From Amycolatopsis granulosa (GTDB lineage Bacteria; Actinomycetota; Actinomycetes; Mycobacteriales; Pseudonocardiaceae): a stretch of 64,000 bases of DNA. Location: NCBI RefSeq assembly GCF_011758745.1, contig NZ_JAANOV010000001.1, positions 4,898,001 to 4,962,000 on the forward strand. Direction: 5' to 3'. Under the pieces are notes generated by a model. That model was not told where the DNA came from, did not search any database, and saw only the letters and a program-made list of their open reading frames with translations. Below are positions 1 to 64,000 of the stretch, in pieces (positions within the stretch are counted from its first letter, which is position 1; every line of letters starts with the position of its first letter). Both the position numbers and the translations under genes were made by a program.

Positions 1-441
1 CAGGCCCAGCGCCACGCCCAGCAGCGCGTCGAGCAGTGCGATCAGCAGCAGCACCCACAGCGAGCCCGCGATGACGAGCCCGAGACCCACGCTCACCGCG
101 CACGCGACCCCCACCTGCGCCACCGCGAGCAGCCCGAAGGCCAGTGCGTAGCCGAACAGCAGGTCCAGTTTGCCCAGCGGCGTGGTCATCAGCCGCTCCA
201 GCGTGGTGCTCGTGCGTTCCCGCAGCGTGGCGACCGAGGTGATGAGGAACATCGTCAGGAACGGGAAGACGCCCAGCAGCGCCGGTGCGATCCGGTCGAA
301 CTGCGCCGCCGAGTTGAACACGTACCGCAGCAGCAGCATCAGCACCGCGGGAACCGCGACGAGCATGACGACGGTGCGCGGATCGTGCCGCAGCTGGGTC
401 AGCACCCGGCGGGCGGTCGCGCGGGTGATGGCCGGGTTCAC
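1..441 (-). CDS. ABC-2 type transporter permease (partial, C-terminus beyond window)
   Basis: Reads open from a GTG at 441 to the first base of the window (147 codons). The translation begins MNPAITRATARRVLTQLRHD and shows a cytoplasmic N-terminus, a hydrophobic segment around residues 27-43, and the signature of exporter-type permeases in which a variable region is followed by LRERTSTTLERLMTTPL (about residues 74-90), then two more membrane helices. The start codon overlaps the stop of the upstream ATPase gene (GTGA), so the two are translationally coupled and form one exporter. The substrate cannot be told; drug or antibiotic export is the usual guess for this family. The missing 3' part lies outside the window. 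Confidence 0.85.
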   Translation of the reverse strand, partial: MNPAITRATARRVLTQLRHDPRTVVMLVAVPAVLMLLLRYVFNSAAQFDRIAPALLGVFPFLTMFLITSVATLRERTSTTLERLMTTPLGKLDLLFGYALAFGLLAVAQVGVACAVSVGLGLVIAGSLWVLLLIALLDALLGVALGL

Positions 442-1163
442 GGGATCGCCCCCTCGTGGTGGCGGATGAGGCGCAGGAACGCCTGCTCCAGGTCGGCCGC
501 GCCGGTGCGGGCGCGCAGCGCGGCGGGGGTGCCGTCGGCGAGCAGCGTGCCCTCGCGCATCAGCAGCAGCCGGTCGCATCGTGCGGCCTCGTCCATGACG
601 TGGCTGGACACCAGCAGCGTGGTGCCCCGCCCGGCCAGCCGGCCGAACATCTCCCACAGGCTGTCCCGCAGCACCGGGTCCAGCCCGACCGTCGGCTCGT
701 CCAGCACGAGCAGCTCGGGCTCGCCGAGCAGCGCGACCGCCAGGTTGGCCCGGCTGTGCTCCCCGCCGGAGAGGGTGCCGATGAGCTCGTGCGCGTGCTC
801 GGTCAGGCCCACCTCGGCGATGACCCGGGCCACGTCGGCGTTGGCCACCCGCAGGATCGAGGCGAAGTACCGCAGCGCCTCGGTGACGGTGAGGTCGGTG
901 TAGACGGCCGGGTTCTGCGTCGCGTACCCGATCGTGCGCCGCAGCGCCGGGCTGCCGGCCGGGTGGCCGAGCACCGTGACGGTGCCACCGGCCACGATCT
1001 GCACGCCGACGATCGCCCGCATCAGGGTCGTCTTGCCGCAGCCGCTCGGCCCGAGCAACCCGGTGACGGTGCCGCGCGGTACCGCGAACGTCACCCCGCG
1101 GACCACCTCGCGGCCGCCGCGAACGACCCGGAGGCCGTCCACGCCGACGGCGTAATTGGTCAC
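438..1163 (-). CDS. ABC transporter ATP-binding protein (exporter type)
   Basis: 241 aa nucleotide-binding subunit. Walker A GPSGCGKTT is near residue 38, the Q-loop region YATQNPAVYTDLT near 95, the signature LSGGEHSRANLAVALL near 135, Walker B LLVLDEPTVGLDP near 155, and the switch histidine in LLVSSHVMDEA. The length and the single domain match the DrrA/NatA class that pairs with ABC-2 permeases, which is exactly what follows downstream with a 4-nt overlap. It energises export by the neighbouring permease at the membrane. The start is a GTG directly followed by TNYAVGVDGL; 40 nt separate it from the next minus-strand gene, so the unit may continue from the DMT gene. Confidence 0.94.
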   Translation of the reverse strand: MTNYAVGVDGLRVVRGGREVVRGVTFAVPRGTVTGLLGPSGCGKTTLMRAIVGVQIVAGGTVTVLGHPAGSPALRRTIGYATQNPAVYTDLTVTEALRYFASILRVANADVARVIAEVGLTEHAHELIGTLSGGEHSRANLAVALLGEPELLVLDEPTVGLDPVLRDSLWEMFGRLAGRGTTLLVSSHVMDEAARCDRLLLMREGTLLADGTPAALRARTGAADLEQAFLRLIRHHEGAIP

Positions 1164-1203
1164 GTGTTGAATTCTGCGCCGGCGACGAAGGCCCGGTCAA
1201 GCG

Positions 1204-2064
1204 TCAGGTCGTCGTCTCCGGTGCACTCTCCAGCTCGCCGAACCGGGCCAGCGCGAGCGCCGCCGCGACCGCCAGCACGAAACCGGCCACCGCGGCCGTC
1301 CCGAACCCGGCCCGCGTCGAATCGCCCAGCACGAGCACGCCGATCACCGACGGCACCACGGTCTCCCCGACGACCATCAGCGCGGTCGCCGTCGTCACGC
1401 TGCCCCGCTGCAGGGCCGAGGCGAAGAACAACATCGCGAGCACCCCCGCGGCGGCCAGGGCGTACGCGGCCGGGTCGGTCAGCACGCTCCCCACGCCGGT
1501 CACGGTCAGCACCCGGCCGGCCAGCGCCACGGTGCCGAAGCACAACCCGGAGATCAGCCCTAGTGCCGGTGTGCGGATCCGCTCCGGCGCGTGCCCGGCG
1601 CCCCAGCCGGCCACGGCCAGCACCGCGACCACCACGAGCAGGCCCGCGTGGAACGCGGTGCCGACCGGCGCCGAGCCCTCGCTCTGCGCGGAGGCACCGA
1701 GCAGCGCCAGCCCGGCGCACACCACGGCGATCGCGGTCCACTCCCGGCGCGCCAGCCGCGCACCGACCGCGAGCGCGGCCACGGCCGTCACGGCGAGGCT
1801 CGCGGCCAGCGCGGCCTGCACCACGAACAAGGGCAGCACCCGCAACGCGACCAGCTGTGCCACGAACCCCAGCGCGTCCAGGCCGAGGCCGAGGACGTAC
1901 CGCCACTGCCGCAGCACGCGCACCAGCAGGCGGGGGTCCACACCGGACCCCCCGTCGTCGACCGCTCGCGCCGCGACGGCCTGGAACACCGAGGCCACGC
2001 CGTAGGCCACCGCGCAGAGCAACCCCCACCACACGGCGACCACTCTAGGCCGGTGCGCGGTCAT
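1204..2064 (-). CDS. DMT-superfamily membrane transporter
   Basis: 286 aa, almost entirely hydrophobic, with about nine to ten predicted membrane helices in a two-fold repeated arrangement (for example residues 10-27, 55-77, 78-98, 105-122, 140-155, 185-215, 225-275). No soluble domain. The pattern and size match EamA/DMT permeases of the actinobacterial branch that lacks tight sequence motifs; the substrate is unknown. Its ATG lies only 13 bp from the divergent hisF start, so the two promoters must overlap or one lies inside the other gene. An unrelated multi-helix protein cannot be excluded. Confidence 0.78.
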
Positions 2065-2077
2065 CTACCCTGGTGGC

Positions 2078-2851
2078 ATGGGTGTAGCGGTCAGGGTGAT
2101 CCCGTGTCTGGACGTCGACGCGGGCCGGGTGGTGAAGGGCGTCAACTTCGCCGACCTCCGGGATGCCGGTGATCCGGTGGAGCTGGCGCGGGCCTACGAC
2201 GCGGAGGGCGCCGACGAGCTCACCTTCCTCGACGTGACCGCCTCCTCCGGCGACCGAGAGACGACCTTCGACGTGGTCCGCCGCACCGCCGAGCAGGTGT
2301 TCATCCCGCTGACCGTCGGCGGCGGGGTGCGGGCCTGCGACGACGTCAACCGCCTGCTGCGCGCCGGTGCGGACAAGGTGAGCATCAACACGGCCGCGAT
2401 CGCCCGACCCGAGCTGCTGCGCGAGGCGTCCCGCCGGTTCGGTGCCCAGTGCATCGTGCTGTCGGTCGACGCCCGGCGGGTCCCCGAGGGCGCCGAGCCC
2501 ACGCCGTCCGGCTTCGAGGTCACCACCCACGGTGGTCGCCGCGGCACCGGCATCGACGCGGTCGAGTGGGCCCAGCGCGGCGAGGAGCTCGGGGTGGGGG
2601 AGATCCTGCTCAACTCGATGGACGCCGACGGCACCAGAACCGGGTTCGACCTGGAGCTGATCGAGAAGACGCGCAAGGTGGTCACCGTGCCGGTGATCGC
2701 CAGTGGTGGCGCGGGCGCGGTCGAGCACTTCCTGCCGGCCGTGCGGGCCGGGGCGGACGCGGTGCTCGCCGCCAGCGTGTTCCACTTCGGACAGTTGAAG
2801 ATCGGTGCGGTCAAGGACGCCCTGCGCGCCGGCGGGGTGGAGGTCCGGTGA
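2078..2851 (+). CDS. hisF: Imidazole glycerol phosphate synthase, cyclase subunit HisF
   Basis: 257 aa TIM-barrel enzyme that, with HisH, converts PRFAR and ammonia into IGP and AICAR in histidine biosynthesis. The N-terminus [22 protein letters not shown] carries the first catalytic Asp (DVD, about residue 13), and LSVDARR near residue 130 carries the second. Phosphate-binding loops VGGGVR and [11 protein letters not shown] are intact. Length is normal. A TACCCT hexamer sits 6 nt before the ATG with no Shine-Dalgarno sequence, suggesting a leaderless mRNA. It overlaps hisI by 4 nt. hisH, hisA and hisB are not next to it in this window, unlike in many his operons. Confidence 0.98.
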
Positions 2852-3201
2852 GCCTGGCACCCGAACTCGCCGGGCGCCTCAAGCGCAACGCCGACGGGCT
2901 GGTCTGCGCGGTCGTGGTCGACCACGCGACGTCCGACGTGCTGATGGTGGCGTGGATGAACGACGAGGCGCTGGAGCGCACGCTGACCACCCGGCGGGGC
3001 ACGTACTACTCGCGCAGCAGGCAGGAGCTGTGGGTCAAGGGCGAGACGTCCGGGCACGTGCAGCACGTGCGCGAGGTCCGCCTGGACTGCGACGCCGACA
3101 CGCTGCTGGTGCGCGTGGACCAGACCGGGCCTGCCTGTCACACCGGCAGCCGGACCTGCTTCGACGGCGAGGAGCGCTTGCTGCTCGCCGACGAGGGCTA
3201 G
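2848..3201 (+). CDS. hisI: Phosphoribosyl-AMP cyclohydrolase HisI
   Basis: 117 aa from a GTG that overlaps the hisF stop (GTGA), so translation is coupled. It opens the purine ring of PR-AMP, the third histidine step. Recognisable motifs are [30 protein letters not shown], the metal-binding aspartates in LDCDADTLL, and the conserved cysteines in [12 protein letters not shown]. The length fits the single-domain cyclohydrolase without the HisE pyrophosphohydrolase. The hisF-hisI pair followed a little later by trpE is the gene order known from mycobacteria. Confidence 0.97.
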
Positions 3202-3261
3202 CGCCTGTCTCGAAGCCTGTTCCGCCGCAAGCAGCCGGCCGGTCGGTGGCAGCAGATCCTC

Positions 3262-3420
3262 AGGCCCGAGCCGGGCACCTTGATGGCGGCGATGACCGTG
3301 GGGAACTGCGGCGCGTCCGGCTGCGCGGGTACCCGGACCGAGGTGGTCCGGGCCGGCAAGGCGTACTCCTCCCGCGCGATCCGGCAGCACCTGCGCACCC
3401 GCAAGATCCGGTGCGCATCG
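3262..3420 (+). pseudogene. IS5-type transposase remnant, internally rearranged
   Basis: On the plus strand 3325-3408 reads GTRTEVVRAGKAYSSRAIRQHLRTRKIR, which matches the central part of IS5/IS427-family DDE transposases (typical form GRPRTRPDxVxADKAYSSRAIR). The block that should precede it, of the type DAPQFxxVxxAIKVP, is present right beside it but on the minus strand (3271-3325). A 10-bp palindrome, CGGGTACCCG (about 3326-3335), marks the junction. There are no terminal repeats and no catalytic glutamate region. This looks like a scrap of an insertion sequence that suffered a small inversion. The plus-strand part is the more secure half. Confidence 0.5.
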
Positions 3421-3489
3421 TTCAGGCTCCACCGCGAAGCGGCAGATGAGACGGCGTCAGGAGTCGCGTGGGGGCAGGAACGAGAACGC

Positions 3490-3975
3490 TCATGCCACGG
3501 CGGTGGCGATCACGTCCAGCGCGGACTGCGGGGCCCGGCCGAGCAGAGCGGCCAGGTCGCCGGCGGTTTCGGCCATGAAACCGGCCGCGATGACGGAGTA
3601 GGTGGAGACCACGATCGGGATCTGCCAGCCCGGGACACCGGCGGTGGTGAGCGCCTCGCGGAGCTGGGCCAGTGTGCCGGGCTCGTAGACGACGTCCTGT
3701 CCGGTTGCCTCGGCCACCGCGCGGGCGATGTCGGCGCCACTGATGGCGTGCTCGCCGACCAGTTCGTAGATCTTGCCACGGTGGCCGGCGGGCTCGGCCA
3801 CGATCTTGGCGGTGACCTCCGCCAGGTCCGCACGGGCCACCGCGGCCAACCGTCCCTCCCCCAGCGGGCCCGTGAACCTGCCGGTGGCCGCGGCCTCGGC
3901 CGCACCCGGGATGCTCATCTCGGCGTAGATGCCGTTGCGCAAGATCGTCCAGTCCGTACGGCCGGCCAGCGGAGC
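3490..3975 (-). pseudogene. Truncated NmrA/SDR-type NAD(P)-binding oxidoreductase
   Basis: The reading frame ending at 3490 gives about 160 residues that align with the C-terminal half of NmrA-like atypical short-chain reductases: TDWTILRNGIYAEM, then VARADLAEVTAKIV, GKIYELVGEHAISGADIARAVAEATG and a typical C-terminus. The N-terminal Rossmann half with the GxxGxxG motif is missing. Upstream of about 3975 the frame turns into arginine/proline-rich sequence without family features, and no good start codon is present. The loss lies next to the transposase remnant, so a deletion linked to the insertion sequence is likely. The TetR gene immediately upstream in the same direction may once have controlled it. 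Confidence 0.7.
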
Positions 3976-4138
3976 ACCGCCACACCGTGATCGAGTCCCG
4001 CGCCCGCTGGGACAGCGGGACCGGAGCGCCTGGTCCCGATGTGGAGAGGCTGGCCGGGTCCGCCGCGCCGGCGCCCGGCGGAGTGGCCGGCGGAGTGGCC
4101 GGGGTTCGCTCCAGCAGCGACCTGCCGGCACGGTCTGA

Positions 4139-4753
4139 CTAGTCGATCTCGCCGGTGAGGTAGCGCTGCAGCGTCGGCCCCACGGCCGCCGCCAGCGTGT
4201 CGATGCCGGTGGCCGGGAACGGCTCGAACTTCGCCACGTACCGGGCCATGCCCATGCCCACCATCTGCGACGCGCACAGCGCCGCGCGCAGTTCCGGCCG
4301 GTCCGGCGACACGTGCCGGACCACGTTCTCCAGGACGTGCCTGATCAGGAAGTCCTTGAGGCTCAGGGCCGCCTGCTCGTGGCCCGCGATGCTGCGGACC
4401 AGTGCGGGGAAGGCGCCGCCCTCGGTCGAGTCCCAGGCGGTGAGGAACCGCCGCACGATGCGGTCGCCGAGCTCCTCCACCGGCCCGTCCATCAGATCGG
4501 ACAGGAGCTGCACCGGGTCGAACGGCAGCTTCAGCACGGCCTGCGCGAACAGGGCCTCCTTGCCGCCGAACCAGTGGTTCACCATGGCCGCGTCGACGCT
4601 GGCCCGTGCCGCGATCGCGCGGACGGTGGCACCTTCGTAGCCGCTTTCGCCGAAGACCTCGCGCGCGGCCTCCAGCAGGGCCGCCCGGGTGTCCTGTCCG
4701 CCGGGCCGCCGGCCGCGCCGCCGGGCGGGCGTAGGCTGTTCCGCGGTGCTCAC
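4139..4753 (-). CDS. TetR-family transcriptional regulator
   Basis: 204 aa. The N-terminal helix-turn-helix is clear: RAALLEAAREVFGESGYEGATVRAIAARASVDAAMVNHWFGGKEALFAQAV (about residues 22-72), followed by an alpha-helical ligand-binding domain with no assigned ligand. A longer frame to 4867 exists but would run into the trpE promoter. The GTG at 4753 is preferred because a CATGAT hexamer lies 6 nt upstream, the leaderless arrangement seen repeatedly here. It is divergent from trpE, with about 94 bp between the two starts, and carries a TetR-like palindrome in that gap. Confidence 0.92.
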   Translation of the reverse strand: MSTAEQPTPARRRGRRPGGQDTRAALLEAAREVFGESGYEGATVRAIAARASVDAAMVNHWFGGKEALFAQAVLKLPFDPVQLLSDLMDGPVEELGDRIVRRFLTAWDSTEGGAFPALVRSIAGHEQAALSLKDFLIRHVLENVVRHVSPDRPELRAALCASQMVGMGMARYVAKFEPFPATGIDTLAAAVGPTLQRYLTGEID

Positions 4754-4781
4754 CCCGCCATCATGACGCGAACACGGGCAA

Positions 4782-4801
4782 AATTCAACGTTGCGTGAAT
4801 T
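4782..4801. promoter_or_regulatory. Candidate TetR operator (AATTCA-N8-TGAATT)
   Basis: A perfect 6-bp inverted repeat AATTCA / TGAATT with an 8-bp centre lies 29 bp before the TetR start and 47 bp before trpE. Size and position fit autoregulation by the adjacent TetR protein. Whether it also touches trpE expression cannot be read from the sequence. Confidence 0.5.
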
Positions 4802-4847
4802 AGCGCCCGGTGCGAAGAGTGTCGGACCCGGGCGGCACAATGGCTGC

Positions 4848-6410
4848 ATGGTCAGTGCGAATCCCACCGACGGCGGCCTCGGTTCGGTGAGCCCCGCACG
4901 CGACGAGTTCCGCGCCCTCGCCGAGGGCCGTCGCGTGATCCCGGTGGTCCGGCGCCTGCTCGCCGACGGTGAGACACCCGTCGGGGTCTACCGCAAGCTC
5001 GCGGCCGATCGTCCGGGCACGTTCCTGTTCGAGTCGGCCGAGAACGGGCAGTCGTGGTCGCGCTGGTCGTTCATCGGCGTGCGCAGCCCCGCCGCCCTGA
5101 CCGTGCGCGACGGTCAGGCCGTGTGGGAGGGCACGCCGCCGGTGGGCCTGCCCTCCGGCGGTGACCCGCTGACCGTGCTGCGCGAGACGGTCGCGGCCCT
5201 GCACACCGAGCCGCTGCCCGGCATGCCGCCGCTGACCGGCGGGATGGTCGGCTACCTCGGCTACGACGCGGTGCGCTGGCTGGAGAAGCTGCCGGAGCTG
5301 GCCGAGAAGGACCTCGACATCCCCGAGCTGACCATGCTGCTGGCCACCGACCTGGCCGCGGTGGACCACCACGAGGGCACGGTCACGCTGATCGCGAACG
5401 CGGTCAACTGGGACGACAGCCCGGAGCGGGTCGACGCGGCCTACGACGACGCGCTGCGCCGTCTGGAGGAGATGACCGAGCGGCTGGGCGCCGCCGCACC
5501 GGCCACCGCCGCCGTCTTCGAGCGCCCGGTGCCGGAGTTCGAGCGCCGCCGCACCCAGGCCGACTACTACGCGGCGGTGGAGAAGGCGGTCGAGGCGATC
5601 AAGGCCGGCGAAGCGTTCCAGGTCGTGCCGTCGCAACGCTTCGAGATCCCCACCCGGGCGGACGCGCTGGACATCTACCGTGTGCTGCGCACCTCGAACC
5701 CGAGCCCGTACATGTACCTACTGCGGCTGGACGGGTTCGACATCGTCGGTTCCAGCCCGGAGTCGCTGGTCACCGTGCGCGACGGCCGGGCCACCACGCA
5801 CCCGATCGCCGGCACCCGCTGGCGCGGCGCGGACCCGGAGGAGGACGCGCAGCTGGCCAAGGACCTGCTGGCCGACGAGAAGGAGCGAGCCGAGCACCTG
5901 ATGCTGGTCGACCTCGGCCGCAACGACCTCGGCAAGGTGTGCAAGCCGGGCACCGTGCGGGTGGTCGACTTCTTCGCGATCGAGCGTTACAGCCACGTCA
6001 TGCACATCGTCTCCACGGTCACCGGTGAGCTGGCCGAGGACAAGACCGCGTTCGACGCGGTCGCGGCGTGCTTCCCGGCCGGCACGCTCTCCGGCGCGCC
6101 GAAGGTGCGCGCGATGGAGCTGATCGAGGAGCTGGAACCGACGCGCCGCGGCCTTTACGGCGGGGTGGTCGGCTACCTCGACTTCGCCGGTGACGCCGAC
6201 ACCGCGATCGCGATCCGCACCGCCCTGATCCGCGAAGGCGTCGCCTACGTGCAGGCGGGCGGCGGCGTGGTCGCCGACTCGGTGCCCGAGTACGAGGACA
6301 ACGAATGCCTGAACAAGGCGCGCACGGTGCTCTCCGCGGTCGCGGCCGCGCAGACCATGGCGCCGCCGCGGAAGCTGGACCCCGCCGATGACGTCGCCAG
6401 CATCCAGTAG
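4848..6410 (+). CDS. trpE: Anthranilate synthase component I TrpE
   Basis: 520 aa. Converts chorismate and ammonia (from TrpG glutaminase, not encoded here) to anthranilate, the first committed tryptophan step. The N-terminal regulatory half contains [19 protein letters not shown] (the region of the tryptophan-binding LLES element). The catalytic half has [69 protein letters not shown], and [23 protein letters not shown]. The ATG at 4848 is preferred to the frame opening at 4791 because CACAAT lies 6 nt before it and the family N-terminus begins after it. No tryptophan-rich leader peptide precedes it. Confidence 0.97.
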
Positions 6411-6939
6411 ACGTCCACTGTGGATCGTCGCGGTCGCGCTCCTGCTGGCCGCGGCGGCGCTGTGGGGCTCCTCGCGGCTGGTGTGGTCCGCCGAGCTGCG
6501 CGACGCCGGCGTGCGTGGGACGGTACTGGACGAGCACACCGGCGCACAGGTCTCCGGCGCGCTGGTCCCGCTCGCCGTGCTCGCGCTGGCCGGGGTCGCC
6601 GGGCTGGTCGCCGCGGGCGGCTGGCTGCGGCGCATCCTGGGCGTGGTGGTCGCGCTGGCCGGCGTCGCCGCCGGCTGGATCGCCCTCGACGGCTGGCGTT
6701 TCGGCGGTTTCCCCCCGGGCGCGCCCGCGGGGCAGATCTTCGCCGGGCGCGGACTGGCCCTGCTGGCGGGAATTCTGATGCTCGCCGCGGGGTTGATCGC
6801 TGGCAAGGGCGCCGGCCGCATGGCGAAGCTGGGTGCCCGTTACCAGGCCCCGGCCGGCCGCAAGAAGGCCGCGAAGGATCCGGACACGGAGCTCTGGGAG
6901 GCGCTCTCCGAAGGAGAAGATCCGACGACCGAACGGTAG
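6388..6939 (+). CDS. Trp-operon-associated membrane protein, TIGR02234 family
   Basis: 183 aa integral membrane protein with four hydrophobic segments (about residues 10-30, 55-77, 83-102, 121-142) and a charged C-terminal tail. Family members sit between trpE and trpC in actinobacteria (Rv1610 in Mycobacterium tuberculosis) but have no proven function. The start overlaps the trpE end by 23 nt, so it is co-transcribed and probably translationally coupled. It lacks catalytic motifs; a role in tryptophan or indole handling is only suggested by its place. Confidence 0.88.
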
Positions 6940-7031
6940 ACCACCGTTTTCGCTACCGGACAAGGCAAGTCCGACCCGGAACCGGTCCGCACAAGTGGGC
7001 GGGTTAGCATCTTTTCTGCGGGAAGGGGAAG

Positions 7032-7088
7032 GTGTTTGTGAGCCAGCTTTCGAGTGAATGTGCGACAACCGGTGAGGTTGCGCCGTGA
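7032..7088 (+). CDS. Possible 18-codon upstream ORF coupled to trpC
   Basis: After a purine-rich stretch (GGAAGGGGAAG, 7021-7031) a GTG at 7032 (or 7038) opens a frame [18 protein letters not shown] whose TGA at 7086-7088 overlaps the trpC GTG start (GTGA). The overlap is of the kind used for translational coupling. It contains no tryptophan codon, so it is not a classical attenuator peptide. Many actinobacteria carry a small HGxxPAAW membrane-protein gene at this place; it is absent here. The ORF may simply be chance. Confidence 0.35.
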
Positions 7089-7890
7089 CCGTTCTCGAAG
7101 ACATCGTCGCCGGCGTCCGGGAAGATCTGGCTGAACGGGAGAGGTCGCTTCCGTTCGAGGAGCTGAAGCGGCTCGCCGCGCAGGCGCCGCCACCGCGGGA
7201 CGCGCTGTCCGCGTTGCGTGACTCGTCGATCGGCGTCATCGCCGAGGTCAAACGCCGCAGCCCGTCGAAGGGCTCGCTGGCCGACATCCCCGATCCCGCC
7301 GCGCTCGCCAAGGACTACGAGGCCGCCGGTGCCCGGGTCATCAGCGTGCTCACCGAGCGGCGCCGGTTCGGCGGTTCGCTGGCCGACCTGGACGCGGTCC
7401 GGGCCGCGGTCGACGTGCCGATCCTGCGCAAGGACTTCATCGTCAGCCCCTACCAGGTGCACGAGGCCCGTGCGCACGGCGCCGACCTGGTGCTGCTGAT
7501 CGTCGCCGCGCTCGAGCAGAACGCGCTGGCGGCCCTGCTCGACCGCGTCGAGTCGCTGGGCATGACCGCCCTGGTCGAGGTGCACAACGCCGAGGAGGCC
7601 GACCGTGCGCTCGAGGCCGGGGCCAAGGTCATCGGCATCAACGCCCGCAACCTGCACACCCTCGAGGTCGACCGGGACGTCTTCGGCCGTCTCGCGCCGG
7701 GCCTGCCGTTCGAGACGGTGAAGGTCGCCGAGTCCGGCGTCCGCGGCCCCGGTGACCTGATGGCCTACGCCGGTCACGGGGCCGACGCCGTCCTGGTCGG
7801 TGAGGGCCTGGTGGCCTCCGGCGACCCGAAGGGCGCCCTGATGAAGCTGGTCACCGCCGGATCCCATCCCGCCTGCCCGAGGCCGAGCCG

Positions 7891-7894
<4 letters not shown>
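7085..7894 (+). CDS. trpC: Indole-3-glycerol phosphate synthase TrpC
   Basis: 269 aa TIM barrel that closes the indole ring from CdRP in tryptophan synthesis. Family motifs: [13 protein letters not shown] with the catalytic lysine (about residue 54), [69 protein letters not shown], and [12 protein letters not shown]. The GTG start at 7085 is fixed by the N-terminus [18 protein letters not shown] and overlaps the stop of a tiny upstream ORF. It overlaps trpB by 4 nt. A 145-nt gap separates it from the TIGR02234 gene, so an internal promoter there is possible. Confidence 0.97.
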
Positions 7895-9101
<1,207 letters not shown>

Positions 9102-9105
<4 letters not shown>

Positions 9106-9890
9106 GCCTGGCGGAACTGTTCGCCCAGACCCGCGGCGACGGCCGGGCGGCCCTGGTCGGCTACCTGCCCGCCGGCTACCCGACCGTGCCCGGTTCGAAG
9201 GATCTGTTCGCGGCCCTGCTCGACGGCGGCGCGGACCTCGTCGAAATCGGCGTGCCGTACTCCGATCCGGTGATGGACGGGCCGACGATCCAGCTCGCCG
9301 CGGATGCGGCGCTGAAGAACGGTTTCCGGCTGCGCCACCTGTTCGAGGTGGTCGAGTCGGTGTCGGCTCGTGGTGGCCGCGCGGTCGTGATGACCTACTG
9401 GAACCCGGTGCGCCGGTACGGGGTCGAGAAGTTCGCGCGTGACCTCGCCGCCGCGGGTGGCCTCGGGCTCATCACGCCGGACCTGATCCCGGAGGAGGCC
9501 GGCGAGTGGACGGCGGCGTCCACGCGGCACGGTCTGGACCGCATCTTCCTGGTCGCGCCGTCGTCGTCGGAGGAGCGGATCGACCTGACGGTCAAGGCGT
9601 GCTCCGGGTTCGTCTACGCCGCGGCGGTCATGGGCGTCACGGGTGCCCGCGACCAGGTGAGCAGCGACGGTGCCGAGCTGGTCCGCCGCACCCGGGCGCA
9701 CACCGATCTGCCGATCGGCGTGGGGCTGGGTGTCCGGTCCCGGGAGCAGGCCGCCGCGATCGCCGGGTACGCCGATGCGGTGATCGTGGGATCGGCGCTG
9801 GTGTCGGCCGCGGCCGGCGGCACCGAACCGGTGCACGCGCTGGCCGGTGAGCTCGCCGAGGGTGTGCGGCAGGCCGTCGCTCCGGCGTGA
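9102..9890 (+). CDS. trpA: Tryptophan synthase alpha subunit TrpA
   Basis: 262 aa TIM-barrel partner of TrpB, cleaving indole-3-glycerol phosphate to indole and glyceraldehyde-3-phosphate. Catalytic Glu and Asp are in [20 protein letters not shown] (about residues 47 and 58). Other family features are [46 protein letters not shown] and [13 protein letters not shown]. It is the last gene of the coupled trpCBA block; after it comes a 200-bp stretch with a gene remnant. Confidence 0.97.
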
Positions 9891-9941
9891 GCCGGCGCCG
9901 GACCCGTAGCCGTGGCGCGCGATGATCGGCAGACTGTCGGC

Positions 9942-10010
9942 ATGGCGTACGAACTCGCGCGGGTGAACATCGGGCGGCCGGCTGCCCCGTTCACCTCGCC
10001 CCAGCTCACC
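9942..10010 (+). pseudogene. 5' fragment of a DUF3291-like gene
   Basis: From the ATG at 9942 the frame reads MAYELARVNIGRPAAPFTSPQL, which matches the start of DUF3291 (antibiotic-biosynthesis-monooxygenase-like) proteins, typically MxYELAQVNIGRxxAPLDSPQL. After about 22 codons the similarity stops and the frame enters unrelated sequence leading into the MOSC gene. The rest of the gene (about 130 codons) is missing. Assignment rests on this short match only. Confidence 0.5.
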
Positions 10011-10099
10011 TCGCCCCAGCGCACGGACGTCGTGGACGGGACGATCCCGCCCGGTGGTGCCGTCGCCGGGCCCGGGCAGGCCGACTGGTTGTGCCGGGC

Positions 10100-10777
10100 A
10101 TGACCCTGGGGACGGTGCTGTCGGTCAACCTCGGCTCGAAGCGGGAGCTGCGCGAAGCCGACCTCGGCGTCACCGGGATCGACAAGCGGCCCGTCGCCGG
10201 TCCCGTCGCGGTGGCCGCGCCGGGACCGCGCGGCGTCGGTGCCAGCGGGGTCGCCGGCGACGTGGTGTGCGACCTGCGCCACCACGGCGGCGACGACCAG
10301 GCGGTGTACGTGTACGCGCGGGAAGACCTGGACGTCTGGGCCGGGGAGCTGGGCCGCGATCTGGCCCCGGGCGTGTTCGGCGAGAACCTGACCACGACGG
10401 GACTCGACGTGACCGGTGCGCTGATCGGGGAGCGGTGGCGGGTCGGGGAGTCGCTGCTGCTGGAGGTGACCTCGCCGCGGATTCCGTGCCGGACGTTCGC
10501 CGCCTGGCTGGGCGAGCGCGGGTGGGTGAAGACCTTCACCCGGCGGGCGGTGCCGGGGGCCTACTTCCGGGTGCTGGAGCCCGGGTCCGTGCGGCCCGGG
10601 GACGTGGTGCGGGTGCTGTCGCGGCCGGACCACGGCGTGACGATCGGCATGACGTTCCGGGCGTTCACCACGGAACCTTCGCTGCTGCCGCGGCTGGCCG
10701 GCGTGGACGCCCTCCCGGAATACGACAGGCGCAAGGTCCGCCGCGCAGTGGAGCGGCAGGAAGCGTCCGCGGGCTAG
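10100..10777 (+). CDS. MOSC domain protein (YiiM-like)
   Basis: 225 aa. MOSC domains occur in molybdenum-cofactor sulfurases and in the N-hydroxylated-compound reduction systems YiiM/mARC. The fold is recognisable from TGIDKRPVAGPVAV, GDVVCDLRHHGGDDQAVYVYAREDLDVW, GVFGENLTTTGLDVTGALIGERWRVGE, and the domain's conserved cysteine in SPRIPCRTFAAWLG (about residue 137). A C-terminal three-helix extension (about residues 180-220) is typical of the YiiM branch. The ATG is chosen over an in-frame GTG three codons upstream. The stand-alone gene gives no hint of a partner. Confidence 0.92.
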   Translation: MTLGTVLSVNLGSKRELREADLGVTGIDKRPVAGPVAVAAPGPRGVGASGVAGDVVCDLRHHGGDDQAVYVYAREDLDVWAGELGRDLAPGVFGENLTTTGLDVTGALIGERWRVGESLLLEVTSPRIPCRTFAAWLGERGWVKTFTRRAVPGAYFRVLEPGSVRPGDVVRVLSRPDHGVTIGMTFRAFTTEPSLLPRLAGVDALPEYDRRKVRRAVERQEASAG

Positions 10778-10784
10778 GACCGTC

Positions 10785-11084
10785 GTGTCCGGGCGGGAGA
10801 GTGCCCTCGCGTTTCGAGCGGACCGGGGGACGGCATGCCGCACTGGCCGGTGGGATCCGGGCTACCTGGTGCCCGAGCACGACGATCCATGGACCGTGCA
10901 GGACGTTCTCGGGCTGCCCGGCGACCACGGCAGCCGCATCGAGCTGGTCGATGGCGGCCGGTTCGTGAGCCCGGCCGTCCTGTGCGAGCGGGCCGAGGGC
11001 GAGTACCGGGAAAGCGCGCGGGACGAGGGTGGTGAGGTCACGTTCGACCGGCCCTTCGCGGCGACCCTCGGCCGCACCCGCTGA
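10785..11084 (+). pseudogene. Internally deleted Uma2-type nuclease-fold gene
   Basis: The 99-codon frame contains the N-terminal Uma2/DUF820 motif, PWTVQDVLGLPGDHGSRIELVDG (typical WTVDDYLALPDDGRRYELVDG), and directly after it the family's C-terminal motif YRESARDEGGEVTFDRPFAATL. About 90 residues between them, including the PD-(D/E)xK-like core, are missing without loss of frame. The protein is unlikely to be active. Uma2 genes are abundant in actinobacteria and often decay. Confidence 0.5.
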
Positions 11085-11107
11085 GCCCGGCGTGGCAGGC
11101 TGGGGGC

Positions 11108-11275
11108 ATGGCCCGGCCTTCTCCGCTCCAGGTGCGCAACCTCGTCGTCGCCGTGCTGGCGGCCCTCGTGGCGATCTGGAACGTCACCCACGGCGGGCAG
11201 TGGTGGATCACGGCCCTGTTCGGCGCCGGGTGCGTGCTCGCGCTCGGGTCGGCCGCCCTCAACCGCGCGGGCTGA
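11108..11275 (+). CDS. Small membrane protein of 55 residues
   Basis: MARPSPLQVRNLVVAVLAAL then two hydrophobic segments (about residues 10-25 and 33-50) joined by NVTHGGQWW. There is no known function. A CAGGCT hexamer lies 6 nt before the ATG, the leaderless promoter spacing repeated in this window, and the codon use has the usual GC bias of a real gene. It sits 37 bp upstream of lgt in the same direction. Confidence 0.72.
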   Translation: MARPSPLQVRNLVVAVLAALVAIWNVTHGGQWWITALFGAGCVLALGSAALNRAG

Positions 11276-11312
11276 CCCGCACCCCGTCGGCCGGGCACGT
11301 TACGGTGACGAC

Positions 11313-12257
11313 GTGAATTCCGCCTCGGCTGTGTTCCTCGCAACGATCCCGAGCCCGGACCGCGGCGTCTGGCACCTGGGGCCGATCCCGATCCGCGCCT
11401 ACGCCCTCTGCATCATCGCGGGCATCGTCCTCGCCATCTGGTGGGGCGACCGCCGCTGGGTGCAGCGCGGTGGCACGAAGGGCACGGTCGTGGACATCGC
11501 CGTGTGGGCCGTGCCGTTCGGGCTGGTCGGCGGCCGTCTCTACCACGTCATCACCGACTCGTGGCGGTACTTCGGCGCGGGCAAGGACCCGATCAAGGCG
11601 CTCTACATCTGGGACGGCGGTCTCGGTATCTGGGGCGCGATCGCCCTCGGCGCGGTCGGCGCGTGGATCGGCTGCCGCCGCAAGGGCGTGCCCCTGCCGG
11701 CCATGGCGGACGCGATCGCCCCGGGCATCGTCGCCGCGCAGGCCGTCGGGCGGCTCGGCAACTACTTCAACCAGGAACTCTACGGCGGGCACACGACGCT
11801 GCCCTGGGGCCTGGAGATCTACCAGCGCTTCGACCCGGCCAACCCCGCCATCCCGGACCAGGGTCCGGGCGGCATCGCGTTCGGGCACATCCCGCTCGCC
11901 GACAGCCCGGTGCACCCGACGTTCCTGTACGAGCTGATCTGGAACCTGCTCGTCGCGGCACTGGTCGTGTACGCCGACCGGCGGCTGCGCCTGGGCCACG
12001 GCCGCGCGTTCGCCCTGTACGTCGCGGGGTACACGCTGGGCCGCTTCTGGATCGAGCTGATGCGCACCGACGACGCCAGCCACATCCTCGGGCTGCGGGT
12101 CAACACCTGGACGTCGATCCTGGTCTTCGCCGGCGCGCTGGTCTACTTCTTCGCCGCCCGGCGCCGTGGGCCGCGTGAGGAGCCGGAGACCTTGCGCAGC
12201 AAGGGTGACGAACCGGCCGAGCCGGTGGCGAGCAGCGAGGCCACCGACCGCGAGTAG
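11313..12257 (+). CDS. lgt: Prolipoprotein diacylglyceryl transferase Lgt
   Basis: 314 aa polytopic membrane enzyme that transfers diacylglyceryl from phosphatidylglycerol to the lipobox cysteine of prolipoproteins. The Lgt signature GRLGNYFNQELYGG is near residue 148, with GLVGGRLYHV, GGLGIWGAIALG, and a late GYTLGRFWIELMRTD. A hydrophilic acidic C-terminal tail of about 35 residues is common in actinobacteria. The GTG at 11313 has TACGGT 6 nt upstream. Position just after trpA matches mycobacteria. A likely client is the BtuF-like lipoprotein encoded nearby. Confidence 0.98.
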   Translation: MNSASAVFLATIPSPDRGVWHLGPIPIRAYALCIIAGIVLAIWWGDRRWVQRGGTKGTVVDIAVWAVPFGLVGGRLYHVITDSWRYFGAGKDPIKALYIWDGGLGIWGAIALGAVGAWIGCRRKGVPLPAMADAIAPGIVAAQAVGRLGNYFNQELYGGHTTLPWGLEIYQRFDPANPAIPDQGPGGIAFGHIPLADSPVHPTFLYELIWNLLVAALVVYADRRLRLGHGRAFALYVAGYTLGRFWIELMRTDDASHILGLRVNTWTSILVFAGALVYFFAARRRGPREEPETLRSKGDEPAEPVASSEATDRE

Positions 12258-12298
12258 GGCCGGGCCCGTTCCCGCAGTGGCGTCATCCCGTGCGCCGT

Positions 12299-13108
12299 CT
12301 AGCTGGGCCCGGGCTGGACGAACGGGTCCTCCGGCACGGGCACGGGACGGATCGGCAGCACGGCCAGCCCGCCCCGGCCGGTGGTGTGCACCTCGGCGGA
12401 CGCGCCGTAGTACTCCGCCAGCGCTTCGGCCGTGAGCACCTGCGCCGGGGATCCGGCGGCGACCGCCCGGCCGCGGTCGAGCAGCAGCAGCTGATCGGCG
12501 TACTGGGCGGCGAAGGTCAGGTCGTGCAGCGTCGAGACCACCGTGATGCCGTCCTCACGCCGGAGCCGGTCGATCAGCTCCAGCAGCGCCTGCGCGTGCC
12601 CGAGATCCAGGCCGGTGGTGGGCTCGTCGAGCAGCAGCAGGCTCGCCCGCTGCGCCAGCACCCGCGCCAGCACCGCGCGCTGCCGCTCGCCGCCGGAGAG
12701 CCTGTCCATCCGGCGGCCGGCCAGCCCGGCCAGGTCCAGGCGCGTCAGCACCTCCTCCACAATGGACAGGTCGGCCCGGCTTTCCCTGGCCAGCAGGCCG
12801 AGATGGGGTGTGCGGCCGAGCAGCACGTAGTCGGTGACCGTCAGTCCCGCGGGCACAGCCGGATCCTGCGGCGCATAGCCGACGATCCGGGCGAGTTCCT
12901 TGCGCGGCACCGCGTCCCGGCCGCCGATGCGCACTTCCCCTTGTGCCGGAAGGAGCCCGGCGACGGTTTTGAGCACAGTGGACTTCCCGGCGCCGTTCGG
13001 GCCGACGATCGCCAGCCATCCGCCCTCCGGCACGTCGACCGAAACGGCGTCCAGCACCGGGCAGCCGCCGTACCCGGACCGCATTCCCCGCAACGACAGT
13101 GCGGTCAC
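12299..13108 (-). CDS. B12/siderophore-type ABC importer, ATP-binding protein (BtuD-like)
   Basis: 269 aa. Walker A GPNGAGKST is near residue 36, Q-loop YAPQDPAVP near 80, signature LSGGERQRAVLARVLAQ near 135, Walker B LLLLDEPTTGLD near 158, switch histidine STLHDLTFA. The class is the FecE/BtuD group. The true start is the GTG overlapping the stop of the permease gene; a much longer open frame upstream is a shadow of that gene. Last gene of btuFCD-like operon; the cobalamin riboswitch upstream of the first gene argues for B12 as substrate. Confidence 0.93.
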   Translation of the reverse strand: MTALSLRGMRSGYGGCPVLDAVSVDVPEGGWLAIVGPNGAGKSTVLKTVAGLLPAQGEVRIGGRDAVPRKELARIVGYAPQDPAVPAGLTVTDYVLLGRTPHLGLLARESRADLSIVEEVLTRLDLAGLAGRRMDRLSGGERQRAVLARVLAQRASLLLLDEPTTGLDLGHAQALLELIDRLRREDGITVVSTLHDLTFAAQYADQLLLLDRGRAVAAGSPAQVLTAEALAEYYGASAEVHTTGRGGLAVLPIRPVPVPEDPFVQPGPS

Positions 13109-14133
13109 GACAACCCCCTCCGTGACGAGCGCAGGATCCAGGCGAAGAACGGCGCCCCGGTGAACGCGGTGACCACACCCAGCGGCAGTTCGCCGGGCAT
13201 GATGGTGCGCGCCAGCTGGTCGGCCAGCACCAGGAACGCCGCCCCGCCGATCAGCGACAGCGGGATCACCACGCGGTAGCTCGCTCCGGCGAGCAGGCGC
13301 ACCACGTGTGGCACCACGATCCCGACGAACCCGATGAGCCCGCTCACCGACACCGCGGCCGCGGTCGCCAGCGACGCCGCCGCGAGCACGACCAGCCGGA
13401 TGCGTCCCGGCCGCAGCCCCAGCGAGGCGGCCTCGGCGTCGCCGAGGGCGAGCACGTCGAGCAGCCGCGCCGACAGGCACAGCACGACCGCCGCGACCGC
13501 CACGTACGGCACCGCGATCGCGACCTCGCGCCAGCCACTCACCGTGAGCCCGCCGAGCATCCACGTGTAGACCTGCCGGATCGTGTCCGTGTTCAACTGC
13601 TGCGCGAACGTCTGCACCGCGGTGAGGAACGACGCGACCGCGACCCCGGCCAGCAGCAGCGTGCTCGTGCCGCGGCCCGCGGACCGGCCGACCAGCCAGC
13701 TCAGCCCGACCCCGCCGAGCGCACCGGCGAACGCCGCCAGCGGCAGCGGACCCACCACCCAGCCGGTGACCGCGGGGGCGAGCACGACGACCAGCGTGGC
13801 CGCCATGCCCGCCCCGGCCGCGGCGCCGAGCAGGTAGGGATCGGCGAGCGGATTGCGGAACACGCCCTGGAACGTGGCGCCGGAGACCGCGAGCGCGGCG
13901 CCGACGATCCCGGCGAGCAGCACCCGCGGCACGCGCAGCTGCCACACGATCGCCGCTTCCCGTGCCGACAGCGGCGACCGGCCGCCGATGACCTGTGCCC
14001 AGAGCTCGGCGAGCACGCGCTGCCAGCCCAGGTCGCTCGCGCCCGCGAGGACCGCGCCGATCAGCGCGGCCGCGAGCACCAGCAGACCGGTGAGCAGCAC
14101 CGCTGCGCGCAGCCGCGTCCGGGTGTCAGGCAC
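13105..14133 (-). CDS. FecCD-family permease (BtuC-like)
   Basis: 342 aa with about ten membrane helices. Typical FecCD features: LRVPRVLLAGIVGAALAVSGATFQGVFRNPLADPYLLGAAAGAG, the coupling loop GDAEAASLGLRPGRIR, and SGLIGFVGIVVPHVVRLLAGASYR. It forms the transmembrane channel with the ATPase encoded 4 nt downstream. The GTG start at 14133 overlaps the end of the binding-protein gene by 8 nt, so all three are coupled. Confidence 0.95.
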   Translation of the reverse strand: MPDTRTRLRAAVLLTGLLVLAAALIGAVLAGASDLGWQRVLAELWAQVIGGRSPLSAREAAIVWQLRVPRVLLAGIVGAALAVSGATFQGVFRNPLADPYLLGAAAGAGMAATLVVVLAPAVTGWVVGPLPLAAFAGALGGVGLSWLVGRSAGRGTSTLLLAGVAVASFLTAVQTFAQQLNTDTIRQVYTWMLGGLTVSGWREVAIAVPYVAVAAVVLCLSARLLDVLALGDAEAASLGLRPGRIRLVVLAAASLATAAAVSVSGLIGFVGIVVPHVVRLLAGASYRVVIPLSLIGGAAFLVLADQLARTIMPGELPLGVVTAFTGAPFFAWILRSSRRGLS

Positions 14134-15055
14134 CGGCCTTCGCCACCGCGTCCGCCACGGTCCGGACGAGTTCGACGATGCGCGGGCTCCACCGGGAGGC
14201 GATGTCGTCGTCGAGCGCGATCACCTGGTTGCGCTGCACGGCGGTCAGGGTGTTCCAGCCCGGCCGCGCGGCGACCGTCTGCGCGCTCTGCCCGCAGCAC
14301 TTGCTGTCGGCGAGGAAGACGAGATCCGGGTTGGCCTGCAGGATGCGCTCGGCCGACAGTTGCGGGTAGCCGCCGTTCGCCTTCGGGTCGGTCCCGTCGG
14401 CGATGTCGGTCAGCCCGAACCGGGTGAGCACCTGGCCGATGAAGGTGGCCGAGGTCGCGCTGTAGTACGTCGGGTCCAGCTCCCAGTAGTACGACAGCGG
14501 CCGCGCCGGCTTGCGGGTGTCCGCGACGACCTTGTCGATGTCGTCCCGCGTCTGCCGCGCCAGGCTTTCGCCCTCGGCCTGGTGCCCGGTCGCCTTGCCC
14601 AGCGCCTGGAACTGCGCGTAGGCGTCGTCGAGGGTCTTGGCGTCCGGCATCACCAGCGTCTTCGTGCCGATCTTCGCCAGGGCGTCGGCCAGCCCGGTGG
14701 GGTCGGCGTAGACGACGACCAGGTCGGGGTGGTAGGCGGCGATCGCCTCGGGATCGGGGTTCAGCCCGGACAGCTGGGTGTGCGGGGCCTGCGCGGGGTA
14801 GTCGGACGCCGAGTCGACGGCGACCACCTGGGGCCCGGCGCCGAGCGCGAACAACGTCTCGGTGGCCGACGGGGACAGCGACACGATGCGCTGCGGCTGC
14901 CGGTCCAGCGTCACGGCCGGGGCGCCGGGGGCGGCGACGGTGACGGGGAAGGCACCCTCGGTGTCCGGCGGTGCGGCGGAAGTCTCCGGCGGCCGGGTGG
15001 CGCACCCGGTCAGGACGAGCAGCAGCGCGAGGAGCGGTGCGAAACGACGGAACAC
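14126..15055 (-). CDS. Periplasmic-type binding lipoprotein for cobalamin/iron complexes (BtuF-like)
   Basis: 309 aa. Lipoprotein signal peptide with lipobox LTGC (Cys about residue 17), then PQRIVSLSPSATETLFALGAG, the opening of BtuF/FecB class III binding domains, DLVVVY near 110, and ANPDLVFLADSKCCGQS in the second lobe. The GTG at 15055 has a GAGGA ribosome site 6 nt upstream. It captures the ligand outside the membrane and is first in the operon under the cobalamin riboswitch, which makes vitamin B12 or another corrinoid the best substrate. Confidence 0.93.
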   Translation of the reverse strand: MFRRFAPLLALLLVLTGCATRPPETSAAPPDTEGAFPVTVAAPGAPAVTLDRQPQRIVSLSPSATETLFALGAGPQVVAVDSASDYPAQAPHTQLSGLNPDPEAIAAYHPDLVVVYADPTGLADALAKIGTKTLVMPDAKTLDDAYAQFQALGKATGHQAEGESLARQTRDDIDKVVADTRKPARPLSYYWELDPTYYSATSATFIGQVLTRFGLTDIADGTDPKANGGYPQLSAERILQANPDLVFLADSKCCGQSAQTVAARPGWNTLTAVQRNQVIALDDDIASRWSPRIVELVRTVADAVAKAGA

Positions 15056-15134
15056 AAGAAATCCTCAGGTTTCCGGCCGGCGTCACGGGGCCCCGTCCCG
15101 CACCCAGGCGTTACGGACGCCGCACCCCTGCGCC

Positions 15135-15295
15135 GGGGGCGTTCTGGCGTCGGCGCGGCGGCAGGCGACCTGGCTCGACCGGGTGTGCACCCAGCGCACC
15201 CGAGTCATCACAGTTGCGGCACAGCACCGGGTTCACACCGGTTTCGCGGCCGCCGCGTCACTGGTCGGCAAGCCGCTGACCAGCGTGAGGAACGC
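15135..15295 (-). ncRNA. Cobalamin (AdoCbl) riboswitch
   Basis: Read on the minus strand the leader contains the core elements of the class: AACCGGTGTGAACCCGG, then GTGCCGCAACTGTGAT (15207-15222, the B12-box core), and GAGCCAGGTCGCCTGCC (15159-15175). The outer helix closes as GCGTTC (15289-15294) with GAACGC (15139-15144). Between the aptamer and the start of the BtuF-like gene a GACGGGGCCCCGTG hairpin could act as expression platform. In this class ligand binding normally shuts off uptake genes. The rest of the gap to gltB (15296-15572) holds the gltB promoter region, in which I could not assign a specific box. Confidence 0.9.
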
Positions 15296-15572
15296 TACCA
15301 CCGCTGATTCTGGTCAATCGCGGCGAGACTCGCGTAATCTTCACGGGATCGCGCGCGGCGTAGAGTCGGGGACAGCACCGGCCGCAGCCCATCAAGAACG
15401 ATGTCGTTCCTCGCAGCCAGATCGTTACCATCGGATGAGAAATTCCACAGGCGAGATGGTGCCGTCCTGTTTCCTGGGTGTTAAGGTCGCGCTAATCCAA
15501 GGGCCATCGTCGTCCCACAGCAGTACCGGGGGAACTTTCCGAACTGATTGAGACGACGAAGGAGGTCCCCGC

Positions 15573-18500
15573 ATGATCTTCTCCGCCAACCCGGGCAAGC
15601 AGGGCCTGTACGACCCTGCCCTGGAGCAGGATTCGTGCGGCGTGGCGATGGTGGCCGACATCCAGGGCCGCCGCACGCACGCCATCGTCACCGACGGGCT
15701 GACGGCGCTGATCAACCTGGACCACCGGGGCGCCGCGGGTGCCGAGCCGACCTCCGGCGACGGCGCCGGGATCCTCGTGCAGCTGCCCGACCAGCTGCTC
15801 CGTGCGGAGGCGGGGGTCACGCTGCCCGAGCCCGACGCGCGGGGCCACCACCGCTACGCCGCCGGCATCGCGTTCCTGCCCGCCGAGGAGGAGGCGCGGA
15901 ACAAGGCCGTGGCGCTGATCGAGCGCCTGGCCGGCGAGGAGAGCCTCGAGGTGCTGGGCTGGCGCGAGGTGCCGGTCGACCCGGACGGCGCCGGCCTCGG
16001 TCCCACCGCGCGGTCGGTGATGCCGCACTTCGCGATGCTGTTCGTGGCCGGCATGCCGGACGCCGACGGCGCGCGCCCGTCCGGTCTGGAGCTGGACCGG
16101 CTCACGTTCTGCCTGCGCAAGCGCGCCGAACACGAGAGCCGCAACATCGCGGGCGCCGGGTCCGATGGCGTCTACTTCCCGTCGCTGTCCTCGCGCACCC
16201 TGGTCTACAAGGGAATGCTCACCCCCGAGCAGCTCCCGGCGTTCTTCGGCGACCTCCGCGACGCACGGCTCACCAGCGCCATCGCCCTGGTGCACAGCCG
16301 GTTCTCCACCAACACGTTCCCGTCCTGGCCGCTGGCGCACCCGTTCCGGTTCGTCGCGCACAACGGCGAGATCAACACGATCCGCGGCAACCGCAACCGC
16401 ATGCGCGCCCGCGAGGCGCTGCTCGAGGCGGGCGCGCTCCCGGGCGATCTGACCCGGCTGTACCCGATCTGCTCACCGGAGGCGTCGGACTCGGCGTCCT
16501 TCGACGAGGTGCTCGAGCTGCTGCACCTGGGTGGCCGCAGCCTGCCGCACGCCGTGCTGATGATGATCCCGGAGGCGTGGGAGAACCACACCACGATGGA
16601 CGCGCACCGGCGCGCGTTCTACCAGTACCACGCCAGCCTGATGGAACCGTGGGACGGCCCGGCCTGCGTGACCTTCACCGACGGCAGCCTGGTCGGCGCG
16701 GTGCTGGACCGCAACGGCCTGCGCCCCTGCCGCTGGTGGCGCACCGCCGACGACCGCGTCGTGCTGGCCAGCGAGGCCGGCGTGCTGGACGTACCGCCGG
16801 AGAAGGTGGTCGCCAAGGGCAGGCTCAAGCCGGGCCGCATGTTCCTGGTGGACACCGAGGCCGGCCGCATCGTCGCGGACGACGAGATCAAGTCGCAGCT
16901 GGCACAGCAGCACCCGTACGAGGAGTGGCTGCACGCCGGTCTGCTGCAGCTGGCCGACCTGCCCGACCGCGACCACGTCACGCAGAGCCACGACTCGGTG
17001 CTGCGCCGTCAGCTCGCCTTCGGCTACTCCGAAGAGGAACTGAAGATCCTGCTCGCGCCGATGGCGGAGAAGGGTGCCGAGCCGCTCGGCTCGATGGGCA
17101 CCGACACCCCGCCCGCGGTGCTGTCCCAGCGGTCGCGCCAGCTCTACGACTACTTCAAGCAGAACTTCGCGCAGGTGACCAACCCGCCGCTGGACGCGAT
17201 CCGCGAGGAGCTGGTCACCTCGATGAGCCGGATCATGGGTCCCGAGCGCAACCTGCTCGACCCGGGCCCGGCCTCCTGCCGGCACATCCAGCTGCCCTAC
17301 CCGGTCATCGACAACGACGAGCTGGCCAAGCTCATCCACATCAACGACGACGGCGACCTGCCCGGCTTCGCCTGCACCGTCCTGTCCGGACTGTTCGAAG
17401 TGGACGGCGGAGGCAAGGCACTGGCGGAGGCGATCGAGCGGGTGCGCCGCGAGGCGTCCGAGGCGATCGCGGCCGGCGCCCGCACGCTGGTGCTGTCCGA
17501 CCGGGACTCCGACCACCGGATGGCACCGATCCCGTCGCTGCTTCTGGTCTCCGCGGTGCACCACCACCTGGTGCGCACCAAGGAACGGCTGCGCGTGGCG
17601 CTCGTCGTGGAAAGCGGGGACGCCCGCGAGGTGCACCACATCGCGCTGCTGCTCGGCTACGGCGCCGCGGCGGTGAACCCGTACCTGGCGTTCGAGACGA
17701 TCGAGGACATGATCGCCCAGGGCGCGATCAGCGGCATCGAGCCGCGCAAGGCCGTGCGCAACTACGTCAACGCGCTCGTCAAGGGCGTCCTGAAGATCAT
17801 GTCCAAGATGGGCATCTCGACCGTGGGCGCCTACACCGCGGCGCAGGTGTTCGAGTCGCTGGGGCTGTCGCAGGAAGTGCTCGACGAGTACTTCACGGGC
17901 ACGGTGTCCAAGCTCGGCGGCGTCGGCCTGGACGTGCTCGCCGAGGAGGTCGCGGTCCGGCACCGCCGGGCCTACCCGGACAACCCCACCGACCGCGTGC
18001 ACCGCCGGCTCGACAGCGGCGGCGAGTACGCCTACCGGCGCGAGGGCGAGCTGCACCTGTTCACCCCGGAGACGGTGTTCCTGCTGCAGCACGCCAGCAA
18101 GACCCGCCGCGACGAGGTGTACCGCCGCTACGCCGAGGAGGTGCACCGCCTCTCCCGCGAGGGCGGCGCGCTGCGCGGCTTGTTCAAGTTCCGCACGCAG
18201 GGCCGCACCCCGGTGCCCATCGACGAGGTCGAGTCGGTCGAGTCGATCTGCCGGCGCTTCAACACCGGCGCGATGTCCTACGGCTCGATCTCCGCCGAGG
18301 CGCACCAGACCCTCGCGATCGCGATGAACCGCATCGGCGGCCGGTCCAACACGGGTGAGGGTGGCGAGGACCCGGAGCGGCTCTACGACCCGGAGCGGCG
18401 CAGCGCGATCAAGCAGGTCGCCAGCGGCCGGTTCGGGGTGACCAGCGAGTACCTGGTCAACGCCGACGACATCCAGATCAAGATGGCGCAGGGCGCCAAG

Positions 18501-20159
18501 CCCGGCGAGGGCGGCCAGCTGCCGCCGAACAAGGTGTACCCGTGGATCGCGCGCACCCGGCACTCCACGCCGGGGGTCGGCCTCATCTCGCCGCCGCCGC
18601 ACCACGACATCTACTCGATCGAGGACCTGGCGCAGCTGATCCACGACCTGAAGAACGCCAACGAGCAGGCCCGCATCCACGTGAAGCTCGTCAGCTCGCT
18701 CGGCGTCGGCACCGTCGCCGCGGGTGTGTCCAAGGCGCACGCGGACGTGGTGCTGATCTCCGGTCACGACGGCGGTACCGGCGCCTCGCCGCTGAATTCG
18801 CTCAAGCACGCGGGCACGCCGTGGGAGATCGGCCTGGCCGAGACCCAGCAGACCCTGATGCTCAACGGCCTGCGCGACCGCATCACCGTGCAGGTCGATG
18901 GTGCCATGAAGACCGGCCGGGACGTCGTGGTCGCGGCGCTGCTCGGCGCCGAGGAGTACGGCTTCGCGACCGCGCCGCTCATCGTCGCGGGCTGCATCAT
19001 GATGCGGGTCTGCCACCTGGACACCTGCCCGGTGGGCGTGGCGACGCAGAACCCGGACCTGCGCAAGCGGTACACCGGGCAGGCCGAGCACGTGGTGAAC
19101 TACTTCCGGTTCGTCGCGCAGGAGGTCCGCGAGCTGCTGGCCGAACTGGGCTTCCGCACCCTGGACGAGGCGATCGGCCGGGCCGACGTGCTGGACACCG
19201 ACGAGGCCGTGCACCACTGGAAGGCTTCCGGGCTGGACCTGACGCCGATCTTCGAGATGCCTGCCGACACCCCGTACGGCGGGGCACGGCGCAAGATCCG
19301 CGAGCAGGACCACGGCCTCGAGCACGCGCTGGACCGTACGCTGATCCAGCTGTCCGAGGCGGCGCTGGAGGACGCCCACCCGGTCCGGCTCGAACTGCCG
19401 GTGCGCAACGTCAACCGCACGGTCGGCACGCTGCTGGGCTCGGAGATCACCCGTCGCTACGGCGGGGAGGGCCTGCCCGACGGCACCATCCACATCCGGC
19501 TCACCGGATCGGCGGGACAGTCCCTGGGCGCGTTCCTGCCCCGGGGTGTCACGCTGGAGATGGTCGGGGACGCCAACGACTACGTGGGCAAGGGCCTGTC
19601 CGGCGGGCGCATCATCGTGCGCCCCGACCCGGACGCGACGTTCGCCGCCGAACGTCAGGTCATCGCCGGCAACACGCTGGCCTACGGTGCGACCGCGGGG
19701 GAGATGTTCCTGCGCGGCCAGGTGGGCGAGCGGTTCTGCGTACGCAACTCGGGCGCCACCGTCGTCGCCGAGGGCGTGGGCGACCACGCCTTCGAATACA
19801 TGACCGGCGGCCGCGCGGTGGTGCTCGGCCCGACCGGACGCAACCTCGCCGCGGGCATGTCCGGCGGCATCGGCTACGTCCTCGACCTCGACCAGGGCAA
19901 CGTCAACGGCGAGATGGTCGAGCTGCTCCCGCTGGAGCCCGAGGATCTGAACTGGTTGAAGGACATCGTGACCCGTCACCACGAACTCACCCGCTCGGCG
20001 GTCGCCGCGTCGCTGCTCGGCGACTGGCCGCGCCGCTCGGCGAGCTTCACCAAGGTGATGCCGCGCGACTACAAGCGCGTGCTGGAGGCGACCAAGGCCG
20101 CCAAGGCCGCGGGGCGGGACGTCGACGAGGCGATCATGGAGGTGGCGTCCCGTGGCTGA
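15573..20159 (+). CDS. gltB: Glutamate synthase (NADPH) large subunit GltB
   Basis: 1528 aa. Transfers the glutamine amide to 2-oxoglutarate. Order of domains: class II glutaminase with the nucleophile in [15 protein letters not shown] (Cys22, so a propeptide of 21 residues is removed), central domain, FMN-binding TIM barrel ([53 protein letters not shown]), the 3Fe-4S cysteines in [20 protein letters not shown], and the C-terminal beta-helix GXGXG domain. A strong ribosome site GGAGGT lies 7 nt before the ATG. It overlaps gltD by 8 nt. No convincing GlnR box was found upstream. Confidence 0.98.
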
Positions 20160-21660
20160 CCCGAAGGGCTTCCTGAAGTACGAGCGGGTCGAGCCGCCCA
20201 AGCGCCCCAAGGCGCACCGCGCCGAGGACTGGCGGGAGGTCTACGCCGACCTCGAACCGGCCGAGCGCGACCAGCAGGTGCGCACACAGGCGACCCGCTG
20301 CATGGACTGCGGCATCCCGTTCTGCCACTCCGCGGGTTCCGGCTGCCCCCTGGGCAACCTGATCCCGGAGTGGAACGACCTGGTGCGCCGCGGCGACTGG
20401 GCCGCGGCGAGCGACCGGCTGCACGCGACCAACAACTTCCCGGAGTTCACCGGGAAGCTGTGCCCGGCGCCCTGCGAGGCCGGCTGCACCCTGTCCATCT
20501 CGCCGCTGTCCGGCGGTCCGGTCGCGATCAAGCGCGTCGAGGCGACGATCGCGGAGAAGTCGTGGGAGCTGGGCCTGGCCCAGCCGCAGGTCGCCGAGGT
20601 GGCCAGCGGTCAGCGGGTGGCCGTGGTCGGGTCCGGCCCGGCCGGGCTGGCCGCCGCCCAGCAGCTCACCCGCGCCGGGCACGACGTGACGGTGTTCGAG
20701 CGGGACGACCGGCTGGGCGGGCTGCTGCGCTACGGCATTCCCGAGTTCAAGATGGAGAAGAAGCACCTCGACCAGCGCCTGGCCCAGCTCAAGAAGGAGG
20801 GCACGCAGTTCGTCACCGGCTGCGAGGTCGGTGTCGACATCACCGTCGAGGAGCTGCGGGCGCGCTACGACGCGGTCGTGCTCGCGGTCGGCGCGCTGCG
20901 CGGCCGGGACGACACCACCACGGCGGGACGGGAGCTCGCGGGCATCCACCTGGCGATGGAGCACCTGGTGCCGGCCAACAAGCAGTGCGAGGGCGACGGG
21001 CCGTCGCCGGTCCACGCGCACGGCAAGCACGTCGTGATCATCGGCGGTGGGGACACCGGTGCCGACTCCTACGGCACCGCGATCCGTCAGGGCGCGGCGT
21101 CGGTCACCCAGCTGGACCAGTACCCGATGCCCCCGTCGACCCGCGACGACGACCGGTCGCCGTGGCCGACCTGGCCGTACGTGCTGCGCACCTACCCCGC
21201 GCACGAGGAGGGCGGCGAGCGGAAGTTCGGCGTCGCCGTGCGGCGCTTCGTGGGCGACGAGAACGGGCACGTCCGCGCGATCGAGCTGCAGCAGGTCAAG
21301 GTCGTGAAGGACCCGGAGACCGGGCGTCGCGAGGTGGTGCCGGTCTCCGACGAGATCGAGGAGATCCCGGCCGACCTGGTGCTGTTCGCGATCGGGTTCG
21401 AGGGCGTGGAGCACATGCGGCTGCTCGACGACCTGGGCATCTCGCTGACCCGCCGGGGCACCATCTCGTGTGGTCCGGACTGGCAGACGGAGGCCCCCGG
21501 CGTGTTCGTCTGCGGCGACGCGCACCGCGGCGCGTCCCTGGTGGTGTGGGCGATCGCGGAGGGCCGCTCGGTGGCCCACGCCGTGGACGCCTACCTGACG
21601 GGCGCGTCCGACCTGCCGGCACCGGTCCACCCGACCGCGCTGCCCCTCGCAGTGGTCTGA
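20152..21660 (+). CDS. gltD: Glutamate synthase small subunit GltD
   Basis: 502 aa flavoprotein that takes electrons from NADPH and passes them through 4Fe-4S clusters to GltB. N-terminal cluster cysteines are in [20 protein letters not shown] and CPAPCEAGC. The FAD site is [22 protein letters not shown] (about residue 155), the NADPH site [14 protein letters not shown] (about residue 295), and the C-terminal FAD contact is [23 protein letters not shown]. The GTG start overlaps the gltB end, so the two are made in balance. Directly downstream lies a 21-bp repeat array. Confidence 0.98.
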
Positions 21661-21680
21661 ACCGCCCGGCCGCCCCAGAG

Positions 21681-21871
21681 CGGCGAACACGCCGCCCGGG
21701 CCGGTGAACACGCCGCCCGGAGCGGTGAACACGCCCGCGGCGCCGTGTTCACCGCTTGAGGCGCCGTGTTCGCCGCTGGGGTCGTCGTGTTCACCGCTTG
21801 AGGCGCCGTGTTCGCCGCTGGGGTCGTCGTGTCGGCTGCTTTGGGGCGCCGTGTTGGCTGCTGGGGGCGGG
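21681..21871. repeat. 21-bp phased intergenic repeat array with central inversion (locus 1)
   Basis: Between gltD and the DAHP synthase gene. The pentamer AACAC recurs at 21686, 21707 and 21728 (exact 21-bp steps, unit core AACACGCCGCCCGGA); then the units flip and GTGTT/GTGTC recurs at 21745, 21766, 21787, 21808, 21829 and 21851 (21-bp steps, the last 22). At the flip, AGCGGTGAACACG (21721-21733) and CGTGTTCACCGCT (21744-21756) make a perfect 13-bp hairpin with a 10-nt loop. In the right half a 40-nt stretch (21751-21790) is repeated exactly at 21793-21832. The gap 21872-21984 contains the aroG promoter. Confidence 0.9.
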
Positions 21872-21936
21872 CGGGCCCGGACGCCCGGGGGCGGGCGGAG
21901 TGGGTGCAGCCGCCGCTGCGCGCCGCGGGAGGGTGA

Positions 21937-23396
<1,460 letters not shown>

Positions 23397-23400
<4 letters not shown>

Positions 23401-23975
23401 ACGGCGAAGGTGTCCGCCGCCGCTTCCCGTGGGCTGTCCGCGGGTGCGGGCAGCGCGAACTCGGTGACCGTGCGCCACGGGCCGTGCTCGTCGTCGCCCG
23501 CGACCAGCCGTACCCGGTCGATCCGCGCGTGGATCGGGAGGACCGCCGCGGCGTCCTCGGCCGCCCGGCGGCGGGTGTGCGCGTCGCCCGTGCGGTGGTC
23601 CGCCACGGTCAGGTGGGGCACCGTGTCCGGGTGCCGGCCGTCGTAGGGCCGGTGGCCCGGGAACCGCTCGCACACCGCCCTGGTCAGCGCCCGGAAGTGC
23701 GCATCCGGTTCCGGCGCCAGCCACACCACCTCCGACCCGAACCAGCCGACCTGCGAAAACGCGCAGTCGAACGCCTCGATCCCGATCAACGCGGCCTCCA
23801 GGTCGGCCACCGTCCGCGCGTCGATGTCCTGGGGCGGCACGAACGGGTAGAGCACCGTCACGTGCGCGGGCACGCTGCGCCGGTGCCGGGTGACCAGGTG
23901 GTCGGTCTCGGGCACGGGGACGACGATGGCACTCTGCGTGGCACGGCGGAGCCACTGCGCGTCGGGGACCGGCAT
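23397..23975 (-). CDS. 2H phosphoesterase (2'-5' RNA ligase family)
   Basis: 192 aa. Two HxT motifs, HVTVLYPF (about residue 37) and HLTVAD (about residue 122), define the 2H superfamily, whose members act on 2'-5' phosphodiester or cyclic phosphate bonds of RNA or small nucleotides. The substrate here is unknown. The ATG at 23975 is chosen because CATGAT lies 6 nt before it; the longer open frame upstream is a shadow of the neighbouring acyltransferase gene. It is convergent with the DAHP synthase gene, sharing a hairpin. Confidence 0.85.
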
Positions 23976-24007
23976 GGCTTCATCATGACTGACGGCCCCG
24001 GCGATCG

Positions 24008-25351
24008 TCAGATCGACCGCTCGTACAGCGCAGCGGCGGACTTCAGCACCGCGTCCTGGAGCGACCCCGCGTCCGGCACCGCGTCGGCGTTCATCTGGAG
24101 TCCGATGTGGACGTGATCGCCGTACGTGGCCGCCGCGATGCCGACCGCGTGCCGCGGCGCCAGCGGCACGAACGGGTAGACCTCGCACAACGGCGCACCG
24201 TCCAGGGACAGGTCCAGTTTCGGCAGCGGCACGTTCGTGATCACGGTGTCGAACAGGACGCCCGCCGCCCGGCCGGCCATCTTCGCCGTCAACCGGTGCA
24301 GCCCGGGCGGCAGCCGGTCGGCCAGCACCGGCAGCGCGCCGGCTCCGCGCTGGGGCCCCGCGGCCTTGTTCCGGTTCATCGACCGGCGGATCTCGCGCAG
24401 CCGCCGCACCGGGTCGTCCAGGCGGACCGGCAGGTCGCACAGGTAGCCGGACAGCTGGTTCGCGCCCCAGCCGCCGTCCCGGCCCCGCATGCTGACCGGG
24501 ATCAGCGCCCGCAGCGGGCACGCGTCCGGGCGCTGCCCGCGGTTGATCATCCACTCGCGCAGCGCACCCGTCAGCACCGCCAGGACCACGTCGTTGGGGG
24601 TGCCGCCGTGGGCGGCGCGGATGGCGCGGACGTCGGCGACCGGCAACCGGACGAACCCGAGCCGCCGTCCGGCCGAGCCGGGCGCGCTCAGCGGCGACAA
24701 CGGGTACGGCCGCGCGGCGCGCAGGACCGCGGACGCGATCGCCGCGTTCTCACCGGCCTGCGTGATCGCGGCGGTCACCCCGTCGCGCAGCGCCTCCAGC
24801 GGCGGGCGCGGCCCGGCCCGGCGGGTGTCGGCGCTGTGGGTGGCTGCGTTGTGGGTGTCGGCGAACATCCGGGTGATCGGCAGCTCGTCCAGCAGCCCGG
24901 CGGCCACGGCGAACGCTCCGGCCCCGTCGGTGAACGCGTGGTGGAGCTTGAGCAGCAACGCGTACCGGTCGTCGCCGAGTCCGGTGACGACTTCCAGGTC
25001 CCACAGTGGCCGGTCCATGGGCAGTGGCTGTTCGATCCACTCGGCGGCGTGCGCCGCCAGCGGGTCGTCGGCGCAGAACCCGGCGAGCCGGTGCACTCGG
25101 ATGTGCCGGTGCGGGTCGAAGTCCGGGTCGTCGGCCCAAGTGGCGCCGCCCGGCGGGAACAGCGTCGGGCGGACGCGCTGCCGCAGCCGGGGGATGCGCC
25201 GCGCGCGGGCGGCGAGCAACCCGGCCACGGCCTGCGGGTCGATCGGTGCGCCCGGCCGGAAGATCACCGCCGCCCCCATGTGCATGGGGGTGGATTCCCC
25301 TTCCAGGCAAAGGAAAGCCACGTCCAGCCCACTGAGCTGACGGCGCGCCAT
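24008..25351 (-). CDS. Wax ester synthase / diacylglycerol acyltransferase
   Basis: 447 aa WS/DGAT enzyme that esterifies fatty acyl-CoA with diacylglycerol or long alcohols to make storage lipid at the membrane. Features: N-terminal MARRQLSGLDVAFLCLEGESTPMHMGAAVIF, the catalytic motif LHHAFTDGAGA (HHxxxDG, about residue 137), the second motif GGTPNDVVLAVLTGALREW (about residue 250), and a late VLFDTVITNVPLP. Length is normal. Thirty-two nt separate it from the downstream 2H gene. An inverted repeat CGAAAC-N12-GTTTCG lies about 62 bp before the start. Confidence 0.93.
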   Translation of the reverse strand: MARRQLSGLDVAFLCLEGESTPMHMGAAVIFRPGAPIDPQAVAGLLAARARRIPRLRQRVRPTLFPPGGATWADDPDFDPHRHIRVHRLAGFCADDPLAAHAAEWIEQPLPMDRPLWDLEVVTGLGDDRYALLLKLHHAFTDGAGAFAVAAGLLDELPITRMFADTHNAATHSADTRRAGPRPPLEALRDGVTAAITQAGENAAIASAVLRAARPYPLSPLSAPGSAGRRLGFVRLPVADVRAIRAAHGGTPNDVVLAVLTGALREWMINRGQRPDACPLRALIPVSMRGRDGGWGANQLSGYLCDLPVRLDDPVRRLREIRRSMNRNKAAGPQRGAGALPVLADRLPPGLHRLTAKMAGRAAGVLFDTVITNVPLPKLDLSLDGAPLCEVYPFVPLAPRHAVGIAAATYGDHVHIGLQMNADAVPDAGSLQDAVLKSAAALYERSI

Positions 25352-25412
25352 GGACGACCCCTCTACGTCGGTGACAACGGAATTTGCCTGCTACTCGAGC
25401 AAACGGACGTGT

Positions 25413-25436
25413 CGAAACGGTAGTCCATTTGTTTCG
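25413..25436. promoter_or_regulatory. Inverted repeat upstream of the wax ester synthase gene
   Basis: CGAAAC (25413-25418), 12-bp centre, GTTTCG (25431-25436). It lies in a comparatively AT-rich 173-bp gap between the pknL-like stop and the acyltransferase start. Size and symmetry fit a dimeric repressor site; no adjacent regulator gene is obvious. The arms are short. Confidence 0.35.
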
Positions 25437-25524
25437 GCAGCGCTAACTGTTCCGATTTCTCACTCGAACGGGGTATTGGTCCTTTGTGGACGCGGACGTG
25501 AAAAGGATCTGATCCGCTATTCGA

Positions 25525-27552
25525 TCACGGAAATACTTCCAGTTTCACCTTCTTGCCGCGTTCGACCCGGTCGCCGGGTTCGGGATCCTGCCCGACGACG
25601 ATCGAGAAATTGCGGGTGCGGCCTTCGACGTCGGCCTGCAACCCGGCGTCGCCGAGCAGCCGGATCGCGTCCGGCACCGGGCGTCCGACCACGGACGGGA
25701 CCTCCACCGCGGTCGAGACGTAGACCCCGACCCGCTTGCTGCCCTGGGCGTCGACGGCGGTGCCGGCCGCCGGAGTGGTGCGGGTGACGCTGCCGCCCGG
25801 CACGTTCTCGGAGAACTCACCGCCGGCGTCGTAGGGCTCGAACCCGGCGTTGCGCAGCCGCTGGAACGCGTCGTCGCGGCTCATTCCGGCGACCGCGGGT
25901 ACCGGGGTGGGCGGCGCGCCCTTGGACACGCCGATCTTCACCGTCGTGCCGATCGGCAGTGGCGTGCCGGGGCCCGGGTTGATCGCGAGCACCTTCCCGG
26001 CCGGCACCGACGAGCTGTAGGCGTCGGAGCCCGGCTCACGCTGTGGCGTCAGTCCCGCGTCCCGGATGGCCGCCTCCGCCTGCGCCAGATCGATTCCGGG
26101 GCGGACGTCGGGCACGGTCGGGCGGCCCGAGGACAGCTGCACGACGACCGTCGTGCCCTTCTTCGCCGACGCGCCGGCCGCCGGATCGCTGCCGATCGCC
26201 TTGCCGGCCGGGACGGTGTCGTGCCGCTGCCGCACCACGGTGACCGACAGCCCGGCGTCCTGCATGGTCTTCTCCGCCGCGGCCTGGTCCAGCCCGGCCA
26301 CCGACGGGACCGCGACCGTCGCGGCCGCGTCCTGACCGACGGTGAACCACCAGATCCCGCCGCCTGCCAGCGCCAACACCAGTGCGGCGAGCACGGCCCA
26401 CAGCACGACCGGACGGCGCCGGACCACCGCGGGCCGCTCCTCCTCCGGCAGCGGTGGCGGTGGTGACACTGGTGACAGTGGTGGCGGTGGTGCAGACGGG
26501 GGCCCGGGTGTGCTCTGCGGCCGGACCATGGCGCGGGTGCCGCGCGGGCCGGCGACCGGGTTCGCGGTGGTCACCGGGGAGAACGCCGGAACGGTCCGGT
26601 CCGGGTCGGGGTTCGGGCCGGGATTCGGGGCCGGGGCGGGCACCGGTTTGGGCGGCAGCACCGGGATCGGCGCCGGGGCGAGGCCCAGGGCGGCCCGCAC
26701 GTGCCGCAGCTCCTGCAGGAACGCGGCGGCGTCCGCGGGACGGGCCCCGGGATCGCGGCGCGTCGCGCGCAGCACCAGGTCGTCGAGCGCGGCGGGGATG
26801 CCGGGCTGCACCGTGCTGGGCGCCGGCACGTCGTCGTTCACGTGCCGGTAGGCGACCGAGATGGCCGTATCACCGGTGTAGGGGGCCTGCCCGGTCAGCA
26901 TCTCGTAGAGCACGATGCCGGCCGAGTAGACGTCGCCGCGCTCACCGGCCGCGCCGGTGGTGACCTGCTCGGGCGCCAGGTAGGCGACGGTGCCGAGGAT
27001 GATGCTGGAGCTGGTGGTACCCGCGCTCGCCACGGCGCGCACGAGCCCGAAATCGGCGACCTTGACCACCCCGCTCGGGGGATGCCCGGTCTGCCCGATG
27101 AGCACGTTCTCCGGCTTCACGTCCCGGTGCACGAGCCCGGCCTGGTGCGCCGCGGCCAGCGCGGACAGCATCTGCTCGGCGACGCTCAGCGCCAGCGGCA
27201 CGTCCAGCGTGCCCCGCTGGTCCAGCAGGTCGCGCAGCGTGCCGCCGTCGACCAGCTCCATCACGAGGAACACGTGCGACCGGTCGCCCGCGATGTCCAC
27301 GCCCTGGTCGTGCACGGTGACCACGTTCGGGTGGTGCAGCTTCGCGGCGAGCCGCGCCTCGCGCTCGAACCGCTCGACGAACGACCGGTCGTCGGCGAAG
27401 CGCGGATCCATGATCTTGATGGCGACCGGGCGGTCCAGCCTCGTGTCCGACCCACGGTAAACCGCCGACATGCCGCCGCGGGCGAGGAGGCCGTCGACCC
27501 GGTAGCGCCGCTCCAGGAGCGTTCCGGCCAGGCTGGTGTCCGTGCTCGTCAC
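25525..27552 (-). CDS. pknL: PknL-like Ser/Thr protein kinase with four PASTA domains
   Basis: 675 aa transmembrane Hanks-type kinase. Kinase domain at about residues 10-275: glycine loop LLARGGMSAVYRG, VAIKIMD lysine, VHRDVKPENVLI, ADFGLVRAVAS and a normal APE-like LAPEQ. A proline-rich linker follows, one membrane helix (about 381-403) and four extracytoplasmic PASTA repeats (VPSVAGLDQAAAEKTM; VPDVRPGIDLAQAEAAI; VPAVAGMSRDDAFQRL; VPSVVGRPVPDAIRLL). Gene order with the Rv2175c-like gene and class II DAHP synthase identifies it as the PknL orthologue by position. Mycobacterial PknL lacks PASTA domains, so this is an elaborated form. Start at GTG 27552 follows TACGAT by 8 nt. Confidence 0.93.
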   Translation of the reverse strand: MTSTDTSLAGTLLERRYRVDGLLARGGMSAVYRGSDTRLDRPVAIKIMDPRFADDRSFVERFEREARLAAKLHHPNVVTVHDQGVDIAGDRSHVFLVMELVDGGTLRDLLDQRGTLDVPLALSVAEQMLSALAAAHQAGLVHRDVKPENVLIGQTGHPPSGVVKVADFGLVRAVASAGTTSSSIILGTVAYLAPEQVTTGAAGERGDVYSAGIVLYEMLTGQAPYTGDTAISVAYRHVNDDVPAPSTVQPGIPAALDDLVLRATRRDPGARPADAAAFLQELRHVRAALGLAPAPIPVLPPKPVPAPAPNPGPNPDPDRTVPAFSPVTTANPVAGPRGTRAMVRPQSTPGPPSAPPPPLSPVSPPPPLPEEERPAVVRRRPVVLWAVLAALVLALAGGGIWWFTVGQDAAATVAVPSVAGLDQAAAEKTMQDAGLSVTVVRQRHDTVPAGKAIGSDPAAGASAKKGTTVVVQLSSGRPTVPDVRPGIDLAQAEAAIRDAGLTPQREPGSDAYSSSVPAGKVLAINPGPGTPLPIGTTVKIGVSKGAPPTPVPAVAGMSRDDAFQRLRNAGFEPYDAGGEFSENVPGGSVTRTTPAAGTAVDAQGSKRVGVYVSTAVEVPSVVGRPVPDAIRLLGDAGLQADVEGRTRNFSIVVGQDPEPGDRVERGKKVKLEVFP

Positions 27553-27677
27553 GGTTGCCGATCGTACGGACACCGGCGGAGCCGCCGGACCCGCCCCGGA
27601 CCGCCGGAGTTGAGGTTTCGTTACGCCGTTCGCGCTACATTGCGGACAACCAGGCCAGATGTGGCACCCTGTCTTGC

Positions 27678-28046
27678 GTGAGTGCGATCCCAGTCGCTGA
27701 TGACGTTCTCGACGCCGACGTGGCCGTGCTGCCGCTGGCGGAAGTGGCCCAGGAAATCGGGCTGTCGGTCAACAAGGTCCGGCAGCTGCTGCGGGACGGT
27801 CAGCTGCTCGCGGTGCGCCGCGGCGGCGACCTGGTCGTCCCGGCCGACTTCCTCGTCGGCGGTCAGACCGTGAAGGGCCTGACCGGCCTGCTGACGGTGC
27901 TGGCCGACGCCGGGTTCAGCCGGACCGAGATGCTGCGGTGGCTCTACACCTCGGACGAGACCCTGCCCGGCAGCACCCCGATCAACGCCCTGCGCACCAA
28001 CCACGGCACGGAGGTGAAGCGCCGGGCCCAGGCAATGGCGTTCTAG
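27678..28046 (+). CDS. Rv2175c-like DNA-binding HTH protein, probable PknL substrate
   Basis: 122 aa. The N-terminal part LPLAEVAQEIGLSVNKVRQLLRDGQLLAVRRGGDLVVPADFL is a winged helix-turn-helix of the MerR/excisionase kind, and the C-terminal part (LLTVLADAGFSRTEMLRWLYTSDETLPGSTPINALR) matches Rv2175c. In mycobacteria Rv2175c binds DNA and is phosphorylated by the divergently encoded PknL; the same divergent pair is seen here, with 125 bp between the starts. The GTG at 27678 follows CACCCT by 7 nt. Confidence 0.92.
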   Translation: MSAIPVADDVLDADVAVLPLAEVAQEIGLSVNKVRQLLRDGQLLAVRRGGDLVVPADFLVGGQTVKGLTGLLTVLADAGFSRTEMLRWLYTSDETLPGSTPINALRTNHGTEVKRRAQAMAF

Positions 28047-28083
28047 CGGCGTTCTAGCAGCGTCCGGGGGAGTTCCGGTGGGA

Positions 28084-28115
28084 TGCGGGGCGGGCGGGTG
28101 CCGCCCCGCCCCGCA
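28084..28115. terminator. Strong GC hairpin between convergent genes
   Basis: TGCGGGGCGGG (28084-28094) pairs perfectly with CCCGCCCCGCA (28105-28115) around a 10-nt loop. It lies between the Rv2175c-like gene and the convergent F420-type oxidoreductase gene and should stop transcription from both sides. Confidence 0.75.
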
Positions 28116-28125
28116 CACCGGTGAC

Positions 28126-28911
28126 TCAGCCGTTCTGCTCGTCGCGCCAGGCGATCCACTTCTTCAGCAGGTCCAGGTCGTAGTCCGGGCCGCTCGCCGC
28201 GACGGTGAACAGGCTGACGCCCAGCTCCCGCAGCTTCGGGCCCAGCTCGTCCGGCTCGCTGTGCACCGCGGTGGAGATCTCGATCTCCGCCGCGTCGCGG
28301 CCCACGTCCGCGCAGTGCTGGCGGAGGATGCCGGTCTTGCGCTCGATGGTCTCCAGGTCGCCGAAGCTGTGCCAGATATCGGCGTGCTTCGCGACCAGCC
28401 GGAGGGTCTTCTTCTCCCCGCCGCCGCCGATGAGCACCGGGATGTCCCGGGTGGGCGCCGGGTTCAGCTTGCCCAGGCGGGACTCGATGCGCGGCAGCGA
28501 CTCCGCGAGGTTGTCCAGCCGTCCGCCGGCGGTGCCGAACTCGTAGCCGTACTCGTCGTAGTCCTTCTCGAACCAGCCGGAGCCGATGCCGAGGATCAGC
28601 CGGCCGTCGCTGATGTGGTCGACCGTGCGGGCCATGTCGGCGAGCAGCTCGGGGTTGCGGTAGCTGTTGCAGGTGACCAGCGCGCCGATCTCCACCCGGG
28701 AGGTCTGCTCCGCCCAGGCGGCGAGCATGGTCCAGCACTCGAAGTGCAGGCCGTCGGGGTCGCCGGTCAAGGGGAAGAAGTGATCCCAGTTGAACAGCAC
28801 GTCCGCGCCGAGGTCCTCGGCGGCGGAGGCGGTGTCGCGGATGGTCGGGTAGTCGGCGTGCTGCGGCTGGAGCTGCAGCCCGATCCGGATCGGCTTGGTG
28901 GTGTCGCTCAT
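28126..28911 (-). CDS. LLM-class F420-dependent oxidoreductase
   Basis: 261 aa luciferase-like TIM-barrel protein. Typical features are IRIGLQLQPQHADY, AAEDLGADVLFNWDHFFPLTG, VEIGALVTCNSYRNPELLADMARTVDHISDGRLILGIGSGWFEKDYDEYG, and VLIGGGGEKKTLRLVAKHADIWH. These belong to the F420-dependent (not FMN) branch common in actinobacteria. The substrate cannot be inferred. A TAGGCT hexamer lies 6 nt before the ATG, suggesting a leaderless transcript. Confidence 0.92.
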   Translation of the reverse strand: MSDTTKPIRIGLQLQPQHADYPTIRDTASAAEDLGADVLFNWDHFFPLTGDPDGLHFECWTMLAAWAEQTSRVEIGALVTCNSYRNPELLADMARTVDHISDGRLILGIGSGWFEKDYDEYGYEFGTAGGRLDNLAESLPRIESRLGKLNPAPTRDIPVLIGGGGEKKTLRLVAKHADIWHSFGDLETIERKTGILRQHCADVGRDAAEIEISTAVHSEPDELGPKLRELGVSLFTVAASGPDYDLDLLKKWIAWRDEQNG

Positions 28912-29019
28912 GCCGTCAGCCTAGCCACCGGTGCGCGGGCCTCGCAGCAGGCCGGAACTGGTTGCCCGCCATGGCTCGCACCTGGATCACACTCCAGGTG
29001 GATGTCCACTGTGTACCAC

Positions 29020-30090
29020 TCAGGACACTCGCTGCGTGGCGGTCTCGGCCAGCGCCGCCAGCCGCGCGGCGGCGGGTTCGGCCAGGCGGGCGCGTTCCAG
29101 GGCGGTCAGCGCCGTGGAGGTGAGCGCCGTGATCCGCGCCTCCACCGCCTCGACCGCGCCGACCTCGGTCAGGGTGCGGCGCACGGTGTCCACCTCGTCC
29201 TCGGCGAGATCGGCGCCGATCGCGTCGGCGATGAGCTTGCGCTGCTCCGGGTCCCCCGCCATCTGCAGGCCCAGCGCGACGAGCAGGGTGCGCTTGCCCT
29301 CGCGCAGGTCGTCACCCGCGGGTTTCCCGGTGACCGAGGGATCGCCGAAAACCCCCAGCAGGTCGTCGCGCAGCTGGAAGGCGACACCCAGGTCGCCGCC
29401 GAACCCGTGCAGAGCCGCGATCCGCGCCTCGTCCGCGCCGGCGAGCGCGGCGCCCAGGTGCAACGGGCGCTGCACCGTGTAGGCGGCCGTCTTGAGGCGG
29501 CACACGCGCAGCGCCGCCTCCGGCGTGGTGTCGCCGACGGCTTGCGTGCGCACGTCCAGGTACTGGCCGGCCAGTACCTCGGTGCGCATCGCGCGCCACG
29601 CCGGGTGGGCGGCCGCCAGCGTCGCGGGCGGCAGCGGGGCGCCGGTGTACATGTCGTCGGCCCAGGCCAGCGCCAGGTCACCGAGGAGGACGGCGGCGGC
29701 CATGCCGAACGCTTCCGGCGCGCCGAGCCAGCCGTGGGCCCGGTGCTCGCGGGCGTGCGAGACGTGCACGGTCGGCCGGCCGCGGCGGGAGTCGGAGGAG
29801 TCGATCAGGTCGTCGTGGATCAGCGCGCACGCCTGCACCAGCTCCAGGCTGGCCACGGCCCGCAGCACGCCCTCGGTGTCCGGGCCGTCCGGGTCGCCGC
29901 CCGCGCCGCGCCAGGCCCACCACGCGAACGTGGGACGCAGCCGCTTGCCGCCGCCGAGCACGAAGCGGGTGAGGGCGTCGACGCCGGAGCCGAACGCGGG
30001 CTCCCCGGCCCGGATGTCCGCGCCCGCCTCGGTCAGGAACGCGGACAGGTGGCGTTCCAGGTGCTGGGGCAGGTTGGCGTCGAAGTCCAT
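29020..30090 (-). CDS. Polyprenyl diphosphate synthase (geranylgeranyl type, IdsA-like)
   Basis: 356 aa trans-prenyltransferase. Both aspartate-rich motifs are present: LIHDDLIDSSDSRRGRPTVH (DDxxD, about residue 88) and FQLRDDLLGVFGD (about residue 234), plus GGGKRLRPTF for the IPP site. Residues before the first motif (LELVQAC) lack a bulky aromatic at the position that usually limits chain length to farnesyl, which agrees with a GGPP-sized product. It is divergent from the PIG-L gene. Position matches idsA2 (Rv2173) beside metF and pknL in mycobacteria. The ATG encoding MDFDANLPQHLERHL is preferred to an in-frame upstream start. Confidence 0.92.
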   Translation of the reverse strand: MDFDANLPQHLERHLSAFLTEAGADIRAGEPAFGSGVDALTRFVLGGGKRLRPTFAWWAWRGAGGDPDGPDTEGVLRAVASLELVQACALIHDDLIDSSDSRRGRPTVHVSHAREHRAHGWLGAPEAFGMAAAVLLGDLALAWADDMYTGAPLPPATLAAAHPAWRAMRTEVLAGQYLDVRTQAVGDTTPEAALRVCRLKTAAYTVQRPLHLGAALAGADEARIAALHGFGGDLGVAFQLRDDLLGVFGDPSVTGKPAGDDLREGKRTLLVALGLQMAGDPEQRKLIADAIGADLAEDEVDTVRRTLTEVGAVEAVEARITALTSTALTALERARLAEPAAARLAALAETATQRVS

Positions 30091-30170
30091 GAGCCTATCG
30101 TCGGGGACGGCCGCCGGGCGCGCTCGCCAGGGGTGCACGCGATGTGACCGGTGCCCGTAGGCTCGCCGGC

Positions 30171-30965
30171 GTGGCCACCCTGGTGACGTTTCACGCCCAT
30201 CCGGACGACGAGTGCATCGCGTGCGGCGGGATCATGCGCAAGGCCGCCGACGACGGCCACCGCGTGGTGCTCGTCGTCGCGACCCGCGGCGAACACGGCG
30301 AGGTCCCGCCCGGGTTCCTCGCCGACGGTGAACCGCTGTGGCAGCGCCGGGTCGAGGAGACCCGCGCCGCGGCCGGGATCCTCGGCGTGCAACGGCTGGA
30401 ATTCCTCGGGTACGGCGATTCCGGGATGATGGGTACGCCGGAGAACGACCTGCCCGGCTCCTTCTGGCGGGCGCCGGTCGAGGAGGCGGCGGCGAAGCTC
30501 GCGGCGATCCTGCGCGAGGAGGACGCCGACGTGCTGACCGTCTACGACGACTACGGCACGTACGGGCATCCCGACCACATCCAGGTGCACCGCGCCGGGA
30601 TGCGCGCGGCCGAGCTCGCCGGGACGCCGCGGGTGTACCAGAGCACGGGCAACCGCGACTACATGCGTGCCGGGCTCGAGCTGTTCGCGGCGCAGGCCGC
30701 CGGGACCGGGGTGCGGATCCCCGGTATCGACGGCCTCGCCGAACTGGGCAAGCCGGCCGCGGAGATCACCGCCGCCGTCGACGTGCGGCCGTGGCTTCAC
30801 GCCAAGCGCGCGGCGATGCGCGCGCACGCCAGCCAGATCAGCGAGCAGTCGCTGTTCCTGGCGATGCCGGCGGACGCCTTCGCCTACACCTTCGGCACCG
30901 AGTGGTTCATCCGCGCGGGACAGGGACCGGGCATCACCGAGACCGACCTGATGGCCGGGCTTTAG
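30171..30965 (+). CDS. PIG-L family N-acetyl deacetylase
   Basis: 264 aa zinc hydrolase of the GlcNAc-PI deacetylase/MshB/Mca superfamily. Zinc ligands lie in FHAHPDDECIACGG (about residues 8-12) and GHPDHIQVHRAG (about residue 133), with RRVEETRAAAGILGVQRLEFLGYGDSGMMG as family signature. It is a homologue of the mycothiol enzymes but too divergent to call MshB or Mca. The GTG at 30171 is chosen: TAGGCT lies 7 nt before it and the domain begins at once. The stop overlaps the convergent VOC gene by 4 nt. Confidence 0.9.
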   Translation: MATLVTFHAHPDDECIACGGIMRKAADDGHRVVLVVATRGEHGEVPPGFLADGEPLWQRRVEETRAAAGILGVQRLEFLGYGDSGMMGTPENDLPGSFWRAPVEEAAAKLAAILREEDADVLTVYDDYGTYGHPDHIQVHRAGMRAAELAGTPRVYQSTGNRDYMRAGLELFAAQAAGTGVRIPGIDGLAELGKPAAEITAAVDVRPWLHAKRAAMRAHASQISEQSLFLAMPADAFAYTFGTEWFIRAGQGPGITETDLMAGL

Positions 30966-31402
30966 CCTTCCTCGATCAGCCCGATCCGCACCTGGCCGTC
31001 CGGCTCCACCGACCAGCCGGAGTTGTGCGCGATCTCCCAGATCAGCCCGTTCGGGTCGCGGAAGTGGCCGTGGTAGCCGCCGAACGCGGCCCGCTGCCCG
31101 GGTTTCACGATCTCCGCGCCGGCCGCGGCGGCGTCGGCGAGGCACTGGTCGACCTCCGCGGGGCTGTCCCGGTTGTAGGACAACGTCAGCCCGGCCGGAC
31201 CGGTCACGGCCGCGCCGCCGAGATCCTCGGCGAACTTCACCGCGTCGAACAGGCCGAGCGCGACGCCGGGTGCCACCTGGAAGAACAGGATCTCGCCGGG
31301 GACATCCAGCAGCGGTTTCCAGCCCAGCCCGGTCACGTAGAACTCGCGGGCCACGTCGGTGTCCCGGGTGGCCACGGTGATGATCTGCACGCTCTGTTCC
31401 AT
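30962..31402 (-). CDS. VOC (glyoxalase-fold) protein
   Basis: 146 aa, two beta-alpha-beta-beta-beta modules of a single VOC domain: VQIITVATRDTDVAREFYVTGLGWKPL, FFQVAPGVALGLFDAVKF, and the second half from VTGPAGLTLSYN to GYHGHFRDPNGLIWEIAHN. The ExxH-type metal pattern is only partly kept, so enzymatic class is open. It is divergent from an AraC-type regulator with just 10 bp between start codons, suggesting common control. Confidence 0.88.
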   Translation of the reverse strand: MEQSVQIITVATRDTDVAREFYVTGLGWKPLLDVPGEILFFQVAPGVALGLFDAVKFAEDLGGAAVTGPAGLTLSYNRDSPAEVDQCLADAAAAGAEIVKPGQRAAFGGYHGHFRDPNGLIWEIAHNSGWSVEPDGQVRIGLIEEG

Positions 31403-31412
31403 ACTCGGCAGC

Positions 31413-32168
31413 ATGCCAGGGGAGCCCGGCGCGGGCTTGAACGAAACGGACGCCTACCGGGAATGGCCGGCCTCCGGGGTGGTGCGCTGCTGGTGGGCGC
31501 AGCGGACCGCCGGTGAGCACCTGCAGCGGGTCGTGCCGGACGGTGCGGCGGACCTGATCGTGGCGTCCACCGGGGCGGCGTACCTGGTGGGGCCGACGCT
31601 GTCGCCCGCCGTGCACCGGCTGCCGGCCGGCGCGGAGCTGCGCGGGCTGCGGGTGCGGCCGGAGGCGATCGCGGCGGTGCTGGGCCTGCCCGGGCACGAG
31701 GTGCGGGATGCCGTGGTGCCGTTGACCGCGGTGCTGCCCGACGCCGTGGCCCGCGTGGTCGCGGATTCGGTGTGGCGCGGCCAGTTCCCCGCCGCGCTGA
31801 CGCCCCGGCCCGGCGATGCACGCGTGCGGCACGCGGTGCGCCGGATCTGGCGCGGTGACCCGCTCGACTCGGTCGCCGCCGGCGCGGGTGTGACGGGACG
31901 CCAGCTGCGCCGCCTGTTCACCGAGCAGGCCGGGCTCGGCCCGAAGGCGCTGCAGCGCGTCGCGCGGTTCCAGCGGTTCCTGCGCCACGCGGACTCAGGC
32001 GGTGCACTGGCCGTTGCCGCCGCGGCCGCCGGGTACGCCGACCAGGCCCACCTGACGCGCGAGACGCGCGAGCTGGCCGGGGTGACGCCCGCGGTGCTGA
32101 CGCGGGAACGGCACGGGCGGGCCACGCCGGACGGCCCGGGTGCAGCGTCGGTGTTCCGGGTGTTCTAG
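31413..32168 (+). CDS. AraC-family transcriptional regulator
   Basis: 251 aa. The N-terminal half resembles the DUF6597 type of sensor domain (YREWPASGVVRCWWAQR, VVPDGAADLIVA); the C-terminal half has two HTH segments (DSVAAGAGVTGRQLRRLFTEQAGLGPKALQRVARFQRFL and ALAVAAAAAGYADQAHLTRETRELAGVTPAVL). It is divergent from the VOC gene and ends in a CTAG tetramer shared with the stop of the convergent XRE gene. CATACT lies 7 nt before the ATG, so the mRNA may be leaderless. Confidence 0.9.
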   Translation: MPGEPGAGLNETDAYREWPASGVVRCWWAQRTAGEHLQRVVPDGAADLIVASTGAAYLVGPTLSPAVHRLPAGAELRGLRVRPEAIAAVLGLPGHEVRDAVVPLTAVLPDAVARVVADSVWRGQFPAALTPRPGDARVRHAVRRIWRGDPLDSVAAGAGVTGRQLRRLFTEQAGLGPKALQRVARFQRFLRHADSGGALAVAAAAAGYADQAHLTRETRELAGVTPAVLTRERHGRATPDGPGAASVFRVF

Positions 32169-32722
32169 TTGTGCTCGGAGACGAGCACCGCCCTGGTGCC
32201 CGGCTCCAGGGCCTGGAAGATGTGCGCGACGTCACCGGGGTAGACGATGTAGTCGCCGGGGCCGAGTTCGACCGGGTCGTCGGTCACACCGACCAGCGCG
32301 CGGCCCGCGCAGAGCACCACGTGCTCGACCACGCCGAGCGCGTGCGGGTCGGCGCGGCGCGGCGGGCCCGGTTCGGCGCAGACCCGGAAGAGGTCCCGGC
32401 GGGCGTGCGGCGGGCAGGACGACACCAGCGTCGCCACGTAGTCCGAGCGTTCCGAGCGGAACGCGGGCCCCTCGTCGGCCCGGAGGACCCGCACCTGGGG
32501 CCGCACCGGCTGCACCAGGCGCGCGAACGGAACGTCGAGCACGAGGCTGAGCGCCCACAGCGTCTCCACGCTCGGGTTGCCGCTGCCCGCCTCCAGCTGG
32601 GACAAGGTCGACTTGGCGATACCCGCCCGCTTGGCGACCTCGCTCAGCGACAGGCCGGTGCGAGCGCGCTCGCGCCGCAGCGAAGCGGCGATGACGTCGA
32701 GTGGTGCACTTCGATCAGCCAT
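32165..32722 (-). CDS. XRE-family regulator with C-terminal cupin domain
   Basis: 185 aa. HTH at residues 9-63: IAASLRRERARTGLSLSEVAKRAGIAKSTLSQLEAGSGNPSVETLWALSLVLDVPF. The cupin barrel follows (VEHVVLCAGRALVGVTDDPVELGPGDYIVYPGDVAHIFQALEPGTRAVLVSEH). Proteins of this build often control amino-acid export or polyamine genes. It is divergent from azlCD, with an inverted repeat in the 70-bp gap, so it is the likely AzlCD regulator. Confidence 0.92.
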   Translation of the reverse strand: MADRSAPLDVIAASLRRERARTGLSLSEVAKRAGIAKSTLSQLEAGSGNPSVETLWALSLVLDVPFARLVQPVRPQVRVLRADEGPAFRSERSDYVATLVSSCPPHARRDLFRVCAEPGPPRRADPHALGVVEHVVLCAGRALVGVTDDPVELGPGDYIVYPGDVAHIFQALEPGTRAVLVSEHN

Positions 32723-32746
32723 CCGTGTTCGCTCCAGAAGTCCAGT

Positions 32747-32787
32747 CGTTCGCCTTGACGAACGCTTGCCTGCTTGTTCAGTATAAG
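32747..32787 (+). promoter_or_regulatory. Operator and promoter region of azlCD
   Basis: A perfect inverted repeat CGTTCG-CCTTGA-CGAACG (32747-32764) sits between the XRE-cupin and azlC starts. TTGACG (32755-32760) could be a -35 element and TATAAG (32782-32787) a -10; the spacing (21 nt) is longer than ideal. The -10 ends 5 nt before the azlC ATG, so the mRNA is nearly or fully leaderless. Binding of the XRE protein here would block the -35. Confidence 0.5.
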
Positions 32788-32792
32788 AGGCG

Positions 32793-33455
32793 ATGCGTGC
32801 GATTTACCGAACACTCGACCGTCGCCTGATGCGCGACGTGGCGCTGGTGGCGCTGGCGGACGGCGTCGTCGGCGTGTCCTACGGCGCCATCAGCACCGGA
32901 TCCGGGTTCGGCGCGTGGCTCCCGGTGGTGATGTCGTTGCTGGTGTTCGCCGGGGCCGCCCAGTTCCTGTTCGTCGGGCTGGTGGCCGCCGGGGGCAGCC
33001 CGTTCGCGGCGGCGGTCGCCGGTCTGCTGGTCAACAGCAGGCTCCTGCCGTTCGGCATGGCGGTCAGCGATGTGCTCCGCGGCCGGGGACGCGTGCTCGG
33101 CAGCCACCTCCTGACCGACGAGGACGTCGCCTTCGCCCTCGCCCAGGAGGATCCGGGGCGCCGCCGCACGGCGTACTGGGCGTGCGGTGTCTGCATCTTC
33201 GTGTGCTGGAACCTCGGCGTGGTGGTCGGCGCCTTCGCGGGCACCGTCATCGGTGACACCGACGCGTTCGGCCTGGACGCCGCGTTCCCCGCCGTGCTGC
33301 TCGCACTGGTGCTGCCGTCGCTGCGAGACAGCCGGACCCGGCGGGCCGCGCTGGCCGGAGCGGTGGTCGCGCTCGCCGTGACGCCGTTCCTGCCCGCGGG
33401 TCTGCCGGTGCTGCTCGCGCTCACCGGGGTGCTCGTGCTGGTGGTGCGCCGATGA
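32793..33455 (+). CDS. azlC: Branched-chain amino acid exporter large subunit AzlC
   Basis: 220 aa membrane protein of the AzlC/BrnF family. Core motif VALADGVVGVSYGAISTGSGFGAWLPVVMSLLVFAGAAQFLFVGLVAAGG is clear, followed by LLVNSRLLPFGMAVSDVL and further helices to residue 220. With AzlD it forms an amino-acid (typically branched-chain) exporter. It overlaps azlD by 4 nt. The divergent XRE-cupin gene is the probable regulator. Confidence 0.95.
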   Translation: MRAIYRTLDRRLMRDVALVALADGVVGVSYGAISTGSGFGAWLPVVMSLLVFAGAAQFLFVGLVAAGGSPFAAAVAGLLVNSRLLPFGMAVSDVLRGRGRVLGSHLLTDEDVAFALAQEDPGRRRTAYWACGVCIFVCWNLGVVVGAFAGTVIGDTDAFGLDAAFPAVLLALVLPSLRDSRTRRAALAGAVVALAVTPFLPAGLPVLLALTGVLVLVVRR

Positions 33456-33763
33456 CCATCCTGATCGGGATCGCGGTGCTCGCGGTCGGCACCTTCGCGT
33501 TCCGGATCGCCGGGCCGGCATTGCAGGCCCGGATCCAGATCCCGCCCAAGGTGCAGAACCTGATGGCGATCGCGGCGGCCGTCCTGCTGGTCGCCGTCGT
33601 GGCGACGCAGGCACTGACCCAGGGCCACTCGTTCGCCGGGTTCGCCCGTCCGGCCGGTGTCGCGGTCGGCGGCGTCCTGGCCTGGCGGAAGGCGCCGTTC
33701 CTGGTGGTGGTCGTCGTCGCCGCCGCGGTCACCGCGCTGCTGCGCCTGGCCGGCGTGCCCTGA
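33452..33763 (+). CDS. azlD: Branched-chain amino acid exporter small subunit AzlD
   Basis: 103 aa with four short membrane helices; VLAVGTFAFRIAGPALQ is the family N-terminus and VQNLMAIAAAVLLVAVVATQALTQ the second conserved stretch. The ATG overlaps the azlC stop. Downstream lies a 437-bp gap with repeats. Confidence 0.93.
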   Translation: MTILIGIAVLAVGTFAFRIAGPALQARIQIPPKVQNLMAIAAAVLLVAVVATQALTQGHSFAGFARPAGVAVGGVLAWRKAPFLVVVVVAAAVTALLRLAGVP

Positions 33764-33812
33764 CCCGCCTCGCGGGTGGCCCCAGCCGCAACGTGCGCTC
33801 TGGCTCGTCCGC

Positions 33813-33842
33813 GACAGGTGCCGGGAAGACAGGTGCCGGGAA
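33813..33842. repeat. Tandem 15-bp duplication
   Basis: GACAGGTGCCGGGAA occurs twice without spacing (33813-33827 and 33828-33842) at the left side of the intergenic gap 33764-34200. No coding meaning is apparent. Confidence 0.8.
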
Positions 33843-33886
33843 AACGCCACCGCGCAGCGGTGCTCCGCAACGGCGGCGCCGCGGTA

Positions 33887-33979
33887 CGCCAACACGTGGC
33901 CCGGAGGGGCAAACACACCGCCCGGACGGGCGAACACGAAGATGCGGCGTGTTTGCTGCTGCGGGTGGCGTGTTTGCCG
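33887..33979. repeat. 21-bp phased intergenic repeat array with central inversion (locus 2)
   Basis: AACAC occurs at 33891, 33912 and 33933, and after an inversion GTGTT occurs at 33949 and 33970: all steps on each side are exactly 21 bp. The units follow the same consensus as locus 1 (AACACACCGCCCGGA beside GGGCG). GGCAAACAC on the left pairs with GTGTTTGCC on the right, so the array can form a nested hairpin. It lies between azlD and the convergent LysR gene; apart from the 15-bp duplication I see nothing else in 33764-34200. Confidence 0.85.
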
Positions 33980-34200
33980 TCGCGGGCGGTGAGAGGGCTG
34001 ATGCCACAGCCGAGGTGCGGTGCGGCAGGTGGCACTGGCGTCCGGCCGGGCCGGCGCGTCGGCCGCCGCGCACCGTGCGGCATACCCCGGTGGCATATCC
34101 CGGCGCGACGTGTTCCGCGCGCGCCCGCCAAACAGCCGTGTCCGCAGCGCACCGGCGGCGGCCCGGGGCGCAGCACCGCGGCGGCGGTGCCCGAGTCCGC

Positions 34201-35049
34201 CTAGCCGTGCAGGCGGCCGGCCTCGGCGCGGATCGCCTCGGACAGCGCGGCCGTCGGACCGGTCGCCGTGCGCGTGCTCAGCTGGAACTGCACCTCGCCC
34301 GGATCGGGCAGTCCGTGGCCGGGCGGCAGCTCCGCCAGCCCGGCCGGCACCAGGCTGCGGGCGAACACCGCGACCCCCAGCCCGGCCAGCGCCGCCGCGC
34401 GCAGACCGTTCAGGCTGCCGCTCGTGCACACGATCCGCCACGGCTTCCCGTTGCCGCGCAACGCCTCCAGTGCCCTCGCGCGGGTGATGCTGGGCGGTGG
34501 GTAGGCGATCAGCGGCACCGGCCGGCCCGGCTCCGGGGTGAAGCCCTCGCGGCCGACCCACACCAGCGGGTCGGTCCACAACGGACTGCCCGTCTCGTCG
34601 CCCGCGCGTTTCTTGCCCAGCACCAGGTCCAGCTCGCCCGCGCGCAGTTTCTCGTACAGCACACCGGACAGGTCCACGGTCAGCTCGAGGTCCACCAGCG
34701 GGTGCAGCCGCCGGAACTCGCGCAGGATCTCGGGCAGCGGCCCGACCACGAAGTCCTCCGACGCGCCGAACCGCACCCGGCCGCGTAGTTCCGGCCCGGT
34801 GAAGTAGGCCAGCGCCCGCTCGATGTCCGCCAGGATCGTCCCGGCGAACCCGATCATCGCCTCGCCGTCCGGGGTGAGCTCGACCGAGTGGGTGTCGCGC
34901 AGCAGGAGCTGCTGCGCGGTCGCGTCCTCGAGCTTGCGCACGTGCTGGCTCACCGTCGACTGCCGCAGCCCCAGTCGCTGGGCGGCGCGCGTGAAGCTGC
35001 GGGTCTCGGCCACGGTGAGGAACGTCCGCAGCCACACGGGATCCAGCAC
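34201..35049 (-). CDS. LysR-family transcriptional regulator
   Basis: 282 aa. N-terminal winged HTH VWLRTFLTVAETRSFTRAAQRLGLRQSTVSQHVRKLEDATAQQLLLRDTHSVELTPDGEAM, then a substrate-binding domain (LRGRVRFGASEDFVVGPLPEILREFRRLHP; LDLVLGKKRAG). The GTG at 35049 is preferred to an upstream ATG because GGAGGT stands 4-5 nt before it. It is divergent from an SBF-type transporter gene and has an ATCGCG-TTT-CGCGAT box just upstream of its ribosome site. LysR proteins usually act on the divergent neighbour. Confidence 0.93.
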   Translation of the reverse strand: MLDPVWLRTFLTVAETRSFTRAAQRLGLRQSTVSQHVRKLEDATAQQLLLRDTHSVELTPDGEAMIGFAGTILADIERALAYFTGPELRGRVRFGASEDFVVGPLPEILREFRRLHPLVDLELTVDLSGVLYEKLRAGELDLVLGKKRAGDETGSPLWTDPLVWVGREGFTPEPGRPVPLIAYPPPSITRARALEALRGNGKPWRIVCTSGSLNGLRAAALAGLGVAVFARSLVPAGLAELPPGHGLPDPGEVQFQLSTRTATGPTAALSEAIRAEAGRLHG

Positions 35050-35058
35050 GCCACCTCC

Positions 35059-35073
35059 ATCGCGTTTCGCGAT
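35059..35073. promoter_or_regulatory. Candidate LysR box (ATCGCG-TTT-CGCGAT)
   Basis: A perfect 6-bp inverted repeat with a 3-bp centre that satisfies the T-N11-A rule of LysR sites. It lies directly upstream of the LysR ribosome-binding site and 63 bp before the transporter start, so one site could serve autoregulation and control of the transporter. Confidence 0.55.
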
Positions 35074-35135
35074 AGCAGTTATGCCGCTCATCATACTTCA
35101 CAATCGGCCTGGCCGGGCGGACCATGGGAAGCGTG

Positions 35136-36140
35136 ATGAGTCCCGCCGCGCTCCTGGCCAAGCTCCGGATCGACCCGTTCATCCTGGGCATCCTCGCCAC
35201 GGTCGGGATCGCCTGCCTGGTTCCGGCGCGCGGGCAGGGCGCGGAGGTCGCGTCCTGGGTCACCTCGATCGGCGTCGGCCTGTTGTTCTTCCTCTACGGC
35301 GCGAGGCTGTCCACCGCCGAGGCTGTCGCCGGATTCCGGCACTGGCGGCTGCACCTGGTGATCCTGGCTACCACGTTCGGGCTGTTCCCGCTGCTCGGCC
35401 TGGCCACCAAACTCCTCGTGCCGGGTGTGCTGACCCCCGCGCTCGCCGCCGGGATCGTCTTCCTGTGCACGCTGCCCTCGACGGTGAACTCCTCGATCGC
35501 GTTCACCTCGATCGCCAAGGGCAACGTCGCCGCCGCGATCTGCGCCGCGTCGTTCTCCAGCCTGCTGGGCATCGTCCTCACCCCGCTGCTGGCCGCGCTG
35601 CTGCTGGAGAGCTCCGGCCACGGTTTCTCGCTCGACGCCGTCACCTCGATCGTGCTGCAGCTGCTCGTGCCGTTCGTCGCCGGGCAGATCGCGCGGCGCT
35701 GGATCGGCGGGTTCATCACCCGGCACAAGAAGGTCCTCGGCCGCGCCGACCGCACGGTGATCCTGCTCGTGGTCTACGCCGCCTTCAGCGAGGGCGTCGT
35801 CGCCGGCATCTGGCACCAGCTGACCCCGCTCGCGCTCGGTGGCCTCCTCGTCGTCAACCTCGCGCTGTTCTACACCGTGTTCTGGATCCTCAAGCTGCTC
35901 ACGCCGAGGCTCGGCTTCGACCGCGCGGACCGCATCGCGATCATCTTCGCCGGGTCGAAGAAGAGCCTGGCCAGCGGCCTGCCGATGGCCGCGGTGCTGT
36001 TCCCGGCGCAGACGGTCGGCCTGATCGTGCTGCCGCTGATGCTGTTCCACCAGGCCCAGCTCATGATCTGCGCGGTGCTCGCGCGGCGGTGGGGCGCGCA
36101 GGCCGAGGCGGGGCAACCGGCCGCCGCCCGGGCCGGTTAG
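35136..36140 (+). CDS. Bile acid:sodium symporter-like (SBF/PF13593) transporter
   Basis: 334 aa with about ten helices: IDPFILGILATVGIACLVPARG, WVTSIGVGLLFFLYGARLS, LCTLPSTVNSSIAFTSIAKGNVAAAICAASFSSLLGI (the conserved core), and IAIIFAGSKKSLASGLPMAAVLF near the C-terminus. Homologues (YfeH/RCH1-like) are sodium-coupled transporters with uncertain substrates. An ATG 12 nt upstream (35124) is possible; the second ATG has GGGAAG at better distance. Divergent from LysR. Confidence 0.92.
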   Translation: MSPAALLAKLRIDPFILGILATVGIACLVPARGQGAEVASWVTSIGVGLLFFLYGARLSTAEAVAGFRHWRLHLVILATTFGLFPLLGLATKLLVPGVLTPALAAGIVFLCTLPSTVNSSIAFTSIAKGNVAAAICAASFSSLLGIVLTPLLAALLLESSGHGFSLDAVTSIVLQLLVPFVAGQIARRWIGGFITRHKKVLGRADRTVILLVVYAAFSEGVVAGIWHQLTPLALGGLLVVNLALFYTVFWILKLLTPRLGFDRADRIAIIFAGSKKSLASGLPMAAVLFPAQTVGLIVLPLMLFHQAQLMICAVLARRWGAQAEAGQPAAARAG

Positions 36141-36199
36141 CCGTTCCCAGGACGCGGACCACACTTCCCACTCTGCGGACACCGGTTACGATGGCCGGC

Positions 36200-37084
36200 A
36201 TGACGTCGGTGATCGAGCGCCTCCGCGGGGACTCCCCGGCGTTCTCCATTGAGTTCTTCCCGCCGCGCGACCCGGCCGACGAGGCCGTGCTGTGGCGGTC
36301 GGTGCGTGAGCTGGAGCCGCTGGATCCCGCCTACCTGTCGATCACCTACGGCGCGGGCGGGTCCAGCCGGGACGGCACCATCCGCAGCATCGCGCGGGTG
36401 GCGACCGAGACCACGCTGGTGCCGATGGCGCACCTGACCGCGGTGGACCACACCGTCGCGGAGCTGCGCAACGTCATCGGCTGGTACGCGGCGGTCGGGG
36501 TGCGCAACATCCTCGCGCTGCGCGGCGACCCGCCGGGCGACCCGTACGGCGACTGGGTGCCGCACCCGCAGGGCCTCTGCTACGCCGAGGAACTGGTGTC
36601 GCTGGTGCGGTCGCTGGGCGACTTCTGCGTCGGCGTGTCCGCGTTCCCGTACGGGCACCCGCGCTCGCCGGACCTGGACACCGACACGAAGTACCTGGTG
36701 CGCAAGTTCCGGGCCGGCGCCGACTTCGGCATCGCCCAGCTGTTCTTCGAGGCTGAGGACTTCCTGCGGCTGCGGGACCGGGTCGCCGCCGCGGGTTGCG
36801 ACGCCTTGCTCATCCCCGGCGTGATGCCGCTGACCACGCCGCGCACCCTGCACACCACCATCCGCCTGTCCGGTGCGCCCGCGCCGCGGCGGCTGCTCGA
36901 CCGGCTCGAGCCGCTGGCCGGCGACCCGAAGGCGTTCCGCGCCGAGGGGCTTGATGTGGTCACCGAGCTGTGCGAGCGGCTCATCGCCGAGGGCGTGCCG
37001 GATCTGCACTTCTACACGTTCAACCGCGCCAAGGCCACGCGCGAGGTGGTCCGCAGGCTCGGCCTGGTGCCCGCGCGCGCGTAA
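36200..37084 (+). CDS. metF: 5,10-methylenetetrahydrofolate reductase MetF
   Basis: 294 aa FAD-dependent TIM barrel that makes 5-methyl-THF for methionine synthesis. Motifs: FSIEFFPPRDPADEA, LSITYGAGGSSRDGTI, MAHLTAVDHT, NILALRGDPPGD, QLFFEAEDFLRLRDRV, and LIPGVMPLTTPRTL, ending in HFYTFNRAKATREVV. The ATG at 36200 lies 7 nt after TACGAT; an ATG 9 nt earlier overlaps that hexamer and is less likely. The gene sits near idsA- and pknL-like genes as in mycobacteria, though separated here by several inserted genes. Confidence 0.96.
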   Translation: MTSVIERLRGDSPAFSIEFFPPRDPADEAVLWRSVRELEPLDPAYLSITYGAGGSSRDGTIRSIARVATETTLVPMAHLTAVDHTVAELRNVIGWYAAVGVRNILALRGDPPGDPYGDWVPHPQGLCYAEELVSLVRSLGDFCVGVSAFPYGHPRSPDLDTDTKYLVRKFRAGADFGIAQLFFEAEDFLRLRDRVAAAGCDALLIPGVMPLTTPRTLHTTIRLSGAPAPRRLLDRLEPLAGDPKAFRAEGLDVVTELCERLIAEGVPDLHFYTFNRAKATREVVRRLGLVPARA

Positions 37085-37114
37085 TGCGGTTGCCGCATTC
37101 GGTAGGTTGCGTGC

Positions 37115-38776
37115 ATGGGCGTGCACCAGATCTGTGACCAGTTCGTCGAGGACTTCGCCGCCGCGCACCCGGTCGCGGCGACCGAGCTGGGCATCCCCGG
37201 CTACGACGACCAGCTGACCGACTACTCGCCGGAAGGTCACGCCGCCCGCGCCGCCCTGGCCCGGCGGGCCCTGGCCGCGGTCTCGGCCGCGGATCCGGCC
37301 GACGCCGGTGAGCGCGCCGCGAAGGCGGTCTTCACCGAGCGGGTCGGGCTGGACCTGGAGATCCACGAGGCCGGCCTGGACATCGCGTCGCTCAACGTCA
37401 TCGCCAGCCCGGTGCAGGACCTGCGCATGGTGTTCGACCTCATGCCCGCCGACACGCCCGGGCAGTGGTCGGTGATCGCGCAGCGCCTGGCGAAGGTGCC
37501 GCAGGCGGTGGACGGCATCCGAGCCTCCCTGCTCGCCGCCGTCGAGGCGGGCAACCCGCCCGCGCTGCGCCAGGTCACCAAGGTGGCCGAGCAGGCCGAG
37601 ACCTGGGCCGGGCTGTCCGGGGAAACCGGGTTCTTCGCCAACCTCGTCGCCGGGGCGCCGCAGGGCACCGTGCGCGCCGATCTCGACCGCGGGGCCCGGG
37701 CCGCCCAGGAGGCGTACGCCGAACTGGCCGGGTTCCTCCGCGCCGAGCTCGCGCCGAAGGCCCGTGTGAAGGACGCCGTCGGCGAGGACGCCTACCGGTT
37801 GTGGTCGCGGTACTTCATCGGTGCGCGGCTCGACCCGCGCGAGTCCTACGAATGGGGCTGGGCGGAGTTCCTGCGGCTGGAAGCCGAGATGAAGGCCGTC
37901 GCCGAGCGCATCGCCCCGGGCGGCACGCTCGCCGGCTCCGCCGCCGCGCTGGACGCGAACCCGCGCTACCAGGTGCAGGGCCGTGACGCCTTCGCGCGGT
38001 GGATGCAGGAGCTGTCCGACACCGCGCTCGCCGAGCTGCGCGGCAAGCACTTCGACATCCCGGACCCGCTGATGGCGCTGGAGTGCCGGATCGCCCCGCC
38101 GGGCGGGGGCGCCGGCGCGTACTACACCGGCCCGAGCGAGGACTTCACCCGTCCCGGCCGGATGTGGTGGTCGCTGCCGCCGGGCCGCGACGAGTTCACC
38201 ACCTGGCGGGAGGTCAGCACCGTTTACCACGAGGGCGTGCCCGGGCACCACCTGCAGATCGCGACCGCCGTGCACGAGCGGTCGCTGAACCGGTTCCAGC
38301 GGCTGATGGCCTTCACCTCCGGCCACGCCGAGGGCTGGGCCCTCTACGCCGAGCGGTTGATGCAGGACCTCGGGTACCTCGCGGACGACGGCGACCTGCT
38401 CGGCATGCTCTCCGAGCAGCTGTTCCGCGCCGCGCGGGTGATCGTCGACTTCGGGATGCACCTCGAACTGGAGATCCCGGCGGGCACCGGGTTCCACGAG
38501 GGCGAGCAGTGGACGCCCGAGCTGGGCCTGGAATTCATGCTCACCCGCACGATCACCGACGAGCCGCTGGTGCGCGACGAGATCAACCGCTACCTCGGAT
38601 GGCCCGGGCAGGCTCCGGCGTACAAGCTGGGGGAGCGGCTGTGGATCGAGGCACGCGAGGACGCCCGCAAGCGCCAGGGTGACCGCTTCGACCTGAAGGA
38701 CTTCCACACGAAGGCACTCCGCCTCGGCGGCATGGGCCTGGACACGCTGCGCGAGCAGCTGGCCGAACTGGACTGA
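37115..38776 (+). CDS. DUF885 protein, putative metal-dependent carboxypeptidase-like
   Basis: 553 aa. DUF885 proteins resemble M32-type zinc peptidases. The metal motif YHEGVPGHHLQIA (HExxxHH variant, about residue 372) is followed by SGHAEGWALYAERLMQDLGYL with the third ligand and then the C-terminal EFMLTRTITDEPLVRDEINRYLGWPGQAPAYKLGERLW. Length is normal and there is no signal peptide, so it acts in the cytoplasm; the substrate is unknown. TAGGTT ends 6 nt before the ATG. It lies 30 bp after metF. Confidence 0.9.
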   Translation: MGVHQICDQFVEDFAAAHPVAATELGIPGYDDQLTDYSPEGHAARAALARRALAAVSAADPADAGERAAKAVFTERVGLDLEIHEAGLDIASLNVIASPVQDLRMVFDLMPADTPGQWSVIAQRLAKVPQAVDGIRASLLAAVEAGNPPALRQVTKVAEQAETWAGLSGETGFFANLVAGAPQGTVRADLDRGARAAQEAYAELAGFLRAELAPKARVKDAVGEDAYRLWSRYFIGARLDPRESYEWGWAEFLRLEAEMKAVAERIAPGGTLAGSAAALDANPRYQVQGRDAFARWMQELSDTALAELRGKHFDIPDPLMALECRIAPPGGGAGAYYTGPSEDFTRPGRMWWSLPPGRDEFTTWREVSTVYHEGVPGHHLQIATAVHERSLNRFQRLMAFTSGHAEGWALYAERLMQDLGYLADDGDLLGMLSEQLFRAARVIVDFGMHLELEIPAGTGFHEGEQWTPELGLEFMLTRTITDEPLVRDEINRYLGWPGQAPAYKLGERLWIEAREDARKRQGDRFDLKDFHTKALRLGGMGLDTLREQLAELD

Positions 38777-38803
38777 TCCCCGCCCACGAGGAAGGACAGC
38801 GCG

Positions 38804-38845
38804 ATGCACCGGGTCTTCCTGGTCACCCCGCCGCCGCCGGCGTAG
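38804..38845 (+). CDS. Possible 13-residue peptide MHRVFLVTPPPPA
   Basis: A good ribosome site (GAGGAAGGA, 38789-38797) stands 6 nt before an ATG that opens a 13-codon frame ending in four prolines and alanine. It lies 27 bp after the DUF885 gene and runs into the third repeat array. It may be the start of a gene lost when the array arose, or a leader peptide with a polyproline pause. Coding status is uncertain. Confidence 0.3.
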   Translation: MHRVFLVTPPPPA

Positions 38846-38900
38846 CGGGGCGACCCACACCGCACACACCCGCCGCCGGCCGGCCGGCACAGCCGCTCCC

Positions 38901-38986
38901 GGCCGGCGTGTTCGCCACTCCGGGCAGCGTGTTCGCCGTTCCGGTCGGCGTGTTGGCCATTCCGGTCGGCGTGCTGGCCCGTCCGG
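38901..38986. repeat. 21-bp phased intergenic repeat array (locus 3)
   Basis: Four tandem units with GTGTTCGCC/GTGTTGGCC/GTGCTGGCC at 38908, 38929, 38950 and 38971, exactly 21 bp apart. On the minus strand the units give the same AACACGCCGxCCGGA core as loci 1 and 2. Only one orientation is present here. The rest of the gap 38846-39127 is GC-rich without further recognisable features. Confidence 0.88.
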
Positions 38987-39127
38987 CGCCGCGCTCGCCC
39001 GGGCAGCACGCGACGGCACCAGCCTGCCTGCGGTAGTGCGGTAGCAACTCCCATCGCGCCGTTCCCGGCGCACGCGTCGCCCCGCGTCGACGGTCATCAT
39101 CCGTTTCCGATGCTGGAGCGACTTTTC

Positions 39128-40021
39128 ATGTCTGTTTCCCTCGACGCGCGCGCGCGTACCCGATCGACTCTCACGCTTCTGCTCGCCGGTCTCCTGTGGG
39201 GCACCGGCGGCCTTTCCGGGTCGCTGCTCGCCGCCCGCGCCGGGCTGCACCCGATTTCCGTTGCCACATACCGGTTGCTGGTCGGCGGTGCGGTGGTCGT
39301 GCTGTTCCTCGCGCTGACCGGCGGCCTCCGCGGAACGGTCTGGACCAGGGCGGTCGTCCGCCGGATCGCGGTCGCCGGCGGGCTGCTCGGCTCGTTCCAG
39401 GCGACCTACTTCGCCGCGGTCGGGCTGTCCTCGGTCGGCACCGCGACCATGGTGACCATCGGCAGTGTGCCGGTGTTCGTCACGGTCGCCCTGGCGATCC
39501 GGTCCCGCCACCTGCCGCGGCCGGCGACCCTGTTGTCGGTCGCCCTCGCGCTGGCCGGACTGGTGCTCCTGTCCGCCGGTCCCGGCCACTCCGGCTGGCG
39601 GCTGGCCGCCGGCGTCGCGTTCGCCCTGCTCGCGGGGGCCGGGTTCGCCACACTGACGTTGGTCCTGCGCCGCCCGGTCGTGGGCCTGGACCACCAGCGC
39701 ACCACGGCGTTCGGCTTGCTGGCCGGTGGCGTCCTGCTCCTGCCCGCGGCGCTGGTCCTCGGCATGGCGCTGCCGTTGCGGATCGACGTCCTCGCCGTCG
39801 CGCTCTACTTCGGCGTCGTGCCGACCGGGCTGGGCTACGCGGCCTACTTCCGGGTCCTCGGCGCCGCGCACCCGGTCGTCGCGGCGCTCGCGACGCTACT
39901 GGAACCGCTGACCGCCGCGATCCTGTCCGCGGTCGTGCTGCACGAGGACCTCGGCGTCCAGGGCTGGTGCGGCGCCGCGCTGCTGGCGACCGGCCTGCTG
40001 GTGGGCTACCTGCGGTCCTGA
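39128..40021 (+). CDS. EamA/RhaT-family (DMT) transporter
   Basis: 297 aa with ten predicted helices in two EamA repeats. Family landmarks: TLTLLLAGLLWGTGGLSGSLLA, LGSFQATYFAAVGLSSVGTATMVTIGSVPVFVTVALAI, and VPTGLGYAAYFRVLGAAHPVVAALATLLEPLTAAILSAVVLHEDLGVQGWCGAALLATGLLVGY. The second ATG is preferred because GGAG lies 10 nt upstream. Substrate unknown (metabolite or drug export). The 3' end overlaps the convergent GNAT gene by 16 nt. Confidence 0.92.
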   Translation: MSVSLDARARTRSTLTLLLAGLLWGTGGLSGSLLAARAGLHPISVATYRLLVGGAVVVLFLALTGGLRGTVWTRAVVRRIAVAGGLLGSFQATYFAAVGLSSVGTATMVTIGSVPVFVTVALAIRSRHLPRPATLLSVALALAGLVLLSAGPGHSGWRLAAGVAFALLAGAGFATLTLVLRRPVVGLDHQRTTAFGLLAGGVLLLPAALVLGMALPLRIDVLAVALYFGVVPTGLGYAAYFRVLGAAHPVVAALATLLEPLTAAILSAVVLHEDLGVQGWCGAALLATGLLVGYLRS

Positions 40022-40575
40022 GGCTCCAGCGGCAGGGTGCGGCCGAGGATGGCGAACGGGCGTGGATCACCGGCGAAGTGGTAGTCGCGCAGCGCGTCGG
40101 CGAACCCCAGGCGCCGGTACAGCTTCCACGCCCGGCTCGGCCCTTCCGGCGTCGACAGCAGGACCTGCCGGTTGGGCACCCCGTCGAGCAGGCGGCGCAA
40201 CAGGTCCTCGCCGATCCCGCGGGCCTGGCTCGCCGGTCGGACGTGGATCTCGGTCAGTTCGAAGTAGTCGGACAGCCACCGCTGCGCGAGCTCCTCGCCG
40301 CCGGAGGACGCCAGCCCGCGCCGCACCTGCTCGTGCCACCACTGACCGGGCGCGCCCTGGTATCCGTACGCGAGGCCGAGCATGGTGCCCTCGGCGTCCA
40401 GTGCGGCGACGCAGCGCCAGCCGTCACGCAACGCGTGCGTCAGCCACATCGGGGCACGCTGTTCGGCCGTGCCGGGCGGGTAGCGCATCGCCTCGACGTA
40501 GATGTCCAGCGCTTCCCGCAGCCGGGTGCGGAAGTCGTCCGCGGACAGCCGGGCGTAGGACAGGGAAGTGGTCAT
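40006..40575 (-). CDS. GNAT-family N-acetyltransferase
   Basis: 189 aa. The acetyl-CoA site reads ELTEIHVRPASQARGIGEDLLRRLLDGV (R/Q-x-x-G-x-G/A variant, about residue 118), followed by the C-terminal APEGPSRAWKLYRRLGFADALRDYHFAG-type tail. It is translated from an ATG overlapping the stop of the YbaK-like gene, so the two are coupled. The long open frame upstream of this start is a shadow of that gene. Acceptor unknown. Confidence 0.9.
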   Translation of the reverse strand: MTTSLSYARLSADDFRTRLREALDIYVEAMRYPPGTAEQRAPMWLTHALRDGWRCVAALDAEGTMLGLAYGYQGAPGQWWHEQVRRGLASSGGEELAQRWLSDYFELTEIHVRPASQARGIGEDLLRRLLDGVPNRQVLLSTPEGPSRAWKLYRRLGFADALRDYHFAGDPRPFAILGRTLPLEPQDRR

Positions 40576-41072
40576 GACGCCACGTCCGCGGGCCGTCCGC
40601 CGGTAACGGCGACCAGGTCGTCGAAGGTGGTCGGGAACACCGACTTGGCGTGCCCGGCCGCCGCCCACACCGTGTCGTAGTTGCGCAACGCGGTGTCGAC
40701 GAGCGTGCGGACCGGCGCCGGGTGCCCGACCGGGGCGACGCCGCCGATGACCTGACCGGTGTGCTCCCGCACGAACGCCGGATCGGCCTTTTCGACCGAC
40801 TCCGCCCCGATCAGGGCGGCGAGCGTGCCGGTGTCGGCCCGGTGGGCGCCGGAGGTCAGCGACAGCAGCGGCTCGGTCCGGTCGGCGAACACCGCGCGGA
40901 AGACGAGGCTGTTGGCGATCGCGCCCACCTCGACCCCGAGGGCCTCGGCGGCCTGCGCCGCGGTACGCACCTCGGCCGGCAGGATGCGGATGCCGGCAGC
41001 GGCGTCGTGCCTGCCCGCCTCGGCGAGCGCGGCAGCGACCTTGGCCACCGCCGGATGGTCCAGGCTGCTCAT
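40572..41072 (-). CDS. YbaK/ProX-type aminoacyl-tRNA deacylase
   Basis: 166 aa. Matches the YbaK/EbsC fold: VEVGAIANSLVFRAVFADRTEPLLSLTSGAHRADTGTLAALIG, then VIGGVAPVGHPAPVRTLVDTALRNYDTVWAAAGHAKSVFPTTFDDLVAVTGG. Such proteins hydrolyse mischarged tRNA (Cys- or Ala-tRNAPro). The conserved lysine of the active site would lie in this region (HAKSVFP or an equivalent). It is first in a two-gene unit with the GNAT gene. Confidence 0.9.
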   Translation of the reverse strand: MSSLDHPAVAKVAAALAEAGRHDAAAGIRILPAEVRTAAQAAEALGVEVGAIANSLVFRAVFADRTEPLLSLTSGAHRADTGTLAALIGAESVEKADPAFVREHTGQVIGGVAPVGHPAPVRTLVDTALRNYDTVWAAAGHAKSVFPTTFDDLVAVTGGRPADVAS

Positions 41073-41388
41073 ACCGATATGAGATCACGTGCCACGACGG
41101 CCTGCGACGCGTATCCCCGGTGTGCTGCCCGTGGTGCCCTGACGGCAGCTGTTCGCACGGCACCCGGCGAAGCCGGTCTCCTTGCGTGGCAACGAGATCT
41201 CCGGCGGCCCGGGCGGGGCGGGACCGTTCCGTCTCCGGCGGGGGTCGTGACACCGGGCAGGTGGGCGGAGGGCGGACCGGCCCGGCGTGACGTGGTGGAG
41301 GTCGCTGAGCCGCCGGAACGGGTTCCCGGCACGTTTCGTTCTGACCTGATCGGGTGATCACGTGCGGCACACCACGTCATTCGAGGAC

Positions 41389-41441
41389 TTGAACGAACAC
41401 GTGTTCGAAGCTACTCTGGAACTCGATCGAACAAGAGTTCG
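41389..41441 (+). promoter_or_regulatory. LexA-controlled promoter with two SOS boxes
   Basis: TTGAAC (41389-41394) and TACTCT (41412-41417) are spaced 17 nt. A perfect Cheo-type box CGAAC-ACGT-GTTCG (41394-41407) fills the spacer and a second, CGAAC-AAGA-GTTCG (41428-41441), begins about 4 nt after the expected transcription start. The box centres are 34 bp apart. It drives the HEPN gene starting at 41544. The remaining gap 41073-41388 shows no gene or other clear feature. Confidence 0.85.
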
Positions 41442-41543
41442 ACATCCGGTGAGCGCTCGCCGGTCAGGTCGCCCGGTGCCGGGACGGGGGAAGCGTTTCG
41501 GCACCGGGCGCCGCCATCGCACGTTGTCCGCAAGGGAGGGGCA

Positions 41544-42053
41544 ATGTCCATTGCCGTCGCATCCCACGCCGCGCAGAGGCAGCCGGCGCTGCCGCTACCG
41601 GTCCGTCCGCCGGCGGCACCCGCCGCCACGGCCCTGCTCGCCGACGCCCGGCGGGGCATCGGCGAAGCCCGCCACGCCGCCCAGCCCGCGCCGAAGTTCA
41701 TCGCGGCGTATCTGGCCGCGCTCCGCGCGGGCGCCGCGGTGCTCGCCGCGCGCGGCCGGCCGCACCGGGGCCGCGCACGTCCGGCCAGCGTCTGGGTGCT
41801 CCTCGAGACGGCCGCGCCCGAGCTGAGCGACTGGACGGCGTACTTCGCCGCGCATTCGGCGGCCCGGGCCGCCGCGCAGGCGGGCAACACCCGCCGGATC
41901 ACCGCCGAGCGCGCCGACGATCTGCTCCGCCAGGCGTCGCGGTTCGTCGAGCTGGCGCGGGATGTGGTGCACGGCCGGGCGACCGCGCCGGAGCCGGGCC
42001 GGGTACGGCAGTGCGACGCGCCGGCGGCCCTGGGAAAGGCGTCCCGGCGGTAA
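41544..42053 (+). CDS. SAV_6107-family HEPN-domain protein (DNA-damage inducible)
   Basis: 169 aa, mainly alpha-helical. LLADARRGIGEARHAAQPAPKFIAAYLAALRAGAAVLAARGRP and VWVLLETAAPELSDWTAYFAAHSAARAAAQAGN match the HEPN domain family named after SAV_6107, often found beside the ImuB/DnaE2 mutagenesis genes of actinobacteria. HEPN proteins are commonly RNases or toxin partners; an Rx4-6H motif is not obvious here. A ribosome site (GGGAGGGG) stands just before the ATG. Two LexA boxes precede it. Its TAA overlaps the next ATG by one base. Confidence 0.85.
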   Translation: MSIAVASHAAQRQPALPLPVRPPAAPAATALLADARRGIGEARHAAQPAPKFIAAYLAALRAGAAVLAARGRPHRGRARPASVWVLLETAAPELSDWTAYFAAHSAARAAAQAGNTRRITAERADDLLRQASRFVELARDVVHGRATAPEPGRVRQCDAPAALGKASRR

Positions 42054-42817
42054 TGGGCGGGCACGCACTCGTCGACCACGGCCGCCTGCTCGACGTGCTC
42101 GGCGTCGAGGTCGAGCTGCTTCTCGACACGGCCCGGGAATTCCCGGCGGAGACCCCGGTGCCGACCACGCCCGGCCTCACCATCGGTGAGGTGGTCCGGC
42201 ACCTCGGCGGTGTCTACCGCGTCGCCACCGGCTGGATGACCAGCGGCACGCGGCCGGCGCAATGGCAGGACGACCCGGCGCCCGGCCAGACCGGGGAGGA
42301 GTACCTGCGGGACGGGCTGGCGGCGCTGCACCGCGAGCTCACCGCGCACGACCCGGGCGAGTACGCCGCCGGCTGGTGGCAGGCGGACCGCACCTACGGG
42401 TTCTGGTGCCGCCGGATGGCGCACGAGACGACCGTGCACCGCATCGACGTGCAGAACGCGGCGGACGTGATCGTCGCCGAGGTCGATGACGAGATCGCCC
42501 TCGACGGGGTGGACGAGATCCTCGCGCTGTGGTTCGGGCAGCGGCTGCCGATGCTCGGCTTGTCCGGCACCTTCGCCGGAACGGTCGCGATCCGCACCGG
42601 CGGCCACAACTGGATCGCCCGCGCGGGGCCCGGCGAGACGGTCGCCTGGCGCTGCTCCGGCGCCGAGGCCGAACGCGCCGACGGCACCGTTACCGGCTCA
42701 CCGGCCGCGGTCTACCAGTGGTTGTGGGGCCGCCTGGGACACGCAGCGGTGACCTGGGAAGGCGACGACGATCCGATCGGGCAGTTCTGGGCGCTGCTGC
42801 GCCTGGCCACGAGGTGA
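42053..42817 (+). CDS. Mycothiol-dependent maleylpyruvate isomerase-family protein
   Basis: 254 aa. The N-terminal DinB-like four-helix domain contains LTIGEVVRHLGGVYRVATGWM and the metal-binding HETTVHRIDVQNA (about residue 124); the C-terminal part is the MDMPI_C domain (VAIRTGGHNWIARAGPGETVAWRCSGAEAERADGTVTGSPAAVYQWLWGR). Members are mycothiol-dependent transferases or isomerases. It is co-transcribed with the LexA-controlled HEPN gene (TAATG overlap), so it may be damage-inducible. Confidence 0.88.
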   Translation: MGGHALVDHGRLLDVLGVEVELLLDTAREFPAETPVPTTPGLTIGEVVRHLGGVYRVATGWMTSGTRPAQWQDDPAPGQTGEEYLRDGLAALHRELTAHDPGEYAAGWWQADRTYGFWCRRMAHETTVHRIDVQNAADVIVAEVDDEIALDGVDEILALWFGQRLPMLGLSGTFAGTVAIRTGGHNWIARAGPGETVAWRCSGAEAERADGTVTGSPAAVYQWLWGRLGHAAVTWEGDDDPIGQFWALLRLATR

Positions 42818-42859
42818 AATCCGGGACGTGGGGAAGCGTTGCCGGATATCGTCGCGGGC

Positions 42860-43588
42860 ATGGCGACGCGTGTGGACAGTCTGGTCATCGACGGGAACCG
42901 TCCCGGCGAGCTCGCCCGGTTCTGGGCGGAGTTGCTGGGCTGGACGATCACCCACGTCCAGGACGACGAGGTCGGGGTCGGCGCGCCGGGTGACGACGGC
43001 CTCGACCTCGTCTTCGGCACGGTGCCGGAGGTGAAGGACCCGGCCGTGAAGAACCGGGTGCACCTCGATCTGGCCAGCACCTCGCCGGAAGACCAGGCGG
43101 CCACCGTGGGCCGGGCGCTGGCCCTGGGGGCGCGCAAGCACGACATCGGGCAGGGCGCGGTCCCGTGGCAGGTGCTGGTGGACCCGGAGGGCAACGAGTT
43201 CTGCGTGCTCGAGCCCCGCCCCGGCTACACCACCACGGAAGCCCTCGCCGCGGTCGTGATCGACTCCCGGGACCCGCTCGCGCAGGCGTCGTTCTGGGCC
43301 GAGGCCGCTGGATGGCGGATCGCGAACCAGGAGCCGGGGATCGTCGGGTTGCGCGCGCCGACCGGGCGCGGGCCGTGGCTGGAATTCCTGCGCGTCGACG
43401 AGCCCAAGGCCGGCAAGAACCGACTGCACCTCGACGTAGCGCCGTTCGCGGACGGCGACACCGCCGCCGAGGCCGATCGGCTGTGCGGTCTCGGCGCCCG
43501 GCGTATTGACATCGGGCAGGGCGCGGTGCCGTGGGAGGTGCTGGTGGACCCGGAGGGCAACGAGTTCTGCGTGCTCTCGCCGCGCTGA
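42860..43588 (+). CDS. Two-domain VOC (glyoxalase-like) protein with internal duplication
   Basis: 242 aa made of two homologous glyoxalase_6-type domains (residues 1-120 and 125-242). Each ends with the same block D-I-G-Q-G-A-V-P-W-Q/E-V-L-V-D-P-E-G-N-E-F-C-V-L. At DNA level these blocks (43142-43210 and 43508-43576) differ at 2 of 69 positions, much closer than the rest of the domains. The ATG at 42860 lies 7 nt after TATCGT. Function unknown. Confidence 0.88.
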   Translation: MATRVDSLVIDGNRPGELARFWAELLGWTITHVQDDEVGVGAPGDDGLDLVFGTVPEVKDPAVKNRVHLDLASTSPEDQAATVGRALALGARKHDIGQGAVPWQVLVDPEGNEFCVLEPRPGYTTTEALAAVVIDSRDPLAQASFWAEAAGWRIANQEPGIVGLRAPTGRGPWLEFLRVDEPKAGKNRLHLDVAPFADGDTAAEADRLCGLGARRIDIGQGAVPWEVLVDPEGNEFCVLSPR

Positions 43589-43682
43589 GTGTTTCCGGCC
43601 GGTTGCCGGCGGCGGGCCCGGCCTGACACGGCCGAAACACCGGTGTCCACGACCGGCAACACGCGTGCGCGATCGTGGCCGG

Positions 43683-44792
43683 ATGGAGAGCCGAACGCGA
43701 ACAACGCGAACCCGGCCGTGGCCGGTGATGCCCGATCCCGGTGCGGTGTCACCGGTCGTCTGGCGGGTGCGCATCCGGATGGACGACGATCCCGGCACGC
43801 TCGCCCGCGTCGCCGTGCGGCTGGCCGGCCTGGGGTGCAACATCCTGGGATTGACCGTCCTCCCGGTACCGGGCGGTGTGCTCGACGAGGTAGCGGTCCG
43901 GCCCGCGACCGGGCTCAGCAAGGAGCGGCTGGTCGAGGCGATCCAGGCCGAGGGGTGCGAGTGCACGTGCCGCACCGATGCCGACGTCCGCGACCTGGTG
44001 GACGCCCCGGCCGCGGCGCTCGCCGCGGCCCGGCGGGCGGTCGACGACCCGGCGCGGCAGGCCGAGGTGCTGCGCGAGGTGCTCGCCGCGGACCTCGTCA
44101 CGGCCGTCCCGCTCGCCGAGGCCAACCCCGCGCGCGTCGAGGGCGGTCACCGGGTGGTGTTCGCCGTGGACGGGCGGACCGCACTGGTGGCGCGACGGCG
44201 GTGGGCGCCGTTCGTGCAGCTGGAGGTAGCGCGCGCGGAGGCGCTACTGAACCTGCTGGACCGCGCGCAGCGCGCCGTGACCAGGCCGCTGGCCGTCACC
44301 TGCGCCGACGGTGCGGCAATCGTGCTGCGCGAGGGCAAGCCGGCGGACGCGGATGCGGTGTCCGCGCTGCACGGCCGGTGCTCGATGACGACGCTCTTCG
44401 AGCGGTACCACACCGGGATGCGCACCGTGCCGCGCCGCCGGCTGCACCGGCTGCTGATGCCGCCGCGCGGCCTGAGCCTGCTCGCGGTGTGCGGGCGCGA
44501 CGTGATCGGGGTCGGGCAGCTGATCCCGGGCCCGGGGGAGATCGCCGAGGTGTCGCTGCTCGTCGAGGACATCTGGCAGCGCAACGGCGTGGGGACGGCA
44601 CTGTTGAAGCGTCTGGCGGAGATCGCCGGTGCCCGCGGGTGCCGCCGCCTGGTGGCGATGTCCCTGCCCGGGCGGGACGCCATCCACCGGACCGCGGTGC
44701 GCGCCGGGCTGGCGCCGGAACCGCCGGAGGAGGAGGGGCTGCTGCGCATCGACCTCCGTCCGGCCGGACCGCATCTACTGAGCGACCTGTAG
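43683..44792 (+). CDS. ACT domain - GNAT acetyltransferase fusion protein
   Basis: 369 aa. An N-terminal ACT domain (VVWRVRIRMDDDPGTLARVAVRLAGLGCNILGLTVLPVPGGVLDEVAVRP, about residues 23-75) is joined through a helical middle part to a C-terminal GNAT domain (about 215-360) with the acetyl-CoA loop LVEDIWQRNGVGTALLKRLAEIAGARGCRRLV. ACT domains bind amino acids, so acetylation may be switched by an amino acid, as in known ACT-linked protein lysine acetyltransferases. The ATG at 43683 has GATCGT 6 nt upstream; an ATG at 43728 is the alternative. Target unknown. Confidence 0.85.
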   Translation: MESRTRTTRTRPWPVMPDPGAVSPVVWRVRIRMDDDPGTLARVAVRLAGLGCNILGLTVLPVPGGVLDEVAVRPATGLSKERLVEAIQAEGCECTCRTDADVRDLVDAPAAALAAARRAVDDPARQAEVLREVLAADLVTAVPLAEANPARVEGGHRVVFAVDGRTALVARRRWAPFVQLEVARAEALLNLLDRAQRAVTRPLAVTCADGAAIVLREGKPADADAVSALHGRCSMTTLFERYHTGMRTVPRRRLHRLLMPPRGLSLLAVCGRDVIGVGQLIPGPGEIAEVSLLVEDIWQRNGVGTALLKRLAEIAGARGCRRLVAMSLPGRDAIHRTAVRAGLAPEPPEEEGLLRIDLRPAGPHLLSDL

Positions 44793-44923
44793 TGCGGAAA
44801 GATCTGGGCGGCGGTGTGAGCCCGCGGCGCACGACCTACTTCCGCACCTGGTCCGCCCGCCCGATCACTGTGCTGAGCGAGCCGTAACCCGGCCGGCCAC
44901 GGTGCCGGGCGGGTCCGGGGTGG

Positions 44924-45424
44924 TCAGCGGCTCCAGAACCAGTCCTTGTCCCGGGCCTGTTTGAGTGCCTCCCGCTTGCGGTCCTTGTCCAGCCGGTCCA
45001 GGTACAGCGTGCCGTCGAGGTGGTCGACCTCGTGCTGCAGGCACTGCGCCAGCACGCCCTCGCCCTCGACGGTGACCGGCTCGTTGCGCAGGTCGACGCC
45101 GCGCACCACCGCGCGGGTGGCGCGCCGCGTGGGGAACCACAGCTCCGGCACCGACAGGCAGCCCTCGTTGATCTCGTGCGTCTCGTCGGACAGCTCCACG
45201 ATCTCGGGGTTGATCACGTACCCGAACAGGTTGTCCACCTCGTAGCTGAACACCCGCAGGCTCACGCCGATCTGCGGCGCCGCCAGCCCCGCGCGTCCGT
45301 CCGGCCGCACAGTGTCCAGCAGGTCGGTCACCAGCTGCTCGAGCCCCTTGTCGAACCGCGTCACGGGATCGCAGACCGTCTTGAGCACCGGGTCGCCGAA
45401 GTACCGCAGCTCCCGTAACGCCAT
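44924..45424 (-). CDS. def: Peptide deformylase
   Basis: 166 aa metalloenzyme removing the formyl group from nascent proteins. The three motifs are present: GRAGLAAPQIGV (about residue 45), EGCLSVPE with the metal cysteine (about residue 92), and QHEVDHLDG (about residue 134). Length is that of a type 1 deformylase with a short basic C-terminus. The gap of 131 bp to the convergent ACT-GNAT gene contains no gene. Confidence 0.96.
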   Translation of the reverse strand: MALRELRYFGDPVLKTVCDPVTRFDKGLEQLVTDLLDTVRPDGRAGLAAPQIGVSLRVFSYEVDNLFGYVINPEIVELSDETHEINEGCLSVPELWFPTRRATRAVVRGVDLRNEPVTVEGEGVLAQCLQHEVDHLDGTLYLDRLDKDRKREALKQARDKDWFWSR

Positions 45425-45504
45425 CAGGTCGTCCTCTCACTCGTTCAGGTCACGAAAAGTAAATCGTGTTCGCCGCGAGTGAGCCAACGCAGGGTGACGT
45501 GATC

Positions 45505-48500
45505 TCAAGCTCGTAGTCGCAGTCCCTTCGGCGTCGCCCGGAAACCCGCGTCCCGGAGCACGTCGGCCAGCGCGGACGTCAGCGCCTGCTCGCCGTCGGC
45601 ACGCTGCACCGCCAGCTGTCCCAGCCAGCCCTCCCGGACGGCCCGGGACAGGGCGTGCGCGGCTGCCTTCAGCGTCGGCTCGTCCTCGGTGAACGACAGC
45701 AGTGAGCGGCCACCGCGCTCGACGTACAGCGCCGGCACCCCGTCGACCAGCACCACCAGGGCACCGGCCTTGCGCGCGGGACGGTGCTTGGTATCACCGG
45801 GCACCGCCGGCCACGCCAGCGCCGCGCCGTAGGGCTGCGCCGGATCCGTCGCCGCGAGCACCACCGCGCCGGCCGCCGCGTCGGGTCGCCGGGTGCCGCC
45901 CTGATCGGACATCGCACGCAACCGGTCCACCGCCCCGCGCGCGGCGAACTGCGCGGCGCCCAGGCCCTCCACGACGTAACCGCGGATCACCTGCCCCGAG
46001 TCCTCCATCGCGCGCAGCACCTTGTAGATCCCGGAGAACCCGCCGGTGACCCGCTCGGTCTCCAGCGCACCGCGCGTCAGCACGCCGTGCCGCTCCAGGA
46101 ACGCCTCGGTGCGGGCGTGCGTGCGCCGCGTCGGGTCCGGCTCCCGCAGCGGCGTCAGCGCCCACCGCCCGGCCACCGTGGGCGGGCCGGTGCGCGAGGG
46201 CATGGCCGGACGGCCGGCACGCATCCGCCCGTACCGGCTGCGCGGCGCCGCCTGCCGGGGCTTGTGCGCCGCGCCCTTGCCCGACACCAGTGCCCGCAGC
46301 GGCGCCAGCGTGTCACCGGTGACGGTGCCCGCCCACACCAGGTCCCACAACGCGGCCACCACGTCCGCGTCGCCCGGGGCGCTGTCCAGCAGTGGCGTCA
46401 CCCGGTCGACCAGCTGCCGGAAGAACAACGCGCCACCGTCGAGCGCGTTCCGGATCGCCTCGTGCAGCGGGCCGGCCGGCGGCTCCTCATCGGCCTCCGG
46501 CAGCAGCAGGTCGGCCACGTCCGCGGGCGCCAGCGACACCCAGCCGTCGCCACCGGCCAGTGCGCCGGCGCCGCACCAGACCACCTCGCCCGCGGTCATC
46601 AGTTCGTCCATCAACGCCGGGTAGTACCCGGGCAGGCGGCTCGGCAGGATCAGCGACTCCAGCGCGCTCGCCGGCAGCGGCGCGCCCGCGAGCTGCTCGA
46701 CCACCGACAGCACGTCGTCGACGCTCGGCGCCGTCCGCATGCGCGCCCCGATCCCGTGCCAGGACGGCAGGAACCGGCCCAGCGCGGCGGGTTCCACCGG
46801 CTCGACCTCGGCTCGCAGGCGCGCCAGTGACGCGCGCCGCAACCGCCGCAGCACCGCCGCATCGCAGTACTCGGTGCCCGCGCCGTGCGTGTCCGGATGA
46901 CCGACCGGGCGCAGTTCGCCGCGCACCAGCCGGCCTTCCGCGGTCAGCCGGTCGAGCACCCCGGTGACCACGGCGGGCCCGAGCCCGAACCGCTCCGCCG
47001 CCTGGTGCGCGGAGAACGGCCCGCGGGCGCGCGCGTACCGGGACAGCAGGTCCCCGAGCGGATCGGCCACCGGCTCGGTGAACGCCTCCGGCACCCCGAT
47101 CGGCAGCGCCACCCCGAGTGCGTCCCGTACCCGGCCCGCGTCCTCGATGGACAGGTTGCGGTCCGCACCCGCGATGCGCACCCGGATCACGCGGCGCTGC
47201 CCGACCAGCTCGTCGAGCCACTCCGGCCGGACGCCGCGCGCCGCGGCCTCGGCGTCGGAAAGATCACCCAGGAACCGCAGCAGATCCGCGGTCTCCTCGG
47301 CGTTGCGCGCGTGCCGGTCGGGCTCCAGGCGTTGCAGCGACCGCTCGACCTCGTCGACCACGTCGGCGTCCAGCAGCTCCCGGATCGCCTCGGTGCCGAG
47401 CAACTCGGCCAGCAGCGTGGAGTCCAGGGACAGCGCCGCCGCCCGGCGTTCCGCGAGCGGCGCGTCCGTCTCGTAGAGGAACATGCCGACGTAACCGAAC
47501 ATCAGGCTGCGCGCGAAGGGTGACGGCGACGGCGTCTCCACCTCGGCGATCTTCACGCGCCGCGCCCGCACGTCGGCCATCAGCTCCCGCAGCCCGCCCA
47601 CGTCGTAGACGTCCTGCAGGCACTCCCGCATCGCCTCCAGCACCACCGGGAAGCGCTCGTACTTCGCCGCCACCGCGAGCAGCTGCGAGGCTCGCTGACG
47701 TTGCTGCCACAGCGGGGTGCGCCGCCGCGGGTCGCGCCGCGGCAGCAGCAGCGACCGTGCCGCGCACTCCCGGAACCGCGCGGCGAACAGGGCCGAGCCG
47801 CCGACCTCGGCGACGATGATCTGCTCGACCTCCTCCGGATCGATCAGCACGTCGTCGGTGCCGATCGTCACCTCGGCGCCGTCGCTGTCCAGCGCCTCCG
47901 GCAGCCGCAGCACGATCCCGTCGTCGGAGTGCATCACCTGCGCGTCCACACCGCGCTGCTCGCGCAGCCGCGCCGCGATCGCCAGCGCCCACGGCGCGTT
48001 GACCTGCGCCCCGAACGGCGAGTGCAGCACCACCCGCCAGTCGCCCAGCTCGTCGCGGAACCGTTCGAGCAGGATCGTGCGGTCGTTGGGCACGTGCCGC
48101 GTCGCCGAGCGCTGCTCGGTCAGGTACGTCAGCAGGTTGTCGCAGGCCAGCTCGTCCAGACCGGCCTGCCGGGCGCGCATCCGGGCCTTCTCGTCGTCCG
48201 AAGTAGACAGTTCCCGGACGAACGCGCCGAGCGCGCGGCCGAGTTCGAGCGGGCGGCCCGGTGCGTCACCCTTCCAGAACGGCATCCGCGCCGGCTCGCC
48301 CGGCGCGGGGACCACGATGACCCGGTCGTGGGTGATGTCGGTGATCCGCCACGACGACGTGCCGAGCAGGATCGTGTCGCCCACCCGCGACTCGTAGACC
48401 ATTTCCTCGTCGAGCTCGCCGACCCGCGAGCCCGGGCTGCCGTCGCTGCCCGGCGTCATCACCGTGAACAACCCGCGGTCGGGGATCGTGCCGCCGGAGG

Positions 48501-50136
48501 TGACCGCGAGCCGCTGCGACCCCGGCCGCCCGCGCAGCTCACCCGCCACCCGGTCCCAGGTGATGCGCGGGCGCAGCTCACCGAACTCCTCGCTCGGGTA
48601 CCGCCCGGCCAGCATGTCCAGCACCGCCAGCAGCGCGTCGTCCGGCAGCGCGGTGAACGGGGCCGCGCGCCGGACCGTCGCCGCCAGCTCCTCGACCGAC
48701 CACGGCTCCAGCGCCACCATCGACACGATGTGCTGCGCCAGCACGTCGAGCGGGTTGCGCGGGTAACGGATCGCCTCGATCGCGCCGGCCGTCATGCGCT
48801 CCGACACCACGGCGCACGACACCAGATCGCCCCGGAACTTCGGGAACATCACCCCGATGGACACCGCGCCGACGTGGTGCCCCGCCCGGCCGACGCGCTG
48901 CAGCCCGGACGCGACAGTCGGCGGCGCCTCGATCTGCACCACCAGGTCGACCGCGCCCATGTCGATGCCCAGCTCCAGCGACGACGTGGCGACCACGCAC
49001 GGCAGGCTGCCGGACTTCAGTTCCTCCTCGACCCGGGTGCGCTGCTCGCGCGACATCGAACCGTGGTGCGCCTTCGCCACCGTCGCCCCGGCGCCCGTGG
49101 TGAGCCCGGACTCGCCGATCGCCTCGGCCGGGAACCGCTGGTCGGCCGCCAGCTCGGTCTGCTCCGCGGCCAGCTCGTTCAGCCGGGCCGTCATCCGCTC
49201 TGCGAGGCGGCGGGAGTTGGCGAACACGATGGTCGACCGGTGCTGCCGGATCAGCTCCAGCACGCGCTGCTCCACCGACGGCCAGATCGACGGCCGCCGG
49301 ACCGCCGCGCCGCTGATCTCCTCCTGCGTGCCGATGCCGCCCTCCGAAGGCAGCAGGGCGTCCAGCCGCTCCAGCGGGCTCGGCGCCGGCGCGTCCAGGT
49401 TGGCCATGTCCTCGACCGGGACCTCGACCCGCACCTCGATCGTCTTCGCCGTCTGCGGCTGCACCACCCGCACCGGCCGGCCGCCGGTGAGGAACGAGCT
49501 CACCTCGTCGATCGGCCGGACCGTGGCGGACAGGCCGATCCGCTGCGCGGGCTTCGGCAGCAGCGCGTCGAGCCGCTCCAGCGACAACGCCAGGTGCGCG
49601 CCCCGCTTCCCGCCGGCCACCGCGTGCACCTCGTCCAGGATCACCGTCTCGACACCGCGCAGGGACTCGCGCGCCGACGAGGTGAGGATGAGGAACAGCG
49701 ACTCCGGCGTGGTCACCAGGATGTCCGGCGGGGTCTTGAGGAACGCCCGCCGCTCGGCCGGCGAGGTGTCGCCGGTGCGCATGCCCACCGTGATCTCCGG
49801 TGGCGTCCGCCCGAGCCGGTGGCTGGCCTGCCGGATGCCGGCCAGCGGCGCCCGCAGGTTGCGCTGCACGTCGACCGCGAGCGCCTTCAGCGGCGACACG
49901 TAGAGGACGCGGCACCGGCGCCGGGCGTCGGCGGCGGGTGGTTCGGCCGCGAGCCGGTCCAGGGCCCACAGGAACGCGGCGAGCGTCTTGCCCGACCCGG
50001 TGGGCGCCACCACCAGCGCGTGCTCGCCCGCCTGGGCCGCCCGCCACGCCCCCGCCTGCGCCTGCGTGGGCGCGGCGAAGGCACCCGCGAACCAGTCGCG
50101 GGTGGCGGGCGAGAAGAGCTCGAGCACGTCGGTCAC
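45505..50136 (-). CDS. lhr: Large ATP-dependent helicase Lhr
   Basis: 1543 aa superfamily 2 helicase. Helicase core at the N-terminus: APTQAQAGAW, Walker A VVAPTGSGKTLAAFLWAL, YVSPLKALAVDVQRNL, VTTPESLFLIL, Walker B DEVHAV, LSATVRP; second RecA fold with VFANSRRLAERM, HHGSMSREQR, TSSLELGIDMG, and QRVGRAGHH. After the winged-helix and Lhr-specific beta-barrel core comes the long C-terminal domain typical of the 1500-residue bacterial Lhr. It translocates on single-stranded DNA and unwinds RNA:DNA hybrids; mycobacterial lhr is DNA-damage induced. The GTG at 50136 follows CATGAT by 6 nt; the open frame continues upstream but is a shadow. Confidence 0.95.
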   Translation of the reverse strand: MTDVLELFSPATRDWFAGAFAAPTQAQAGAWRAAQAGEHALVVAPTGSGKTLAAFLWALDRLAAEPPAADARRRCRVLYVSPLKALAVDVQRNLRAPLAGIRQASHRLGRTPPEITVGMRTGDTSPAERRAFLKTPPDILVTTPESLFLILTSSARESLRGVETVILDEVHAVAGGKRGAHLALSLERLDALLPKPAQRIGLSATVRPIDEVSSFLTGGRPVRVVQPQTAKTIEVRVEVPVEDMANLDAPAPSPLERLDALLPSEGGIGTQEEISGAAVRRPSIWPSVEQRVLELIRQHRSTIVFANSRRLAERMTARLNELAAEQTELAADQRFPAEAIGESGLTTGAGATVAKAHHGSMSREQRTRVEEELKSGSLPCVVATSSLELGIDMGAVDLVVQIEAPPTVASGLQRVGRAGHHVGAVSIGVMFPKFRGDLVSCAVVSERMTAGAIEAIRYPRNPLDVLAQHIVSMVALEPWSVEELAATVRRAAPFTALPDDALLAVLDMLAGRYPSEEFGELRPRITWDRVAGELRGRPGSQRLAVTSGGTIPDRGLFTVMTPGSDGSPGSRVGELDEEMVYESRVGDTILLGTSSWRITDITHDRVIVVPAPGEPARMPFWKGDAPGRPLELGRALGAFVRELSTSDDEKARMRARQAGLDELACDNLLTYLTEQRSATRHVPNDRTILLERFRDELGDWRVVLHSPFGAQVNAPWALAIAARLREQRGVDAQVMHSDDGIVLRLPEALDSDGAEVTIGTDDVLIDPEEVEQIIVAEVGGSALFAARFRECAARSLLLPRRDPRRRTPLWQQRQRASQLLAVAAKYERFPVVLEAMRECLQDVYDVGGLRELMADVRARRVKIAEVETPSPSPFARSLMFGYVGMFLYETDAPLAERRAAALSLDSTLLAELLGTEAIRELLDADVVDEVERSLQRLEPDRHARNAEETADLLRFLGDLSDAEAAARGVRPEWLDELVGQRRVIRVRIAGADRNLSIEDAGRVRDALGVALPIGVPEAFTEPVADPLGDLLSRYARARGPFSAHQAAERFGLGPAVVTGVLDRLTAEGRLVRGELRPVGHPDTHGAGTEYCDAAVLRRLRRASLARLRAEVEPVEPAALGRFLPSWHGIGARMRTAPSVDDVLSVVEQLAGAPLPASALESLILPSRLPGYYPALMDELMTAGEVVWCGAGALAGGDGWVSLAPADVADLLLPEADEEPPAGPLHEAIRNALDGGALFFRQLVDRVTPLLDSAPGDADVVAALWDLVWAGTVTGDTLAPLRALVSGKGAAHKPRQAAPRSRYGRMRAGRPAMPSRTGPPTVAGRWALTPLREPDPTRRTHARTEAFLERHGVLTRGALETERVTGGFSGIYKVLRAMEDSGQVIRGYVVEGLGAAQFAARGAVDRLRAMSDQGGTRRPDAAAGAVVLAATDPAQPYGAALAWPAVPGDTKHRPARKAGALVVLVDGVPALYVERGGRSLLSFTEDEPTLKAAAHALSRAVREGWLGQLAVQRADGEQALTSALADVLRDAGFRATPKGLRLRA

Positions 50137-50245
50137 GGATCCATCATGAACTCCGGGTACGACAATTTCCCGCGGGTGCCCCGCGCCGGTCCTGCCGAGC
50201 GTGGCAGCATCAGTCCTGGCCTGGGTGATCGTGAGGGGAAGAGCT

Positions 50246-52069
50246 GTGCGCATCCTGTCGGTGGATCTCGGTACGTCCAACACCGTGGCGGTACTGTCCG
50301 CGCACGGCAGGGCGCCGCGCGTGGTCGAGGTGGACGGGTCCGCCACCATGCCCTCGGCGGTGTTCGCCGAGGAGAACGGCACCCTCGTGGTCGGCCGCGA
50401 CGCCGAGCGGCGCGCCCGGCTGGACCCCACCCGCTTCGAACCCAACCCCAAACGCCGCGTCGACGAACAGACCCTGCTGCTCGGCCGGGACGTCGTCCCG
50501 GTCAACGAGGCGCTGGCCGCCGTGCTGCGCCGCGTGCTCGACGAAACCACCCGCCAGCTCGGCGGCGAGCTGCCCGACGAGGTCCGGCTGACCCACCCCG
50601 CCCAGTGGGGCCCCACCCGGCGCAACGTGCTGCTGTCGGCGGCCCGCCTGGCCGGCCTGAGCGGACCGCTGCTGCTCGTCCCCGAGCCGGTCGCGGCGGC
50701 CGCGCACTTCGCGTCCCTGGCCGGCCGCGCGCCCGCGCCCGGCCAGGCGCTCGCGGTGTACGACCTCGGCGCGGGCACCTTCGACGTCGCGGTCGTCGGG
50801 GCCACCCAGAACGGCTATGCAGTGCTGGCCGAGGACGGTCTGCCCGACCTCGGCGGGCTCGACGTCGACCAAGCGCTGATGGTGCACGTCGGCCGCGAGG
50901 TCTCGCATTCCGACCCGCAGCGCTGGCAGCGGTTGCTGCGCCCGGAGTCCACCGCCGACCGGCGGGCCCGGCGCGCGCTGCAGGAGGACGTGAAGGCCGC
51001 CAAGGAGTCGCTGTCCCGGCTGCCGCAGACCGAGGTGCCGATGCCCGAGCCGTTCAGCGACGTCCTGGTCACCCGCGGCGAGCTGGAGGCACTGGTCCGC
51101 CCGGCGCTGCTGCGCAGCGTCGAGCTGCTCGGCCGCACGATCGCGGCGGCCGGGCTGTCCCCGGACCGGCTGGCCGGCATCTACCTGGTCGGCGGCTCCA
51201 GCCGGCTGCCGCTGGTCGGGTCGATGATCGCGGAGAAGCTCGGGGTGGTCGCCAGCAGCCTGGACCAGCCGGAGACCGCGGTCGCGCTCGGCGCGCACCA
51301 CGTGGCGCGGGACGGCATCAGCATGCGCACCCAGAACGTCGAGGGGCGGATGGCCTCCACCGGTGTCCCCGCCGCGTTCCCGCCACCGGTCGCCACCGTG
51401 CCCGGCACCCCACCGGGCGGGTACCCGTACCACCCGGCGGGGTTCCCGCCGGGTCCGTCGAACTTCCCGAGCCGTCCCGTGCCGCGCTCGAACCGGAAGA
51501 AGCTCGTCGCCGGCATCACCACGGTCGTCGTCCTGCTGCTCGCCGCCGGCGCCGCCGTCCTGTGGTGGCCGTCCGGCTCGTCGGCCGCCACCTTCAGCGC
51601 CGCCGACTGCGCCCGGCCCGGCCCGGTCGACGCCCAGGGCTTCACCGGCTGCCTGCGCCAGCTGGCCGGCACGATCGCCGACGGCAAGTGCACGCCCGGC
51701 GCGGGCACCGGGGACATCGCCCCGCCCCAGAACGAGAACATCGGCGTGCTGACCACCTGCTCGGCGCCCGCGCTGGCCGGGGCGCAGGTCACCTACCTGC
51801 ACGGTGGCTCGCAGGCCAAGGTCAGGGAGTACACCGACCGGCTGCTGGGCGCCGTCGGGGGCAACCAGGTACGGGCCGCGTGGAAGGGCAACGGCCTGGA
51901 CGGCAGCTACTCGTCGGCGTCCGGGCGCACCGCCGCGGTGCTGGTGTTCACCGTCGCCGACCGCCCGCTGGCCGGGGTGATCTACCAGAAGGCGGGTGGC
52001 GGGCAGGCCCCGCTGCCGGCGGGGGACCTGGCCACGTACTTCGAGCAGAACGTGCAGCCCGGCGAGTAG
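50246..52069 (+). CDS. Membrane-anchored Hsp70-like ATPase with extracytoplasmic domain
   Basis: 607 aa. Residues 1-360 form an actin/Hsp70-type ATPase: ILSVDLGTSNTVAVL (phosphate 1), LLLVPEPVAAAAHF, VYDLGAGTFDVAVVG (phosphate 2, about residue 171), and GIYLVGGSSRLPLV (adenosine, about 311). Instead of the peptide-binding domain there is a Pro/Gly-rich linker, one membrane helix (about 419-441), and an outer domain of about 165 residues with four cysteines (AADCARPG, TGCLRQL, GKCTPG, TTCSAPAL). GTG start with GAGGGGA ribosome site. It is divergent from lhr with 109 bp between starts. Confidence 0.88.
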   Translation: MRILSVDLGTSNTVAVLSAHGRAPRVVEVDGSATMPSAVFAEENGTLVVGRDAERRARLDPTRFEPNPKRRVDEQTLLLGRDVVPVNEALAAVLRRVLDETTRQLGGELPDEVRLTHPAQWGPTRRNVLLSAARLAGLSGPLLLVPEPVAAAAHFASLAGRAPAPGQALAVYDLGAGTFDVAVVGATQNGYAVLAEDGLPDLGGLDVDQALMVHVGREVSHSDPQRWQRLLRPESTADRRARRALQEDVKAAKESLSRLPQTEVPMPEPFSDVLVTRGELEALVRPALLRSVELLGRTIAAAGLSPDRLAGIYLVGGSSRLPLVGSMIAEKLGVVASSLDQPETAVALGAHHVARDGISMRTQNVEGRMASTGVPAAFPPPVATVPGTPPGGYPYHPAGFPPGPSNFPSRPVPRSNRKKLVAGITTVVVLLLAAGAAVLWWPSGSSAATFSAADCARPGPVDAQGFTGCLRQLAGTIADGKCTPGAGTGDIAPPQNENIGVLTTCSAPALAGAQVTYLHGGSQAKVREYTDRLLGAVGGNQVRAAWKGNGLDGSYSSASGRTAAVLVFTVADRPLAGVIYQKAGGGQAPLPAGDLATYFEQNVQPGE

Positions 52070-52195
52070 CTACTTCCGGTTGCGCATGTTCCACAGCGCG
52101 CGCAGGGCCACGACGATCGCGGCGATCAGGACAGCGGCCGAGGCGACGGCCATCGCCACCGGTCCCCAGGACGGCATCTCCTGCGCGGAGGTCAT
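52070..52195 (-). CDS. Small single-helix membrane protein of 41 residues
   Basis: MTSAQEMPSWGPVAMAVASA and on to a basic tail LWNMRNRK; one membrane helix at about residues 12-34, with the positive end pointing to the cytoplasm. TACGGT lies 6 nt before the ATG, supporting a leaderless mRNA. Convergent with the Hsp70-like gene, the stops being adjacent. Function unknown. Confidence 0.65.
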   Translation of the reverse strand: MTSAQEMPSWGPVAMAVASAAVLIAAIVVALRALWNMRNRK

Positions 52196-52237
52196 GCCCT
52201 CACCGTACCGGGCGCGCGGGCCGTTACCCTGGGTTCG

Positions 52238-52432
52238 ATGCGCATCACCGTGTTCCGCAGGCTGATGGCCGACGAGTTCGGCCCCGGCCGGGCGGAGATC
52301 CTGGCGAAGGACCACGTTTTCAGCGGCCTGGGCGGCCGGACCGTCGAGCAGGCGCTGGCCGAGGGCACCCCGGCGAAGGAAATCTGGCGGGCGGTGTGCG
52401 CCGAGTTCGACGTGCCGCCGGAGCGCCGGTGA
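52238..52432 (+). CDS. DUF3046 protein
   Basis: 64 aa, MRITVFRRLMADEFGPGRAEILAKDHVFSGLGGRTVEQALAEGTPAKEIWRAVCAEFDVPPERR, a full-length match to DUF3046, a family found directly upstream of recA in actinobacteria (Rv2738c). TACCCT lies 7 nt before the ATG. The role is unknown; the constant link with recA suggests a part in DNA repair or simply a conserved operon edge. Confidence 0.92.
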   Translation: MRITVFRRLMADEFGPGRAEILAKDHVFSGLGGRTVEQALAEGTPAKEIWRAVCAEFDVPPERR

Positions 52433-52471
52433 GCTCCGCCGGGAAAACCGGCGCTTCCGGGCGTGTCGCCC

Positions 52472-52499
52472 TTGCCTCGAACACGTGTTCGGCTATTGT
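52472..52499 (+). promoter_or_regulatory. LexA-controlled distal recA promoter
   Basis: TTGCCT (52472-52477) and TATTGT (52494-52499) are 16 nt apart and the perfect SOS box CGAAC-ACGT-GTTCG (52478-52491) fills the spacer. The centre is identical to that of box 1 in front of the HEPN gene. LexA binding would occlude RNA polymerase until RecA-driven cleavage. Confidence 0.9.
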
Positions 52500-52549
52500 G
52501 TTGTCCACATCGGGGTCAACGATCCACAGCCTCGTCTCGGCGCCCGGAA

Positions 52550-52572
52550 TTGTCGGACCCCGCCCGTAGTCT
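52550..52572 (+). promoter_or_regulatory. PafBC-type (RecA-NDp) proximal recA promoter
   Basis: TTGTCGGAC (52550-52558), 8-nt spacer, TAGTCT (52567-52572) fits the mycobacterial RecA-NDp consensus TTGTCRGTG-N8-TAnnnT at all but two positions. This class is activated by PafBC after DNA damage without LexA. It would give a leader of about 60 nt before the recA ATG. Confidence 0.7.
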
Positions 52573-52638
52573 CGGGCCCACAGCGAACAAACCCGAATAC
52601 CAGCCCCACAGGCTCCGCAAACGACGAGGTGGATTTCC

Positions 52639-53679
<1,041 letters not shown>

Positions 53680-53682
53680 TCG

Positions 53683-54219
53683 ATGCCGAGGTTCGACCCG
53701 GCGGAGCTGTCCCGGGACGAGGCGTGGAAGAAGGCCAAGGAGGTCTGTTTCGACCTCCTGGCCGTCCGCGCCCGCACCAAGGACGAGCTTCGGCAGGCGT
53801 TGCGGCGCAAGGGTTTCGACGAGGAGATCCGCGAGCAGCTGCTCGGCAAGCTGGACGACGCCGGGCTGGTCGACGACGCCGCGTTCGCCGAGCAATGGGT
53901 GCGTTCGCGCCACGCCTACCAGGGCCTGGCGCGCACCGCGCTGGTCGCCGAGCTGAAGCGCAAGGGCGTCGACGCCGAGGTAGCCGCGCAGGCGGCGGGG
54001 GAGATCGACCGCGAGTCCGAGGAGCAGCGGGCGCGTGAGCTGGTGCGCAAGCGCCTCCGCACGATGACCGCGCTGGACGAGCAGACCGCGACCCGCCGCC
54101 TGCTCGGCACGCTCGCGCGCAAGGGCTACCCGCAGGGCCTGGCCTACACCGTGGTGCGCGAGGAGCTCCGCAACGCCGGCGCCGACTCCACCCCACTGGA
54201 CGACGTCGCCCTGGACTGA
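53683..54219 (+). CDS. recX: RecA regulator RecX
   Basis: 178 aa helical protein that binds RecA filaments and limits their activity. RecX repeats: EVCFDLLAVRARTKDELRQALRRKGFDEEIREQLLGKLDDAGLVDDAAFAEQWVRSRH and the two following three-helix units (LVAELKRKGVDAEVAAQAAG; LLGTLARKGYPQGLAYTVVREEL). It starts 3 nt after the recA stop and is co-transcribed. Confidence 0.96.
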   Translation: MPRFDPAELSRDEAWKKAKEVCFDLLAVRARTKDELRQALRRKGFDEEIREQLLGKLDDAGLVDDAAFAEQWVRSRHAYQGLARTALVAELKRKGVDAEVAAQAAGEIDRESEEQRARELVRKRLRTMTALDEQTATRRLLGTLARKGYPQGLAYTVVREELRNAGADSTPLDDVALD

Positions 54220-54443
54220 CGGCGTTCGTTCGGATGGACGGCCCCGGCCGCCTGGCGTGCAAGGCCGTGCGCGAGGAGTTCTACCGGGTCGAGCCGGTCC
54301 GTCCGGATCACGCAGTCTCGAGGTGACGGCGGACGTCTGCCGGTGTGAGCTTCCGAATGCCGTTGGCACTACTCGGCTCGAAGCTGTCCTGGTCACGCTC
54401 GCACCGTCAGGGAAACCACCCGCCTCGGTGGCCAATCGTGCAC

Positions 54444-54470
54444 AGCCCACCGCGTCGGTGGCGGGCTTTT
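54444..54470 (+). terminator. Hairpin with T-run downstream of recX
   Basis: AGCCCACCG (54444-54452) pairs with CGGTGGCGGGCT (54456-54467, one bulged base), followed by TTT. It can end recA-recX transcripts. The gap 54220-54641 otherwise holds no convincing gene; a 30-codon frame at 54234-54326 has no ribosome site or known relatives that I recognise. Confidence 0.6.
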
Positions 54471-54641
54471 CGCGCCGGGTGATCTGCCCGTTGGTGGTTG
54501 CCGCCGACGATCTGGCGGGAGTTCTACGCCTGCGCGTCCCTCCTCGTCACAGATCCCGCCCCTGTCGGCCATCCGGCGGTCACAACAGCGCATCTCGCGC
54601 CCATACCAACCGACGACGTCGCCTACCCACTGCCGGTCCAC

Positions 54642-55616
54642 TCACCGACCCGCGACATCCAGCAAAGCCGCACCGAGGGGCGTCAGGACGTACAGCACGC
54701 TCCGCCCGGAACGCTCCCGCGCTACCAGGCCGTTCTCCCGCAGGATGCGCAGATGCTGCGAAACCGCGCTGGGCGTGACTCCCATTCGCCGAGCCAGGTC
54801 AGTCGTGGTCGCGGGGGAGCGGAGTGCCGCCAGCAGTTCGGCGCGGGGCCTGCCGATCAGCCGGACGGCGTTCCCGGAGGGTGGCCGGACCGACCACAGG
54901 GTCCCGCTGCCACGAACCGGATAGCGCACCGTGGTCTGCGTCGTGGTGTAGCATTTGATCATCACGTGTGTCGGGCCGAGCGCGACCGGCATCAGAACGA
55001 GTCCTCCCGGACCCGGCTGCACCGTCCGGTCCGCACCCGCCAGCACCAGCCTTTCCGCACGCCAGTCCAGGCTCGGGTGCAGGCCGGCGAACAAGGCGGC
55101 CGCCCCACCCGCCGCCAGCTGCCGTGCGCGGAAGGCCACATCCGCCTCGAGGACGGCCCGGATCCGCGGCCAGTGTGGCGCGATCAAGCGGTCGTACGCC
55201 GTCCGCAGCTCCCCGGCCAGCGACCGCAGCCCCTCGCACGGCCGGGCAGCCAGTGCGGCGGCGTAACCCGGGAGATCGTCACCGAAGACACGGCGCAGGC
55301 TCGCCCGTACCTGGTCGTCCGTGGTCCCGAGCACCGCTTCGAGGTCGTCCTCGAGTGACGGACCCGCGCCTCGCGGCGCCGGAACCAGGAACGAGGGCCA
55401 GCTCGCCCGGCAGCCCGTGATCAGCGGCCACACTCCCGGCAGCCGGAGCGGCTTCCGTGCCAGCTCCGCTTCGGCCCACCGCACCCAGGGGAGGTTGCCG
55501 GCCCGCCGGACCTGCGCGGCCAGCTGTTGCAGGCCGGCGACTGTCTCCGACAGGGGTGAGATCGCGAATCTGGTCGCCGCCCACTCGGACACACCGAGCT
55601 CCACCGTCAAGGGCAT
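54642..55616 (-). CDS. ArsR-type regulator with N-terminal DUF5937-like domain
   Basis: 324 aa. The C-terminal 80 residues are an ArsR winged HTH (RAELLAALRSPATTTDLARRMGVTPSAVSQHLRILRENGLVARERSGRSVLYVLTPLGAALLD). The long N-terminal part begins MPLTVELGVSEWAATRFAISPLSETVAGLQQL, characteristic of the actinobacterial regulators with a DUF5937 domain, thought to sense a ligand. It is divergent from an MFS exporter gene with 67 bp between starts and probably represses it. Confidence 0.9.
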   Translation of the reverse strand: MPLTVELGVSEWAATRFAISPLSETVAGLQQLAAQVRRAGNLPWVRWAEAELARKPLRLPGVWPLITGCRASWPSFLVPAPRGAGPSLEDDLEAVLGTTDDQVRASLRRVFGDDLPGYAAALAARPCEGLRSLAGELRTAYDRLIAPHWPRIRAVLEADVAFRARQLAAGGAAALFAGLHPSLDWRAERLVLAGADRTVQPGPGGLVLMPVALGPTHVMIKCYTTTQTTVRYPVRGSGTLWSVRPPSGNAVRLIGRPRAELLAALRSPATTTDLARRMGVTPSAVSQHLRILRENGLVARERSGRSVLYVLTPLGAALLDVAGR

Positions 55617-55683
55617 GGTCCCGAGTATGTAGCGCCAGGCTGAATCATGTCGCCGACGCCGCCGGCGCTCCACGCTCGATCAC

Positions 55684-56853
55684 ATGACGACGATCTTCTG
55701 GCGGATGTGGTGTGCCGTGGGCGTCGACGCCTTCGGCGACGGTCAGCTCACGGCCGCGATCCCCTTGCTGGCCGTCACACTCACAGCCGACCCGCGGCTC
55801 GTGGCGGTTCTGTCCGCGGTGACCTACCTGCCCTGGCTGTTGCTGGCACTCCCCGCCGGGGTGCTGGTGGACCGATGCGACCGGGCGAACCTGATGTGGC
55901 GTGCGCAGACCTCGCGGGCGCTGCTCGCCGCTTTCGCCGCCGCCCTCGCCGCGCTGGACGGCCTGAGCCTGCCCGCGCTGGCGGTCCTCGCGTTCGGGCT
56001 CGGCGCGGGTGAGGTGCTGTTGTCCACCGCCGCGCAGGCACACCTGCCCGACGTCGTCGGGAAACCGCTGCTGCCCCGGGCGAACGGCTACCTGCAGGCG
56101 ATCTCCACGGTGGGCCAGCAGTTCGCCGGACCGCCCCTGGGCGCCCTGCTGGTCGTGGTCGCCGCCACGGTGCCCCTCACCGGCGGCGCCGTGATCTTCG
56201 CCCTCTCCGCCGCGATGCTGGCCATGCTGCCCCGGACAGCGCCGGCGACCGGGCCGCGCGCTCGGGTCGCCGACGGCGTCCGCTGGCTGGCCGGGCAGAA
56301 GCTGCTCCGCACCCTCGCCGGTTTACTCGCGGTCAACACCTTCTGCGGCCAGCTGGGCAACGCCACGCTCGTCCTGCTGGCCACCCGGGTGCTGCACGTG
56401 AGCGGTGGCGGGTACGGCCTTCTGCTCGCCGGCGCGGCTCTAGGCAGTGTGCTCGGCGGGCTGCTCAACGCGCGCCTGGCCGCCACTCTCGGTGCCCTGC
56501 GCGCACTGTGCACCGCCCTCTCCGCGAACGTCCTGATCTTTGCCGGGATCGGACTGAGCCCGAACGCGCTCGTCCTCGCCGTCCTGCTGGGCGCCAACGG
56601 TTTCGTCACCACCCTGTGGAACATCACCACCGTCGGTCTCCGCCAGCATCTTGTTCCGCCCGAACTCCTCGGCCGGGTCACGAGCCTTTACAAGATGCTC
56701 GGGTGGGGACTGATGCCCGTGGGGGCGCTCGCCGGTGGGTTCGTCGCGCACCTGGCCGGTCTCCGCGCCCCGTTTCCGGTAGCGGGAGCGGTTCGCGGGG
56801 TCGCGCTCCTCGTGGCGCTTCCGGCCCTGCGCGGGGCCTTACGAGTCCGATGA
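55684..56853 (+). CDS. MFS transporter
   Basis: 389 aa with about twelve helices. The loop 2-3 motif is LPAGVLVDRCDRANLMWRAQTSRALLA (variant of GxxxDRxxRR). Another conserved stretch is AHLPDVVGKPLLPRANGYLQAISTVGQQFAGPPLGALLV, typical of the MFS_3 (enterobactin exporter-like) group. Likely drug or metabolite efflux controlled by the divergent ArsR regulator. Its end overlaps the convergent aminotransferase gene by 15 nt. Confidence 0.92.
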   Translation: MTTIFWRMWCAVGVDAFGDGQLTAAIPLLAVTLTADPRLVAVLSAVTYLPWLLLALPAGVLVDRCDRANLMWRAQTSRALLAAFAAALAALDGLSLPALAVLAFGLGAGEVLLSTAAQAHLPDVVGKPLLPRANGYLQAISTVGQQFAGPPLGALLVVVAATVPLTGGAVIFALSAAMLAMLPRTAPATGPRARVADGVRWLAGQKLLRTLAGLLAVNTFCGQLGNATLVLLATRVLHVSGGGYGLLLAGAALGSVLGGLLNARLAATLGALRALCTALSANVLIFAGIGLSPNALVLAVLLGANGFVTTLWNITTVGLRQHLVPPELLGRVTSLYKMLGWGLMPVGALAGGFVAHLAGLRAPFPVAGAVRGVALLVALPALRGALRVR

Positions 56854-57930
56854 GGCCCGCAGCGCGGCGCCGATCAGCTCGAGCCCCTCGCGCAGCCGGT
56901 CGATCGGCTCGTGGGCGAAGCCGAGCCGGAAGCTGTCGGCGTCGTCGCCGAACCACTCGCCCCGCGCGACCGACACCCCGGACTCGCCCAGGCGCTCGGA
57001 GAAGTCCGCCACGCGCACCCGCGCGCCGAGCCGCAGGCAGCAGAACGCGCCCGCGTCCGGCCGGATCCACGTCACCCGGCCGTCCTGCCGTGAGATCCAC
57101 TCCGCGACCACCTCGAGCGCCGCCGTCATCCGCGCCCGCTTGCCGGCGAGCACGTCGTCCGCCCGGCGCAGCAGCTCCAGCGCGAGGAACTCGTCCAGCG
57201 TGCCGCACGCCACCGCGCTCGTGAACTTCGCCCGGCGCAGCTCCTCGTACCACCCGGCGTCGCGCACCGTCAGCCACCCGATCCGCAGCCCGGGCGCGCC
57301 GTGCGCCTTCGAGAACGACCCGCACGTCATCACCTGGGGCGACAACGACGCGAACGACGGTATCGCGGTATACGCCGCTTCGCGGTAGTTCTCGTCGATC
57401 AGCAGCATCGCCTCCGGGCACACCGACGCCATGGCCGCCAGCGCCGCGTCGATCTCGTCCGGGGTGAACGCCACCCCCGCCGGGTTCTGCGGCGTCGCCA
57501 GCATCACCAGCCGCGTCCGCGGCGACAGCGCATCCCGTAGCGCGGCCACGTCCAGCCGGTATCCGTCGTCGAACCGCAGCCGCACCGTCCGCACCTGTTC
57601 GGCGAGCCCCTGCGCCAGCCCCAGCATCGGCGGGTACCCGGGCTGCACCACCACGACCTCGCCCGCGGCGATCAACCCGGTGAGGAACAGGGCCGTGCCC
57701 GCGCCCGTCGTGACCAGCACTTCGTCCGCGGACACCCCGAGCCGCTCGCCCAGCAGCTTGCGCAGCTCCACCTGCCCGGCGGAAGTGCCGTAGCCCAGCG
57801 GGAAGTCCGCCAGCCGGCCGGCGTCGACGAGGTCGGCGACCGTCAGGTCACCGCAGGTGCTCTCGGCGAGGTCGTAACGGGGGCGGTCATCCAGCAGGCC
57901 GGTCATCGCGCTGGGCGGGAAACGTCGCAT
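56839..57930 (-). CDS. Class I/II PLP-dependent aminotransferase
   Basis: 363 aa fold-type I enzyme. Landmarks: LPLGYGT-like FPLGYGTSAGQVELRKLLGERLGV, TTGAGTALFLTGLI, the NPAG motif ATPQNPAGVAFTPDEIDAAL, LLIDENYREAAY, and the PLP lysine in CGSFSKAHGAPGLRIGW (about residue 212), with a closing arginine in DSFRLGFA. It is directly downstream of a MocR regulator whose end it overlaps by 44 nt. The start at 57930 has CAGGGT 7 nt upstream, and a perfect palindrome sits in front of the -35 region. Substrate unknown. Confidence 0.92.
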   Translation of the reverse strand: MRRFPPSAMTGLLDDRPRYDLAESTCGDLTVADLVDAGRLADFPLGYGTSAGQVELRKLLGERLGVSADEVLVTTGAGTALFLTGLIAAGEVVVVQPGYPPMLGLAQGLAEQVRTVRLRFDDGYRLDVAALRDALSPRTRLVMLATPQNPAGVAFTPDEIDAALAAMASVCPEAMLLIDENYREAAYTAIPSFASLSPQVMTCGSFSKAHGAPGLRIGWLTVRDAGWYEELRRAKFTSAVACGTLDEFLALELLRRADDVLAGKRARMTAALEVVAEWISRQDGRVTWIRPDAGAFCCLRLGARVRVADFSERLGESGVSVARGEWFGDDADSFRLGFAHEPIDRLREGLELIGAALRASSDS

Positions 57931-59371
57931 GTCTGTCACCCTGACACTCCGGACCGGTACCGGCCAGTGCCAATGGGGCCGCATTGGCACCCGGGTAGGC
58001 GTCCCACGCCTGCCGCAGCCGCCGTACCGCCTCGGTCAACGTCTCCCTCGGGAGGGTGAACGGCACCCTGATGTGCTCGCCGCTGGACTCGTGCGCGGCC
58101 AGCGAACTGCCCTCGAGCAGCGCGACCCCGTACCGCAACGCGAACTGGGCGAAGCGCCGCGAGTCCACGCCCGGCAGCCGGATCCACAGCGTCTGCCCGC
58201 CCGCCGGGGTCCGGAACTCCCACGACGGGACCGCCGCGCGCAGGTCCCGCACCACCTGGTCGCGCCGGTCCCGCAGCTCACGCTGCCGCTGTTCGCGCAG
58301 CTCGCCCAGCCGCGCGAACAGCCCGACCCCGATCGCCTGCGCGACGACGTCGGTGCCGAGGTCGGCGACCGCCTTGAGCCGCGCCAGGTCCGCCGCCGTC
58401 CGGGCATCGGTGCGGACCCACCCGATCCGCACACCGCCCCAGATCAGCTTGCTCAGCGACCCGACGCTGATCACCCCGTCGCCGTGGCGGGCGAGCGGTG
58501 CGGGCGGCGGGCCGTCGAGCGCGAGGTCGGCGAGCACGTGGTCGTCCACCAGCGGTACCCCGTGCGCGGCGCACAGCGCCACCACCCGCCGTGCCGCGGC
58601 CGGCGGCAGCACCGAGCCGGTCGGGTTCTGGAACGCCGGCACCAGGTACACCAGCCTGGCCCCGGCAACCACCTCCGCCAGCGCCGGGACCGATACGCCG
58701 TCGGCGGTCAGCGGTACCCCGAGGATGCGCGCCCCGGTCCCGCGGAACGCGTCGATCGCCCCCGGATAGGTCAGCTCCTCGACCACCACCGTGTCGCCGG
58801 GCCGCGCGAACAGCTGGGCCAGCAGTGAAATCCCTTGCTGCGCACCCGAGGTCACCACGATCTGGCCGGGTTCGGTCGGCAGTCCCCGCGCCGTGTAGGA
58901 GTCCGCGATCGCCTGCCGCAGCGCCGGGATCCCGGACGGGTGGTAGCCGATCCCGAAGTCACCGACCATGCCGGCGGCCTCGGCGACCAGATCCGGGAAG
59001 TCCGCGGGCTGGGGTGGCGCGGCGCAGGTGAGGTCGATCAGGTCCGGCACCGGGTCGAGCAGGTGCAGGAACATCGGGTTGAACTGGCTGACCACGCCGC
59101 GGCCGGGCCGGGGCGGGCGGCGCACGAACGTCCCGCTGCCGCGCCGCCGATCGACGAGCCCGTGGTCACGTAGCACGTCGTAGGCGGCGACCGCGGTGTT
59201 GCGGCTGACCGCCAGCTCGGCCGCCAGTGCCCGTTCGGTCGGCAGCCGCCCGTCCGCCGGGATCTCGCCGCGCTCGATCAGCGCCTCCAGCCGCGCGGCC
59301 AGCTTCTGGTAGAGCGCCTCCCGCCCGCTCGACCACCGCCCGAGCAGCTCCGCGAGCCGGCCAGCGTGCAT
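57887..59371 (-). CDS. MocR-type (GntR HTH plus aminotransferase-like domain) regulator
   Basis: 494 aa. The N-terminal GntR winged HTH covers about residues 15-85 (LYQKLAARLEALIERGEIPADGRLPTERALAAELAVSRNTAVAAYDVLRDHGLVDRRRGSGTFV). The rest is an aminotransferase fold with GIGYHPSGIPALRQAIADSYTARGLPTEPGQIVVTSGAQQGISLLAQLF, QNPTGSVLPP and the PLP lysine in SVGSLSKLIWGGVRIGW. MocR proteins use PLP or its amino-acid adduct as signal and usually activate a neighbouring PLP enzyme gene. GAGGAGG ribosome site before ATG 59371. A palindrome in its last codons is the candidate target. Confidence 0.93.
   Translation of the reverse strand: MHAGRLAELLGRWSSGREALYQKLAARLEALIERGEIPADGRLPTERALAAELAVSRNTAVAAYDVLRDHGLVDRRRGSGTFVRRPPRPGRGVVSQFNPMFLHLLDPVPDLIDLTCAAPPQPADFPDLVAEAAGMVGDFGIGYHPSGIPALRQAIADSYTARGLPTEPGQIVVTSGAQQGISLLAQLFARPGDTVVVEELTYPGAIDAFRGTGARILGVPLTADGVSVPALAEVVAGARLVYLVPAFQNPTGSVLPPAAARRVVALCAAHGVPLVDDHVLADLALDGPPPAPLARHGDGVISVGSLSKLIWGGVRIGWVRTDARTAADLARLKAVADLGTDVVAQAIGVGLFARLGELREQRQRELRDRRDQVVRDLRAAVPSWEFRTPAGGQTLWIRLPGVDSRRFAQFALRYGVALLEGSSLAAHESSGEHIRVPFTLPRETLTEAVRRLRQAWDAYPGANAAPLALAGTGPECQGDRHATFPAQRDDRPAG
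57967..57990. promoter_or_regulatory. Perfect palindrome before the aminotransferase gene
   Basis: GTGCCAATG (57967-57975), six bases, CATTGGCAC (57982-57990): 9-bp perfect arms. It lies inside the last coding part of the MocR gene, 37-60 bp before the aminotransferase start and thus just upstream of the -35 position of its likely leaderless promoter, where an activator would bind. Confidence 0.6.
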
Positions 59372-59381
59372 GTCGTCCTCC

Positions 59382-60818
59382 TCAATCGACGGCGACCACC
59401 GCGCCGTCCGGTCCCAGGCGGGTGGTCCGCAGCACCGGGCCGCGCGCTTCGCGCACCCACCACGCGCCAGTCTCCCGGCGCTCCCGTGGGGTGGTGAAGC
59501 GGTACCGGTAGAGATTCGCCCGCACGTAGGTCGGACGTCCGCCGTGGAACGGGTCGTGCCGCAGCAGCTTCAGCGTCTCCGGGTCGGCGGCCAGCAGCTT
59601 CTCCGCCAGACCCGGCAGCCACGACTGGGCGTACCGGGTGGACAGCGCGGCGAACCACATCAGCCAGTCCAGCCGCAGGTGGTACGGCGCGAACTGCGGT
59701 GGACGGCGCCGCGGGTCCCCGGGTTTGCCCTTGAACTCGTACTCACGCCACACCGCGTCCTCAGCGGGCCGGGGATCGTCGGTTGCCTCGATGACGATCT
59801 CGTGCCGCACCTTGGTGACGCTGCCGAACGCGCCGTAGGTGTTGACCAGGTGCAGCCGGTCGAAGCTGGTGTTCATGACCTGCCGCCGCGACACCAGGTT
59901 CCGGGCCGGGCGGTAGCTGAGCACGACGACCAGCACGGTCAGCCCGATCACGAGACCGCGGTGCCACCACGGCGATCCGGGCAGCGGTGGGGCCTGCACC
60001 GGGAAGATGTCCACAACGGACACCGCGAGGGTGATCGTGAGGAAGTTCAGCCACGCGAAGTTGCCGCTGGCGACCAGCCACAGCTGTGTCGCGATCATCA
60101 GCAGCGCGGCCGCGCTCGCGGCCGGCTGCGGCGCGAACAACGCGAACGGCACGACGAGCTGGGTGCCGTGGCTGGCCGCGGCTTCCACCTTGTGCAGTGG
60201 TCTGGGCAGGTGGTGGAAGTACCAGCTCAGCGGGCCGGGCATGGGCTGGGTTTCGTGGTGGTAGCAGAGGCAGGTCAGGTCGCGCCAGCACGCGTCGCCG
60301 CGCATCTTGATCAGCCCGGCGCCGAACTCGAGCCGGAACAGCACCCAGCGCAGCAGCCACAGCACGAGCACTGGTGGTGCCGTGTCCGCCGGGCCGAGGA
60401 AGATCGCCAGGAACCCGGTTTCGAGCAGCAGTGATTCCCAGCCGAAGGAGTACCACAGCTGCCCGACGTTGACGATCGACTGGTACAGCAGCCACGGCAC
60501 CGTCCACCCCAGCATCGCGGCCCACACCGGCAGGTGGTCGGGCAACCCGAGTACGAGCGCCGAGGACACCACGACGCCGGCCCACGCCACGGTCGCGAAC
60601 AGCCGGTCCGTGTAGCGCCAGTGGAACAGGCTGGGCGCGCGGCGGAACGGCACCCGGCGCACGAAGTCCGGTACCGGCAGCAGGCCGTGCTCGCCGAGCA
60701 GCGGCTTGAACTGCAACGCCGCGGTGAGGAACGCGACCAGGTAGATCGCCGCGAGCAGGCGCTGGAACACCAGCCGGGCCGCCCAGTAACCCGGATCGGT
60801 GAACCACTCCCACGTCAC
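59382..60818 (-). CDS. Lipase maturation factor family membrane protein
   Basis: 478 aa. The family is named after vertebrate LMF1, but bacterial members have no proven role. Recognisable stretches: [103 protein letters not shown], and a C-terminal [13 protein letters not shown]. About eight membrane helices are followed by a soluble C-terminal domain. The GTG at 60818 has GGGGAG 6 nt upstream. Next to the MocR gene (10-nt gap), same direction. Confidence 0.9.
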
Positions 60819-60919
60819 GGCGATCTCCCCGGTCGCGACCTGCCGCGGGGCGGGTACCCCGGCGGCCCGGCCCCCAACCGGGGAGCCGGGCCGTCCGCGG
60901 AGACGGGGGCCCGCTGGGG

Positions 60920-61543
60920 TCAGCGCAGTGCCGCGGCCTCGCGCGCCAGCTGCTCGATCCGGCCGAAGTCACCCGCCGTGACGGCATCCGCCGGCGTCAG
61001 CCAGGACCCGCCGACACAGCCCACTGTGGACAGTGCCAGGTACTTCGGCGCGTTCTCCGGGGAGATCCCGCCGGTGGGGCAGAACCGCAGCCCCGGCAAC
61101 GGCCCGGCCAGCGCCTTGAGGTACGCCACGCCGCCGCTGGCCTCGGCGGGGAAGAACTTCAGCGCGGTGATCCCGTGCTCGGCGACCCGCATCGCCTCGG
61201 ACACCGTGCTCACGCCCGGCAGGAACGGCAGCCCGGTGCCGGACACGGCTTCCAGCAGCCGGTCCGTGCAGCCCGGTGTGACCAGGAACGCCGAGCCCGC
61301 GTCCGCCGCCTGCCTGGCCTGTCCGGGCGTCACCACGGTGCCCGCACCGACCACGATGTCCGGCACCTCGGCGGCCACCCGCTCGATGGCGGCGAGCCCG
61401 GCGGGCGTGCGCAGCGTCAGCTCGATCGCCCTGATCCCGCCCGCGACCAGCGCCTTCGCCAGCGGCACCGCGTCCGCCGCGTCGTCCACCACGACGACCG
61501 GCAGCACCGCGGACAGCTGGAGCACGTCATGACCTGTCTTCAC
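60920..61543 (-). CDS. eda: KDPG/KHG aldolase Eda
   Basis: 207 aa class I aldolase cleaving 2-keto-3-deoxy-6-phosphogluconate to pyruvate and glyceraldehyde-3-phosphate. Catalytic Glu in [23 protein letters not shown], the Schiff-base lysine in [14 protein letters not shown] (about residue 134), and [15 protein letters not shown]. The GTG at 61543 is chosen because AGGAG stands directly upstream, although the frame is open to the edd stop. It follows edd as a two-gene Entner-Doudoroff operon. Confidence 0.95.
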
Positions 61544-61566
61544 GTCTCTCCTCACACTCGCGCGAA

Positions 61567-63435
61567 TCACACCCGCGCCGGTGCACCGAAGTGCGCCGGG
61601 GTCATCGGCCCGAAGACACCGGCGCCCTGGTCGGCCGGCCCGACCGCGCGCCGCAGCGCGGTGAACAGCTCGCGCCCGGTGCCGACCCAGGCTGCCTCGT
61701 CCGGCGGTGCGTCCCGCACCGGCCGCGCGGCCAGCTCGGCCTCGTCGACCAGCACGTCGAGCCGCCCGGCCCCGGCGTCGACCACCACGACGTCGCCGTC
61801 GGCGACCCGGGCCAGCGGGCCGCCGGCGGCGGCTTCCGGGGTCACCTGGATCGCGGCCGGGATCTTGCCGGACGCGCCGGACATCCGGCCGTCGGTGACC
61901 AGTGCCACCCGGTGGCCGCGGTCCATCAGCACGCCGAGCGCGGGCGTGAGGCCGTGCAGCTCCGGCATGCCGTTGGCCTGCGGTCCCTGGTTGCGGATCA
62001 CCACCACGACATCCCGGTCGAGCTCACCGGCCCGGAACGCCTCCGTGAACGCGTCCTGGCTGGTGAAGACCCGGGCCGGCGCGCGCACCACGCGGTGCTC
62101 CGGGGCGACCGCGGACACCTTGATCACGGCGCGGCCGAGGCTGCCGGAGAGCATCCGCAGCCCGCCGTCGGGTGCGAACGGGTTGTCCACCGGCCGCAGT
62201 ACGTCCTCGTCCAGGCTGTGGGCCGGCACCTCGCGCCACCGCAGCGAACCGCCGTCCAGCACCGGTTCCGAGCGGTACCGCGACAGCCCGTCCCCGGCGA
62301 CCGTCCGGACGTCGGGGTTCAGCAGCCCGGCGTCGAGCAGCGTGCCGACCAGGACCTGCACGCCGCCGGCCGCGTGGAAGTGGTTGATGTCCGCGCTGCC
62401 GTTGGGGTAGACGCTGGCGAGCAGCGGCACGACCGAGGACAGGTCGGCGAAGTCGTCCCAGGTCAGCTGGATCCCCGCGGCGGCCGCGATCGCGACCAGG
62501 TGCATGGTGTGGTTGGTGGACCCGCCGGTGGCCAGCAGCGCCACCACGCCGTTGACCACCGAGCGCTCGCTGACCACCTCCGCCAGCGGCGTGTACTCGC
62601 CGGTCCGGGACAGCGCGACCACGCGGCGCGCGGCCTCCTCGGTCAGCGCCTTGCGCAGCGGCGTGCCCGGGTGCACGAAGCTCGCGCCGGGCAGGTGCAG
62701 GCCCATCACCTCGACAACCAGCTGGTTGGAGTTGGCGGTGCCGTAGAACGTGCAGGTGCCCGCCGAGTGGTAGGACGCGGACTCGGCCGCCAGGAGCTCC
62801 TCGCGGGTGGCGCGGCCCTCGGCGTGCAGCTGCCGCACGCGGGCCTTCTCCTTGTTGGGCAGACCGGAGGTCATCGGCCCGGCCGGCACCAGGATCGCCG
62901 GCAGGTGCCCGAAGGCCAGCGCGCCGATCAGCAGGCCGGGCACGATCTTGTCGCACACGCCGAGCAGCAGCGTGCCGTCGAACATCTCGTGGGACAGGGC
63001 GATGCCGGTGGCCATCGCGATGACCTCGCGGCTGAACAGGGACAGCTCCATCCCGGCGCGGCCCTGGGTGATGCCGTCGCACATGGCGGGCACGCCGCCG
63101 GCGAACTGGGCGACCCCGCCTGCCTCGCGCGCGGCGTCCTTGATCCACGCGGGGAACTCGTCCAGCGGCTGGTGCGCGGACAGCAGGTCGTTGTAGGCCG
63201 AGACGATCGCGATGCCGGGCTTGCGCAGCCCGCGCAGTGCGATGCGATCGGCTCCGCCGCAGGCGGCGAATCCGTGGGCGAGGTTGCTGCAGGCGAGGCC
63301 GGCGCGGGCGGGTCCTTCGGCACGGGCGGCGGCCATGCGCGCCAGGTAGGCGCTGCGGGTGGCGGCACTGCGCGCGGCGATGCGCCGGGTGACTTCCTCG
63401 ACGACGGGGTGGACGGGTGTTCGGGCTTCGGGCAC
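61567..63435 (-). CDS. edd: Phosphogluconate dehydratase Edd
   Basis: 622 aa 4Fe-4S dehydratase of the IlvD/Edd family converting 6-phosphogluconate to KDPG. Motifs: [79 protein letters not shown] with cluster cysteines, [13 protein letters not shown] with the third cysteine, [18 protein letters not shown], and [24 protein letters not shown]. The GTG at 63435 has AGGTGG 7 nt before it. Together with eda it gives the cell a working Entner-Doudoroff route. The divergent promoter region carries two CRP-like sites. Confidence 0.96.
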
Positions 63436-63560
63436 GGGAGAACCACCTGGAACTCGTCGGCTGGTCCGGCTGACGGCTTCGCTGGCGTCGCACGGTCGTG
63501 GCAGTGGCCACAGTAGCTGGCGGGCGGGCCTGTACAAAATCGATTAAGAAGATCGTTTCA

Positions 63561-63606
63561 GGTGACCGTCGTCACATACCCGATCTAGGGTGTGTTACTT
63601 GTCACA
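63561..63606. promoter_or_regulatory. Two CRP-like sites between edd and a divergent gene
   Basis: GGTGA-CCGTCG-TCACA (63561-63576) and TGTGT-TACTTG-TCACA (63591-63606) each match the CRP/Rv3676 consensus TGTGA-N6-TCACA with one difference, and their centres are 30 bp apart (about three helical turns). They lie 126-171 bp before edd and 55-100 bp before the divergent 96-aa gene, so a CRP-family regulator could act on both. Confidence 0.55.
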
Positions 63607-63660
63607 TTGCAGACCGGGCGGCAGAGTCGCTAGTAGCCGCCGCATCAACCGGAGGTAGTC

Positions 63661-63951
63661 ATGACCACCACCGAACTCGCCGAACTGCGCCGCACGATCG
63701 GCCAGCTCAAGCAGTGCGTCGGCGCGCTGCGGTCGCGCTACGGCGACGCCTCCGCGGTCCGCCGGCTGGCCAACGACATCGAGCGGCTGGACATCGACGC
63801 GAGCGACCTGGAGCAGCCCGGCGTCCCGGCGCAGCCGCGGCCGCTCGACCCGTCGGCCGTCGTGAAGATCCCCGACGGCCCGTACGACCCGGCCCTGTGG
63901 CAGGGGGCCGACGACGAAGGGGTCGGCGGATACCACCGTGACCAGCGGTGA
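63661..63951 (+). CDS. Conserved hypothetical 96-residue protein
   Basis: 96 aa. The first half is a helical, probably coiled-coil stretch (LAELRRTIGQLKQCVGALRSRYGDASAVRRLANDIERLDIDASDL); the second is an acidic/proline-containing tail ending VKIPDGPYDPALWQGADDEGVGGYHRDQ. A good ribosome site (GGAGGT) lies 6 nt before the ATG. I do not recognise a named family. It shares the regulatory region with edd-eda. Confidence 0.8.
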   Translation: MTTTELAELRRTIGQLKQCVGALRSRYGDASAVRRLANDIERLDIDASDLEQPGVPAQPRPLDPSAVVKIPDGPYDPALWQGADDEGVGGYHRDQR

Positions 63952-63988
63952 GCGCGCCCGCCACCGGCGACACCACGGCGGGGCGCGC
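63952..63988 (+). terminator. GC-rich hairpin after the 96-aa gene
   Basis: GCGCGCCCGCC (63952-63962) can pair with GGCGGGGCGCGC (63977-63988, one bulged G). It follows the stop codon immediately and there is no T-run. The window ends 12 bases later. Confidence 0.55.
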
Positions 63989-64000
63989 CCGGATCAGCGC

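Follow-up and report, generated by a model that had tools for sequence, protein, structure and literature searches.

The arrays in the window and their neighbors

The gap between a gltD-like gene and a class-II DAHP synthase gene contains an array of short, phased repeat units, and two smaller arrays of the same kind occur farther along the window (the whole stretch of DNA analyzed, 64,000 nucleotides, at positions 4,898,001-4,962,000 of a genome that is a single contig of 5.62 Mb). The arrays and the genes around them are as follows.

20152..21660, plus strand: gltD-like gene (Fer4_20, Pyr_redox_2); stop codon 25 bp ahead of the first core of array 1
21669..21871, no strand: array 1, nine units of ~21 bp (three minus, then six plus), in the gap between gltD and the class-II DAHP synthase gene
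21721..21756, no strand: flip of array 1, a perfect 13-bp inverted repeat (21721-21733 with 21744-21756); core-to-core distance 17
21985..23379, plus strand: class-II DAHP synthase gene; start 129 bp beyond the last core of array 1
33452..33763, plus strand: AzlD-family gene, left of array 2; stop codon 127 bp off
33891..33974, no strand: array 2, five units (three minus, then two plus), between convergent genes; core-to-core distance 16 at the flip
34201..35049, minus strand: LysR-family regulator gene, right of array 2, convergent; 3' end 226 bp off
37115..38776, plus strand: DUF885 gene, left of array 3; stop codon 131 bp off
38908..38975, plus strand: array 3, four one-way units (all plus), final core GTGCT, between co-directional genes
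39293..40021, plus strand: EamA transporter gene, right of array 3; 317 bp off

Array 1 has AACAC cores at 21686, 21707 and 21728, followed by cores in the GTGTT orientation at 21745, 21766, 21787, 21808, 21829 (where the unit reads GTGTC) and 21851. Successive steps are 21, 21, 17 (the flip), 21, 21, 21, 21 and 22 bp. An earlier note on this DNA had described nine units at 21-bp phasing with a 13-bp hairpin at the flip, and both descriptions are accurate, the pairing being perfect over all 13 bp. Tandem Repeats Finder independently returned a period of 21 for array 1 and for the loci at 33.9 kb and 38.9 kb. The 15-mer AACACGCCGCCCGGA, with up to two mismatches allowed, has nine matches in the window against 0.66 expected, and none of 100 shuffles reaches nine; the exact 15-mer occurs only at 21707, and there are one or two mismatches in the 33.9- and 38.9-kb copies. 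The recurrence of the core at those two loci, also part of the earlier description, reflects real arrays. All three window loci are intergenic, as had been claimed; only array 2 lies between convergent genes, and array 1 has co-directional genes on both sides.

A genome-wide family at gene ends

Confinement of the 21-bp repeats to these three places is not what was found: GTGTT-N16-GTGTT has 126 matches in the 5.62-Mb genome, and the reversed pattern has one. Scans of this genome and its relatives for the 21-nt unit reveal a genome-wide repeat family that is common to other genera of the same bacterial family. Arrays were found with a weight matrix built from the units, at a cut-off of a summed score of at least 30, in a contiguous 524-kb stretch (from the window on to 5,422,000) and in 37 regions centered on listed matches. 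Since the regions were drawn from 100 listed matches of the 126, the array total is at least 54; among the matches listed, 12 arrays are in the unbiased 524-kb stretch (two share one gap) and 42 are elsewhere. Another 14 of the 100 listed matches, unlike array units, lay outside the regions used for the array count; three of these were viewed with 1.5 kb on either side, and one is within a called gene and two are outside. Throughout, genes were called with a simple model of codon usage made for this analysis and are not curated annotation.

The unit consensus from 320 sites is GTGTT, any base, GCCG, then about CTCCGGGCGGC. The core is GTGTTnGCC, usually followed by G, with a freer linker, and three of the core letters are T, though the DNA is only 14% T. 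GTGTT and GCC exceed most linker positions in conservation, and this includes phase-only units, which were taken at the 21-bp phase from one anchor. In such units the commonest base of GTGTT and GCC reaches 0.70-0.83 here (151 units) and 0.64-0.79 in a sister species, G307 (121 units), and the remaining positions 0.40-0.74 and 0.40-0.72, so the ranges for core and linker overlap. Core conservation is also partly circular, because the core served to find the arrays, and GTGTT and CC were set in advance by the pattern used across genera. The spacing is strict in this genome: among the matches listed, 162 of the 181 same-strand steps in the 54 arrays are 21 bp, with 5 of 20 bp and 7 of 22 bp. Both orientations occur in 35 of the 54 arrays, and 19 are one-way. 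Inversions run from AACAC to GTGTT in 34 cases, 30 of them with a core distance of 16-20, and in the opposite direction in 3.

Where do the arrays lie? Among the matches listed, none of the 54 is in a called gene; 26 are in convergent, 26 in co-directional and 2 in divergent gaps. For the 12 arrays of the unbiased 524-kb stretch the numbers are 6, 6 and 0. Units equally common within genes, an outcome that the earlier note had considered, are thus not seen for strong arrays (0/54). Twelve weak clusters scored between 18 and 29 and so missed the cut-off; seven come from the 524-kb stretch and five from elsewhere, all are within called genes, and two consist of a pair at a 21-bp step. When 54 arrays were placed at random in the gaps between genes of the 524-kb stretch, 1000 times over, the expectation was 13.8 in divergent gaps (never fewer than 5) and 14.3 in convergent ones (never more than 24). 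The nearest stop codon was then at a median of 239 bp (never below 76), against an observed median of 23 bp. The distance is at most 50 bp for 40 of 52 arrays, and in co-directional gaps the array is nearer the 3' end of the upstream gene in 22 of 26 cases (binomial p = 0.0005). Some roomy convergent gaps have an array hugging one stop codon (39/855, -4/372, 15/385 and 387/14 bp); two convergent gaps do not fit this pattern (204/198 and 127/226 bp).

The space left over in convergent gaps is 59 bp in 25 gaps with an array and 61 bp in 59 array-free gaps larger than 0 (p = 0.81); in co-directional gaps it is 208 bp in 25 gaps with an array and 140 bp in 109 without. Because array-bearing convergent gaps have the residual space of an ordinary gap, the arrays look like added DNA, and the equality tells against a simple replacement of terminators. 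More generally, the idea that arrays replace ordinary gap content is unsupported.

Possible recognition sites on the DNA

There is evidence in support of three explanations for the arrays. In the first, they would be dispersed, BIME-like repeats in which DNA recognition sites recur in phase where transcription units end, marking boundaries via a putative oligomeric protein. We hold this reading tentatively, as a real possibility that falls somewhat short of probable. The repeating 21-bp unit would be the recognition site, with its conserved core and freer linker; units would be multiplied in tandem, often with a single inversion, and arrays would persist mostly just past stop codons. With a spacing of two turns, all cores would point to the same side of the DNA, toward the putative protein; the earlier note had likewise suggested a multimeric protein-binding array. 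A bound array would most likely mark or insulate the end of a transcription unit by blocking read-through or by maintaining a topological boundary, and would do so chiefly where genes converge.

Recognition of DNA would explain the phasing, the indifference to orientation, the shared core and the placement at gene ends. It is supported by the 126 matches against one, the gene-end placement, the exact steps, the conservation of the core and the presence of the same core in other genera. One-way arrays do not fold beyond shuffles, nor do they clearly prefer one sense relative to the transcript (12 against 6 among 18), which favors recognition of DNA over recognition of RNA; a consistent RNA sense of one-way arrays was considered and set aside, the 12 to 6 split not being decisive. 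Further support comes from arrays that have stayed in place between species: 6 of 20 loci in two other members of the genus are matched here, and a pair of one-way arrays has kept its orientation in three species (see below). Several observations stand against recognition sites. Most arrays (35/54) are two-way and fold well; the residual gaps are ordinary; core conservation has the circularity and the overlapping ranges described above; 9 of 16 genus members have 0-3 exact matches; and one array appears to have been lost relative to G307 while a separate terminator-like hairpin was kept in both genomes. The claim of a 21-bp spacing also stood for this genome and not for a member of another genus, G418, where 21 and 22 bp are mixed (90 and 125 of 215 steps); exact two-turn spacing is therefore not universal, and this too counts against DNA recognition sites.

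Turnover within the genus

A second explanation is that the arrays are a selfish or neutral satellite that expands by slippage, is occasionally copied, and lies behind stop codons because insertions into genes and promoters are purged, with no function for the host. We consider this somewhat unlikely. Its best support is the rapid change in unit number. Of 25 long blocks aligned between the window's genome and the sister species G307, 23 are at 94-97.5%, and yet G307 has 577 pattern matches against 126 here. The 400 kb covered in G307 contain 12 arrays, 7 in convergent gaps and 5 in co-directional ones, with none divergent and none in called genes; 11 of the 12 match an array here by alignment coordinates, with seven pairs viewed directly. 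At matching places the G307 arrays are often longer (e.g., 20 units vs 5), so unit number is hypervariable at shared places. The end units, judged by eye in pairs from the two genomes, look degenerate, and this, like the ordinary residual gaps, suits a satellite. At the site of a G307-only array (2,023,891; here about 5,057,005), the window's genome has a 14-bp remnant of a unit, which looks like loss of an array rather than an empty target; the separate terminator-like hairpin kept in both genomes is at this site.

The patchy distribution of the repeats in the genus and the bacterial family is also consistent with a satellite. Across 19 genus genomes, GTGTT-N16-GTGTT counts range from about 20 up to 402 (G304), 450 (G303) and 577 (G307), the lowest being near the control counts of some genomes; the 0-3 matches in 9 of 16 sampled members were obtained with a stricter exact pattern. 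The reversed control TTGTG-N16-TTGTG is enriched in G310 (17+31) and G316 (14+11), where it may represent another 21-bp repeat family.

The long life of some loci argues against a satellite without function. In 20 regions of G304 and G308 there are 22 arrays, one of them in a called gene (L257), and the window's genome has an array at the orthologous place for 6 of the 20 loci, five matched by both neighbors or by a double array and one (L242) by one neighbor. The pair of one-way arrays with unchanged orientation lies at the two ends of one convergent gap in the window's genome, G304 and G308. The short distance to the stop codon (median 23 bp), retained even in some roomy convergent gaps (204/198 and 127/226 excepted), likewise does not sit easily with a satellite. 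At L101 (2,483,593-2,484,012 in the window's genome), L247 and L250, a convergent gene pair has a one-way array at each gene end with other DNA enclosed. The enclosed DNA is ~0.3 kb here and ~1.0 kb in G304 and G308, and in G308 the gene model calls a gene within it.

Arrays in other genera

The pattern GTGTTNNCC-N12-GTGTTNNCC was searched in 249 genomes of the bacterial family and is in clear excess over controls in single members: 69 matches in g208; 30, 109 and 44 in g215 (two others 0 and 2); 13 and 25 in g202 (two others 0 and 1); and few, 9 and 3, in g214. Arrays were seen at 14 of the 16 loci viewed in genera other than the window's, G322 excepted from this inspection; L176 and L177 are not arrays. 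The sequence GTGTTCACCGCGATCGTGTTCGTGTTGACC (L176 and similar) recurs in several genomes in an apparent transposase gene and is part of the pattern background. The arrays of other genera have the same core and other linkers, and the core also appears in neighboring units outside the pair that the pattern fixed. This retention of the core while linkers change is a further point against a selfish satellite. A named scan gave eight loci in Amycolatopsis acidicola, Amycolatopsis sp. GM8 and Crossiella sp. S99.2, with clusters in 6 convergent, 1 co-directional and 1 open setting and none in called genes. Farther afield, 111 genomes of the order were scanned, and the 98 outside the bacterial family all have 0-2 matches; for a pattern closer to the window's genus, 296 genomes of the phylum yielded 7 with matches, a single one in each except the window's genome, exact patterns being of a kind that would miss divergent relatives.

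In G418, a member of g215, which is probably Crossiella, 40 regions chosen among 100 listed of its 109 matches contain 46 arrays, none of them within a called gene: 23 are convergent, 15 are co-directional and 2 are divergent, and 6 lack a called neighbor on one side. Flips are 30-31 bp in 39 of 41 cases. One sub-type has 29 copies that are 93-94% identical over 30 nt at the ends, and identity falls to 30%, the background level, in the flanks 25-45 bp outside the copies. Near-identical ends with background flanks indicate that these copies have been dispersed, as expected of a satellite. No convincing shared locus with the window's genome was found among the 46 G418 arrays. On the 10.06-Mb contig G418:C1, the first match is at 1.96 Mb, leaving none in the first fifth (among the matches listed, which extend up to 8.78 Mb).

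Folding and possible transcription termination

The third explanation is that the arrays are bidirectional terminators, or hairpins that protect mRNA 3' ends, whose inverted arms fold in both transcripts and whose units are hairpin building blocks. We find this rather doubtful. Nested hairpins with such roles had been proposed in the earlier note, and the folding is there in one part of the repeat family: the 35 two-orientation arrays fold beyond dinucleotide shuffles (median z -2.7; -3.2 for the region of array 1), whereas the 19 one-way arrays show no such excess (median z -0.52, with single ones below -2). Since one third of the arrays have no inversion and fold like shuffles, the hairpin is common, yet it is the phased DNA unit that all arrays share.

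Where a flip is present, the likeness to a terminator is considerable. Arrays with an AACAC-to-GTGTT flip, mostly at the narrow core distances noted above, have a median of -27 kcal/mol for their best 46-nt window, close to the -25 of the strongest hairpins at 3' ends that lack an array. Hairpin clusters near stop codons have been described in 13 bacteria, and about 90% of predicted terminator hairpins in the 13 genomes are within 50 bases of the stop codon (PMC8355165), the distance at which most arrays are found. Both stop codons are within 60 bp of the array in 17 of 26 convergent cases here and 17 of 23 in G418, as would suit a bidirectional device. On the other side, the arms do not covary across the flip: in 38 flips from this genome and G307, they are no more alike than shuffled pairs (permutation p = 0.95). 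The array that adjoins a separate terminator-like hairpin also fits poorly. Nor are the arrays U-tract intrinsic terminators of the classical type, a GC-rich hairpin followed by a U-run: none of 31 downstream 30-mers contains TTTT, and there is no terminator-like site in 21600-22000. Within 100 nt, TTTT occurs at 3 of 60 3' ends that have an array and at 13 of 172 that have none, and because array-free ends mostly do without it too, its absence is no argument against a hairpin terminator. Terminators lacking the U-tract have been described in Streptomyces clavuligerus (PMC8269248). As far as such terminators of GC-rich bacteria are covered in the cited texts (PMC8269248, PMC8355165), flipped arrays resemble them in having a hairpin without a U-tract a few tens of bases past the stop codon, and the arrays differ in their repeated 21-bp units, with one third giving no hairpin signal.

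Replacement of conventional hairpins by arrays was rejected. Hairpins outside the array are weaker at array-bearing 3' ends (median -5.9, n=72) than at array-free ends (-25.2, n=174), mostly for lack of room, 36 of the 72 having fewer than 60 unmasked bases; in length-matched bins the comparison is mixed (-16/-20, -20/-26, -25/-23 and -25/-27, array-bearing vs array-free). Rfam 15 gave no match above the gathering score in the window, L101, L247 or L250.

Possible functions and significance

What could follow from these readings of the arrays? First, they might constitute a new class of chromosomal site, helically phased arrays read by a dedicated oligomeric protein of this actinobacterial family and acting as a transcription or supercoiling boundary tuned by unit number; this more specific proposal is, in our estimate, unlikely. 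Second, if the arrays are bound and active at gene ends, they would be a previously unseen transcription-ending or insulating device of GC-rich actinobacteria, with unit number as a built-in dial that differs between sister species. Third, even if the arrays are selfish, a satellite that survives mostly a few tens of base pairs from stop codons is a testable problem in genome evolution, and a core kept across genera without a REP-type transposase in the genus is part of the same puzzle.

Relation to known repeat systems

The arrays are not a CRISPR, as the earlier note had stated: the units are related, contiguous and in both orientations, and there are no identical repeats with unique spacers of constant length. 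That note knew of no named family with these properties, and a literature search, whose scope took in few subscription journals, likewise found no description of one.

The closest comparison is with REPs, palindromes of 20-40 bp tagged GTAG or CGTC that occur downstream of genes, often in opposite orientation; RAYT transposases accompany GTAG REPs, and CGTC REPs have no dedicated transposase (PMC3733652). Like REPs and BIMEs as characterized in that source, the arrays are short, dispersed, intergenic repeats downstream of genes in convergent or co-directional gaps, rarely divergent (2/54 here, 0/12 in G307, 2/46 in G418), and opposite-orientation units are present in 35 of the 54 arrays here. 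Unlike them, the arrays run head to tail at a constant 21-bp step. Neither GTAG nor CGTC is in the 320-site consensus (CGTC is in some single units, e.g., in array 1), and a palindromic stem-loop unit of 20-40 bp was not found, a lone unit showing no folding beyond shuffles and the 19 one-way arrays folding like shuffles. The Y1 (RAYT-type) transposase, PF01797, is in one of 19 genus members (G306, which has 0 matches to the stricter pattern) and in neither the array-rich members nor the window's genome. Among seven genomes of other genera, three have PF01797, the G418 copy with an internal stop; the DNA around these other-genus matches contains no array and one isolated core-like site (L260). 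REP/RAYT membership is therefore rejected for want of a tag, a folding unit and a transposase in the genus, though the CGTC class has no dedicated one either. That no mobilizing enzyme was found also weighs against a selfish satellite. MITEs are characterized by sharp ends bearing terminal inverted repeats and by near-identical copies scattered through a genome; the 29 G418 copies have sharp ends, array ends in the window's genome are 64% identical, and a partner transposase was not found.

Tandem repeats are documented in GC-rich actinobacteria, and the arrays share this trait with the 23 satellites that a survey of prokaryotic satellites reports in Amycolatopsis mediterranei (PMC6749651); its text has no place with "21 bp" or "21 bases", and the parts drawn on here describe no gene-end family.

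Units head to tail, differing in number between the window's genome and G307 at one place, also give the arrays the defining trait of VNTRs. Bacterial VNTRs and MIRU-type minisatellites are tandem units in intergenic DNA whose number varies between close relatives, and in this the arrays are alike. They differ in forming one core family at dozens of loci, with arms often inverted, at gene 3' ends, and with a core that extends across genera.
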